A DNA stretch of 42,299 bases from positions 1-42,299 of the forward strand of contig CAIKMZ010000069.1 of NCBI GenBank assembly GCA_903828665.1. Reading direction: 5' to 3'. A program made the position numbers and the translations under genes. This DNA is from an uncultured beta proteobacterium (GTDB lineage: Bacteria > Pseudomonadota > Gammaproteobacteria > Burkholderiales > Burkholderiaceae_C). This document shows, piece after piece, positions 1 to 42,299 of this stretch. The notes below the pieces were generated by a model. The model was not told the DNA's origin, did not search any database, and worked only from the letters and a program-made list of their open reading frames with translations. Numbering within the stretch: the stretch's first letter is position 1; each line of letters begins with the position of its first letter.

Positions 1-1612
1 ACTCCCACTCGATGGTCGCGGGCGGCTTGCTGCTGACATCATAAGTGACTCGGTTGATGCCGCGCACTTCATTGATGATGCGGCTCGAAACCTTCTTCAG
101 CAGCGCATAGGGGAGTTCGGCCCAGTCGGCGGTCATGAAATCGCTGGTTTGCACCGCACGCAGTGCCACCACATAGTCATAGGTGCGCCCATCACCCATC
201 ACGCCGACACTCTTGACCGGCAGGAATACCGTGAAGGCCTGACTGGTCAGGTCATACCAGCTCTTGCCCGTGTCCTCATCGATGAAATTGCGCAGTTCCT
301 CGATGAAGATGGCATCCGCGCGGCGCAGCAGATCGGCGTATTCCTTCTTCACCTCGCCCAGAATCCGGACACCCAGCCCAGGCCCTGGAAACGGATGGCG
401 GTACACCATGGCGTGCGGCAAACCGAGCGCGACACCGAGTTCCCGCACCTCGTCCTTGAACAGCTCGCGCAGTGGTTCGAGCAACTTCAGACCGAGTTTT
501 TCGGGCAGACCACCGACATTGTGGTGACTCTTGATGACAACGGCCTTCTTGCTCCCGGCGCCGCCCGACTCGATGACATCCGGGTAGATCGTGCCCTGTG
601 CCAGCCAGGCGACATGGCGCGACTGATCGTTCTTGAGCTTGCCCGCCTCGCACTTGAACACTTCCACAAACTCCCGGCCAATGATCTTGCGCTTGAGCTC
701 CGGATCGCTGACGCCGGCCAGATGTCCCAGGAACTGGTCGGCAGCGTCCACGCGGATGACTTTGGCGTGTAGCTTGCCGACAAACATGTCCATCACCATG
801 TCACCTTCGTCCAGTCGCAACAGGCCGTGGTCGACGAACACGCAGGTCAATTGCTCGCCGATGGCGCGGTGTATAAGCGCCGCGGCGACCGATGAGTCGA
901 CGCCGCCCGAGAGCCCGAGGATGACTTCTTCCTGTCCGACCTGGGCACGGATTCTCTCGACTGCTTCACTGATGTAGTCACCCATGATCCAGTCCGGACG
1001 GGCGCCGCAGATGTCGAGTACGAAGCGCTCCAGAATCGCCGCTCCGCGCTTGGTGTGCGTGACTTCCGGATGAAACTGAACGCCATAAAAGCGCCGTTCT
1101 TCATCGGCCATGCCCGCAATCGGGCAACTGTCGGTGCTGGCCATCAATTGGAAGCCGTGCGGCAGCTCGGTGACCTTGTCACCGTGGCTCATCCAGACTT
1201 CGAGCATGCCGTGGCCCATCGGCGTTGCGTAGTCCTGAATGCCGTCAAGCAGCCGGGTATGGCCATGGGCACGCACATCGGCGTGACCGAATTCGCGCAG
1301 TTTGCTCGGCGCGACCACTCCGCCGAGCTGTACCGCCATCGTGAACATGCCGTAACAGATGCCCAGCACCGGAATGCCGAGTTCGTACACCAGCTTCGGG
1401 GCACGCAAGTCATGCTCTTGATAGGTACTGGCGTGGCTGCCGGACAGAATAATGCCCTTGAGCTTGCCGTCACGCGCGTAGGCCCGCAACCAATCCTCGC
1501 TCACATCACAAGGGTGAACCTCGCAAAACACATGCGCCTCGCGGATGCGCCGCGCAATCAGCTGGGTAACCTGGGAACCGAAATCAAGAATGAGTATTTT
1601 TTGGTGCTGCAT
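1..1612 (-). CDS. guaA: GMP synthase (glutamine-hydrolysing), stop codon cut by window edge
   Basis: Converts XMP to GMP using glutamine and ATP, the last step of guanine nucleotide synthesis, in the cytoplasm. The frame reads from ATG at 1612 and is open for 537 codons to position 2, ending in the family's typical ...TIEWE; only the last two bases of the stop are missing. The N-terminal class I amidotransferase domain has the nucleophile motif GICYGM near residue 83-88 and the FHPEV His/Glu motif near 181-185. The ATP-pyrophosphatase domain has the P-loop SGGVDSS near residues 233-239. The dimerisation domain fills the C-terminus. Length matches the family (about 525-540). No clear Shine-Dalgarno precedes the ATG. 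It lies 131 bp downstream of guaB on the same strand, so the two may be cotranscribed, though a GC-rich repeat separates them. Confidence 0.97.
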
Positions 1613-1649
1613 AGGTGGAGCGGATGATGCGTTTGCCTTGAATCAGGAA

Positions 1650-1743
1650 CACCGTGGAAGCGGCTGAGCCGTGCCACAAGTGTTGCCCCCTGCAAGGGGG
1701 GTGGCGGAGCGACACGCAGTGCGCGGAGCCTGGGGGTGTTCCA
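1650..1743. repeat. GC-rich intergenic repeat between guaB and guaA
   Basis: The gap between the guaB stop and the guaA start holds a compact hairpin (CCCCCT at 1686-1691 against AGGGGG at 1695-1700). It is followed by a segment containing GACACGCAGTGCGCGGAGCC and a terminal CTGGGGGTG just outside the guaB stop. A related arrangement lies at 19559-19727, also ending in a G-run beside the 3' end of a minus-strand gene. I recall such elements as common intergenic repeats in Comamonadaceae, possibly acting as 3' mRNA structures. That is recollection and was not checked by alignment. Confidence 0.5.
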
Positions 1744-3213
1744 TTATTCAGCCCGATAGTTCGGCGCTTCCTTGGTGATCTGCACGTCGTGCACATGGCT
1801 TTCGCGGATGCCCGCCGTGGTGATTTCAACGAACTCGGCCCGGCTCTGCAGGTCCTCGATCGTCGGGCAGCCGCAGTAGCCCATGCTGGCGCGCACGCCG
1901 CCGGCCATCTGGTAGACGATGGCCACCATCGAACCCTTGTACGGCACCCGCCCCTCGATACCTTCGGGAACGAGTTTGTCGGCGTTCGGGTTGCCGGTGG
2001 TGGATTCCTGGAAATAGCGGTCTGCGCTACCCTGCTGCATGGCGCCAATGCTGCCCATGCCACGATAGCTCTTGTAGCTGCGGCCCTGAAACAGGATCAC
2101 TTCGCCCGGCGCCTCCTCGGTGCCGGCAAACATGCTGCCCATCATCACGGTATTGGCACCGGCCGCCAAGGCCTTGGCAATGTCACCGCTGTAACGTATG
2201 CCGCCGTCCGCAATAAGCGGAATGCCGCTTCCCCGCAGCGCTGTGGCCACGTTGTCGATGGCCATGATCTGCGGCACACCAACGCCGGCCACGATGCGCG
2301 TGGTGCAAATGGAGCCGGGCCCGATGCCGACCTTGACAGCATCGGCGCCGGCCTCCGCCAGCGCAAGAGCGGCTGCGCCGGTGGCGATGTTGCCGCCGAT
2401 GACATCGACCTGCGGGTAGTTGCGCTTGACCCAGCGCACGCGTTCGATCACGCCGTGGCTGTGACCGTGGGCGGTATCGACGACGATGGCATCGACACCC
2501 GCGCGCACCAGCGCCTCGACCCGCTCTTCTGTCCCCTCGCCGACACCGACTGCCGCGCCGACGCGCAACTTGCCCTGGGCGTCGCGCGCCGCATTGGGGA
2601 AGCTGGTCTGCTTGGTGATGTCCTTGACAGTGATCAGGCCCTTGAGTTCAAAGGCATCATTGACCACCAGCAGGCGCTCGATCTTGTACTGGTTGAGCAG
2701 TACCTTGGCCTGCGCCAGCGTCGTGCCATCCGGCACCGTGACCAGCTTGTCGCGCTGCGTCATGATGTGGCTGACGGGCAGGTCATAGCGCGTCTCAAAG
2801 CGCAGATCGCGTCCGGTAACGATACCCACGACCTTGCCGCCGTCGAGAACCGGGAAACCGGATACCCCAAGCTGCTCCGACAGATTGATGACCTGGCGAA
2901 CGGTATGCTGCGGCGAGATCACAACCGGGTCACGCAACACACCGGATTCGTAGCGTTTGACCTTGGCGACCTGGGCTGCCTGCTCCTGCGGCGACAGATT
3001 CTTGTGAACGATGCCGATGCCGCCCTCCTGTGCAATGGCAATGGCCAGTCGCGCTTCGGTCACGGTGTCCATGGCGGCCGAGACCAGCGGCAGGTTCAAT
3101 GCGATATTGCGGGAGAAACGGGTTGCGAGTGAAGTGTCCTTGGGCAGGACCTGGGAGTACGCCGGCACCAACAAGACATCGTCGAAGGTGAGCGCTTTGC
3201 CAATAAGGCGCAT
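1744..3213 (-). CDS. guaB: Inosine-5'-monophosphate dehydrogenase
   Basis: Oxidises IMP to XMP with NAD+, the committed step of guanine nucleotide synthesis and the reaction just before GuaA. The start at 3213 ([15 protein letters not shown]) gives 489 residues, the usual bacterial length. The open frame reaches to 3279, but the extra 22 residues do not resemble the family, and a GGAG lies 8-9 bases before the 3213 ATG. The catalytic loop GSICTT puts the nucleophile at Cys303. Two CBS domains fill roughly residues 95-205, seen as a stretch with [17 protein letters not shown] and the ITVKDITKQ region. The flap region with [10 protein letters not shown] is present. It is divergent from the DUF4124 gene. 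Confidence 0.97.
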
Positions 3214-3350
3214 ATTCTTGGGCTCCAAATTGTCAATTGTACCCACGCCGGAGTACCGGTCTGCATCCGGGATCGCCAAAAACCGACATCCGGGCAGGCC
3301 AAACAGGACGCCTGCTTGATCATCGAAGAAAGGGCAGGCTAAACTCGCGC

Positions 3351-3821
3351 ATGAACCAAATTCAACGTTTCCTGCTTGTCGCGGCTTGCTTGGTATCGAT
3401 GAGCGCGGCAGCCCAATGGCAGTGGCTCGACAAGGACGGTCGCAAGGTGTTCAGCGATCGCGCGCCGCCGCCTGAGGTGCTGGAGAAAGATATTCTGAAG
3501 CGCCCGCTGGGCAAGGCCTCGGCACCCGTTCCGCAAACCGAGGCCAGCGCACCGCGCCTGAGCGGTATCGACAAGGATCTGCTGGAGAAGAAACGCAAGG
3601 CGGATGAGGCTGACCTTGCCAAGCGCAAGGCTGAACAGGAGCAGTTTGTCAAAGCCAGGATCGAGAATTGCGCCCGCGCCAAACAGGCCCGGGCCACTTA
3701 TGCGTCGGGTCAGCGACTGGCGAGGATCAATGAAAAAGGCGAGCGTGAAATCGTTGACGACGCCATTCGCAACGCCGAGTTGAAGCGGATCGACGCCATC
3801 ATCCAGTCCGACTGCAACTAG
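3351..3821 (+). CDS. DUF4124-type exported protein
   Basis: A 156-residue protein of unknown function. It starts with a basic residue and a hydrophobic stretch (about residues 5-21, ending SAAAQ), a probable Sec signal peptide, so it should be periplasmic. Directly after comes [17 protein letters not shown], the signature of DUF4124 domains, which are small exported domains common in proteobacteria. The rest is a charged helix rich in Lys, Glu and Arg (about residues 75-115), possibly coiled coil, with two Cys in the C-terminal half. The ATG at 3351 was chosen because it places the signal peptide at the N-terminus; upstream in-frame codons do not. A TTGATC/TAAACT pair with an 18 bp spacer ends only 5 bases before the ATG, so the transcript could be nearly leaderless (weak evidence). 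Confidence 0.8.
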
Positions 3822-3842
3822 CCGACGGAGTCAGGCGCGGGT

Positions 3843-4190
3843 TCAATAGCCGGCTTTGGCACCGGCACGCTTCTTGATGAACAGGCCTGCAGTTCGTGCG
3901 CCCTGCCGGACGAAACGCTCGCGACGCGCTACCTTCGGATCCACGGTGAGCGGCCGATAGATCTCGACCCGATCCTGCGCACGCAGCGGCTGATCCAGAC
4001 CGGCTTTGCGCCCCCAGACACCCACCACCACTGTGTTCAGATCAATGCCAGGGAAGAGTTGCAGCAGGCCGCTGGCTTGCAGGGCCTGCAATACGGTGCA
4101 GGAACGCGCCAGTTCGAGCGCCACTTCCTGCACGTTGCGCGCCGCCGGCGCGTAAACCACGCTCACCCGGATCGGTGTCTCAGCCGCCAT
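3843..4190 (-). CDS. rnfH: RnfH family ubiquitin-like protein
   Basis: A 115-residue protein of the RnfH/PF03658 family, which has a beta-grasp (ubiquitin-like) fold; its cellular role is not established. Visible features are the N-terminal strand IRVSVVYAP, the helix VQEVALELARSCTVLQALQASGL and the signature GVWGRKAGLDQPLRAQDRVE followed by IYRPLTVDPKVARRER. The tail is basic (KKRAGAKAGY). The start at 4190 (MAAETPIRV) is preferred over the longer frame to 4247 because the extra 19 residues overlap ratA and do not look like the family. Its ATG overlaps the last 11 bases of ratA, which implies translational coupling, and the ratA-rnfH pair is conserved in many proteobacteria. Confidence 0.9.
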   Translation of the reverse strand: MAAETPIRVSVVYAPAARNVQEVALELARSCTVLQALQASGLLQLFPGIDLNTVVVGVWGRKAGLDQPLRAQDRVEIYRPLTVDPKVARRERFVRQGARTAGLFIKKRAGAKAGY

Positions 4191-4623
4191 AGACCTGTCC
4201 CGCGCGCTTGACGAAGGCATCGACCATGCTGCTGGCAATCTTGTCAAAAACAGGCCCGACCAGTTTGCTCAGGGTGCCATTGTCAAAACCGTAATGAAGG
4301 GTCAGTTCAACCCGGCAGGCGCGCTCCGCATCGTCGCCAAGGGGCAGGAAGCTCCACTCGCCATCGAGTCGGGAGAAAGGGCCATCAACCAGCTTCATGC
4401 TGACCCGGCGACCCGGAACATGCTCATTGCGGGTCGTGAAAGTCTGGCGAATGCCGCTGAACGAAATACCGATCTCGGCCAGCATCCCGCTCTCGTCTCC
4501 GCTGACCACGCGCGCCCGGTCACACCACGGCAGGAACTGGGCATAGCGGTCGACATCGGTGACAAGCGCATACATTTCTTGCGGGCTGTACCAGATCAGG
4601 ACGGACTTCGTTACGGTTTTCAT
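4180..4623 (-). CDS. ratA: RatA / COQ10-type START-domain protein
   Basis: A 147-residue single-domain protein of the polyketide cyclase/START (COQ10, PF03364) family. The N-terminus MKTVTKSVLIWYSPQEMYAL, then DVDRYAQFLPWC, is characteristic. In E. coli the homologue RatA (PasT) has been reported to bind 50S subunits, and the eukaryotic relatives bind ubiquinone. Which role applies here cannot be told from sequence. It is divergent from smpB (68 bp between starts) and overlaps rnfH downstream, the common proteobacterial arrangement. Confidence 0.92.
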   Translation of the reverse strand: MKTVTKSVLIWYSPQEMYALVTDVDRYAQFLPWCDRARVVSGDESGMLAEIGISFSGIRQTFTTRNEHVPGRRVSMKLVDGPFSRLDGEWSFLPLGDDAERACRVELTLHYGFDNGTLSKLVGPVFDKIASSMVDAFVKRAGQVYGG

Positions 4624-4691
4624 AGAATGCAGGTCTGCGCGGGATTGTAGACAAGCCTTGTACGCATGACTTACACCCCCACATTGACTCC

Positions 4692-5165
4692 ATGGCCAAA
4701 AAACCCGAAACCGCTGCCCGCATCGCCGACAACAAGAAGGCCGCCTACAACTATTTCTTTGAAGAGCGCTTTGAAGCCGGTCTGGTGCTCGAAGGCTGGG
4801 AGGTCAAATCGCTGCGCGAAGGCAAGGTGCAGTTGACCGATGGCTACGTCGTGATTCGCAATGGCGAACTGTTTCTCATCGGCTTGCAGATCAACCCGCT
4901 GGGAACGGCTTCGACCCATATCAGCCCCGACAAGTCGCGCACCAGGAAGCTCCTGATGCACAAGGAAGAGATCAAGCGCCTGATCGGCAAGGTCGAGCAG
5001 AAGGGCTACACGCTGGTGCCGCTCAATCTGCACTGGAAGGCCGGCAAGATCAAATGCGAAATCGCGCTGGCCAAGGGCAAGGCCGAGCACGACAAGCGCG
5101 ACACAATCAAGGATCGCGAAGGCAAGCGTGAAGTGGAGCGCGCCATGAAGGGCCGCAACCGGTAA
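4692..5165 (+). CDS. smpB: SsrA (tmRNA)-binding protein
   Basis: SmpB binds the tRNA-like part of tmRNA and brings it to stalled ribosomes for trans-translation. The protein has 157 residues, the normal length. The oligonucleotide-binding barrel is visible in [20 protein letters not shown] and [14 protein letters not shown], with [18 protein letters not shown] before the basic C-terminal tail (about residues 130-157), which inserts into the mRNA channel. The gene is divergent from ratA. The tmRNA gene itself is not in the window. Downstream is a 103 bp convergent gap; a GCCTTG/CAAGGC inverted repeat at 5201-5218 lacks a T-run, so no intrinsic terminator is called. Confidence 0.97.
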
Positions 5166-5268
5166 CTCCATTCCCAAATCATCCCTGTCGTTGTTGCTTC
5201 GCCTTGCCGTGCCAAGGCACTGTCTGCGGCGACGCGCCTAGACAGGAATATTTTGGAAAAGGAATAAG

Positions 5269-6396
5269 TCAGGTTAAATTGCGCAAGGGGTGCGCATGAG
5301 CCGGCCAGGGGCTGTCGAAGAACGGCACCACCATGTCGGTTGTCACATCTTCCACTACGGCAGGTTGCCACTTCGGAGTCTGGTCCTTGTCGACCGCCAG
5401 GGCGCGGATGCCTTCAACCGTTTCGCTGCTGGCGCCCGACCGCCCCAGATGCCGGGTGTTGAAACAGTGACGAACCATGTCGCGTTCCATGCGCAGATCA
5501 TCGGCCAGCGCCAATGTCCGACCTCGACGGATCTGCGCCAGCACCACGTGCAGCATCAAGGGCGAACGCTTGCGCAAGGCGGCGGCCGTCTGCTGTGCCC
5601 ACGTGTTGTCGGCGACCTCCAGCGCTGCCAGGATGGCAGCCACCGATTCGAGCGAAAAATAGCGTTCAATCTGTTCGGTCAAACCGGTCGGCAGCACGTC
5701 AGTCGCGACGGTATAGCGGGCAAGCCAGGCGTCCAGCGCAAGCGGTGTCGCCAGATCCAACTCGGCCAACGCCTCCCAGGCTGAAACGAGCTGGTTCGGA
5801 TCAAAGCAGACATCGGCCAGGCCCAATGCGATGGCCGGTCCGGCGCTGATCACTTCACCGGTCAGGGCAAGCCATTCACCAGCATAGCCCGGGCAGCGGC
5901 TCAGGAAATAGCCGCCGCCGACGTCGGGGAATAGCCCGATGTTGGTCTCCGGCATCGCCATCTTCGTGCGCTGTGTGACGATCCGGGTTCTGGCGCCCTG
6001 GGCAATGCCCATGCCACCGCCCATGACGATGCCGTCCATGAAGGCGATGACTCGCTTGGGGTAGGTGTGAACCAGGTGATTGAGCGTGTACTCTTCGGTG
6101 AAGAAATCTTCTAATTCAGCGTTGCCCGCGAGCGCCGCCTGATAAAAGAAGCGGATGTCGCCGCCAGCGCAAAAGGCGCCAAACGGCCCGCTCTTGTTGC
6201 TGCCGCGAATCGCCACCGCCTTGACCTGCGGGTTGTCACGCCAGTCCAGCAAACACGCCGTGAGGCTGCGGATCATGGCAAGTGACAGGGCGTTGAGCGC
6301 CTGCGGCCGGTTCAGCGTGATGAAGCCAGTCTGGCCACGGATTTCCGTCAGGACATCGGGTGCGGCCTGCGTCGGCAGCGCGGCTTGTGTCGTCAT
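5269..6396 (-). CDS. Enoyl-CoA hydratase/isomerase family, 3-hydroxyisobutyryl-CoA hydrolase-like
   Basis: A crotonase-fold protein of 375 residues, longer than ordinary enoyl-CoA hydratases (about 260) and matching the 3-hydroxyisobutyryl-CoA hydrolase subgroup, which acts in valine breakdown. Signature stretches are GFITLNRPQALNALS, the oxyanion-hole region FCAGGDIR, IAFMDGIVMGGGMG and METNIGLFPDVGGGYFLSR. The C-terminal half carries the helical region seen in that subgroup. The start at 6396 was chosen because its ATG overlaps the TGA of the upstream transporter gene (ATGA), implying coupling; the frame extends to 6501 only inside that gene. Substrate assignment is inference from subfamily resemblance, and a simple hydratase is less likely given the length. 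Confidence 0.88.
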   Translation of the reverse strand: MTTQAALPTQAAPDVLTEIRGQTGFITLNRPQALNALSLAMIRSLTACLLDWRDNPQVKAVAIRGSNKSGPFGAFCAGGDIRFFYQAALAGNAELEDFFTEEYTLNHLVHTYPKRVIAFMDGIVMGGGMGIAQGARTRIVTQRTKMAMPETNIGLFPDVGGGYFLSRCPGYAGEWLALTGEVISAGPAIALGLADVCFDPNQLVSAWEALAELDLATPLALDAWLARYTVATDVLPTGLTEQIERYFSLESVAAILAALEVADNTWAQQTAAALRKRSPLMLHVVLAQIRRGRTLALADDLRMERDMVRHCFNTRHLGRSGASSETVEGIRALAVDKDQTPKWQPAVVEDVTTDMVVPFFDSPWPAHAHPLRNLT

Positions 6397-7268
6397 TCTC
6401 TGTTTCTCCAGCCTATCAATTCGTTGGTCACCAAGGCGCCGATCACCAGCGCCCCACCTGTCAGAACCTGCAAGCCCGGCACTTCGTTGGCGCCGAGCCA
6501 CGCCAGCAGGATACCGAAAATCACTTCCAGCAAACCGAGCAAGGAGACTTCAGGCGCCTTGAGCACGCGCGCGCACAGCACGGCCAGCGCCGACGGAATC
6601 GCCAGTTGCACCAGGCCCAGGCCCGCCAGCAGGATCAGATCGTGCCGCGAGGCCTGAAACGGGAATGCCAGCGGCAAGGTGATCATGCAGGACATGACGG
6701 CGCCAATCAGCACGGCTGGTATCAGATCGACGTCATGTCCCTGGGCATGGGCGTGCTGCGTCAGCGTCCAGTTGGCGGCGCCGGAAAACGGCACACCCAA
6801 TGCCACCAGGGTGCCGATGAAACTCGTACCTTGTGCCATCTGGCTGCCATACATCCACGCAATGCCCGCGCCTGCCACGACAATCGCAAACCAGGTCCGC
6901 AGCGGGATGCGGTGGCCGATGAAAATGCGTGCGCCCAGAGCGGTCAGCAAGGGGCCGATCGACATGGTGACGAGCACGGTGGCCGTGCTGGTCAGCGTCA
7001 AGGCGAGCATGAAGAACGTAAACATGCCGCACCAGCACAAGCCGGACAACCATTGCGCCAAGCCCACGCTGCGCATGCGCCGGAACACGTCGCGCCCCTG
7101 GAAAACCGGCATCAGCACCAATAGCACCAGCACGGTGAAGAAGCTGCGCCAGAAGGTCACCTCAAAGCTGCGCGCGTGCTCCAGATGGCGCGTCACGACC
7201 CCGGCGATGGACCACATCAGGGTCACCGCCACCATCAGGAGAACCGCCCTGTTGTGAGTCAGCTTCAA
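6393..7268 (-). CDS. EamA/DMT-family transporter, TTG start
   Basis: A 291-residue integral membrane protein with about ten hydrophobic segments, laid out as two five-helix repeats typical of the drug/metabolite transporter superfamily (EamA domains). The first segment is LLMVAVTLMWSIAGVV, followed by TRHLEHARSFEVTFWRSFF, a usual EamA opening. The last helices include LLGLLEVIFGILLAWLG. The substrate cannot be predicted. The start appears to be TTG at 7268, because the residues LTHNRAV before the first helix look genuine; the next ATG (7235) would cut into the first helix. Only 8 bp separate it from the typA stop, and its stop overlaps the next gene, so it probably belongs to a typA-eamA-hydrolase transcript. 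Confidence 0.87.
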   Translation of the reverse strand: MKLTHNRAVLLMVAVTLMWSIAGVVTRHLEHARSFEVTFWRSFFTVLVLLVLMPVFQGRDVFRRMRSVGLAQWLSGLCWCGMFTFFMLALTLTSTATVLVTMSIGPLLTALGARIFIGHRIPLRTWFAIVVAGAGIAWMYGSQMAQGTSFIGTLVALGVPFSGAANWTLTQHAHAQGHDVDLIPAVLIGAVMSCMITLPLAFPFQASRHDLILLAGLGLVQLAIPSALAVLCARVLKAPEVSLLGLLEVIFGILLAWLGANEVPGLQVLTGGALVIGALVTNELIGWRNRE

Positions 7269-7276
7269 TCCGGCGA

Positions 7277-9109
7277 TTACACGGGTCCGCGGGCAGCGCG
7301 CTTGCGCTCGCTCTCGGTCAGGTGGCGCTTGCGCAGTCGAATCGATTTGGGCGTGATTTCAACCAGCTCATCGTCCTCGATGAATTCAACGCCGTATTCC
7401 AGCGTGCAATCGATCGGCGGTGTGATCTTGATCGCGTCTTCCTTGCCGCTGACGCGGAAGTTGGTCAACTGCTTGGTGCGTGTGGCGTTGACCACCAGAT
7501 CATTTTCGCGGCTGTGGATGCCGACGATCATGCCTTCGTACACCGGGTCGTTGGCCTTGACAAACATGCGACCCCGGTCATCGAGCTTGCCCAGCGCGTA
7601 GGTGAAAATTTCACCCGCATCCATGGAAATCAGCACGCCGTTCTTGCGCCCGCCGATCTCGCCCTTGTACGGCTCATAGCTGTCAAAGATGTTGGAGATC
7701 AGGCCAGTGCCGCGTGTCAGGTTGAGGAATTCGTTGGTAAAACCGATCAGGCCACGTGCCGGAATGCGGTACTCCAGGCGCACGCGCCCGCGTCCGTCCG
7801 ACTCCATGTTGAACAGGTCGCCGCGACGCTCGCCCAGGGCCTGCATCACGCCGCCCTGGTGCTGCTCCTCGATGTCGACCGTCACCATTTCGATCGGCTC
7901 GTACTTTTCGCCATTGACGATTTTGTAAACGACGCGCGGCTTGGACACCGCCAGTTCGTAGCCTTCGCGGCGCATGTTTTCCAGCAGGATGGTCAAGTGC
8001 AGTTCGCCGCGACCCATGACTTCAAAGATGCCTTCTTCGCCGGTTTCCTTGACGCGCAGCGCCACGTTGTGTTGCAGCTCTTTCTGCAGGCGGTCCCAGA
8101 TCTGCCGGCTGGTGACGTACTTGCCTTCACGCCCGGCCAGCGGACTGGTGTTGACGCAGAAGTTCATGGTCAGGGTCGGTTCGTCGACTTTGAGCATGGG
8201 CAGCGGCATCGGAGTGACGGGATCGGTGATGGTGACGCCAATGCCGATGTCGGTCAGGCCGTTGATCAGCACGATTTCACCTGGCCCGGCGTCCGTCGCC
8301 TGGACTCGCTCCAAGCCCTGGAATGTCAACACCTGGTTGACGCGTCCTTTGACGGCCTTGCCGTCCGGACCTTCCATGACCACCACGTCCATCATGGGTC
8401 GGATGGTTCCCTGGCTGATGCGGCCCACACCGATACGCCCGACGAAGGTCGAGAAGTCCAGTGCAGAAATCTGCAGTTGCAGCGGCGCCGCAGGGTCGCC
8501 CTGCTGGTGCGGCACGTGGTCGAGGATGGTGTTGAACAGGGCCGACATGTCGGGTCCCCACTGTTCACCCTGCTCGCCTTCTTCCATCGACGACCAGCCG
8601 TTGATACCCGAGGCGTAGACGACAGGGAAATCCAGTTGTTCATCGGTGGCGCCGAGCTTGTCGAACAGGTCGAAAGCGGCGTTCACAACCCACTCTGGGC
8701 GCGAACCCGGTTTGTCGACCTTGTTCACAACCAGAATCGGCTTGAGGCCCAGGGCCAGTGCCTTCTTGGTGACGAAACGCGTTTGCGGCATCGGGCCTTC
8801 CTGCGCGTCGATCAGCAGCACAACGCCATCGACCATGCTCAGGGCACGTTCCACTTCGCCGCCGAAGTCAGCGTGGCCCGGGGTGTCGACGATGTTGATG
8901 TGCGTGTCTTTCCAGGTCACGGCGCAGTTCTTGGCCAGAATCGTGATGCCGCGCTCCTTTTCGATGGCGTTGTTGTCCATCACGGTATCGACCACCTTCT
9001 CATGCTGGGCAAAGGTGCCGGACTGGCGCAGCAATTGGTCGACCATCGTTGTCTTGCCGTGGTCAACGTGGGCAATGATGGCAATGTTGCGAATTTGTTT
9101 ATGACTCAT
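7277..9109 (-). CDS. typA: Translational GTPase TypA/BipA
   Basis: A 610-residue ribosome-associated GTPase of the elongation-factor G-like family, linked to 50S assembly and growth under stress such as cold. The G1 loop AHVDHGKTT is at residues 13-21, the G2 region has KERGITI, G3 is DTPGHADFG, and G4 NKVDKPG is clear. The later domains contain the EF-G domain III/V-like stretches ([20 protein letters not shown]) and the BipA-specific C-terminal domain ending in [17 protein letters not shown]. Length matches the family. Its start is 24 bp downstream of truB with an AAGAGAAAG-type ribosome site, so it may be the last gene of the rimP-truB operon or have its own promoter. Confidence 0.97.
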
Positions 9110-9133
9110 GGTTTACTTTCTCTTAAATCCCGA

Positions 9134-10081
9134 CTAACTAACTCTGGTCATCTGCTCAATCTCGATCGGACTGAGCAAGCGCCCCGGTATCAATTCACCC
9201 GCCCTGACATGGGCCGTGCCCAGCAAGGCAGGCGGGCTTTGTGCATACACTGCGACCAATTCCTGGTCTGCCCACTCGCCGCGTCGCCGCAAGCCGCTCA
9301 GAAAGCGTCCGGCATTCTCCTCGTCGAGTGTCACCACCGGTTGCTCGTCGAGCAGCGAATCCACCGGCAGCAGGCACTTCAATCTCTCTTCTTCCGTCAT
9401 GGCTTCCAGCGCCGCCAGCGTCACGCATTGCGCAGCCAGGAAGCCGCCGGTCTCGACCCGGCGCAAGGCTGTCAGGTGCGCACCGCATCTCAAGGCCTCG
9501 CCAATGTCCTCGCCCAGCGTGCGGATGTAAGTCCCCTTGCTGCAACGGACGCTCATCCGGATCGCGCGCTGGGCACCGTCCGAATCGTCGAACGCCAGCT
9601 TCAGGTCATGAATCGTGACCGCACGCGATTCCCGTTCAACTTCAATCCCGGCCCGCGCGTACTCATACAAGGCCTTGCCGTCCTTTTTCAGGGCGCTGTG
9701 CATCGGCGGTGTCTGCCGGATCGGCCCGGAAAACCGGGCGCACGCGCGGCGAAGATCTTCCTCGCGCACGTCCACTGCGCGCTCCTCAATCACCTCTCCC
9801 TCGGCATCGCCGGTGCTGGTCTTGACGCCCAGCTGCGCCGTCGCCTCATAGGTCTTGTCCGCATCGAGCTGGAGCTGGCTGAACTTCGTCGCCGCGCCAA
9901 AACACAAGGGCAGAACCCCTGTGGCCAACGGGTCCAGCGTACCCGTATGCCCCGCCTTCTCGGCACGCAGCAGCCATTTCACCTTCTGCAAGGCGTCATT
10001 GCTGGACCAGCCCAGCGCCTTGTCCAGCAGCAGCACCCCATGCACGGGGCGCCTGGCAACCCGTGCACGTGGCGCGTTCAT
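9134..10081 (-). CDS. truB: tRNA pseudouridine-55 synthase
   Basis: Makes pseudouridine at position 55 in the T-loop of tRNAs. 315 residues, normal for the family. The catalytic motif GHTGTLDPLATGVLP places the nucleophile at Asp50 when the protein starts at 10081 (MNAPRARVARRPVHGVLLLDK). The in-frame codon at 10123 would add 14 residues overlapping rbfA and is not supported. Other family motifs are the SALKKDGKALYEYAR stretch and CSKGTYIRTLGEDIGEAL. The start lies 4 bp after the rbfA stop, so the two are probably translationally coupled. Confidence 0.96.
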   Translation of the reverse strand: MNAPRARVARRPVHGVLLLDKALGWSSNDALQKVKWLLRAEKAGHTGTLDPLATGVLPLCFGAATKFSQLQLDADKTYEATAQLGVKTSTGDAEGEVIEERAVDVREEDLRRACARFSGPIRQTPPMHSALKKDGKALYEYARAGIEVERESRAVTIHDLKLAFDDSDGAQRAIRMSVRCSKGTYIRTLGEDIGEALRCGAHLTALRRVETGGFLAAQCVTLAALEAMTEEERLKCLLPVDSLLDEQPVVTLDEENAGRFLSGLRRRGEWADQELVAVYAQSPPALLGTAHVRAGELIPGRLLSPIEIEQMTRVS

Positions 10082-10085
10082 GCGG

Positions 10086-10454
10086 TCAATCCTCTTTGGC
10101 GCGGGACGCCACCGCGCGCGCAATCAGCGCATTCATGTCGGCGGCATTCTCGGTCGTGCGGTCAAAGACAAAATGCAGTGTCGGCACGGTATGGATATGC
10201 AGCCGCTTGAAGAGGCCGGCGCGCAAGAAGCCGGCCGCCTGGTTCAAACCTTCCGTGCACTCCTTCGGGTCGCCCGTCAGCAAGCTGAAGAACACCTTGG
10301 CGTGCGCATAGTCCGGCGTGACCTCGACCGCCTGAATCGTGACCATGCCGACGCGCGGATCCTTGAGCTCGCGCGCGATCAGCTCGGTCAGATCGCGCTG
10401 GATCTGGTCGGCCACCTTGAAGGCCCGGTTGGGCGTACTTGATTTCTTGCGCAC
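10086..10454 (-). CDS. rbfA: 30S ribosome-binding factor A
   Basis: Small KH-domain protein (122 residues) that binds immature 30S subunits and acts in late 16S rRNA processing and cold adaptation. The N-terminus [27 protein letters not shown] and the following [20 protein letters not shown] are typical. The short C-terminal ...[19 protein letters not shown] closes the fold. It sits between infB (29 bp) and truB (4 bp), the common bacterial order infB-rbfA-truB, which supports cotranscription. Confidence 0.95.
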
Positions 10455-10483
10455 GATTTATGGTGATGTCGTCAAAAGGCGGT

Positions 10484-13402
10484 TCAAAGCGTTCTGGCCA
10501 CTTCGCGGATTTCGAAGAACTCCAGCACGTCGCCTTCGGAGATGTCGTTGTAGTTCTTGATGTTCAGACCACATTCGAAACCTTCCTTGACTTCCTTGGC
10601 GTCGTCCTTGAAGCGCTTGAGCGACTCCAGTTCACCGGTGAAGATGACCACGTTGTCGCGCAACAGACGCAGGCGCGCTGCGCGCCTGACGACGCCCGCG
10701 GTGACCATGCAACCGGCGATCGAGCCGATCTTCGATACCTTGAAGACCTGGCGAATCTCGGCGGTGCCGATGACTTCTTCCTTCTTGTCCGGCGTCAGCA
10801 TGCCCGACATCGCGAGCTTGAGCTCGTCGACCGCGTCGTAGATGATGTCGTAGTAGCGGATGTCCACGCCGTTGTTCTCGGCCAGCTTGCGCGCGCCGGC
10901 ATCGGCACGCGTGTTGAAGCCGATGATGACGGCCTTGGAGGCGATCGCCAGATTCACATCGGATTCGCTGATCGCGCCCACTGCGGCGTAGACCAGCTGG
11001 ACCTTGACCTCGTCGGTTGAGAGCTTGAGCAGCGACTGGGCCAGCGCTTCCTGCGAGCCCTGCACGTCGGCCTTGACGATGATGGGCACCATCTTGACTT
11101 CGCCCGCTGCCATGTCCGTGAACATGTTCTCGAGTTTGGCTGCCTGCTGCTTGGCCAACTTGGTGTGGCGGAACTTGCCGGCTCGGTAGGTGGCAATTTC
11201 ACGGGCACGCCGTTCGTCCGCCATGACCATGAATTCGTCGCCGGCCTGCGGCACTTCCGTGAGACCCTGGATCTCGACCGGAATCGACGGGCCGGCCGTC
11301 TTGATGCTCTTGCCGTTCTCGTCGAGCATGGCGCGCACGCGGCCATAGGTTGAGCCGGCCAGGACAATGTCCCCGGTCTTGAGCGTGCCCGACTGCACCA
11401 GGACCGTGGCCACCGGGCCGCGTCCCTTGTCCAATTGGGCTTCGATCACCAGACCCTTGGCCATGGCATCCACCGGTGCGCGCAGTTCCAGCACTTCAGC
11501 CTGCAGCAAAACCTGCTCCAGCAGCGCGTCGATGCCTTCGCCGGTCTTGGCCGAAACCGGCACAAAGGGCGAGTCACCGCCAAACTCTTCCGGCACGACT
11601 TCTTCAACAACCAGTTCGTTCTTGACGCGCTCCGGATTGGCATCGGGCTTGTCGATCTTGTTAATCGCCACCACGATCGGAACACCAGCGGCACGGGCGT
11701 GCTTGATGGCTTCCTTGGTCTGCGGCATCACGCCGTCATCGGCAGCGACAACCAGAATCACGATGTCGGTGGCCTGCGCGCCGCGGGCACGCATCGCCGT
11801 AAAGGCTTCGTGGCCCGGGGTGTCGAGGAAGGAAATCACGCCACGCGGCGTCTCCACATGGTAGGCGCCAATGTGCTGCGTGATGCCCCCGGCTTCGCCG
11901 GATGCCACTTTGGCGCGGCGAATGTAATCGAGCAGAGACGTCTTGCCGTGGTCGACGTGACCCATCACGGTCACAACCGGTGCCCGCGGCAAGGATTCGG
12001 ATTGCTGCTTGGACACTTCGTCATCGGTGAACGCTTCCGGATCGTCGAGCGCCGCAACAATGGCTTTGTGACCCATTTCTTCGACCACGATCATCGCGGT
12101 GTCCTGGTCCAGCGGCTGGTTGATCGTCACCATCTGGCCAAGCTTCATCAAATGCTTGATGACTTCGGACGCCTTGACCGCCATCTTGTGTGCCAGTTCG
12201 GCCACGGTGATGGTTTCAGGCACATGAACCTCAATGACGCGCACCTCGGCCGGCGTTTGCACGCGATCGTCGTCGCGGTGGTCGCGGTCGTTGCTGCCGC
12301 GCTTGCCACGCGGACCGGCACGCCAGTTGTTGCCGCGTCCGCCGGGCGCGGTGGTCGCGCCACGGGTCGGAATGGCTTTCTTCTTGGCTGGATCGCCAGC
12401 CCAACTGCTGGAAAGCTTGGCTGACTTGACTTCCTTGCCACCAGCGCCTGGCGCTGCCGCGGTTCCCGGCGCACCGGCCACCGCCGGCCGCGCAGGTTTG
12501 GCGGGCGTTGTGCCCGCTGCGGGCTTGTGCAAAGTGCCTTTGAGACCGGCCGCTGCATCCGGTTTCTTGACCGGTGGCGGTGGTGGGGGTTTGCGCGCCG
12601 GCGCCGACATCATCAGGCGAATAGCGGCCGCTTCGGCTTCGGCCGTGCGGCGGCGTTCGCCCAGATCGGCCGCGCGCGCGGCGTCTTCTGCTGCTCGCTT
12701 CTTGGAATCTGCGGCTGCAAGGTCGCGCTCTTGCGTCTGCGCCTTGGCCAGCGCTTCTGCCTTCTCCGCCGCTTCCTGGACCTTGGCCGCTGCGCTGTCG
12801 ATGGCATCCTGCGCCTGCGATTCAGGCGTCTTGGGCTTCTTCTGCTCCAGCACCGCATCAGCTGCAGCTTGTTGCGCGGCCTTCGTTGCCGCCAATTCGG
12901 CCGCTTCGCGCGAGCGCTGCTCCTGCTCCTCACGCTGGCGCCTGCGTTCCGTCAGTTCCTCTTCCTGCCGACGGATCAACTCGGCCTGCCGGCGCGCCTC
13001 TTCCTCACGGCGGGTCAATTCGGCATTGCTGATCACCGGCGCGGTCTCAGTGACCTCCGGCGCAACTTCGGCCGGCATGTCCGCGGGCATATCAAGCCCG
13101 TCTTCGCGACGCACAAACGTTCGCTTCTTGCGCACTTCAACCTGAATGGTGCGTGCCTTGCCGGTGGAATCCGCCTGCTTGATTTCACTGGTCGACTTCT
13201 TGACCAGCGTAATCTTCTTACGTTCCGCACTGGCAGTGCCATGGCTGGCCTGCAAGAAACCCAACAGACGCTGCTTGTCAGCCTCTGTCAGCTTGTCGGA
13301 AGCGGCTGACTTGGCCACTCCCGCCGACTTCAACTGCTCAAGCAGTGTTTCGGTTGATTTTTTGAGTTCGTTGGCAAACTCTGCGACGGTCGTACTGGAC
13401 AT
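10484..13402 (-). CDS. infB: Translation initiation factor IF-2
   Basis: GTPase that places initiator tRNA on the ribosome. 972 residues, in the long range for IF-2. The N-terminal IF2_N helix bundle (residues 1-50) is followed by a long charged, Glu/Arg/Ala-rich linker (about 125-270, probable extended helix) and an Ala/Pro/Lys/Gly-rich disordered part (about 270-385). A second IF2_N-like domain is near 388-445. The G domain has GHVDHGKTS at 480-488, the DTPGHEAF motif and NKIDKPDA. The start [15 protein letters not shown] has an AAAGG upstream. The low-complexity linker explains the several long spurious frames on the opposite strand. It is part of rimP-nusA-infB-rbfA-truB. Confidence 0.97.
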
Positions 13403-13495
13403 TTGTTGTGTAACCTTTGGTTCGGCTTGGCAAGCCTTGTGGGCAATTGCCGGCCATCACTGAAATTTCGTATTCATGTATTCATGACATTGGCT

Positions 13496-14992
13496 TTATT
13501 CTTGGGAAGCGGCTTCATTGACAAACCAATGTTCGCGCGCTTTCATGATCAAGGTCTTGGCTTCTTCTTCGGTCTGGCCGGTGATGTCGGTGAGTTCATC
13601 GACAGCCAGATCGGCCAGGTCGTCACGGTTGTGCACGCCCTTGTCAGCCAGTTTCGCAATCAGCTCCGGCGTCAGCCCTTCGAGGTCGCGCAATTCCAGC
13701 GAGACTTCCTGCACGCTCTCTTCACGCGCAATTTCCATGGTCAGCAGCGCATCTTTGGCACGCGTGCGCAATTCATTGACCGTGTCTTCATCGAAGCTCT
13801 CGATCTCGAGCATCTCCTCGAGCGGCACATAGGCCACCTGCTCGAGGCTGGTAAAGCCTTCGGCGATCAGCAGATCGGCGATCTCCTCGTCCACGTCGAG
13901 CTTTTCCATGAACAGCTTGCGGCCCGAATCGGTCTCGCTGGCTTGCTTCTGTGCCGACTCGGCGGCGTCCAGGATGTTGATCTTCCAGCCGGTCAACTCG
14001 GAGGCCAGGCGCACATTCTGGCCGCCGCGTCCGATGGCGATGGCCAGGTTTTCCTCGTCCACCACCACGTCCATGGCGTGACGTTCTTCGTCCACCACGA
14101 TGGACGAGACGTTGGCCGGCGCCAGCGCACCGATCACGAACTGGGCCGGGTCTTCGCTCCAGAGCACGATATCGACGCGCTCGCCAGCGAGTTCATTGGT
14201 AACGCCGTTGACACGGGTGCCGCGCACGCCGACACAGGTTCCGATCGGGTCGACCCGCTTGTCGTGCGACAGCACGGCGATCTTGGCGCGCGAACCGACA
14301 TCACGGGCGCAGGATTTGATTTCCAGCAGGCCCTGCTCGATCTCGGGCACTTCCTGGCGGAACAGCTCGATCATGAACTCGGGGGCCGAGCGCGACAGGA
14401 TGATGGGCGCACCACGCAGCGTGAGGTCCACCTCCATGATCATGGCCCGAACCCGGTCGCCGACGCGCAGGTTCTCCTTCGGGATCATCTCGCTGCGGCG
14501 CAGCCGGCCTTCGACACGGCCGCTTTCGACGATGATGTCGCCCTTGTCCATGCGCTTGACCGTGCCGACAAAGATCTTGTCGCCACGCGACATGAAATCG
14601 TTGAGCAGCATCTCACGCTCGGCGTCGCGGATCTTCTGCAGAATGACCTGCTTGGCGGCCATGGCGCCAATGCGGCCGATCGGCACCGACTCCACAGTTT
14701 CTTCGATGTATTCGTCGACCTCGATATCCGGGATCTGCTCCTTGGCTTCAAACAGCAGGATTTCCTGGTCCGGCAATTGCAGGCCAGCCTCGTCCGGCAC
14801 CACATGCCAGCGCCGGAAGGTCTCATACGAGCCGCTGTCACGGTCGACCGCGACGCGAATATCCACATCACCCGGATAGAGCTTTTTCGTCGCCTGTGCC
14901 AGCGCGGCTTCGACAGCGCCGAAAACCACATCACGCTCGACGTTCTTCTCACGTGAGATGGCTTCCACCAGCATTAACATTTCGCGATTCAT
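13496..14992 (-). CDS. nusA: Transcription termination/antitermination factor NusA
   Basis: RNA-polymerase-binding factor that modulates pausing, termination and antitermination. From ATG at 14992 the protein has 498 residues. The N-terminal domain begins [18 protein letters not shown], followed by S1 (near 135-200) and KH domains ([18 protein letters not shown] and [17 protein letters not shown]). Two acidic C-terminal repeats are visible after about residue 360, as in E. coli NusA. The longer frame to 15295 overlaps rimP and was rejected. An AGGAGA lies 8-9 bases before the ATG, and a two-codon ORF (ATG GCA TGA, 14997-14989) overlaps the start. In E. coli NusA regulates its own operon; the hairpin before rimP (15676-15707) could serve the same purpose here (inference). 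Confidence 0.97.
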
Positions 14993-15014
14993 GCCATGAC
15001 TCTCCTGTTTCAAT

Positions 15015-15635
15015 TCAATCCAAATCAGGCTCGGTGCCGCCCTTGGCGCCCCGGCCCTTGAAGCTGACGATAGGCGCCAGGCGCGCCTCCTTGAGCTCAT
15101 CCAAAACAAAACCCAGTGCCTGCAAGGGTGCCGGCACTCTCTTCTTGCTGACCTTCTGACCCGGTTTGACGGCGGGCGCGTCGCTCCAGACGATTTGCCA
15201 GCCCAAAATGCCATCCGTGCCCGTGGTGCGCTCCAGCACACCCCGAAATTTCTTGCGGTTGGCATTGACCGTGGTCCCCGCCGCCACGTCGACACCGACC
15301 GGCACCTTCAGCGTGATGTCGATCTGTTGACCGACAAAACGCTCAAAATCACTCTCGCTGCGCAATGGGCGATCGATACCCGGCGAAGACACCTCCAGGC
15401 GCTTGTATTCGATGCCATCCACCTCCAGCGCAAACAACAGCTGGCGCGTCACCGTCTCGCAATCTTCAACGGTGACGAACTGCTCCGGAACGGCATCGGC
15501 ATTCACGCCTTCAGGCGGCCGTGTCCAAGGCAAGTCGATCGTGACGCGCAGCAATCCCGCTGCGGAGCGTTCGATCTCCACCAGGTCGTAGCCGAGACCG
15601 GCCACGGTTTGTTCAACAATTTCCTTCAGTGCCAC
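15015..15635 (-). CDS. rimP: Ribosome maturation factor RimP, GTG start
   Basis: RimP acts in early assembly of the 30S subunit. The GTG at 15635 gives [20 protein letters not shown], the expected family N-terminus, and a product of about 206 residues. The open frame can be extended to a TTG at 15677, adding 14 residues that fall in the T-run of a leader hairpin and look non-coding. Family motifs are [21 protein letters not shown], the [13 protein letters not shown] stretch and [16 protein letters not shown]. Downstream, 22 bp separate it from nusA, the standard operon order. No strong ribosome site precedes the GTG, so the start is only moderately certain. Confidence 0.93.
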
Positions 15636-15675
15636 TTGTGACGAGTCTTTAGTTGCAACGCAAAAACAATCGACC

Positions 15676-15707
15676 AAAAAAAACGGGCGGTAGTTACCCG
15701 CCCGTTT
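15676..15707 (-). terminator. Intrinsic-terminator-like hairpin in the rimP-nusA leader
   Basis: Read on the minus strand, AAACGGGCGG (15707-15698) pairs with CCGCCCGTTT (15690-15681) around a 7-base loop. The T-run continues to 15676, so a run of about eight T follows the GC stem, a textbook rho-independent terminator. Outer bases CGACC/GGTCG can extend the pairing around the T-run. It ends only about 40 bases before the rimP GTG, which leaves little room for a promoter between them. It may end M16 peptidase transcripts from upstream, or act as an attenuator for rimP-nusA-infB if the promoter lies before it. Confidence 0.82.
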
Positions 15708-15721
15708 GGTCGTGAGCTTGG

Positions 15722-15727
15722 ATTGTA
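15722..15727 (-). promoter_or_regulatory. Candidate -10 box (TACAAT) upstream of the rimP leader hairpin
   Basis: On the minus strand TACAAT matches the sigma-70 -10 consensus in 5 of 6 bases, and the sequence is preceded by an AT-rich TTTTAGGA. Transcription would begin near 15715, just before the hairpin at 15707-15676. The -35 is poor: TTGAAA lies 26 bases upstream, and at normal spacing only TGGCAC is seen. The call rests on position and one hexamer. Confidence 0.35.
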
Positions 15728-15803
15728 TCCTAAAACGAGCTTAGTGCCATGATTTTCAAGGATTTATTGCGCTCTTGCAACGGCGAACAAGGGCTCGACT
15801 CAA

Positions 15804-18569
15804 CTACTTCGCCGCGGCGCCCGGCAAGGTGCCCGCCTTGATCAGGACCATGCCATCCGGTTTGAGGTATTTTTTGATCGCGCCGTTGATCTGTTCGACT
15901 GTCAGCGCCCGGACCTTGACCGGAAATTCATCGAGCCAACCAACGTCGTAACCCCGGTTGACAGCCGTGAGCAAAGCGCCCGCCATGCCGTCTGTCGTTG
16001 CCAGTTCCACCTTGAACGAACCGATCAGGTTGGTCTTGCGGGATTCGATCTCGGCCGGCGTGGCGCCGTTCTCGTACCAGAGCGTCAATTGACGCCGGGT
16101 CGAGGTGATGCCTTTTTCCAGCAAGGCCGGCGCAAAACTGGCATTGATCTTCCAGTCGCCGGCATTGACCATGTCATTGCCCAAGCGCGCACCGACGTCG
16201 TATGTCAGGCCCTCCTTGTCCCGCACATTGGCCATCAGGCGCCCGGTAAAGCCGCTGCCCAGGATGGCAGTTGCCAGGCGCAAGGCCTGGTAATCCGGGT
16301 CGCGGTAGCGCAGACCACTGGACTGCCCGAGTACGACCGAGACACTCGTTTTGTCGGGCATGACCACGTCCTGCCTCTGCGGCGCAGCGGCCGGCGGGGC
16401 ATCGACGACACGCACCGCCATGTCGCCACCTTGCCAACCGGAAAATGCCTTGGCGAGTTCGGCCTCGATGGCGGGCAGGTCCAGGTCGCCGACCAGGACC
16501 AATGTCATATGGGCAGGCCCGTACGCCGCCTGGTGAAAGGCGATCACATCCTCCAGCCTGGCCGCCTCCACCGCCGCCAGCAGTTCATCCGGCGCCGGGT
16601 TGCGATTGGGATGCGAAACCGGGTAGACGGCGCGCGTGAAAGCATCGGCAGCCCGGAAATCCGTGTTCTCCAGGCGGCGCTTGAGGCTGCCGGCAAACTG
16701 CTTCTTGGCCTTGGCGAATTCATCGGCTGAAAAGGCGGGCATGCGCAACTGCTCGGCAACCAGACCGATGACAAGCGGCGCATCCTTCTTCAGGGACTTG
16801 GCGCTGACCTCGACAAAGTCCGTTCCGACCGAGAAGCTGATATTGGCCCCGACCGCTTCGAGCTTTTCGGCGATGGCGAATTTGTCCTGCTTGCGCGTGC
16901 CCTGCTCCAGCATCATGCCCGTCAGCGTCGGAATCGCCGGGTTGCCGTTGCCAGCCAGCGCCTTGCCGGCCGGCAGCGACGCGCGCAGCGTGACCACGTC
17001 TTTGACGCCCGTCGGGTAGGCAATGACGTCAATGCCGGCGACCCGCGCGCGCTTGACCTTCGGTGCGATCCGGCTGCCCGGGTCCGCGCCAAGCGCTGGA
17101 CCGCCTGCTGCAACATCCGCGTCCGCCGGCGCCAGGGCGTCGAGTCCCGGGCTGCGGTAGTAGGCCGGACCACTCGCACGCGAAGCTTTGCCGCCGGCGC
17201 CCGCGCTGGCGGCAGCACCTGCCGATCCTGTCGGCACAAACCAGCCGGTGGTGCTCTGATCTTCATTCAAATAGAGATTGGCCACGCGCTTGATATCGGC
17301 GGTTGTGACCTTGGCGATCGCCTCGTCGAGCTTGTAGAACAAGCTCCAGTCGCCCGCGGCAATGCATTCATTCAGGTTGCCAGCCACCGCGAAGGATCCG
17401 TCGCGCTTGAAGGCGGCATCGGCCAGCGTCTTGGCAATGGCGGCCTTGAGTTCACTCTCCGATACACCGTCCTTCTTCAAGCGTTCAATTTCCTGCACGG
17501 CGATCTTCTCCACCTCTTCATGCGTGGCACCCGGGGCCAGTGGCGCAAAAATGATCTGCAGCGTCGGGTCGGCGTTGAATCCGGCGTTCGCATCGACACC
17601 GGTCGAAAGGTTCTTGTCGGTCAACGCGCGGTAGAAGCGGCTGTTCTTGCCGTCCGAAAGGATGGCACCGAGCAGGCTGACGGCAGCGTAATCGGCGTGC
17701 GTGGCGGCCGGAATCTTGTGCGCAATGGCGACCACGCCGAGCTGTCCCGAGCGCTTGACGATCACCCGGCGCGCGCCGGTCTGCGCCGGCTCCTCTGTGT
17801 ACACCACGGGAATGGGGTTGGGTGAGCGTGCATACACGCCAAAGGATTTCTTGACCAAGGCCAGGGCCTGCGCCGGTTCGAAGTCGCCGATGATGGAGAC
17901 CGTCGCATTGTTTGGCCAGTAGAAGGTGTCGTAGAACTCGCGTAGTCGTTCGATCGACACTTTCTCGATGTCGCTGCGGTGCCCGATCGTGCTGTGGTGG
18001 TAGGGATGGGCAACAAACGCGGCCTGGTAGATCTCCTTGTACAGCGCCTGGAAGGGCGAATTTTCCCCGCGCTCGAATTCATTGCGGACCACGGTCATCT
18101 CGGGACGCCGGTCATCTTCGCGCAGCAGCAGATTGCGCATGCGATCGGCCTCCATGTCGATCGCCGTGGCCAGATGCTCGCTGCCCAGGTTTTCGTAATA
18201 GTTGGTGCGGTCGAGCCAGGTGGTGGCGTTGTAGCGGGCGCCGGTGCGTTCCAGCAACTGGTCGACGTTGTTGCCTTTGCTGCGGTCGCGGTTCGTCGTT
18301 CCCTTGAACATCAGGTGTTCGAGCAGGTGCGTCGCACCGGTGCTGCCGGTAACCTCGTTCTTGGAGCCGACCCGGTAGGTGACCATGAAGGTCAGTGTCG
18401 GGCTGGAATGCTCGGGCAGCAACAGAACCTGCAGTCCGTTTGACTGCAGCGTGTATTCATCGATGCTGCCCACCGTCTTGACGTGGGCAAACCCCGGCAC
18501 AGCAACCGGGCTCGCGTGCAGGGTCAGGGCACAGATGAACGAACCGAAGAGCACAAGGCAACGTCGCAT
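15804..18569 (-). CDS. Secreted M16-family zinc metallopeptidase (pitrilysin-like), two-domain
   Basis: A 921-residue protein with a signal peptide (MRRCLVLFGSFICALTLHAS) and so probably periplasmic. The zinc site HXXEH is HLLEH at residues 81-85, with the third ligand likely Glu164 in VVRNEFERGENSP. The first catalytic and structural modules fill about residues 30-460. An Ala/Gly-rich linker follows (about 450-490), then a second pair of modules (about 515-915) without HXXEH, the usual inactive half that closes the chamber. Such proteins (PqqL-like, M16) degrade peptides; no specific substrate is indicated. It is transcribed toward rimP and divergent from fabI. Neighbouring pqq genes are absent. 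Confidence 0.92.
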   Translation of the reverse strand: MRRCLVLFGSFICALTLHASPVAVPGFAHVKTVGSIDEYTLQSNGLQVLLLPEHSSPTLTFMVTYRVGSKNEVTGSTGATHLLEHLMFKGTTNRDRSKGNNVDQLLERTGARYNATTWLDRTNYYENLGSEHLATAIDMEADRMRNLLLREDDRRPEMTVVRNEFERGENSPFQALYKEIYQAAFVAHPYHHSTIGHRSDIEKVSIERLREFYDTFYWPNNATVSIIGDFEPAQALALVKKSFGVYARSPNPIPVVYTEEPAQTGARRVIVKRSGQLGVVAIAHKIPAATHADYAAVSLLGAILSDGKNSRFYRALTDKNLSTGVDANAGFNADPTLQIIFAPLAPGATHEEVEKIAVQEIERLKKDGVSESELKAAIAKTLADAAFKRDGSFAVAGNLNECIAAGDWSLFYKLDEAIAKVTTADIKRVANLYLNEDQSTTGWFVPTGSAGAAASAGAGGKASRASGPAYYRSPGLDALAPADADVAAGGPALGADPGSRIAPKVKRARVAGIDVIAYPTGVKDVVTLRASLPAGKALAGNGNPAIPTLTGMMLEQGTRKQDKFAIAEKLEAVGANISFSVGTDFVEVSAKSLKKDAPLVIGLVAEQLRMPAFSADEFAKAKKQFAGSLKRRLENTDFRAADAFTRAVYPVSHPNRNPAPDELLAAVEAARLEDVIAFHQAAYGPAHMTLVLVGDLDLPAIEAELAKAFSGWQGGDMAVRVVDAPPAAAPQRQDVVMPDKTSVSVVLGQSSGLRYRDPDYQALRLATAILGSGFTGRLMANVRDKEGLTYDVGARLGNDMVNAGDWKINASFAPALLEKGITSTRRQLTLWYENGATPAEIESRKTNLIGSFKVELATTDGMAGALLTAVNRGYDVGWLDEFPVKVRALTVEQINGAIKKYLKPDGMVLIKAGTLPGAAAK

Positions 18570-18751
18570 AATTTCAACCGCAAAAACAAAGACGCAACCT
18601 TAGCACAGCCATTCACGGTTCCCCCGGGGAAATCCTGTTGGCATAGAAGTCAATTTGGTGGCCGGCTGAAATCGGCAACGCATGCGACAATTCCGGCTCA
18701 AATGGCGCCATCGCCAAGACGTTGACCCTTTTGCAAATGGAAGATAACAAC

Positions 18752-19546
18752 ATGGGATTTCTGACAGGGAAAAAATTACTGATCACCGGGGTCTTGTCAA
18801 AGCGCTCGATTGCCTATGGCATCGCGCAGGCCTGCCACGCGCAAGGCGCCGAACTGGCCTTTAGCTATGTCGGCGAGCGCTTCAAGGAACGCATCACCGA
18901 ATTTGCCGCCGATTTCAACTCCTCCCTAGTGTTCGACTGCGACGTCGGTGACGACGCCCAGATTGAAAAGCTGTTTGCCGACCTTGCCGTGCACTGGCCG
19001 CGTTTCGACGGATTCGTCCACAGCATCGGCTATGCGCCGCGTGAAGCGATCGCAGGGAACTTTCTCGATGGCCTGAGCCGGGAGAACTTCCGCATCGCCC
19101 ACGACATCAGCGCCTACAGTTTCCCGGCCATGGCCAAGGCGGCGCTGCCCTACCTGAATGACAAGTCGTCCCTGTTGACGCTGACCTACCTTGGCGGTGT
19201 GCGCGTGGTTCCGAACTACAACACGATGGGTCTGGCCAAGGCCTCACTGGAATCATCGGTGCGCTACCTGGCCGACGCGATCGGCCCGCTTGGCATGCGC
19301 GTCAACGGCCTGAGCGCCGGCGCCGTCAAGACCCTGGCGGCCAGCGGCATCAAGGATTTTGGCCGGTTGCTGGCGATCTCGGCCAGCGCGTCGCCGCTGC
19401 GGCGCAACGTGACGATCGAAGAGGTGGGCAATGTCGCGGCCTTCCTGCTCAGCGACCTGGCCTCTGGCATGACCGGCCAGATTTCCTACGTCGACTGCGG
19501 TGTCAGCCAGACCGCCGTGGCCGTCGTGGAAACACCAAGCGACTGA
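18752..19546 (+). CDS. fabI: Enoyl-[acyl-carrier-protein] reductase (NADH)
   Basis: Carries out the last reduction of each fatty acid elongation cycle and is the target of triclosan and isoniazid-type inhibitors in other bacteria. 264 residues from ATG 18752 (MGFLTGKKLLITGVLS). The upstream in-frame ATG codons (18722, 18737) are less likely because GGAAG sits at the right distance from 18752 and the family starts here. The catalytic pair Tyr156 and Lys163 (YNTMGLAK) agrees in number with E. coli FabI. The atypical glycine motif LITGVLSKRSIAYGIA and HSIGYAPREAI are FabI hallmarks. The 182 bp divergent gap to the peptidase gene shows no clear promoter to me. Confidence 0.96.
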   Translation: MGFLTGKKLLITGVLSKRSIAYGIAQACHAQGAELAFSYVGERFKERITEFAADFNSSLVFDCDVGDDAQIEKLFADLAVHWPRFDGFVHSIGYAPREAIAGNFLDGLSRENFRIAHDISAYSFPAMAKAALPYLNDKSSLLTLTYLGGVRVVPNYNTMGLAKASLESSVRYLADAIGPLGMRVNGLSAGAVKTLAASGIKDFGRLLAISASASPLRRNVTIEEVGNVAAFLLSDLASGMTGQISYVDCGVSQTAVAVVETPSD

Positions 19547-19558
19547 GAATAACAAATG

Positions 19559-19727
19559 AACCCGCCGCCGGGCCGCCCCAAGGCGGGTTGCGCCACCTTT
19601 GGGGCTGGAGCCTGTGGCTACAAAGCTGCTTGAGCAGCTTTGGACAGGCGACAGAGGCGACGCGTCTCGCGAGCAGCGGCCTGCAAGGTGCAGCGTACTA
19701 CGCGAAGCGAGGGGCGTGGGGGCCCAT
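19559..19727. repeat. GC-rich intergenic repeat between fabI and the decarboxylase gene
   Basis: A convergent gap filled with structured GC-rich sequence. AACCCGCC (19559-19566) pairs perfectly with GGCGGGTT (19582-19589). A second hairpin is AAAGCTGC/GCAGCTTT near 19621-19642. The end, with GCGAAGCGAGGGGCGTGGGGG, abuts the decarboxylase stop, much as CTGGGGGTG abuts the guaB stop in the 1650-1743 repeat. Without a T-run the first hairpin is not a standard terminator, but it could work as one or as a 3' stabiliser for both genes. Confidence 0.5.
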
Positions 19728-22016
19728 TTATACGATGACGCAGTCGGCGAAGTAGCGTCGCTGCCCATCCGCTTCTTCGACTTCAACCAGGCCATGAATA
19801 TCGGTTTCAAAACCGGGGCACTGGGTATTGAACTCGCGTGAAAATTTCAGGTAGTCGACGATCTTCCTGTTGAACACTTCGCCCGGGATCAGCAGCGGAA
19901 TACCCGGCGGGTAAGGCGTGACCAGGCCGACCGTGATCCGGCCTTCCAGATGATCGATCTCGACGCGCTCGGTTTTGTGCAGCGCGATATGGGCGTAGGC
20001 GTCGCTGGGCTTCATCGCCGGCGTCAGGTCACTCAGGTACATGTCGGTGGTGAGACGCGCGATGTCGTACTTGGCGTACAACTGATGGATGTGCTGGCAC
20101 AAATCAGCCAAGCCCATGTTCTCGTACTTCGGGTACTTCTGGCAGAACTCGGGCAGGATGCGCCACATAGGCTGGTTCTTGGCGTAGTCGTCCTTGAACT
20201 GCTGCAGGGCGGTCAGCATGCTGTTCCAGCGACCCTTGGTGATGCCGATGGTGAACATGATGAAGAAGCTGTACAGACCGGTCTTCTCCACCACCACGCC
20301 ATGCTCGGCGAGGAACTTGGTCACGATGCTGGCCGGAATCCCGGTCTTGGCGAACTTGCCGTTCAAGTCCATGCCCGGCGTCACGACGGTCGACTTGATC
20401 GGGTCGAGCATGTTGAAGCCGGCGGCCATCTTGCCAAAGCCATGCCAGTTCACACCGGCCTTGGCCTTCGGCGATTCGCCCTTGATGATCCAGTTGTCCG
20501 CGCGACCGATGCCTTCGTCCACCAGTTTGTCCGGTCCCCAGACCTTGAACCACCAGTCGTCGCCATATTCCTCGTCCACCTTGCGCATGGCACGGCGGAA
20601 ATCGAGGGCTTCAGCAATGCTCTCTTCAACCAGCGCCGTGCCACCCGGGGGCTCCATCATCGCGGCGGCCACATCGCAGCTGGCGATGATGCTGTACTGC
20701 GGGCTGGTGCTCGTGTGCATCAGATACGCTTCGTTGAACAGGTGCTTGTCGAGCTTGACCGTCTGTGAATCCTGCACCAGCACGTGGCTGGCCTGGCTGA
20801 TGCCGGCCAGCAGCTTGTGCAGGGATTGCGTGGCGTAGACCATCGCGTGCTTGGGACGCGCCCGGTTCTTGCCCATGGCGTGGTAGCTGCCGTAGAACGG
20901 ATGAAAGGCCGCGTGCGGCAGCCAGGCCTCGTCAAAGTGAATGTTCTCCACGTAGCCGTCCAGCAGGCCTTTGACGGTCTCGGTGTTGTAGAGCACGCCG
21001 TCGTAGGTGGACTGCGTCAGCGTCAGCACACGCGGCTTGATCTTGCTGGCGTCCACACCCTTGAGGTGCTGCTGGATCAGCGGATTGGCCTTGATCTTTT
21101 CCTTGATCGCAGCCGGTTCGAACTCGCTCTTCGGGATCGGTCCGATGATGCCGAAGTGATTTCGGGTCGGCTTCAGGAACACCGGAATGGCACCGGTCAT
21201 GATGATGGCGTGCAGGATCGACTTGTGGCAGTTGCGGTCCACCACCACCACATCATTCGGCGCGACCGTGTGGTGCCAGACCATCTTGTTGCTGGTGCTG
21301 GTGCCGTTGGTGACGAAGAAGCAGTGGTCGGCATTGAAGATGCGCGCCGCGTTGCGCTCGCTCTTGCCGATGGCGCCGTCATGGTCAAGCAGCTGACCCA
21401 GTTCTTCCACCGCGTTGCAGACGTCGGCGCGCAGCATGTTCTCGCCATAGAACTGGTGGTACATCTGGCCCACCGGGCTTTTCAGGAAGGCAACGCCGCC
21501 TGAATGCCCCGGGCAGTGCCAGGAATAGGATCCGTTCTCCGCGTAGTCGAGCAAGGCCTTGAAGAATGGCGGCTGCACCCCCTCCAGGTAGCTCTTGGCT
21601 TCGCGGATGATGTGGCGCGCCACGAATTCGGGCGTGTCCTCGAACATGTGGATGAAGCCGTGCAGCTCGCGCAGGATGTCGTTGGGCAGGTGGCGCGAGG
21701 TCTTGGTCTCGCCATAGATGTAGATCGGCACGTCGAGGTTCTTGCGCCGCACTTCCTCGATGAAGTGGCGCAGGTTCAGCACCGCGGGGTCCAGATCCGG
21801 CCCCGGCGTGAACTCCTCGTCGTCGATCGACAGGATGAAGGCGCTGGCGCGGCTCTGCTGCTGCGCGAACTGGCTCAGGTCGCCGTAGCTGGTAACCCCC
21901 AGCACCTGAAAGCCTTCCGTTTCAATGGCCTGGGCCAGCGCGCGGATTCCCAGCCCTGAGGTGTTTTCAGAGCGGAAATCTTCGTCAATGATGACTATCG
22001 GAAAGCGGAATTTCAT
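19728..22016 (-). CDS. Orn/Lys/Arg decarboxylase, fold type I (biodegradative type)
   Basis: A 762-residue PLP enzyme that removes CO2 from a basic amino acid; this family serves acid resistance or polyamine/cadaverine synthesis. The N-terminal receiver-like wing domain (residues 1-130) begins MKFRFPIVIIDEDFRSENTS. The PLP domain has HCPGHSGG near 175, the HFDEAWLPHAAFHPFYG stretch with the cofactor-binding Asp, and SLHK with the Schiff-base lysine at about Lys401. The C-terminal domain follows. Whether the substrate is arginine, lysine or ornithine cannot be decided; arginine or lysine is common for this length in Burkholderiales. No antiporter gene lies beside it, unlike the adi or cad systems. 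The start at 22016 is preferred to the longer frame to 22160, which runs through the intergenic region. Confidence 0.93.
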   Translation of the reverse strand: MKFRFPIVIIDEDFRSENTSGLGIRALAQAIETEGFQVLGVTSYGDLSQFAQQQSRASAFILSIDDEEFTPGPDLDPAVLNLRHFIEEVRRKNLDVPIYIYGETKTSRHLPNDILRELHGFIHMFEDTPEFVARHIIREAKSYLEGVQPPFFKALLDYAENGSYSWHCPGHSGGVAFLKSPVGQMYHQFYGENMLRADVCNAVEELGQLLDHDGAIGKSERNAARIFNADHCFFVTNGTSTSNKMVWHHTVAPNDVVVVDRNCHKSILHAIIMTGAIPVFLKPTRNHFGIIGPIPKSEFEPAAIKEKIKANPLIQQHLKGVDASKIKPRVLTLTQSTYDGVLYNTETVKGLLDGYVENIHFDEAWLPHAAFHPFYGSYHAMGKNRARPKHAMVYATQSLHKLLAGISQASHVLVQDSQTVKLDKHLFNEAYLMHTSTSPQYSIIASCDVAAAMMEPPGGTALVEESIAEALDFRRAMRKVDEEYGDDWWFKVWGPDKLVDEGIGRADNWIIKGESPKAKAGVNWHGFGKMAAGFNMLDPIKSTVVTPGMDLNGKFAKTGIPASIVTKFLAEHGVVVEKTGLYSFFIMFTIGITKGRWNSMLTALQQFKDDYAKNQPMWRILPEFCQKYPKYENMGLADLCQHIHQLYAKYDIARLTTDMYLSDLTPAMKPSDAYAHIALHKTERVEIDHLEGRITVGLVTPYPPGIPLLIPGEVFNRKIVDYLKFSREFNTQCPGFETDIHGLVEVEEADGQRRYFADCVIV

Positions 22017-22147
22017 GATGGTGCCCGGCGATGCCAGAAATATAAATGCGAAACAGGCGCGAAGTGTAAGGACTTCTGAAGGCTGGTCTCTTGCGCGGGT
22101 ACGGAATTGCCGCAAAATGTGGCGGTAGCAACACAAATAAGGCTGAT

Positions 22148-22573
22148 ATGGCACAAACAACCATCTGGTGGGTGCTGGCGGGGGCGGTCATTGCGCTGGA
22201 ACTGCTGAGCGGCACTTTTTATCTGCTGATGCTGTCGCTGGGCCTGGTCGGCGCCGCCATTGCCGCCCATCTGGGCGCGTCGATGCCAATACAACTGGTC
22301 GTCGCGGCCGTCGTCGGCGGCGGCTCTGTTCTTGCATGGCGCAGCTACAAACAAAGAACACCGTCTGCGGCACCGGCCAGCGCCAACCGGGATGTCAATC
22401 TCGACGTCGGCGAAACCGTCCTAGTCGAGTCATGGAAACCCGACGGAACCAGTTCAGTCAAGTACCGCGGCGCGCATTGGGACGTCGCCCTGATCCCCGG
22501 TGTCACGCCGGCGCCGGGTCTGCATCGCATCGTCGAAGTCGTCGGTAGCCGGCTGATGGTGTGCAAATTTTGA
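22148..22573 (+). CDS. NfeD-like membrane protein
   Basis: A 141-residue protein with two or three hydrophobic segments in the first 65 residues (TTIWWVLAGAVIALELL, FYLLMLSLGLVGAAIA, LVVAAVVGGGSVLAW) and a soluble C-terminal OB-fold-like domain (VNLDVGETVLVESWKPDG, then YRGAHWDVALI). This is the short NfeD form, nearly always next to a stomatin-like SPFH gene, as here (32 bp before qmcA). NfeD is thought to partner the SPFH protein in membrane quality control. The ATG at 22148 has AAGG upstream. The frame begins earlier, at 22091, inside the divergent spacer, but those 19 residues are not family-like. Confidence 0.9.
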   Translation: MAQTTIWWVLAGAVIALELLSGTFYLLMLSLGLVGAAIAAHLGASMPIQLVVAAVVGGGSVLAWRSYKQRTPSAAPASANRDVNLDVGETVLVESWKPDGTSSVKYRGAHWDVALIPGVTPAPGLHRIVEVVGSRLMVCKF

Positions 22574-22605
22574 AAACCTGCCTGCGGGCGCCTAGGGAGA
22601 ATTGA

Positions 22606-23517
22606 ATGGAAATCGCTGTCATCCTGTTTGTCATCGCCGCTGTCTTCATCACGCAGTCGGTCAAGGTCGTGCCGCAGCAGCACGCCTGGGTCGTCGAGCG
22701 CCTCGGCAAATACAACGGCACGCTGACGCCGGGTCTGAGCTTTTTGATGCCTTTCGTCGACAAAGTCGCGTACAAGCATGTGCTCAAGGAAATCCCGCTC
22801 GACATCGCCAGCCAGGTCTGCATTACCCGCGACAACACGCAATTGCAGGTCGACGGCATCCTGTACTTTCAGGTCACCGACGCCATGCGCGCGAGCTACG
22901 GTTCGAGCAACTACATCACGGCCATATCACAGCTGGCGCAAACCTCATTGCGCTCGGTGATCGGCAAACTGGAACTGGACAAGACGTTCGAGGAACGCGA
23001 CATCATCAACGCCCAGGTGGTTCAGGCGATCGACGAGGCGGCGCTGAACTGGGGTGTCAAGGTGCTGCGCTACGAAATCAAGGATTTGACGCCGCCCAAG
23101 GAAATCCTGCACGCCATGCAGCAGCAGATCACGGCCGAGCGCGAAAAGCGCGCCTTGATCGCGGCGTCCGAAGGGCGCCGTCAGGAGCAGATCAATATCG
23201 CCACCGGTGAGCGTGAAGCCTTTATTCAGCGCTCGGAGGGCGAAAAACAGGCCGTCATCAACAAGGCGCAGGGCGAAGCCCAGTCCATCAAGGCGGTGGC
23301 CGAAGCCACCGCGCAGGCCATTTCCGCCATTGCCGCGGCCATCCGCCAGCCCGGCGGCGCCGAGGCGGTCCAACTGAAAGTTGCCGAGAAGGCGGTAGAG
23401 GCCTATTCGCGCGTGGCCGCCAGCGCCACCACGACGCTGGTCGTTCCAAGCAACATGACCGAGGTATCCACGCTGATCGCCTCGGCCATGAAGATGGTGC
23501 AGGCGCAACGCGGGTAG
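22606..23517 (+). CDS. qmcA: SPFH/stomatin-like protein (QmcA-type)
   Basis: A 303-residue band-7/SPFH protein. One N-terminal membrane anchor (IAVILFVIAAVFITQSV) is followed by the SPFH domain starting VVPQQHAWVVERLGKYNGTLTPGL, then a long Ala/Glu-rich helix (about 185-265: ERKR-type coiled coil with TAEREKRALIAASEGRRQEQ) and a short C-terminal tail. Such proteins form rings in the inner membrane with FtsH-type proteases or NfeD. A GGGAGA lies before the ATG. Cotranscription with nfeD is likely. Next comes a 230 bp AT-richer spacer leading to the cyclase gene. Confidence 0.92.
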   Translation: MEIAVILFVIAAVFITQSVKVVPQQHAWVVERLGKYNGTLTPGLSFLMPFVDKVAYKHVLKEIPLDIASQVCITRDNTQLQVDGILYFQVTDAMRASYGSSNYITAISQLAQTSLRSVIGKLELDKTFEERDIINAQVVQAIDEAALNWGVKVLRYEIKDLTPPKEILHAMQQQITAEREKRALIAASEGRRQEQINIATGEREAFIQRSEGEKQAVINKAQGEAQSIKAVAEATAQAISAIAAAIRQPGGAEAVQLKVAEKAVEAYSRVAASATTTLVVPSNMTEVSTLIASAMKMVQAQRG

Positions 23518-23581
23518 ACCTGCAGGGAACAGCCATACGCATAGCATTTGAACTGTGTAATTAATACGAACAGCTAATTAG

Positions 23582-23773
23582 ACAGTGCAATCGTGGTGTT
23601 TGCGCTCCTTGTTTGCGCAGTCCGATCACATGAAGTTTGCTTGATTGGTTGTTGAATAAACAACATATTAAAGCCTTCAGATGGGAGGGATCAAATTAAA
23701 CTTGACTGGACAGTCCAAATTGAATCATCATTGAACTGTACAAATAAATGGATTGTCGTTGTACAGTCCAAAT
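23582..23773. promoter_or_regulatory. Repeated ACAGTCCAAAT-type motifs around the MerR-cyclase start
   Basis: ACAGTCCAAAT occurs at 23710-23720 and again at 23763-23773, 53 bp apart (about five helical turns). Between them is ACTGTACAAAT (23735-23745). A weaker ACAGTGCAAT is at 23582-23591. The first copy lies in an 11 bp palindrome TGGACAGTCCA (23707-23717), and the second and third contain TGTACA. The spacing and position directly before the start suggest binding sites for the MerR-type domain of the encoded protein (inference). This spacer is more AT-rich than its surroundings and no clear -35/-10 pair is assigned. Confidence 0.5.
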
Positions 23774-23777
23774 AGCC

Positions 23778-25271
23778 ATGTTAAGCAGTCTGGAAGTCAT
23801 GCAGCAGTCGGGAATCTCCCGCGCAACCTTGCACAACTACATCGCGCTGGGGCTGTTGCCGAAGCCGCTGGTGCGAAATCCGGGTGACGATCCAAGCACG
23901 CGTGCGCGGCAGATTGGCTACTTCCCGCCGGAGGTGCTCGCGCGCATCGAACAGATCAAGTCAAGCAAGAAGCAAGGCATGGCCATGGCAGACATCGTTC
24001 GTCTGCTGGTGCCCGTCAATGGCACAGTCGCTGCCACGGCGGCGCCGGTCCAGACCGCTGCGGACGAAGCCGGCCCAGCGGCCAAAGCGTCACCGTCTAC
24101 GCCTGCCCACGCCACGGCGGCGGCCGAGACCGGCCCGCTGCGGCTCACCGTCGACAAACTGCCTTGCCCGGCCTACATGCTCAACTACAAGCTCGAGCTC
24201 AGCTGGTACAACGAGGAAGCCCGCATCGGCTTGCTGGGATCTTTCGAGAAACTGCCCGCGGATACCAAGGAACGCGTCGTTACCGATTTCTTTGCCATGG
24301 GCCGCTTCGGCCGGAGCCCGCAGAATTGCGCGGCTTTCCTCCAGTTGCACCAGCAGATGGGCCGCACGCGCGCACCTGACGCAGCCGGCATACCCTCGCT
24401 CGGCGCCGCCGCCAGCCACAGCAGCCCGATCTCGGACTGGCCCCTGACGCTGACGACGCCGGACGGCAAGGAAGAACACTTCCGGGTTTATGCCTCGCGT
24501 TTTCGCGAGGGCATCCTGGTGATATTTGCCAGCGAAGCCATCGGCCACGGGGGCCTGCTGGGCATGCTGGAGCGGCGCGACGACGTCATCCGCAACCTGC
24601 TGAAGAAGCGCCTGCCCGTTCTCACCGATGTGGCGGTCATGGTGGCGGACCTGCAAAGTTCGGTCCGGATCTGCTCGGAACTGCCGCCGGAAGAATACTT
24701 CGAGCTGATCAACCAGATATGGGCAACGATGGAGCCGATCTTCCGGCGCTACTACGGCACGCACGGCAAGCATGTCGGCGACGGCATGGTCTATTACTTC
24801 TTCCCCCAACCCGACAGCAACTATGTCTACAACGCCCTGTGCTGCGCCAACCAGATTCGCGACGCCATGCGCAAGATCAGCAAGGAGTGGCAGTTGCGCA
24901 AGAACTGGCTGAACGATCTTTACCTGAACACCGGCCTGAATGAAGGCCAGGAATGGCTCGGTGTCTTTCACATCGAGACCAAGATCGAATTCACGGTGCT
25001 GGGCGACACCATCAACCACGCTGGCAGGCTGTCGGACTTTGCGCGCCAGGGCGCGCTGTGGGCGACTAAGAACCTGATGGGAAAGCTCTCCACCGAAGAA
25101 CGCAACAAGGTGCGTTTCGGCGTGCGCCGGCAGGATCAGGATCGGCGCGAAGTGTTCGTCAAATCGACCTACTCCCGAGTCTCGGAATTGATCGACCTCG
25201 ACTCACCGCGCAACGAAAAGATGCGCGACATCGCGGCCCTCGCCGTGACCGAGATCGTTGAAATCGACTGA
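23778..25271 (+). CDS. MerR-type DNA-binding domain fused to PAS-like domain and class III adenylate/guanylate cyclase
   Basis: A 497-residue fusion from ATG 23778. Residues 1-75 form a MerR-like winged helix (LEVMQQSGISRATLHNYIALGLLPKP). An Ala/Thr/Pro linker (about 85-120) follows, then a PAS/MmyB-like ligand domain (about 125-270, PCPAYMLNYKLELSWYNEEA). The class III cyclase domain (about 275-480) has metal Asp291 and Asp335 (44 apart), base-binding Lys331 and Thr406, and Asn413 and Arg417 for transition-state binding. This set predicts an active cyclase, probably for ATP given the Lys/Thr pair. The protein should bind DNA and make a cyclic nucleotide in one chain. ATG 23748 is an alternative start; 23778 is preferred because the third operator-like repeat lies between them. 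No clear ribosome site precedes either. Confidence 0.88.
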   Translation: MLSSLEVMQQSGISRATLHNYIALGLLPKPLVRNPGDDPSTRARQIGYFPPEVLARIEQIKSSKKQGMAMADIVRLLVPVNGTVAATAAPVQTAADEAGPAAKASPSTPAHATAAAETGPLRLTVDKLPCPAYMLNYKLELSWYNEEARIGLLGSFEKLPADTKERVVTDFFAMGRFGRSPQNCAAFLQLHQQMGRTRAPDAAGIPSLGAAASHSSPISDWPLTLTTPDGKEEHFRVYASRFREGILVIFASEAIGHGGLLGMLERRDDVIRNLLKKRLPVLTDVAVMVADLQSSVRICSELPPEEYFELINQIWATMEPIFRRYYGTHGKHVGDGMVYYFFPQPDSNYVYNALCCANQIRDAMRKISKEWQLRKNWLNDLYLNTGLNEGQEWLGVFHIETKIEFTVLGDTINHAGRLSDFARQGALWATKNLMGKLSTEERNKVRFGVRRQDQDRREVFVKSTYSRVSELIDLDSPRNEKMRDIAALAVTEIVEID

Positions 25272-25274
25272 GGC

Positions 25275-26528
25275 TCAGGCCGGCAGCGCCGGCAAGGCAA
25301 TCTTCTGGTCAACGCTGAACTGGTAATCCTTGAAGATGTGCTCGGCGCTCAGCGTCTGGTAGCTGCCCCCTTCGAGGCGGTGCGTCGTGTCCTTAAGGCG
25401 GTATGTGTAATGCCCGCAGGTCCACAAGTTGAAGTTGCGCATGTGCGTGCACAGACAGGTCTTGTCCATCACCGAAACAATCTTGCTGTCAGGGTGCGAA
25501 GCGACCTCGCGGTTGTAGGCCGTGATGTAGGCGCAATGGCCGTTGCCGTCGAGCAGAAAGCCGTAGGCCTCGCAATTGGGCCGGATGCCCGCACCAATGG
25601 CCGGTGAACCCTTGAGCATGCGCATCGGATAGCCGGTTGGCGAAATGGTGTTGACGACGATGTCGTCCTCGCTGGCGCGAAAATACTCCTGCTTGACCTT
25701 GGCCGGCAAGCCGCATTCATTGGCCACCGTGAAACGCGTGGCAACCTGCACCGCCGCCGCGCCATTTTCCAGGAAGGAGACGGCATCGCTGCCGGTAAAG
25801 ATGCCGCCGGCCGCGATAACCGGGATCGACAACTGCTCGGTCTTGAGGTACTGGACGACTTCGGCCAGGATGACGGCCAGGTTGTATTGCGCCCAGTCGA
25901 GTCCGAACCCGAGATGGCCGCCGGCGAGCGGACCTTCCACGATCACGTAATCCGGCAGACGGTCGAGCTTGGCGTTCTTGCGCAGGAAGATCTGCAGCGC
26001 CCGAACCGACGACACGATGATGCCCAGTTTGGCATCGCGAAAGCGGCGGTGCTCTGCCATCAGGCCGAACGAGCCGAAATGCAGGCCGGCGCTCAGCGTG
26101 ATGCCGTCGATCCCGGCGTCCAGCGCCGACGCCAGGCGCACTTGCAGCGTCTCGCGCGGCGCGTTCATGGTCAGCTTTTCCATGCAGTTCACGAAGATCA
26201 GTCCGTCACCCCGTTTCGCCGACATGGTGGCTTCGACGTGGCGCTTGGTTGCTTCGGCCAGCGTGCCGAGGTCGAACTGGACTTTTGACTTGTCCGAGTT
26301 CTTGACGTTGTCCTTGTAGAGCTTGAGCTTGCTCTTGACAAAAGTGGTCTGGTAGAGCCGGTCCGACACGTCGGTCACCATGGCGTCGGAAATATGCCCG
26401 ATGCCGCCCAGGCGCGCCGCTTCAAGGGCCAGTTCGGCGGTTGAAATATCGACGCCCATGCCCCCGATCATGATCGGCACAAACTTTTTTTTTCCGAACG
26501 TCAGCCGGAAGTCATCCACACGTTTCAT
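25275..26528 (-). CDS. Nitronate monooxygenase / 2-nitropropane dioxygenase-like flavoprotein with Cys-rich C-terminus
   Basis: A 417-residue FMN-dependent NPD-family TIM-barrel protein. The core (about residues 10-320) has FVPIMIGGMGVDIS near the start, and GPLAGGHLGFG matches the xAGGHxG motif of the family with its His. Residues 319-417 extend beyond the usual barrel of about 320-350 and carry Cys319, Cys332, Cys358, Cys360 and Cys371 (CLC then CG), which may bind a metal or cluster (inference). The start at 26528 (MKRVDDFRL) was chosen over the frame to 26582. A run of nine A on the coding strand (26493-26485) lies in codons 11-14. It converges with the cyclase gene, with 3 bp between the stops. 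The true substrate is unknown. Confidence 0.85.
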   Translation of the reverse strand: MKRVDDFRLTFGKKKFVPIMIGGMGVDISTAELALEAARLGGIGHISDAMVTDVSDRLYQTTFVKSKLKLYKDNVKNSDKSKVQFDLGTLAEATKRHVEATMSAKRGDGLIFVNCMEKLTMNAPRETLQVRLASALDAGIDGITLSAGLHFGSFGLMAEHRRFRDAKLGIIVSSVRALQIFLRKNAKLDRLPDYVIVEGPLAGGHLGFGLDWAQYNLAVILAEVVQYLKTEQLSIPVIAAGGIFTGSDAVSFLENGAAAVQVATRFTVANECGLPAKVKQEYFRASEDDIVVNTISPTGYPMRMLKGSPAIGAGIRPNCEAYGFLLDGNGHCAYITAYNREVASHPDSKIVSVMDKTCLCTHMRNFNLWTCGHYTYRLKDTTHRLEGGSYQTLSAEHIFKDYQFSVDQKIALPALPA

Positions 26529-26764
26529 CAAAGTCCCCGGGGGTTCTGGCTCCGCTGGCGAACCTCTTGGCCGACGGCCCAAGCAAGCCCAGGGTAAACA
26601 GAAAATTGCAGGCCAGACCGGCCTGATATCGCGGGAATTCTACCGCGCCACATCGCGAGAACATCTCGCAAAAGCGCGTAAGCGACAGCGTCGGCTGGCA
26701 GCATGCGTTAAATTGGACCCCAATTTCAAATACCACCCATGCAGCATGGGCATGGCGATCCTAC
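26529..26764. other. 236 bp divergent spacer with an inverted repeat
   Basis: The spacer between the flavoprotein and CoA-transferase genes contains AAATTGG (26710-26716) facing CCAATTT (26720-26726) with a 3 bp gap. This short operator-like palindrome lies 38 bp before the CoA-transferase ATG. A GCGAGA/TCTCGC inverted repeat sits near 26656-26670. I see no convincing sigma-70 promoter and no RNA gene. Confidence 0.35.
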
Positions 26765-27673
26765 ATGAACCACTCCAGCATCAAACCCCTGCTCCCGCTC
26801 AAGGGCCTGCGAGTGCTCAGCCTGGCCCTGAACCTGCCGGGTCCGGCAGCCTTGATGCGCTGCCGGCAAATGGGCGCCTCTTGCGTCAAGCTCGAACCAC
26901 CCGCCCCTGCGGGGTCTGCACCCGGTTCCTCGGGAGACCCGATGGGGCTGTACAACCGCAAGGCCTACGACACGCTGCACCAGGGCGTGCGCATTGCCGT
27001 TGCCGACCTGAAAACGGACAAAGGCCAGAAGGCCCTGCACCGCGAGCTGGCCAAAGCCCATGTCCTGCTGACTTCGTTCAGACCCTCGGCCCTGACGAAA
27101 CTCGGGCTCGACTGGAAGCCCCTGCACAAGCGTTACCCGGCCCTGTCGCAGGTCGCCATCATCGGCGCGCCCGGTGTGCGCGCCGAAGAGCCCGGTCATG
27201 ATCTGACCTATCTTGCGGAAAGCGGTCTTATCAACGGACTCGATCTGCCGCCCACTTTGTACGCCGACATGGGTGGCTCGCTCATGGCCTCCGAAGCCGT
27301 CCTGCAGGTGCTGATGGTTCAGCGGCAAAAAGGCAAAGGCAGTTACATCGAAGTCGCGCTGTCGGACGCCGCCGCCTATCTGGCCCTGCCGCGCAACTGG
27401 GGCTTGACGCAGGACGGCGCCGCAGTCGGCGGCGGCCATGCCGGCTACCGCGTCTACCCGTGCAAGGACGGGCGCGTCGCGGTGGCGGCGCTGGAGCCGC
27501 ATTTCGCCAAGTCGATTTGCGCGGCGGCCGGAGTGCCGTATGCGAATATCCTGAGCATGCTCGCACCAGCGACGCATCAGTCGATCGCCACTTACCTGCT
27601 GGGCATGACGCGCCAGGCGCTCGATGCGCTGTCCGTCGAAAAAGACATTCCGCTCTACACCCTATCGAAGTGA
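26765..27673 (+). CDS. Short family III CoA-transferase / alpha-methylacyl-CoA racemase-like protein
   Basis: A 302-residue CaiB/BaiF-type protein. Visible signatures are [33 protein letters not shown] at the start (split over the Rossmann-like half), [26 protein letters not shown] and the [12 protein letters not shown] stretch with His145. [13 protein letters not shown] contains Asp168. His and Asp in these positions resemble the acid/base pair of alpha-methylacyl-CoA racemase, and Asp168 could also fit the CoA-transferase nucleophile. At about 300 residues it lacks part of the usual 360-400, especially the C-terminal segment. So it may be a minimal member or have altered activity. Its last 12 bases overlap the 3' end of ispF on the other strand. 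Confidence 0.82.
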
Positions 27674-28153
27674 GGGCTGCTGGCGCAACAGCACGATGGC
27701 ACGCGCCTCCATCGCCTGGCTAAGCCCGACCGGCCCCATTTTTTCGGCGGTCTTGGCCTTGACGTTGACCTGATCGATGGCGACCTCAAGCGCGCGCGCG
27801 ATGCAGGCGCGCATGGCCGCGATGTGCGGCATCAGCTTGGGTGCCTGAGCGATCACGGTGCTGTCCACATTGCCGATTTCGAAACCCCTCTCGCGCACGC
27901 GGCGTGCCGCTTCGGTCAGAAGAACCTGTGAATCCGCCCCTTGGAAACGCGCGTCGGTGTCGGGGAAATGCATGCCGATATCGCCCAGGGCGGCCGCGCC
28001 GAGCAGCGCATCGGTGATTGCGTGCAGCAGCACATCCGCGTCCGAATGCCCGAGCAGGCCCAGATGAAACGGGATCTCGACGCCGCCGATGACCAGTTTG
28101 CGCCCCGCCACCAGCGCGTGCACATCCCAGCCCTCGCCAATCCTGAAGTTCAT
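27662..28153 (-). CDS. ispF: 2-C-methyl-D-erythritol 2,4-cyclodiphosphate synthase
   Basis: Fifth enzyme of the MEP isoprenoid pathway. 163 residues from ATG 28153 ([20 protein letters not shown]), normal length. The zinc site is Asp10 and His12 in GEGWDVH, with a further His in [19 protein letters not shown], the family signature. Residues [19 protein letters not shown] end the protein. The start overlaps the ispD stop (ATGA), so the two are translationally coupled; the longer frame to 28369 runs inside ispD. Confidence 0.97.
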
Positions 28154-28878
28154 ACGCTGCTCCTTGCTCGCGCCTGCAAAATCGCTTCGGCCAGCGCAAA
28201 ATCTTCCGGGTAGGTCACTTTGAAATTCTGCGCGCTGCCCGGCACCAGCAGCGGTCGCAAGCCGCTGGCCTCGATGGCACCGGCTTCGTCGGTCACGCTC
28301 GGGCCAGCCTGCTCCAAGGCATCCATCAAGGTGCCGACGCGAAACATCTGCGGCGTCTGCGCCAGCCATTTGTCGCTGCGCGCAAGCGTCGCGACGACCC
28401 GTCCCCCGGCTTCCACCTTCAGCGTGTCGGGCAGTCGCAGCGCGAGCAAACCGCCTACCTCGTCGTCGCAGCAGGCATCGATCAGGGTTTCGATCTGCAC
28501 CGGCGTGATCAGGCAGCGCGCTGCGTCGTGCACCAGCACCCAGTCATGCCGTGACGCGCCTTGGCGCAGCAGCGCGGCAAGACCATTGAACACGCTGGCG
28601 GCGCGGGTGGCGCCGCCACAGCGCACGGTCAACGCGCCCCTGCCGAGCGACTCGAACAGCACGTCATCCGGCGCCACGACCACCAGCACCTTCGACAGGC
28701 GGGTGACGGCAGCGAAGGCCGCGAGCGTGTGCAAGACCATGGGCCGATCGGCCACTGCCTGATACTGCTTCGGGCCATCAGCACCGGCGCGTGACCCCGT
28801 TCCGGCGCAGGGGATCAAGGCCCAATAGCGAACGGGTGACGGCACTGGGGTGGGGGAATTGGGAGGGGCATCAGTCAT
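28150..28878 (-). CDS. ispD: 2-C-methyl-D-erythritol 4-phosphate cytidylyltransferase
   Basis: Third enzyme of the MEP pathway, joining CTP to MEP. 242 residues, with a Pro-rich N-terminal tail before [22 protein letters not shown], the nucleotide-binding signature. Later motifs include [13 protein letters not shown] and LRLPDTLK, with a conserved [11 protein letters not shown] stretch. Its start is 31 bp from the mfd start on the opposite strand, so promoters for the two genes must overlap or lie inside coding DNA. It overlaps ispF by 4 bases. Confidence 0.97.
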
Positions 28879-28909
28879 GGGTGTAGGCCCATTCTAAAAT
28901 AAGCCCTTC

Positions 28910-31900
28910 ATGGATTTACCCAAACTTCTCCCCGGCAAACGCTACACCCTCCCCCGACCCACCGGTTCCGCCGACGCCTTGCTGCTGGCCCAATTGGGAT
29001 TGCGCGAGAAGAATGCGGGCAAGCTGACCGCCATCGTCACCGCCGACGCCACCGACGCGCAGCGCCTGATCGACGAAATGGCGTTCTTTGCACCGGAGCT
29101 GCGCTGCGTTCTGTTTCCGGATTGGGAGACCCTGCCCTACGACACGTTCTCACCGCACCAAGACCTGATCAGCGAGCGCCTAGCGACCCTGTGGCGCATC
29201 AGCCAGCGCGACAAGGAAAGCGGCGCCGACGTCGTCATCGTGCCCGCCACCACTGCGCTTTACCGGCTGGCTCCGCCGGGCTTCCTGGCGGCCTACACCT
29301 TCCATTTCAAGCTCAAGCAAAAGCTCGATGAAGCCAAATTCAAGGCGCAGCTGACGCTGGCCGGCTACAGCCACGTCAGCCAGGTTGTCAGCCCCGGCGA
29401 ATACGCGGTGCGCGGCTCGCTGATCGACCTGTTCCCGATGGGCAGCAACGTACCGTATCGCGTCGACCTGTTCGACGACGAGATCGACAGCATCCGCACC
29501 TTCGACCCCGACAGCCAGCGCAGCCTGTACCCGGTGCCCGAGGTCCGCCTGCTGCCGGGCCGTGAATTCCCGATGGACGACGCGGCGCGCGCGCGCTTTC
29601 GCAGCCGCTGGCGCGAGATGCTCGAGGGTGACCCGACGCGCAGCCGCATCTACAAGGACATCGGCAACGGCGTGGCCACGGCCGGCATCGAGTACTACCT
29701 GCCGCTGTTCTTCGAAGAGACCGCCACCGTCTTCGACTACCTCGGCGAAGACGCGACCGTCGTTCTGCACGGCGACCTGGAGAGCGCGTTCCAGCATTTC
29801 TGGCAGGACACGCGCGAGCGCTACCGGCTGGTGCAGGGCGACCCCGAGCGGCCCACCCTGCCCCCGGATGCCCTGTTCCTGGCGACCGAGCAGTTCTACG
29901 CCCGCGTCAACCAGCACGCGCAACTCGCCATCCGGCCGGCCATCGCCGACGTGATGGACAGCGCCGACTTCCAAAAGCTCGGCGAGTTGACCGTGGTGCG
30001 CGGCGCCGAAGACCCGCTGGCGCGTCTGAAGGCGCACATGCGCAGCACGGCGCACCGCGTGCTGGTGCTGGCTGAAAGCGAAGGACGCAAGACCAGTCTG
30101 CTCGACTTTCTGCACGCCAGCCAGCTGACGCCCCCCTCCTTCGAAACGCTCGCCGAGTTTGAAGCCAGCGACGAGCCGCTGGGCATGGCAACCTCGTCGC
30201 TGAACACCGGCTTTGCCTGGATCGAAGCGGGCATCGATTTCGTCACGGAGACCGAGCTGTTTGCCGCCGGGCCCACCATGCGCCGGCGCAAGAAGCAGGA
30301 ACAGGTCAGCGACGTCGAGGCGCTGATCAAGGACCTGAGCGAACTCAACATCGGCGATCCGGTCGTGCATTCGGCGCACGGCATCGGCCGCTACCGGGGT
30401 CTCATCAACCTCGATCTGGGCAACCGGCGGCCCGACGGCGAACCCGAGGTTCAGGAGTTCCTGCATCTCGAATACGCCGACAAGGCCACGCTCTATGTGC
30501 CGGTCAGCCAGTTGCAGCTCATCAGCCGCTACACCGGCGTCAGCGCCGACGAGGCGCCGCTGCACAAGCTCGGTTCGGGCCAGTGGGAGAAAGCCAAGCG
30601 CAAGGCGGCCGAACAGGTGCGCGACAGCGCCGCCGAACTGCTCAACATCTATGCACGCCGTGCCGCGCGCGAAGGCCACGCCTTCCGCTATTCGCCGGCC
30701 GACTACGAGGCCTTTGCCAACGACTTCGGCTTTGAAGAAACAGCCGACCAGAAGGCAGCCATTCACGCCGTGATCCAGGACATGATCAGCCCGCGCCCGA
30801 TGGACCGCCTGATTTGCGGCGACGTCGGCTTCGGCAAGACCGAGGTCGCGCTGCGCGCGGCCTTCATCGGTATCACCGGCGGCAGGCAGGTGGCGCTGCT
30901 GGCACCGACCACGCTGCTGGCCGAACAGCACTACCAGACGCTGGTGGACCGCTTTGCCAAGTGGCCGGTCAAGGTCGCCGAGATGAGCCGCTTCCGCTCG
31001 GCCAAGGAGATCACCGCAGCACTCAAGGGACTGGCTGACGGCACCGTCGACATCGTGGTCGGAACGCACAAGCTGCTGAGCCAGAGCACTAAGTTCCATA
31101 ACCTGGGCCTGCTCATCATCGACGAGGAACACCGCTTTGGCGTGCGCCACAAGGAGGCCATGAAGGCGCTGCGCGCCGAGGTCGATGTGCTGACGCTGAC
31201 CGCCACGCCGATCCCGCGCACGCTGGGCATGGCGCTCGAAGGGCTGCGCGACCTGAGCGTGATCGCCACCGCGCCGCAGCGCCGGTTGGCGATCAAGACC
31301 TTTGTCCGCACCGAAGGCAACGGCGTGATCCGCGAGGCCGTGCTGCGCGAGCTCAAGCGTGGCGGCCAGGTCTACTTCCTGCACAACGAGGTCGAGACCA
31401 TCGAGAACCGCCGCGCCAAGCTCGAAGAGCTGCTGCCCGAGGCGCGCATCGCCGTCGCCCACGGCCAGATGCCCGAGCGCCAGCTCGAATCGGTCATGCG
31501 CGACTTTGTGGCGCAGCGCTTCAACCTGCTGCTGTGCTCGACCATCATCGAGACCGGCATCGATGTGCCGACCGCCAACACCATCGTCATGGCGCGCGCC
31601 GACAAGTTCGGCCTGGCGCAGTTGCACCAGCTGCGCGGGCGCGTCGGACGCAGCCACCATCAGGCCTACGCCTACCTGATGGTGCCTGATCTGCAGGGAT
31701 TGACCAAGCAGGCCAGCCAGCGCCTCGAAGCGATCCAGCAGATGGAAGAACTCGGCTCGGGCTTTTATCTCGCCGTGCACGATCTGGAAATCCGCGGTGC
31801 CGGCGAAGTGCTCGGCGAAAACCAGAGCGGCAACATGCTCGAAGTGGGCTTCCAGCTTTACAACGAGATGCTGGCCGAAGCCGTGCGCTGCCTGAAAGCC

Positions 31901-32410
31901 GGCATCGAGCCCGATCTGCTCAGTCCGCTCAATGTCACGACCGACATCAACCTGCACGCGCCGGCGCTCCTGCCCAACGACTACTGCGGCGACGTCCACT
32001 TGCGCCTGTCGTTCTACAAGAAGCTCGCCACGGCGAAGATCACCGACCAGATCGACGCGCTGATGGAAGAAATCGTCGACCGTTTCGGCAAGCTGCCGGC
32101 GCAGGCGCAGACGCTGATCGACGTGCACCGGCTGCGCGTGCTGGCCAAGCCTTACGGTGTCGTCAAGGTCGATGCCGCGCCCGGCGTCATCACCATCACC
32201 TTCAAGAAGGATCCGCCGATTGATTCGATGCGCATCATCGAGATGATCCAGAAGAACCGCCACATCAAGCTCGCCGGCAGCGAGAAGCTGCGCATCGAGC
32301 GCGCCCTGCCCGAAGCCAGGGACCGCTCGCAGATGGTGCGCGATGTCCTGCGCGCCCTGGGACAACCGAAAGCCGAAACCACGCCTGCGCACGCGGGCAA
32401 GCCAGCATGA
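28910..32410 (+). CDS. mfd: Transcription-repair coupling factor Mfd
   Basis: A 1166-residue ATPase that pushes stalled RNA polymerase off DNA lesions and recruits UvrA. The N-terminal UvrB-like domains (about 1-350) are followed by the CarD-like RNA polymerase interaction domain (about 480-550, GDPVVHSAHGIGRYRGL). The RecG-like helicase motor follows, with Walker A GDVGFGKTEVAL (Lys643) and the DEEH box at 738-741. The TRG motif region and C-terminal TRCF domain (about 1010-1130) are present. Length is normal. Its stop overlaps the serB start by 4 bases. Confidence 0.97.
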   Translation: MDLPKLLPGKRYTLPRPTGSADALLLAQLGLREKNAGKLTAIVTADATDAQRLIDEMAFFAPELRCVLFPDWETLPYDTFSPHQDLISERLATLWRISQRDKESGADVVIVPATTALYRLAPPGFLAAYTFHFKLKQKLDEAKFKAQLTLAGYSHVSQVVSPGEYAVRGSLIDLFPMGSNVPYRVDLFDDEIDSIRTFDPDSQRSLYPVPEVRLLPGREFPMDDAARARFRSRWREMLEGDPTRSRIYKDIGNGVATAGIEYYLPLFFEETATVFDYLGEDATVVLHGDLESAFQHFWQDTRERYRLVQGDPERPTLPPDALFLATEQFYARVNQHAQLAIRPAIADVMDSADFQKLGELTVVRGAEDPLARLKAHMRSTAHRVLVLAESEGRKTSLLDFLHASQLTPPSFETLAEFEASDEPLGMATSSLNTGFAWIEAGIDFVTETELFAAGPTMRRRKKQEQVSDVEALIKDLSELNIGDPVVHSAHGIGRYRGLINLDLGNRRPDGEPEVQEFLHLEYADKATLYVPVSQLQLISRYTGVSADEAPLHKLGSGQWEKAKRKAAEQVRDSAAELLNIYARRAAREGHAFRYSPADYEAFANDFGFEETADQKAAIHAVIQDMISPRPMDRLICGDVGFGKTEVALRAAFIGITGGRQVALLAPTTLLAEQHYQTLVDRFAKWPVKVAEMSRFRSAKEITAALKGLADGTVDIVVGTHKLLSQSTKFHNLGLLIIDEEHRFGVRHKEAMKALRAEVDVLTLTATPIPRTLGMALEGLRDLSVIATAPQRRLAIKTFVRTEGNGVIREAVLRELKRGGQVYFLHNEVETIENRRAKLEELLPEARIAVAHGQMPERQLESVMRDFVAQRFNLLLCSTIIETGIDVPTANTIVMARADKFGLAQLHQLRGRVGRSHHQAYAYLMVPDLQGLTKQASQRLEAIQQMEELGSGFYLAVHDLEIRGAGEVLGENQSGNMLEVGFQLYNEMLAEAVRCLKAGIEPDLLSPLNVTTDINLHAPALLPNDYCGDVHLRLSFYKKLATAKITDQIDALMEEIVDRFGKLPAQAQTLIDVHRLRVLAKPYGVVKVDAAPGVITITFKKDPPIDSMRIIEMIQKNRHIKLAGSEKLRIERALPEARDRSQMVRDVLRALGQPKAETTPAHAGKPA

Positions 32411-33123
32411 ATACAGCAACAGAAATTGCCCCCGGCCTCGTCATTCGCGGCATTGCGCCACCGCTGCGCCTGAGCGACTTCAAGCTGATCGCCTTTGACA
32501 TGGACTCGACCCTGATCAACATCGAGTGCGTCGACGAGATCGCCGATGCCGTCGGCCGCAAGGCCGAAGTGGCGGCCATCACGGAAGCCGCGATGCAGGG
32601 AAAGATTGCCGACTACAAGGAAAGCCTGCGCCAGCGCGTGGCCCTGCTCAAGGGCGTCAGCCAGGCCGACCTGGACCGGCTGTACGAGGAGCGCCTGCGC
32701 CTGAACCCGGGCGCCGCCGAACTGGTGGCCGCGTGCAAGAACGCCGGGCTCAAGGTGCTGTTGGTGTCAGGCGGCTTCACGCACTTCACCGACCGCGTGC
32801 GCGATCAACTGGGGATCGACTACACGCGCTCGAACCAGCTGGAACTGCAGGACGGCCGGCTCACCGGCCGCATGCTGAATCAGAGCTGGGGCGACATCTG
32901 CGACGGCGCCGAGAAGCGCAAGATGCTGCTGGAAACTTGCGCACTGCTCGGCATCAGCCCCAAGCAGGCCGTGGCCATGGGCGACGGCGCCAATGACCTG
33001 CCGATGATGGGTGAAGCCGGTCTGTCGGTGGCCTACCACGCCAAGCCGGCCGTGCGTGAAGCCGCCCATGTCTGCATCAATACCGGCGGACTTGATCGCC
33101 TGCTCACGCTGCTGCGCCCCTGA
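32407..33123 (+). CDS. serB: Phosphoserine phosphatase
   Basis: Last step of serine synthesis: hydrolysis of phosphoserine. A HAD-superfamily protein of 238 residues with Asp31 as nucleophile and Asp33 in FDMDSTLINIECVDE. The motif II Ser is in LLVSGGFTHF and motifs III/IV are in AVAMGDGANDLPMM. Unlike E. coli SerB (about 322 residues) it lacks the N-terminal ACT-like domain, the short form common in Burkholderiales. Its ATG overlaps the mfd TGA (ATGA). Confidence 0.95.
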   Translation: MNTATEIAPGLVIRGIAPPLRLSDFKLIAFDMDSTLINIECVDEIADAVGRKAEVAAITEAAMQGKIADYKESLRQRVALLKGVSQADLDRLYEERLRLNPGAAELVAACKNAGLKVLLVSGGFTHFTDRVRDQLGIDYTRSNQLELQDGRLTGRMLNQSWGDICDGAEKRKMLLETCALLGISPKQAVAMGDGANDLPMMGEAGLSVAYHAKPAVREAAHVCINTGGLDRLLTLLRP

Positions 33124-33135
33124 TCTGAAGCGCGT

Positions 33136-33212
33136 CATATCGATTGCCTTGCTTGCCAAGTCGACCCGGCCGCAGGCGACCAAACGGGCCGATTTGAACG
33201 CATATCGATATG
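33136..33212. promoter_or_regulatory. Repeated CATATCGAT motifs before metY
   Basis: CATATCGAT occurs at 33136-33144 and as the perfect 12 bp palindrome CATATCGATATG at 33201-33212, about 70 bp before the metY start. Two copies with a palindrome suggest a regulator-binding site for metY (inference). I could not recognise a methionine riboswitch in this 159 bp spacer. Confidence 0.4.
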
Positions 33213-33282
33213 AAAACTCGGTCTATGGCCACCGCTGCCGGGCGGCTAAGATGCGACACCTCTTTTGCACAGGAACCGACCC

Positions 33283-34560
33283 ATGAAAATCGAAACGATC
33301 GCCGTCCACGGCGGCTACACGCCAGACCCCACGACAAAAGCCGTCGCCGTGCCAATCTACCAGACGGTAGCCTACGCGTTCGACAACACCCAGCACGGCG
33401 CCGACCTGTTCGACCTGAAAGTTGCGGGCAACATCTACAGCCGCATCATGAATCCGACCAATGCGGTGCTGGAAGCGCGCGTGGCCGCGCTGGAAGGCGG
33501 CATCGGCGCGCTGGCGGTGGCCTCCGGCATGTCGGCCATTGCCTACGCGATTCAAACGATCGCCGAGGCCGGCGACAACATTGTTTCGGCCTCCACGCTG
33601 TACGGCGGCACCTACAACCTGTTTGCCCATACCTTCCCGCAAATGGGCATCGAGGTGCGCTTTGCGGATTACCGCGATCCGGCCTCCTTCGCCAAACTGA
33701 TCGATGCGCGCACCAAGGCCGTCTATTGCGAATCGGTCGGCAACCCGCTGGGCAACGTCACCGATCTGGCAGCACTGGCGGCCGTCGCCCATGCTCATGG
33801 CGTGCCGCTGATTGTCGACAACACGGTGGCCAGCCCGTATCTGTGCCGTCCCTTCGAACATGGTGCCGACATCGTGGTGCACTCGCTGACCAAGTACCTC
33901 GGCGGGCACGGCACGACGATTGGCGGCGTCATTGTCGATTCAGGCAAGTTCCCGTGGGCCGAGCACAAGGAGCGCTTCAAGCGCCTCAACGAACCCGACG
34001 TCAGCTACCACGGCGTCGTCTATACCGAAGCGCTCGGTGCTGCCGCCTACATCGGTCGCGCCCGCGTCGTGCCGCTGCGCAACATGGGCGCCGCCCTGAG
34101 CCCGATGGCCGCGTTCCAGATTCTGCAAGGCATCGAGACCCTGCCCCTGCGCATGGACCGCATCTGCGACAACGCGCTGCGCATTGCTCGGCATCTGAAG
34201 TCCCACGCCAAGGTGAGCTGGGTCAACTACGCCGGTCTGCCAGACCACAACGACCACGCGCTGGTCAGCAAGTACATGGGCGGCCGCGCCTCGGGCATCA
34301 TCAGCTTCGGCCTGAAGGCCAGTGACAGCCTAGAAGCCGGCGCCCGGTTTCAAGATGCGCTCCAGCTGTTCACACGGCTGGTGAACATCGGCGACGCCAA
34401 ATCGCTGGCCTGCCACCCGGCATCAACGACACACCGCCAGCTCAACGCGGAAGAACTGGCCAAGGCCGGCGTCAAGCCCGACATGGTGCGCCTGTCGGTC
34501 GGCATCGAGCACATCGACGATCTGCTCGAAGACCTGGAACAGGCACTGGCCGCGGTCTGA
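33283..34560 (+). CDS. metY: O-acetylhomoserine sulfhydrylase (aminocarboxypropyltransferase)
   Basis: PLP enzyme that makes homocysteine from O-acetylhomoserine and sulfide, in methionine synthesis. 425 residues from ATG 33283 (MKIETIAVHGGYTPDP), preceded by AGGA; a farther ATG at 33265 adds only six residues. The Schiff-base Lys204 is in VHSLTKYLGGHGT. The stretches YQTVAYAF, YSRIMNPTN and ASGMSAIAYAI are typical of the long MetY subfamily, which distinguishes it from the shorter MetB/MetC/MetZ group. The C-terminal HPASTTHRQL closes the active site. It converges with the phosphatase gene. Confidence 0.92.
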   Translation: MKIETIAVHGGYTPDPTTKAVAVPIYQTVAYAFDNTQHGADLFDLKVAGNIYSRIMNPTNAVLEARVAALEGGIGALAVASGMSAIAYAIQTIAEAGDNIVSASTLYGGTYNLFAHTFPQMGIEVRFADYRDPASFAKLIDARTKAVYCESVGNPLGNVTDLAALAAVAHAHGVPLIVDNTVASPYLCRPFEHGADIVVHSLTKYLGGHGTTIGGVIVDSGKFPWAEHKERFKRLNEPDVSYHGVVYTEALGAAAYIGRARVVPLRNMGAALSPMAAFQILQGIETLPLRMDRICDNALRIARHLKSHAKVSWVNYAGLPDHNDHALVSKYMGGRASGIISFGLKASDSLEAGARFQDALQLFTRLVNIGDAKSLACHPASTTHRQLNAEELAKAGVKPDMVRLSVGIEHIDDLLEDLEQALAAV

Positions 34561-34569
34561 TCCTGCGGC

Positions 34570-36165
34570 TCAGCTTCGCTCGAGCACGGGCCGCCCGGCC
34601 TGCACCGTGAAGCGGGCCAGGGTTGCGATGCGCGTGTCCTGCCGCATGACGTCATCGACCACGCGCAAGGTCGTCGCGAGTTGATCGGGCGTGAACTCCA
34701 CCACGCCATAGCCCTTGCGCTGTGCGTCGGCAAAAACAAAGTGCGGGTTGTCGGTGAGGATCTCGGCCGTCTTCGCAGCGCCGCCGGTGCGTGAGGTGAT
34801 GCTGGTGCCGCAGAACTCGACACCGACGCTGGCGCTGGCCGGATCCGCGTAGTCGGCCTTAACATGGCCGACCCAGTTTTCGTGCACATCACCCCCGAGC
34901 ACGACCGGGTTGGCGACCTGCTGCTGGCGCAGTGAATCGGTCAGGCGGCTGCGCGCGGCGCTGTAGCCATCCCAGCCATCGTTCCAGAGGCTGTATCCAG
35001 CGGCGGTCCTGAAACGGCGCTCACCGAGCAAGGTCTGCTGGCCGATCACATTCCAGCGCGTCTGGCGTGAACGCGCGCTCGCGAACTCCTGGTACAGCCA
35101 GCGTTCCTGCTGTTGGCCCAACAGGCTGCGCCGCGGATCCTGCCACGGCGCACAAGTGCCCGGGTTGACCCGGCTCGAGCCCACGGCATCCCCCTTGTTG
35201 CAGGCCTGCGGGTCCTTGTACTGCCGCGCATCGAGCAAATAAAGGGACGCGAGTCGGCCGTATTCCAGGCGTTGGTAGATGCGCATCTCGGCGCCAAGCT
35301 GCAGCCCCGCCAAGCCCTGCAGCAGGACCGACGAGCGAACCGGCATGTGCTCGTACCAAGCCTGGTAGGCCGCGGCGCGACGGGTTGCAAAATTGGCCGG
35401 ATTCGCAGGGTCGAAGGCGCCGCTGTTGCCGGCCTGCAGACCCGCGTAGTCGTTCTGCACCTCGTGATCGTCCCAGGTCAGCAGCCAAGGACACGCCGCG
35501 TGCATGGCCTGCAGATCGGCATCGCCCCGGTACTGCGCATAGCGCCACCGATAGTCGTCCAGGCTCACGGCCCACCCGCCTCCCGGCGTGCGCAGTTTGC
35601 TGCCGGTGCCGGGGTATTCGTAGATGTAGTCGCCGAGGAACATCACGGCGTCCAGGTTCTCGTCGCGCATGTGGCGCCAGGCCGTGAAATAGCCGTCCTC
35701 CCACTTCTGGCACGATGCGTAGGCCAGCCGCAAGCGGTCCACCACCGCATCCGGTTTCGGGAAGGTGCGCGTGCGCCCGACCGGACTGACGGCATCGCCG
35801 ACCATGAAGCGGTAGTAATACCAGCGATCCGAATCCAGGCCGTTCACCTCCACATGCACGGCATGCGCCAGTTGCGAATCGGCCAGGGTCTGCCCGCTTT
35901 GCACCGGGCGCGTGAAGTGCTCGTTATGCGCCAACTCCCAACGCAGCGCAATCGGCTCGCGCGCGCTCAACACGCTGCGGCTGTGCAGACGCGTCCAAAG
36001 CACGACCGAATCCGAGCTGGGCGAGCCGCTGGCGACGCCCAGTGTGAACGGTGAATCGAGCAGGCGCACCTGACTCCAGGCCCTGTGCGGCAGCCACAGG
36101 CTGGGCGCGCCGGCGCACAGAAGATGGAGCAGTTGGCGACGCTTCATGGACTCGATGTTATTCAT
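34570..36165 (-). CDS. phoD: PhoD-like alkaline phosphatase/phosphodiesterase
   Basis: A 531-residue exported metallophosphoesterase of the PhoD family, which releases phosphate from phosphate esters. The N-terminus MKRRQLLHLLCAG with twin Arg and a hydrophobic stretch suggests Tat export, though the RR motif is not the full SRRxFLK form. Metal-site motifs are ASCQKWEDG, FLGDYIYEYPG, WDDHEVQNDYAG and GGDVHENWVG. The start is either 36165 (MNNIESMKRR) or 36147; 36165 was chosen, but no clear ribosome site separates them. Phosphate-starvation control is usual for this family, but no Pho box was recognised. Confidence 0.88.
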   Translation of the reverse strand: MNNIESMKRRQLLHLLCAGAPSLWLPHRAWSQVRLLDSPFTLGVASGSPSSDSVVLWTRLHSRSVLSAREPIALRWELAHNEHFTRPVQSGQTLADSQLAHAVHVEVNGLDSDRWYYYRFMVGDAVSPVGRTRTFPKPDAVVDRLRLAYASCQKWEDGYFTAWRHMRDENLDAVMFLGDYIYEYPGTGSKLRTPGGGWAVSLDDYRWRYAQYRGDADLQAMHAACPWLLTWDDHEVQNDYAGLQAGNSGAFDPANPANFATRRAAAYQAWYEHMPVRSSVLLQGLAGLQLGAEMRIYQRLEYGRLASLYLLDARQYKDPQACNKGDAVGSSRVNPGTCAPWQDPRRSLLGQQQERWLYQEFASARSRQTRWNVIGQQTLLGERRFRTAAGYSLWNDGWDGYSAARSRLTDSLRQQQVANPVVLGGDVHENWVGHVKADYADPASASVGVEFCGTSITSRTGGAAKTAEILTDNPHFVFADAQRKGYGVVEFTPDQLATTLRVVDDVMRQDTRIATLARFTVQAGRPVLERS

Positions 36166-36352
36166 GGTGTGCACCCGGTTGCCGGCTTGACAGGCCCTTG
36201 AATTGCGGCCCATGCCGCCTATTGTCTGCTCGCGCAGGAGTCGTCGACAGCCCCGGTGTTAAGATTTTTCCATCACGGGCGCGACAAGGGACACCGGCGC
36301 CATGCCTGCATCCTGAGGCGCAACCAAAACAAGCAAGCGAGACAAGCTGAAC

Positions 36353-37183
36353 ATGAGCAATCAAAAAATCATCCTGATCACGGGCTGCTCGAGCGGCATC
36401 GGCGCCGCGCTGGCGCTGGAGTTCCACAGCCGCGGGCACTGGGTCTATGCCACTGCACGCCGCGTTGAGGCATTGGCCGAACTTAAGGCCAAGGGCCTGC
36501 GCACGCTGGCACTTGACGTGAACGATGCGGCCAGCATGGCGAGCGCCCTGGCCGCCGTGCAGGGCGAGACCGGGCATCTTGATATTCTGATCAACAACGC
36601 CGGCTACGGCCAGTTCGGCGCCGTGATGGACACCGATCTGGCCGATCTGCGCGAGCAGTTCGAAACCAATGTGTTTGCACCGGTCGTGCTCACGCGCGCC
36701 GCACTGCCCCTGCTGCGCAAGAGCGCGGCCGCCTGCATTGCCAACATGGGGAGCATTTCAGGCGTCGTCACGACGCCGTTTGCCGGCGTCTACTGCGCCA
36801 GCAAGGCCGCCCTGCACGCCTTGTCGGACGCCATGCGCATGGAGCTGGCACCGATGGGCCTGCACGTCGTCACCATCCAGCCCGGCGGCATCGCCTCGAA
36901 CTTTGGTGCCACCGGCGCCGCCCATGTCAAGCTGCCCGAGGGCTCGCTCTACGCGCCGATCGCGCGCTTCGTGCTCGGGCGTGCCAAGGCGTCGCAACGC
37001 GGTGCAACACCGGTCGAGGCCTTCACCCGTGAGGTGGTTGATCACCTGCTGCGCGCGGATCCGGCACCGGTATGCCGCACCGGCGCCCAGAGCACGCGGC
37101 TACCCTTGCTCAAGCGCTGGCTGCCGATCCGCATGCTCGACCGCAAACTGCAAAAGCGCTTCGGCCTGGATCAACTTCAGTAA
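36353..37183 (+). CDS. Short-chain dehydrogenase/reductase
   Basis: A 276-residue classical SDR oxidoreductase. The nucleotide-binding TGCSSGIG is at residues 10-17, the structural NNAG at 81-84, and the catalytic triad is Ser134 (or Ser136), Tyr147 and Lys151 (YCASK). An Arg after the second strand (ATARR) suggests NADP(H). The C-terminal part (KRWLPIRMLDRKLQKRFGL) resembles SDRs acting on lipids or retinol-like substrates, but the substrate cannot be told. The gene stands alone with a 139 bp upstream spacer. Confidence 0.9.
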   Translation: MSNQKIILITGCSSGIGAALALEFHSRGHWVYATARRVEALAELKAKGLRTLALDVNDAASMASALAAVQGETGHLDILINNAGYGQFGAVMDTDLADLREQFETNVFAPVVLTRAALPLLRKSAAACIANMGSISGVVTTPFAGVYCASKAALHALSDAMRMELAPMGLHVVTIQPGGIASNFGATGAAHVKLPEGSLYAPIARFVLGRAKASQRGATPVEAFTREVVDHLLRADPAPVCRTGAQSTRLPLLKRWLPIRMLDRKLQKRFGLDQLQ

Positions 37184-37270
37184 TCTACAAGCTATAAAAG
37201 TAGGAGCAGAGTGAGATCTGCGTTATAGTTTCGGCTCGCGTCAAAAAACAGCTGCGGGTACCGGAGCCAC

Positions 37271-37339
37271 ATGACCGCCTCTACCGGCGTCGATGTACCC
37301 GACAAACAGTGTGAGCTTCGAGGAGAGTCAATTCAATGA
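37271..37339 (+). CDS. Possible 22-residue leader peptide overlapping the winged-helix gene
   Basis: ATG at 37271 has GGAG four bases upstream and is open for 22 codons to a TGA at 37337-37339. That TGA overlaps the ATG of the next gene (37336) in the ATGA arrangement used for translational coupling. The peptide (MTASTGVDVPDKQCELRGES...) resembles nothing I know. It lies within an inverted repeat CGGGTAC (37255-37261) / GTACCCG (37295-37301). It may be a regulatory upstream ORF or chance. Confidence 0.3.
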   Translation: MTASTGVDVPDKQCELRGESIQ

Positions 37340-37677
37340 GTGCCAAGGAAAATGCCGCCGTCAGCCAGTTGCTGGGCTTGCTGGAGTCGCGCTACGCGAT
37401 CCGGGTGCTCTGGGCTCTGAAAGACGGGCATGCGCAGACCTTTCGTCTGCTCCAGGACAGCGTTGGCGGCATCACGCCCAACACGTTGAATACGCGGATC
37501 AAGGAACTGCGCAAGGCAGGTCTGGTCAGCCACGGCAAGAGTGGCTACGTTGTCACGGCTGCCGGGGCCGATCTGCTCAAACGCCTGGCCGACCTCCCCG
37601 CATTTGCGCTCAAATGGGCATCCACGCAATCACGCAAAGCCACTGAACAGGCAGCGGCACGCCAGAGCGCGGCTTAG
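37336..37677 (+). CDS. Winged-helix (HxlR-like) transcriptional regulator
   Basis: A 113-residue protein with one DNA-binding domain. SQLLGLLESRYAIRVLWALKDGHAQTFRLLQDSVGGITPNTLNTRIKELRKAGLV reads as helix-turn-helix plus wing. The pattern (inhibition of a weak helix, then the LNTRIKELRKAGL recognition helix) resembles HxlR-type regulators, but the HxlR N-terminal cysteine is not in the expected place. The C-terminal tail (about 85-113) is Lys/Ala/Gln-rich. GAGGAGAG lies 8 bases before the ATG. The target genes are unknown; the SDR upstream and FKBP downstream are candidates only by position. Confidence 0.8.
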   Translation: MSAKENAAVSQLLGLLESRYAIRVLWALKDGHAQTFRLLQDSVGGITPNTLNTRIKELRKAGLVSHGKSGYVVTAAGADLLKRLADLPAFALKWASTQSRKATEQAAARQSAA

Positions 37678-37716
37678 ACACGTCGTCTGCTGGCATAATT
37701 TCAGCTTTTCTGGATT

Positions 37717-37737
37717 CGGCCTCCTCCAATGAGGCCG
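37717..37737 (+). other. Hairpin between the winged-helix gene and the FKBP gene
   Basis: CGGCCTC (37717-37723) pairs with GAGGCCG (37731-37737) around a 7-base loop. No T-run follows, so it is not a standard terminator. It could stabilise the 5' leader of the FKBP transcript or weakly end the upstream one. A CATAAT at 37694-37699 could be a -10 box, but no matching -35 is seen. Confidence 0.3.
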
Positions 37738-37773
37738 TCCAGCTATCTATTCAGTAGCACACAAGGACTCCAC

Positions 37774-38127
37774 ATGACAACCACCGCCTCCGGCCTGCAA
37801 TACGAAGACACTCTCGTCGGCACTGGCGCAACGGCGACCAAGGGCCAGAGCGTCACCGTCCATTACACCGGCTGGCTTTACAACGACGGCGTCCAGGGAA
37901 AGAAGTTCGATTCGAGCAAGGACCGCAACGACCCGTTCGTGTTTTCGCTCGGTGCCGGCATGGTGATCCGGGGTTGGGACGAAGGCGTGGCCGGCATGCA
38001 GGTCGGTGGCGCGCGCACGCTCATCATCCCGGCGGCCCTCGGCTACGGCGCACGCGGCGCCGGCGGCGTGATTCCGCCCAATGCCACGCTCAAGTTCGAC
38101 GTCGAACTGCTCGGCGTCTCGAACTAA
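37774..38127 (+). CDS. FKBP-type peptidyl-prolyl cis-trans isomerase
   Basis: A 117-residue single-domain FKBP that speeds proline isomerisation during protein folding. The domain runs over the whole protein: VTVHYTGWLYNDG, FDSSKDRNDPFVFSLGAGMVIRGWDEGVAGMQVGG, and LGYGARGAGGVIPPNATLKFDVELL. No signal peptide, so it should be cytoplasmic. The ATG at 37774 (MTTTASGLQYED) has AAGGA upstream; the earlier in-frame ATG adds 15 non-family residues. It sits before grpE but the sigma-32 promoter lies between them. Confidence 0.95.
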   Translation: MTTTASGLQYEDTLVGTGATATKGQSVTVHYTGWLYNDGVQGKKFDSSKDRNDPFVFSLGAGMVIRGWDEGVAGMQVGGARTLIIPAALGYGARGAGGVIPPNATLKFDVELLGVSN

Positions 38128-38194
38128 ATCCTGCTGCTGCCCGCGGTGCGCCGGATCATCCGGTGCCCGGTTTCGAGTGTGCCTCGCGCACGCT

Positions 38195-38222
38195 CTTGAA
38201 TTGCCGGTGGCCGCCCCCATTT
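38195..38222 (+). promoter_or_regulatory. Sigma-32 (heat-shock) promoter before grpE
   Basis: CTTGAA (38195-38200), a 14 bp spacer and CCCCATTT (38215-38222) match the enterobacterial/betaproteobacterial RpoH consensus (CTTGAA, 13-17 bp, CCCCAT-T). It ends 35 bp before the grpE ATG, a suitable leader. It would drive grpE-dnaK-dnaJ on heat shock. No CIRCE element was found. Confidence 0.88.
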
Positions 38223-38257
38223 CGACTGCATAACAGTCAACAATCTGGTGTATTTGC

Positions 38258-38818
38258 ATGTCTGACAACCACTCCAACCCGACCCAAACCCAATCCGGCC
38301 CCCAGCCAAGCCCAGAAGAACTGAACGCGATGCCTGCGGCGGACGAAGCCGACGCGCTGTCTCGCGCGCAGGCCGATCTGGCCGAGCTTCAGGCCAAGAG
38401 CGCCACGCTGGCGGACCAGTTCCTGCGCGCCAAGGCTGAGGCCGACAACGCCCGGCGCCGCGCCGAGGAAGAGATTTCAAAGGCCCGCAAGTTCGCCGTC
38501 GAAGGCTTTGCCGACAGCCTGCTGCCCGTGGTGGACAGTCTGGAAGCCGGCCTCGGGCTGGCCGATGCGACCACCGAGCAGATCCGCGAAGGCGCGCAGG
38601 CCACCTTGCGCCAGTTGCTCGCCGCACTTGAGCGCAACAAGGTCGTCGTCATCAACCCGGCTGCCGGTAGCAAGTTCGATCCGCATCAGCAGCAGGCGAT
38701 CAGCGTTGTACCCTCCGAGCTGGAGGCCAACACCGTGGTCACGGTGCTGCAAAAGGGCTATTCCATTGCAGAGCGCGTGCTGCGCCCGGCGCTGGTCACG
38801 GTCGCCGCGCCCAAATAA
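38258..38818 (+). CDS. grpE: Nucleotide exchange factor GrpE
   Basis: A 186-residue cochaperone that releases ADP from DnaK. The N-terminal part is polar and disordered (about 1-35). The long coiled-coil dimer helix is [39 protein letters not shown], and the C-terminal beta-wing contains [15 protein letters not shown] and [19 protein letters not shown]. It is the first gene after the heat-shock promoter and lies 69 bp before dnaK. Confidence 0.97.
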
Positions 38819-38830
38819 TTACTTTTTCTG

Positions 38831-38856
38831 ACTTGAAATCGTTCAAGTTATCCACA
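38831..38856 (+). promoter_or_regulatory. Palindrome and DnaA-box-like site between grpE and dnaK
   Basis: ACTTGAA (38831-38837) faces TTCAAGT (38842-38848) with a 4-base loop, and the exact DnaA box sequence TTATCCACA occupies 38848-38856. It may be a DnaA binding site, an mRNA hairpin setting grpE/dnaK ratios, or chance. Confidence 0.35.
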
Positions 38857-38887
38857 ACTCAAAAACATCTGAACACTGGAGTAGATC

Positions 38888-40846
<1,959 letters not shown>

Positions 40847-40885
40847 GACCTTGGGCTGAACACTGTTCTGAACATTGTTGACAGG

Positions 40886-40920
40886 CGCCGCGTTGGACAC
40901 CTCAAAGGTTCAACGCGGCG
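40886..40920 (+). other. Strong hairpin between dnaK and dnaJ
   Basis: CGCCGCGTTG (40886-40895) pairs perfectly with CAACGCGGCG (40911-40920), and CCT/AGG extends the loop inside. Only a short TT follows, so it may act as a partial terminator or mRNA-processing block that keeps DnaJ below DnaK. Just upstream, GAACACTGTT and GAACATTGTT stand in tandem. Confidence 0.55.
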
Positions 40921-40949
40921 TTCGTATTGAAACCGGGCATTGAAAGACC

Positions 40950-42086
40950 ATGGCTAAAAGAGACTACTACGAAGTCCTGGGCGTTCCGAAGAACGCCTCC
41001 GACGAAGAAATCAAGAAGGCCTATCGCAAGCACGCGATGAAGCATCACCCTGACCGCAACCAAGGCGACTCGTCCAAGGTGGCGGAGGAGAAATTCAAGG
41101 AATCGAAAGAGGCCTACGAGATGCTGTCGGACCCGCAAAAGCGGGCCGCCTACGACCAGCATGGTCACGCCGGCGTCGACCCCAACATGCGCGGCGGTCC
41201 GGGTGCCGAAGGCTACGGCGGTTTTGCCGAAGCGTTCGGCGATATCTTTGGCGACATGTTCGGTCAGGGGCGCGGCCGCGCCGGTGGCGGCGGGCGCCAG
41301 GTGTATCGCGGCGGCGACCTCAGCTACGCGATGGAGATCACGCTCGAAGAAGCGGCGCTGGGCAAGGATGCCCAGATCCGCATTCCGAGTTGGGACAGCT
41401 GCGATGTCTGCCATGGCAGCGGCGCCAAGCCCGGCACTCAGGCCAAGACCTGCGGCACCTGCAACGGCTCCGGCGCGGTGCAGATGCGCCAGGGTTTCTT
41501 CAGCGTACAGCAGACCTGCCCGACCTGCCGTGGCGCCGGCAAGGTGATTCCCGACCCCTGCACCGCGTGCCATGGCCAGGGCAAGATCAAGCGGCAGAAG
41601 ACGCTGGAGGTCAAGATTCCGGCCGGCATCGACGGCGGCATGCGCATCCGCAGCGCCGGCAACGGCGAGCCCGGCACCAACGGCGGTCCGCCCGGTGACC
41701 TTTACATCGAGATCCGGCTCAAGAAGCACGACATCTTCGAACGCGACGGCGACGATATCCATTGCGCCGTTCCGATCAGCCTGATCACGGCCGCCCTTGG
41801 CGGCGAGATCGACGTCCCGACCCTGGCCGGCAAGGCCGCCATCGACATCCCCGAGGGCACGCAAACCGGCAAGCAGTTCCGGCTGCGCGGCAAGGGCATC
41901 AAGGGCGTGCGCTCGAGCTATCCCGGCGACCTGTACTGCCACATCACGGTGGAAACGCCGGTCAAGCTCACGGAACACCAGCGCAAGCTGCTGCGCGAGC
42001 TCGACGAGTCCCTGAAGAAGGGCGGCAGCAAGCATCTGCCCAGCGGCGACAGCTGGACCAACCGCCTCAAGAGCTTTTTCAGTTGA
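40950..42086 (+). CDS. dnaJ: Chaperone DnaJ (Hsp40)
   Basis: A 378-residue type I J-protein that delivers substrates to DnaK and stimulates its ATPase. The J domain (residues 1-70) has the HPD motif at 33-35. A Gly/Phe-rich segment follows (about 75-115), then the zinc-binding region with four CxxCxGxG repeats ([32 protein letters not shown]) at about 150-215. The C-terminal peptide-binding domains end the protein. It is the last gene of the grpE-dnaK-dnaJ operon, followed by an intrinsic terminator. Confidence 0.98.
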
Positions 42087-42125
42087 GGAATTGATCTGCC
42101 CCGTTCAGGTCGATTGACGATGAAC

Positions 42126-42165
42126 AATGCCGCGCAGTATTTCGATGGCTGCGCGGCATTTTTTT
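42126..42165 (+). terminator. Intrinsic terminator after dnaJ
   Basis: AATGCCGCGCAG (42126-42137) pairs with CTGCGCGGCATT (42149-42160) around an 11-base loop, and the T-run reaches 42165. It lies 39 bp after the dnaJ stop. A strong rho-independent terminator, and the landing site of the intron that begins at 42169. Confidence 0.95.
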
Positions 42166-42168
42166 GTG

Positions 42169-42299
42169 GTGCGCCCGGCAGGGCGCACCTACTTGGAGGT
42201 GAAAGTCCTCTACTCGCCCGGCAAGGGGAAGAGTTAGCCAGAGGCAAGGGTTTCGCGGGTGACTGCGAGTCTGAAGGAAGCCCGATGGCAAAGCGCTGG
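42169..42299 (+). mobile_element. 5' end of a group II intron (class C-like), cut by the window edge
   Basis: Begins with the group II 5' consensus GTGCG (GTGCGCCCGGCAGGGCGCAC), followed by a GGTGAAAGTCC element, AGTTAGCC, GCAAGGGT, and GAGTCTGAAGGAAGC then GGCAAA. This order matches domain I of bacterial class C (IIC) introns such as the Geobacillus one as I recall it. IIC introns insert just downstream of terminator hairpins in the sense orientation, as here, with TTTTGTG directly before the start. Only domain I is visible. The reverse transcriptase gene, domains V-VI and the 3' end lie beyond the window, so intactness is unknown. Confidence 0.88.

Follow-up and report, generated by a model that had tools for sequence, protein, structure and literature searches.

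A putatively self-repressing MerR-PAS-class III cyclase and a conserved 13-bp box in the promoters of its family

The roles of the key residues in class III nucleotide cyclases are well established: aspartates that bind metal, residues that contact the purine, and residues that act in the transition state. Some mycobacterial class III cyclases carry LuxR-type helix-turn-helix (HTH) domains. To our knowledge, fusions of DNA-binding domains to enzymes that make second messengers have been little studied. Classical activators of the MerR type have their operator in a promoter with a long spacer of 19–20 bp. According to the excerpted text of two articles, PmlR2, a repressor of the LitR/CarH family, has TGTACA-N12-TGTACA sites over the -35 element and between the start site and the start codon (PMC9758184), and BluR represses from the -35 element and the spacer, with a GTACA motif (PMC3509220). 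In further excerpts, MltR is an MmyB-like regulator with a bound fatty acid (PMC3406030), and FG214 is an HTH-PAS one-component regulator with a heme PAS domain (PMC13060918, a preprint).

No description of a fusion between MerR and an adenylate or guanylate cyclase was found in the titles and abstracts of the open-licence PMC papers listed by the searches, and in the excerpted part of PMC1592074 MerR appears only within a list of HTH types. Here we analyzed such a fusion in a contig of 42,299 nucleotides from an uncultured beta proteobacterium (the whole stretch is referred to as the window). What is new is a conserved near-palindromic 13-bp box, TTRNACWGTNYAA, in the promoters of the family. 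We regard it as reasonably likely, from the sequences compared below, that the protein is a self-repressing sensor cyclase with cAMP as its output and its own gene as its main DNA target.

An earlier sequence-only reading had placed the open reading frame at 23778–25271, and translation and the starts of homologues confirmed it. A longer open frame of 507 aa begins with the ATG at 23748 and also ends at 25271 (+ strand); the protein is taken as 497 aa because the in-frame ATG at 23778 is the start of the homologues. The layout of three domains (MerR, PAS-like and cyclase) proposed by that reading was borne out by Pfam, AlphaFold2, Foldseek and conservation (Table 1), and the structure prediction it had called for gave a winged HTH at residues 1–77, a PAS-like region at about 125–255, a helix, and the cyclase from residue 281. 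The AlphaFold2 model of the 497-aa protein, a monomer computed with 53 family sequences, has a mean pLDDT of 81.6 and a pTM of 0.53, and owing to this low pTM it does not fix the relative placement of the domains. Substitution rates were compared domain by domain in six pairs of homologues. The dN was 0.02–0.09 in the cyclase, 0.07–0.24 in MerR, 0.15–0.33 in the sensor and 0.56–1.08 in the linker, with a dS of at least 0.79 or saturated in the cyclase domain. As estimated from these pairs, constraint is strong on the cyclase and MerR domains, weaker on the sensor and slight on the linker.

Table 1. Features of the family gene and its upstream region in the window (positions on the forward strand).
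Feature	Position	Strand	Details and basis
Distal box 1, TTGAACTGTGTAA	23548..23560	.	box searches
Distal box 2, TTAGACAGTGCAA	23578..23590	.	box searches
Predicted -35, TTGACT	23702..23707	+	promoter scan
Box between -35 and -10, CTGGACAGTCCAA	23706..23718	.	1 mismatch; matrix and pattern searches
Predicted -10, CATCAT	23726..23731	+	weak, spacer 18; AATCAT with spacer 15 scores equally
Box at predicted transcription start, TTGAACTGTACAA	23731..23743	.	box searches, geometry
Box directly before start codon, TTGTACAGTCCAA	23759..23771	.	box searches
MerR-PAS-class III cyclase gene	23778..25271	+	497 aa
MerR-type winged HTH	23778..24008	+	residues 1–77, recognition region GISRATLHNYI; Pfam, AlphaFold2, conservation
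Low-confidence linker	24018..24140	+	residues 81–121, pLDDT <50; AlphaFold2
PAS-fold sensor domain	24150..24542	+	residues 125–255; separate structure prediction, Foldseek, Pfam of relatives
Conserved helix RRD.VIR.LL ahead of cyclase	24555..24614	+	residues 260–279; conservation, AlphaFold2
Class III nucleotide cyclase domain	24618..25268	+	residues 281–497; Pfam, alignment, AlphaFold2, Foldseek
Metal Asp 291	24648..24650	+	81/81 aligned proteins
Purine-contact Lys 331	24768..24770	+	81/81 aligned proteins
Metal Asp 335	24780..24782	+	80/81 aligned proteins; Gly in L006/L018
Thr 406, second purine-contact position	24993..24995	+	not conserved: T 35, A 23, V 22, I 1 of 81
Transition-state Asn 413	25014..25016	+	81/81 aligned proteins
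Transition-state Arg 417	25026..25028	+	81/81 aligned proteins

The C-terminal domain has the class III catalytic fold by both Pfam and Foldseek. It matches Guanylate_cyc at residues 283–440 (E 7.7e-10, over the cut-off), and its nearest solved folds are CyaB and CyaC, with a TM score of 0.79 by target and an E-value of 3.8e-12 for CyaB. Six residues had been named as catalytic in the window protein (D291, K331, D335, T406, N413 and R417), and all of them align with their counterparts in the solved adenylyl cyclases CyaB (3r5g) and CyaC (1wc1). Thus the two metal aspartates and the transition-state Asn and Arg are present, and K331 and T406 form the purine pair of Lys plus Asp or Thr for ATP. 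The invariance of D291 in the family is partly a matter of selection, as one of the scan patterns, VYYFFPQP and VADLQ[SGN]SV[RK], included this residue. As a key residue, T406 holds for the window protein but not for the family, in which only 35 of 81 proteins have Thr; since many relatives have Ala or Val instead, family-wide specificity for ATP is not secure. One MAG protein (L006 and L018, which are the same place) is otherwise intact and has Gly for the second metal Asp, which is either natural or a MAG error. The enzyme had been judged probably active, and the aligned catalytic residues together with strong purifying selection agree with an apparently active cyclase, whose product is probably cAMP made from ATP.

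At the other end of the window protein, the Pfam matches to MerR (E 2e-4) and MerR_1 (E 5.7e-4) are both under the curated cut-offs, and the MerR_1 profile matches all 53 family members at E<=1, with 3.6e-8 as the best. The AlphaFold2 model has helices at residues 4–11, 15–23, 52–65 and 70–77 and strands at 31–33 and 46–49, an order that we read as MerR topology; the family matches and the model together point to the N-terminal winged HTH of MerR proteins. The long dimerization helix of MerR, which forms an antiparallel coiled coil, is not predicted in the monomer model, where helix 70–77 is followed directly by the low-confidence residues 81–121. A B12-binding domain, the LitR/CarH feature, gave no Pfam match in the window protein at E<=10, and none is among the 25 of 34 Pfam families listed for the 53 family members.

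The sensor domain, predicted on its own, has a mean pLDDT of 82.7, and nearly all of the 50 Foldseek matches listed for it are of the PAS type (best E 2.3e-4). The best match is the heme PAS domain of FG214 (TM 0.41–0.42), followed by EcDos and FixL. These matches support a predicted PAS fold for the middle domain, though with modest TM scores of about 0.4. Moreover, the MLTR_LBD (MmyB-like) profile weakly matches 28 of the 53 members at E<=1 (best 8.6e-4), with no match to the window protein itself. Position 191 in the long PAS helix is His in 54, Tyr in 14, Asn in 8 and Gln in 3 of the 81 proteins, and with His in only 54 of them it is not a family-wide heme ligand. The conserved helix ahead of the cyclase may be the signal transducer.

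The homologue scan gave 211 confirmed loci, of which the best 80 were kept; together with the window they make up the alignment of 81 proteins. Judged by record titles, the loci belong to Comamonadaceae, Rhodoferax, Methylophilaceae, Gallionella, Rhodocyclaceae, Polynucleobacter, and a few Rhodospirillaceae and Thalassospiraceae. The sequence-only reading had placed related fusions in Burkholderiales; by these titles the range is wider and extends to Gallionella, Methylophilaceae, Rhodocyclaceae and some members of the last two families. Three divergent members (L047, L077 and L081) come from MAG records titled Bordetella parapertussis, and these titles seem doubtful for environmental bins. 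The family is patchy. At E<=1e-30 it was matched in 12 of 60 relatives; at E<=1e-60, 12 of the 399 genomes searched within the order had a match, as did 5 of 398 within the phylum. Each of these counts includes the window's own genome, and some matches are truncated or broken. No relatives were found in viral contigs or in phages, and the plasmid search returned seven records with cyclase-only matches.

For the promoter analysis we used 78 upstream regions, those of the window and 77 loci, leaving out L042 (a fragment at a contig end), L051 (a split gene) and L053 (too little upstream sequence). The exact 8-mer ACTGTCTA is present on either strand in 57 of the 78 regions, where mononucleotide shuffles lead to an expectation of 0.7. 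A weight matrix found 305 sites of at least 7 bits, against about 17 in mononucleotide shuffles; at least one site is present in 76 of the 78 regions and at least three in 63, the matrix having been trained on the same regions. When it was trained on the 26 regions up to L041, sites were found in 46 of the 52 others (dinucleotide shuffles 1.0) and at least two sites in 37 (shuffles 0.0), with six regions having none, and the reverse split gave sites in all 26; these splits are not fully blind, because the starting seed was drawn from all regions. Strong sites (15 bits) are concentrated at the family gene. Across the 80 fetched loci, the 300-bp upstream regions contain 156 of them, and the other 1.01 Mb contains 13; eight of the 13 are in the gene itself or no more than 601 bp upstream of it, and four precede the split gene L051. 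The region at 23.6–23.8 kb had been suggested as the place of the DNA target, and the putative boxes at 23548–23771 indeed lie in and around it. Each box may possibly be one half-site of a dimer operator. L065 is the sole intact homologue of the matrix set without matrix matches; it and some relatives have, by eye, a wider 16-bp form with the same half-site, TTAGACANNTGTCTAA, and box spacing thus seems to have changed within the family.

We also searched the window's own genome, a draft of 167 contigs, for boxes that are exact or have one mismatch. Four of its five exact sites lie before the family gene. With up to one mismatch there are 42 box-like sites (57 for the control pattern), of which five are packed into the 224 bp upstream of the gene; elsewhere no two sites are within 1 kb of each other. 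Autoregulation is favoured because this single cluster precedes the protein's own gene. Fisher values, which count related sequences as independent cases, and a binomial value chosen once the cluster was known are given no weight here. The fifth exact box (C107:6959–6971) was rejected as a second promoter target, being considered a coding coincidence, a judgement that is unproven: it encodes GLGQ(S/Y)KL within an open frame that we take to be holB, and it recurs at the same place in three other genomes (G030, G007 and G028). Another class III cyclase gene (C107:3515–4000) is some 3 kb away.

Seven genomes of the genus together have 30 exact boxes, 12 of them preceding the family gene and 18 in other places. 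G030 has eight exact boxes against one for the control, six of the eight being away from the family gene, and the other six genomes have 1 to 5 exact boxes against 1 to 6 control matches. In nine other family genomes, 11 of 24 exact boxes are at the family gene and 13 are single ones elsewhere (counts 0–6, controls 0–4). The single exact boxes elsewhere were not taken as targets, a reading that could be wrong for G030 and for G012, where one strong single box (19.2 bits) is away from the family gene; the excess in G030 and this strong box make further targets possible in relatives. A strict gapped form of the pattern had no match in 300 genomes of the order, the window's genome included, and hence was uninformative. 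On these counts, the DNA-binding domain appears to serve mainly its own promoter in the genomes examined.

In the mechanism that we infer, the protein itself would bind the boxes and act as a repressor, not as an activator; its cyclase would be a dimer that uses ATP, and signal and catalysis would be coupled. The PAS domain would receive a signal, with a small hydrophobic molecule, heme or flavin as candidate ligands. The helix RRD.VIR.LL would relay the signal to a class III domain acting as a homodimer, whose product, formed from ATP, is most likely cAMP. The MerR winged HTH would occupy the boxes that lie in the promoter spacer, at the transcription start and close to the start codon, and block RNA polymerase, so that the enzyme would stay scarce until the signal or the protein level changes. 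The protein would be a soluble cyclase and repress its own transcription. That the MerR-truncated homologues L015 and L139 retain the cyclase motifs suggests catalysis as the main function, with DNA binding as its governor.

An alternative that we consider unlikely, and that the sequence-only reading had raised next to local signalling at the promoter, is that operator DNA itself is an allosteric effector, so that catalysis differs between promoter-bound and free protein and the cAMP output would report operator occupancy or protein excess. The single putative target cluster in the own genome agrees with it, as do the highly conserved helix ahead of the cyclase and the presence of the DNA-binding and catalytic parts together in 78 of the 80 fetched loci, a count in which the score ranking favours full-length copies; residues 81–121, however, are of low confidence and variable and would make a poor lever, and two MerR-truncated homologues, L015 and L139, retain the cyclase motifs. 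If cAMP were made in proportion to the enzyme that is not bound to its own promoter, with operator DNA as allosteric partner, which again we think improbable, then gene dosage, signal sensing and cAMP output would be joined in one polypeptide.

The promoter geometry bears on the direction of control. TTGAC is found within 140 bp of the start codon in 68 of the 78 upstream regions. In these 68, counted from the first base of TTGAC, box centres cluster at 10–11 or 18–19 and at 34–35 or 38–40 bases, and smaller groups occur at other distances. In terms of the predicted promoters, the recurrent box places fall in the spacer that separates -35 from -10 and roughly at the transcription start. In the window a further box precedes the start codon, and the arrangement as a whole is one that a repressor would be expected to show. 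An autoactivator of the MerR type, which would distort its own promoter and turn it on with the signal, is quite unlikely. It would fit the box often present in the -35/-10 spacer, where MerR operators classically lie, but further boxes are at the start site and the start codon, where binding should block, and the long spacer of 19–20 bp is rarely found: the best -10 placements, with ties shared, have spacers of 16–18 bp in 46.8 of the 68 predicted promoters, 19–20 bp in 3.3 and 21–22 bp in 11.8. Spacers of 13–22 bp were allowed in this count with no length preferred; it was used instead of a narrower one (15–19 bp, 17 favoured), which put 63 of 68 at 16–18 bp. A second promoter element was seen at 23648–23666 of the window. 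Among the 26 regions of the nearer group, 14 have its motif (A/G)CAACA (3.2 in shuffles), which in 11 of the 14 lies 106–119 bases before the start, and five have TGTTG-N0-9-CAACA (0.06 in shuffles).

Defective homologues offer natural controls for which protein binds the boxes. No boxes were found at the MerR-truncated L015 and L139 (both of one genus), at L140, which has no MerR domain in the open frame and a gene with stops, or at L143 and L088, whose altered recognition helices read SRAALQSYKARG and SRAVLNSLVSLG, respectively. The five cases come from no more than four lineages, and two of the genes, L140 and L143, are degenerate. L143 (G298:C136) has R, R, S and H at positions 291, 331, 413 and 417 and shares its genome with an intact copy, L136, which has boxes; it is a weaker control, since with its catalytic residues lost it is probably a dead paralogue without an operator. 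All seven intact homologues outside the matrix set (L141, L142, L013, L014 and L191–L193) have at least one box, the weakest being L014 with one; L134–L138 duplicate members of the matrix set and were not counted among the seven, and L195 was left out because its offset had been misread. L051 was set aside as a MerR-less control. The gene is probably split, because its strong boxes are 1.6–1.8 kb upstream of the match and the cluster stands apart from the PAS-cyclase part as if an insertion had divided them.

The boxes could also be bound by another protein that was lost together with the MerR domain. That they belong to another regulator, with other targets for the MerR domain, we judge rather improbable: box binding by the MerR domain is putative, the conserved CAACA element near -118 in nearer relatives means that other regulators may act, and G030 has its excess of single boxes elsewhere, but the boxes track the intact recognition helix and are missing in the five MerR-defective homologues, and all 24 exact boxes in eight genomes of the genus without a listed family match are single.

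Conserved neighbours, which the sequence-only reading had proposed to look for, amount to lineage-specific operons only, no gene cluster being present in more than 13 of the 81 loci. In Gallionella-type loci (L030, L034, L036, L038, L040 and L051), a same-strand gene starts 9–12 bp past the last matched codon; in L030 and L034 it encodes PAS-GGDEF-EAL by Pfam, which suggests an operon linking cAMP and c-di-GMP signalling. In L046, L050, L056 and L065 a same-strand gene lies 24–50 bp downstream of the family gene. For L046 Pfam identifies it as another class III cyclase, the second at this locus, with an FHA domain. Adjoining it on the opposite strand is a gene in the same cluster as a protein kinase of L092. 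Four class III cyclases besides the family protein are encoded in the window's own genome, along with 11 cNMP-binding matches that pass the cut-offs, and thus cAMP from the family protein could find receivers.

A self-repressing sensor cyclase of this kind would be a compact natural device that combines sensing and cAMP signalling with a probable limit on its own expression. In addition, the family supplies a concrete putative operator together with controls made by evolution, so that DNA control of a cyclase becomes directly testable.

Compared with known systems, the window protein resembles the photoactivated adenylyl cyclase OaPAC as a sensor-cyclase fusion, with a PAS-type sensor where OaPAC has BLUF. 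For the photoactivated cyclases, and likewise for the mycobacterial ones bearing HTH domains, we know of no described self-operator. MltR and FG214 also join an HTH to a PAS-type ligand domain; the HTH is of the Xre type in MltR and of the MerR type here, and the excerpted accounts of both regulators describe no fused cyclase, which the window protein has. The N-terminal MerR HTH is common to the window protein and the LitR/CarH and MlrA/BluR branch. As differences from this branch, no B12 domain was found here, an enzyme is fused, and the DNA sites are 13-bp units of TTRNACWGTNYAA. The placement of the repressor sites, as given in the excerpts on PmlR2 and BluR, parallels that of the boxes in the window promoter. 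Finally, CyaB and CyaC have the same catalytic fold, the same six key residues and the same Lys/Thr purine pair; in the window protein, unlike in them, the cyclase is preceded by a MerR-type DNA-binding domain and a PAS-type domain.
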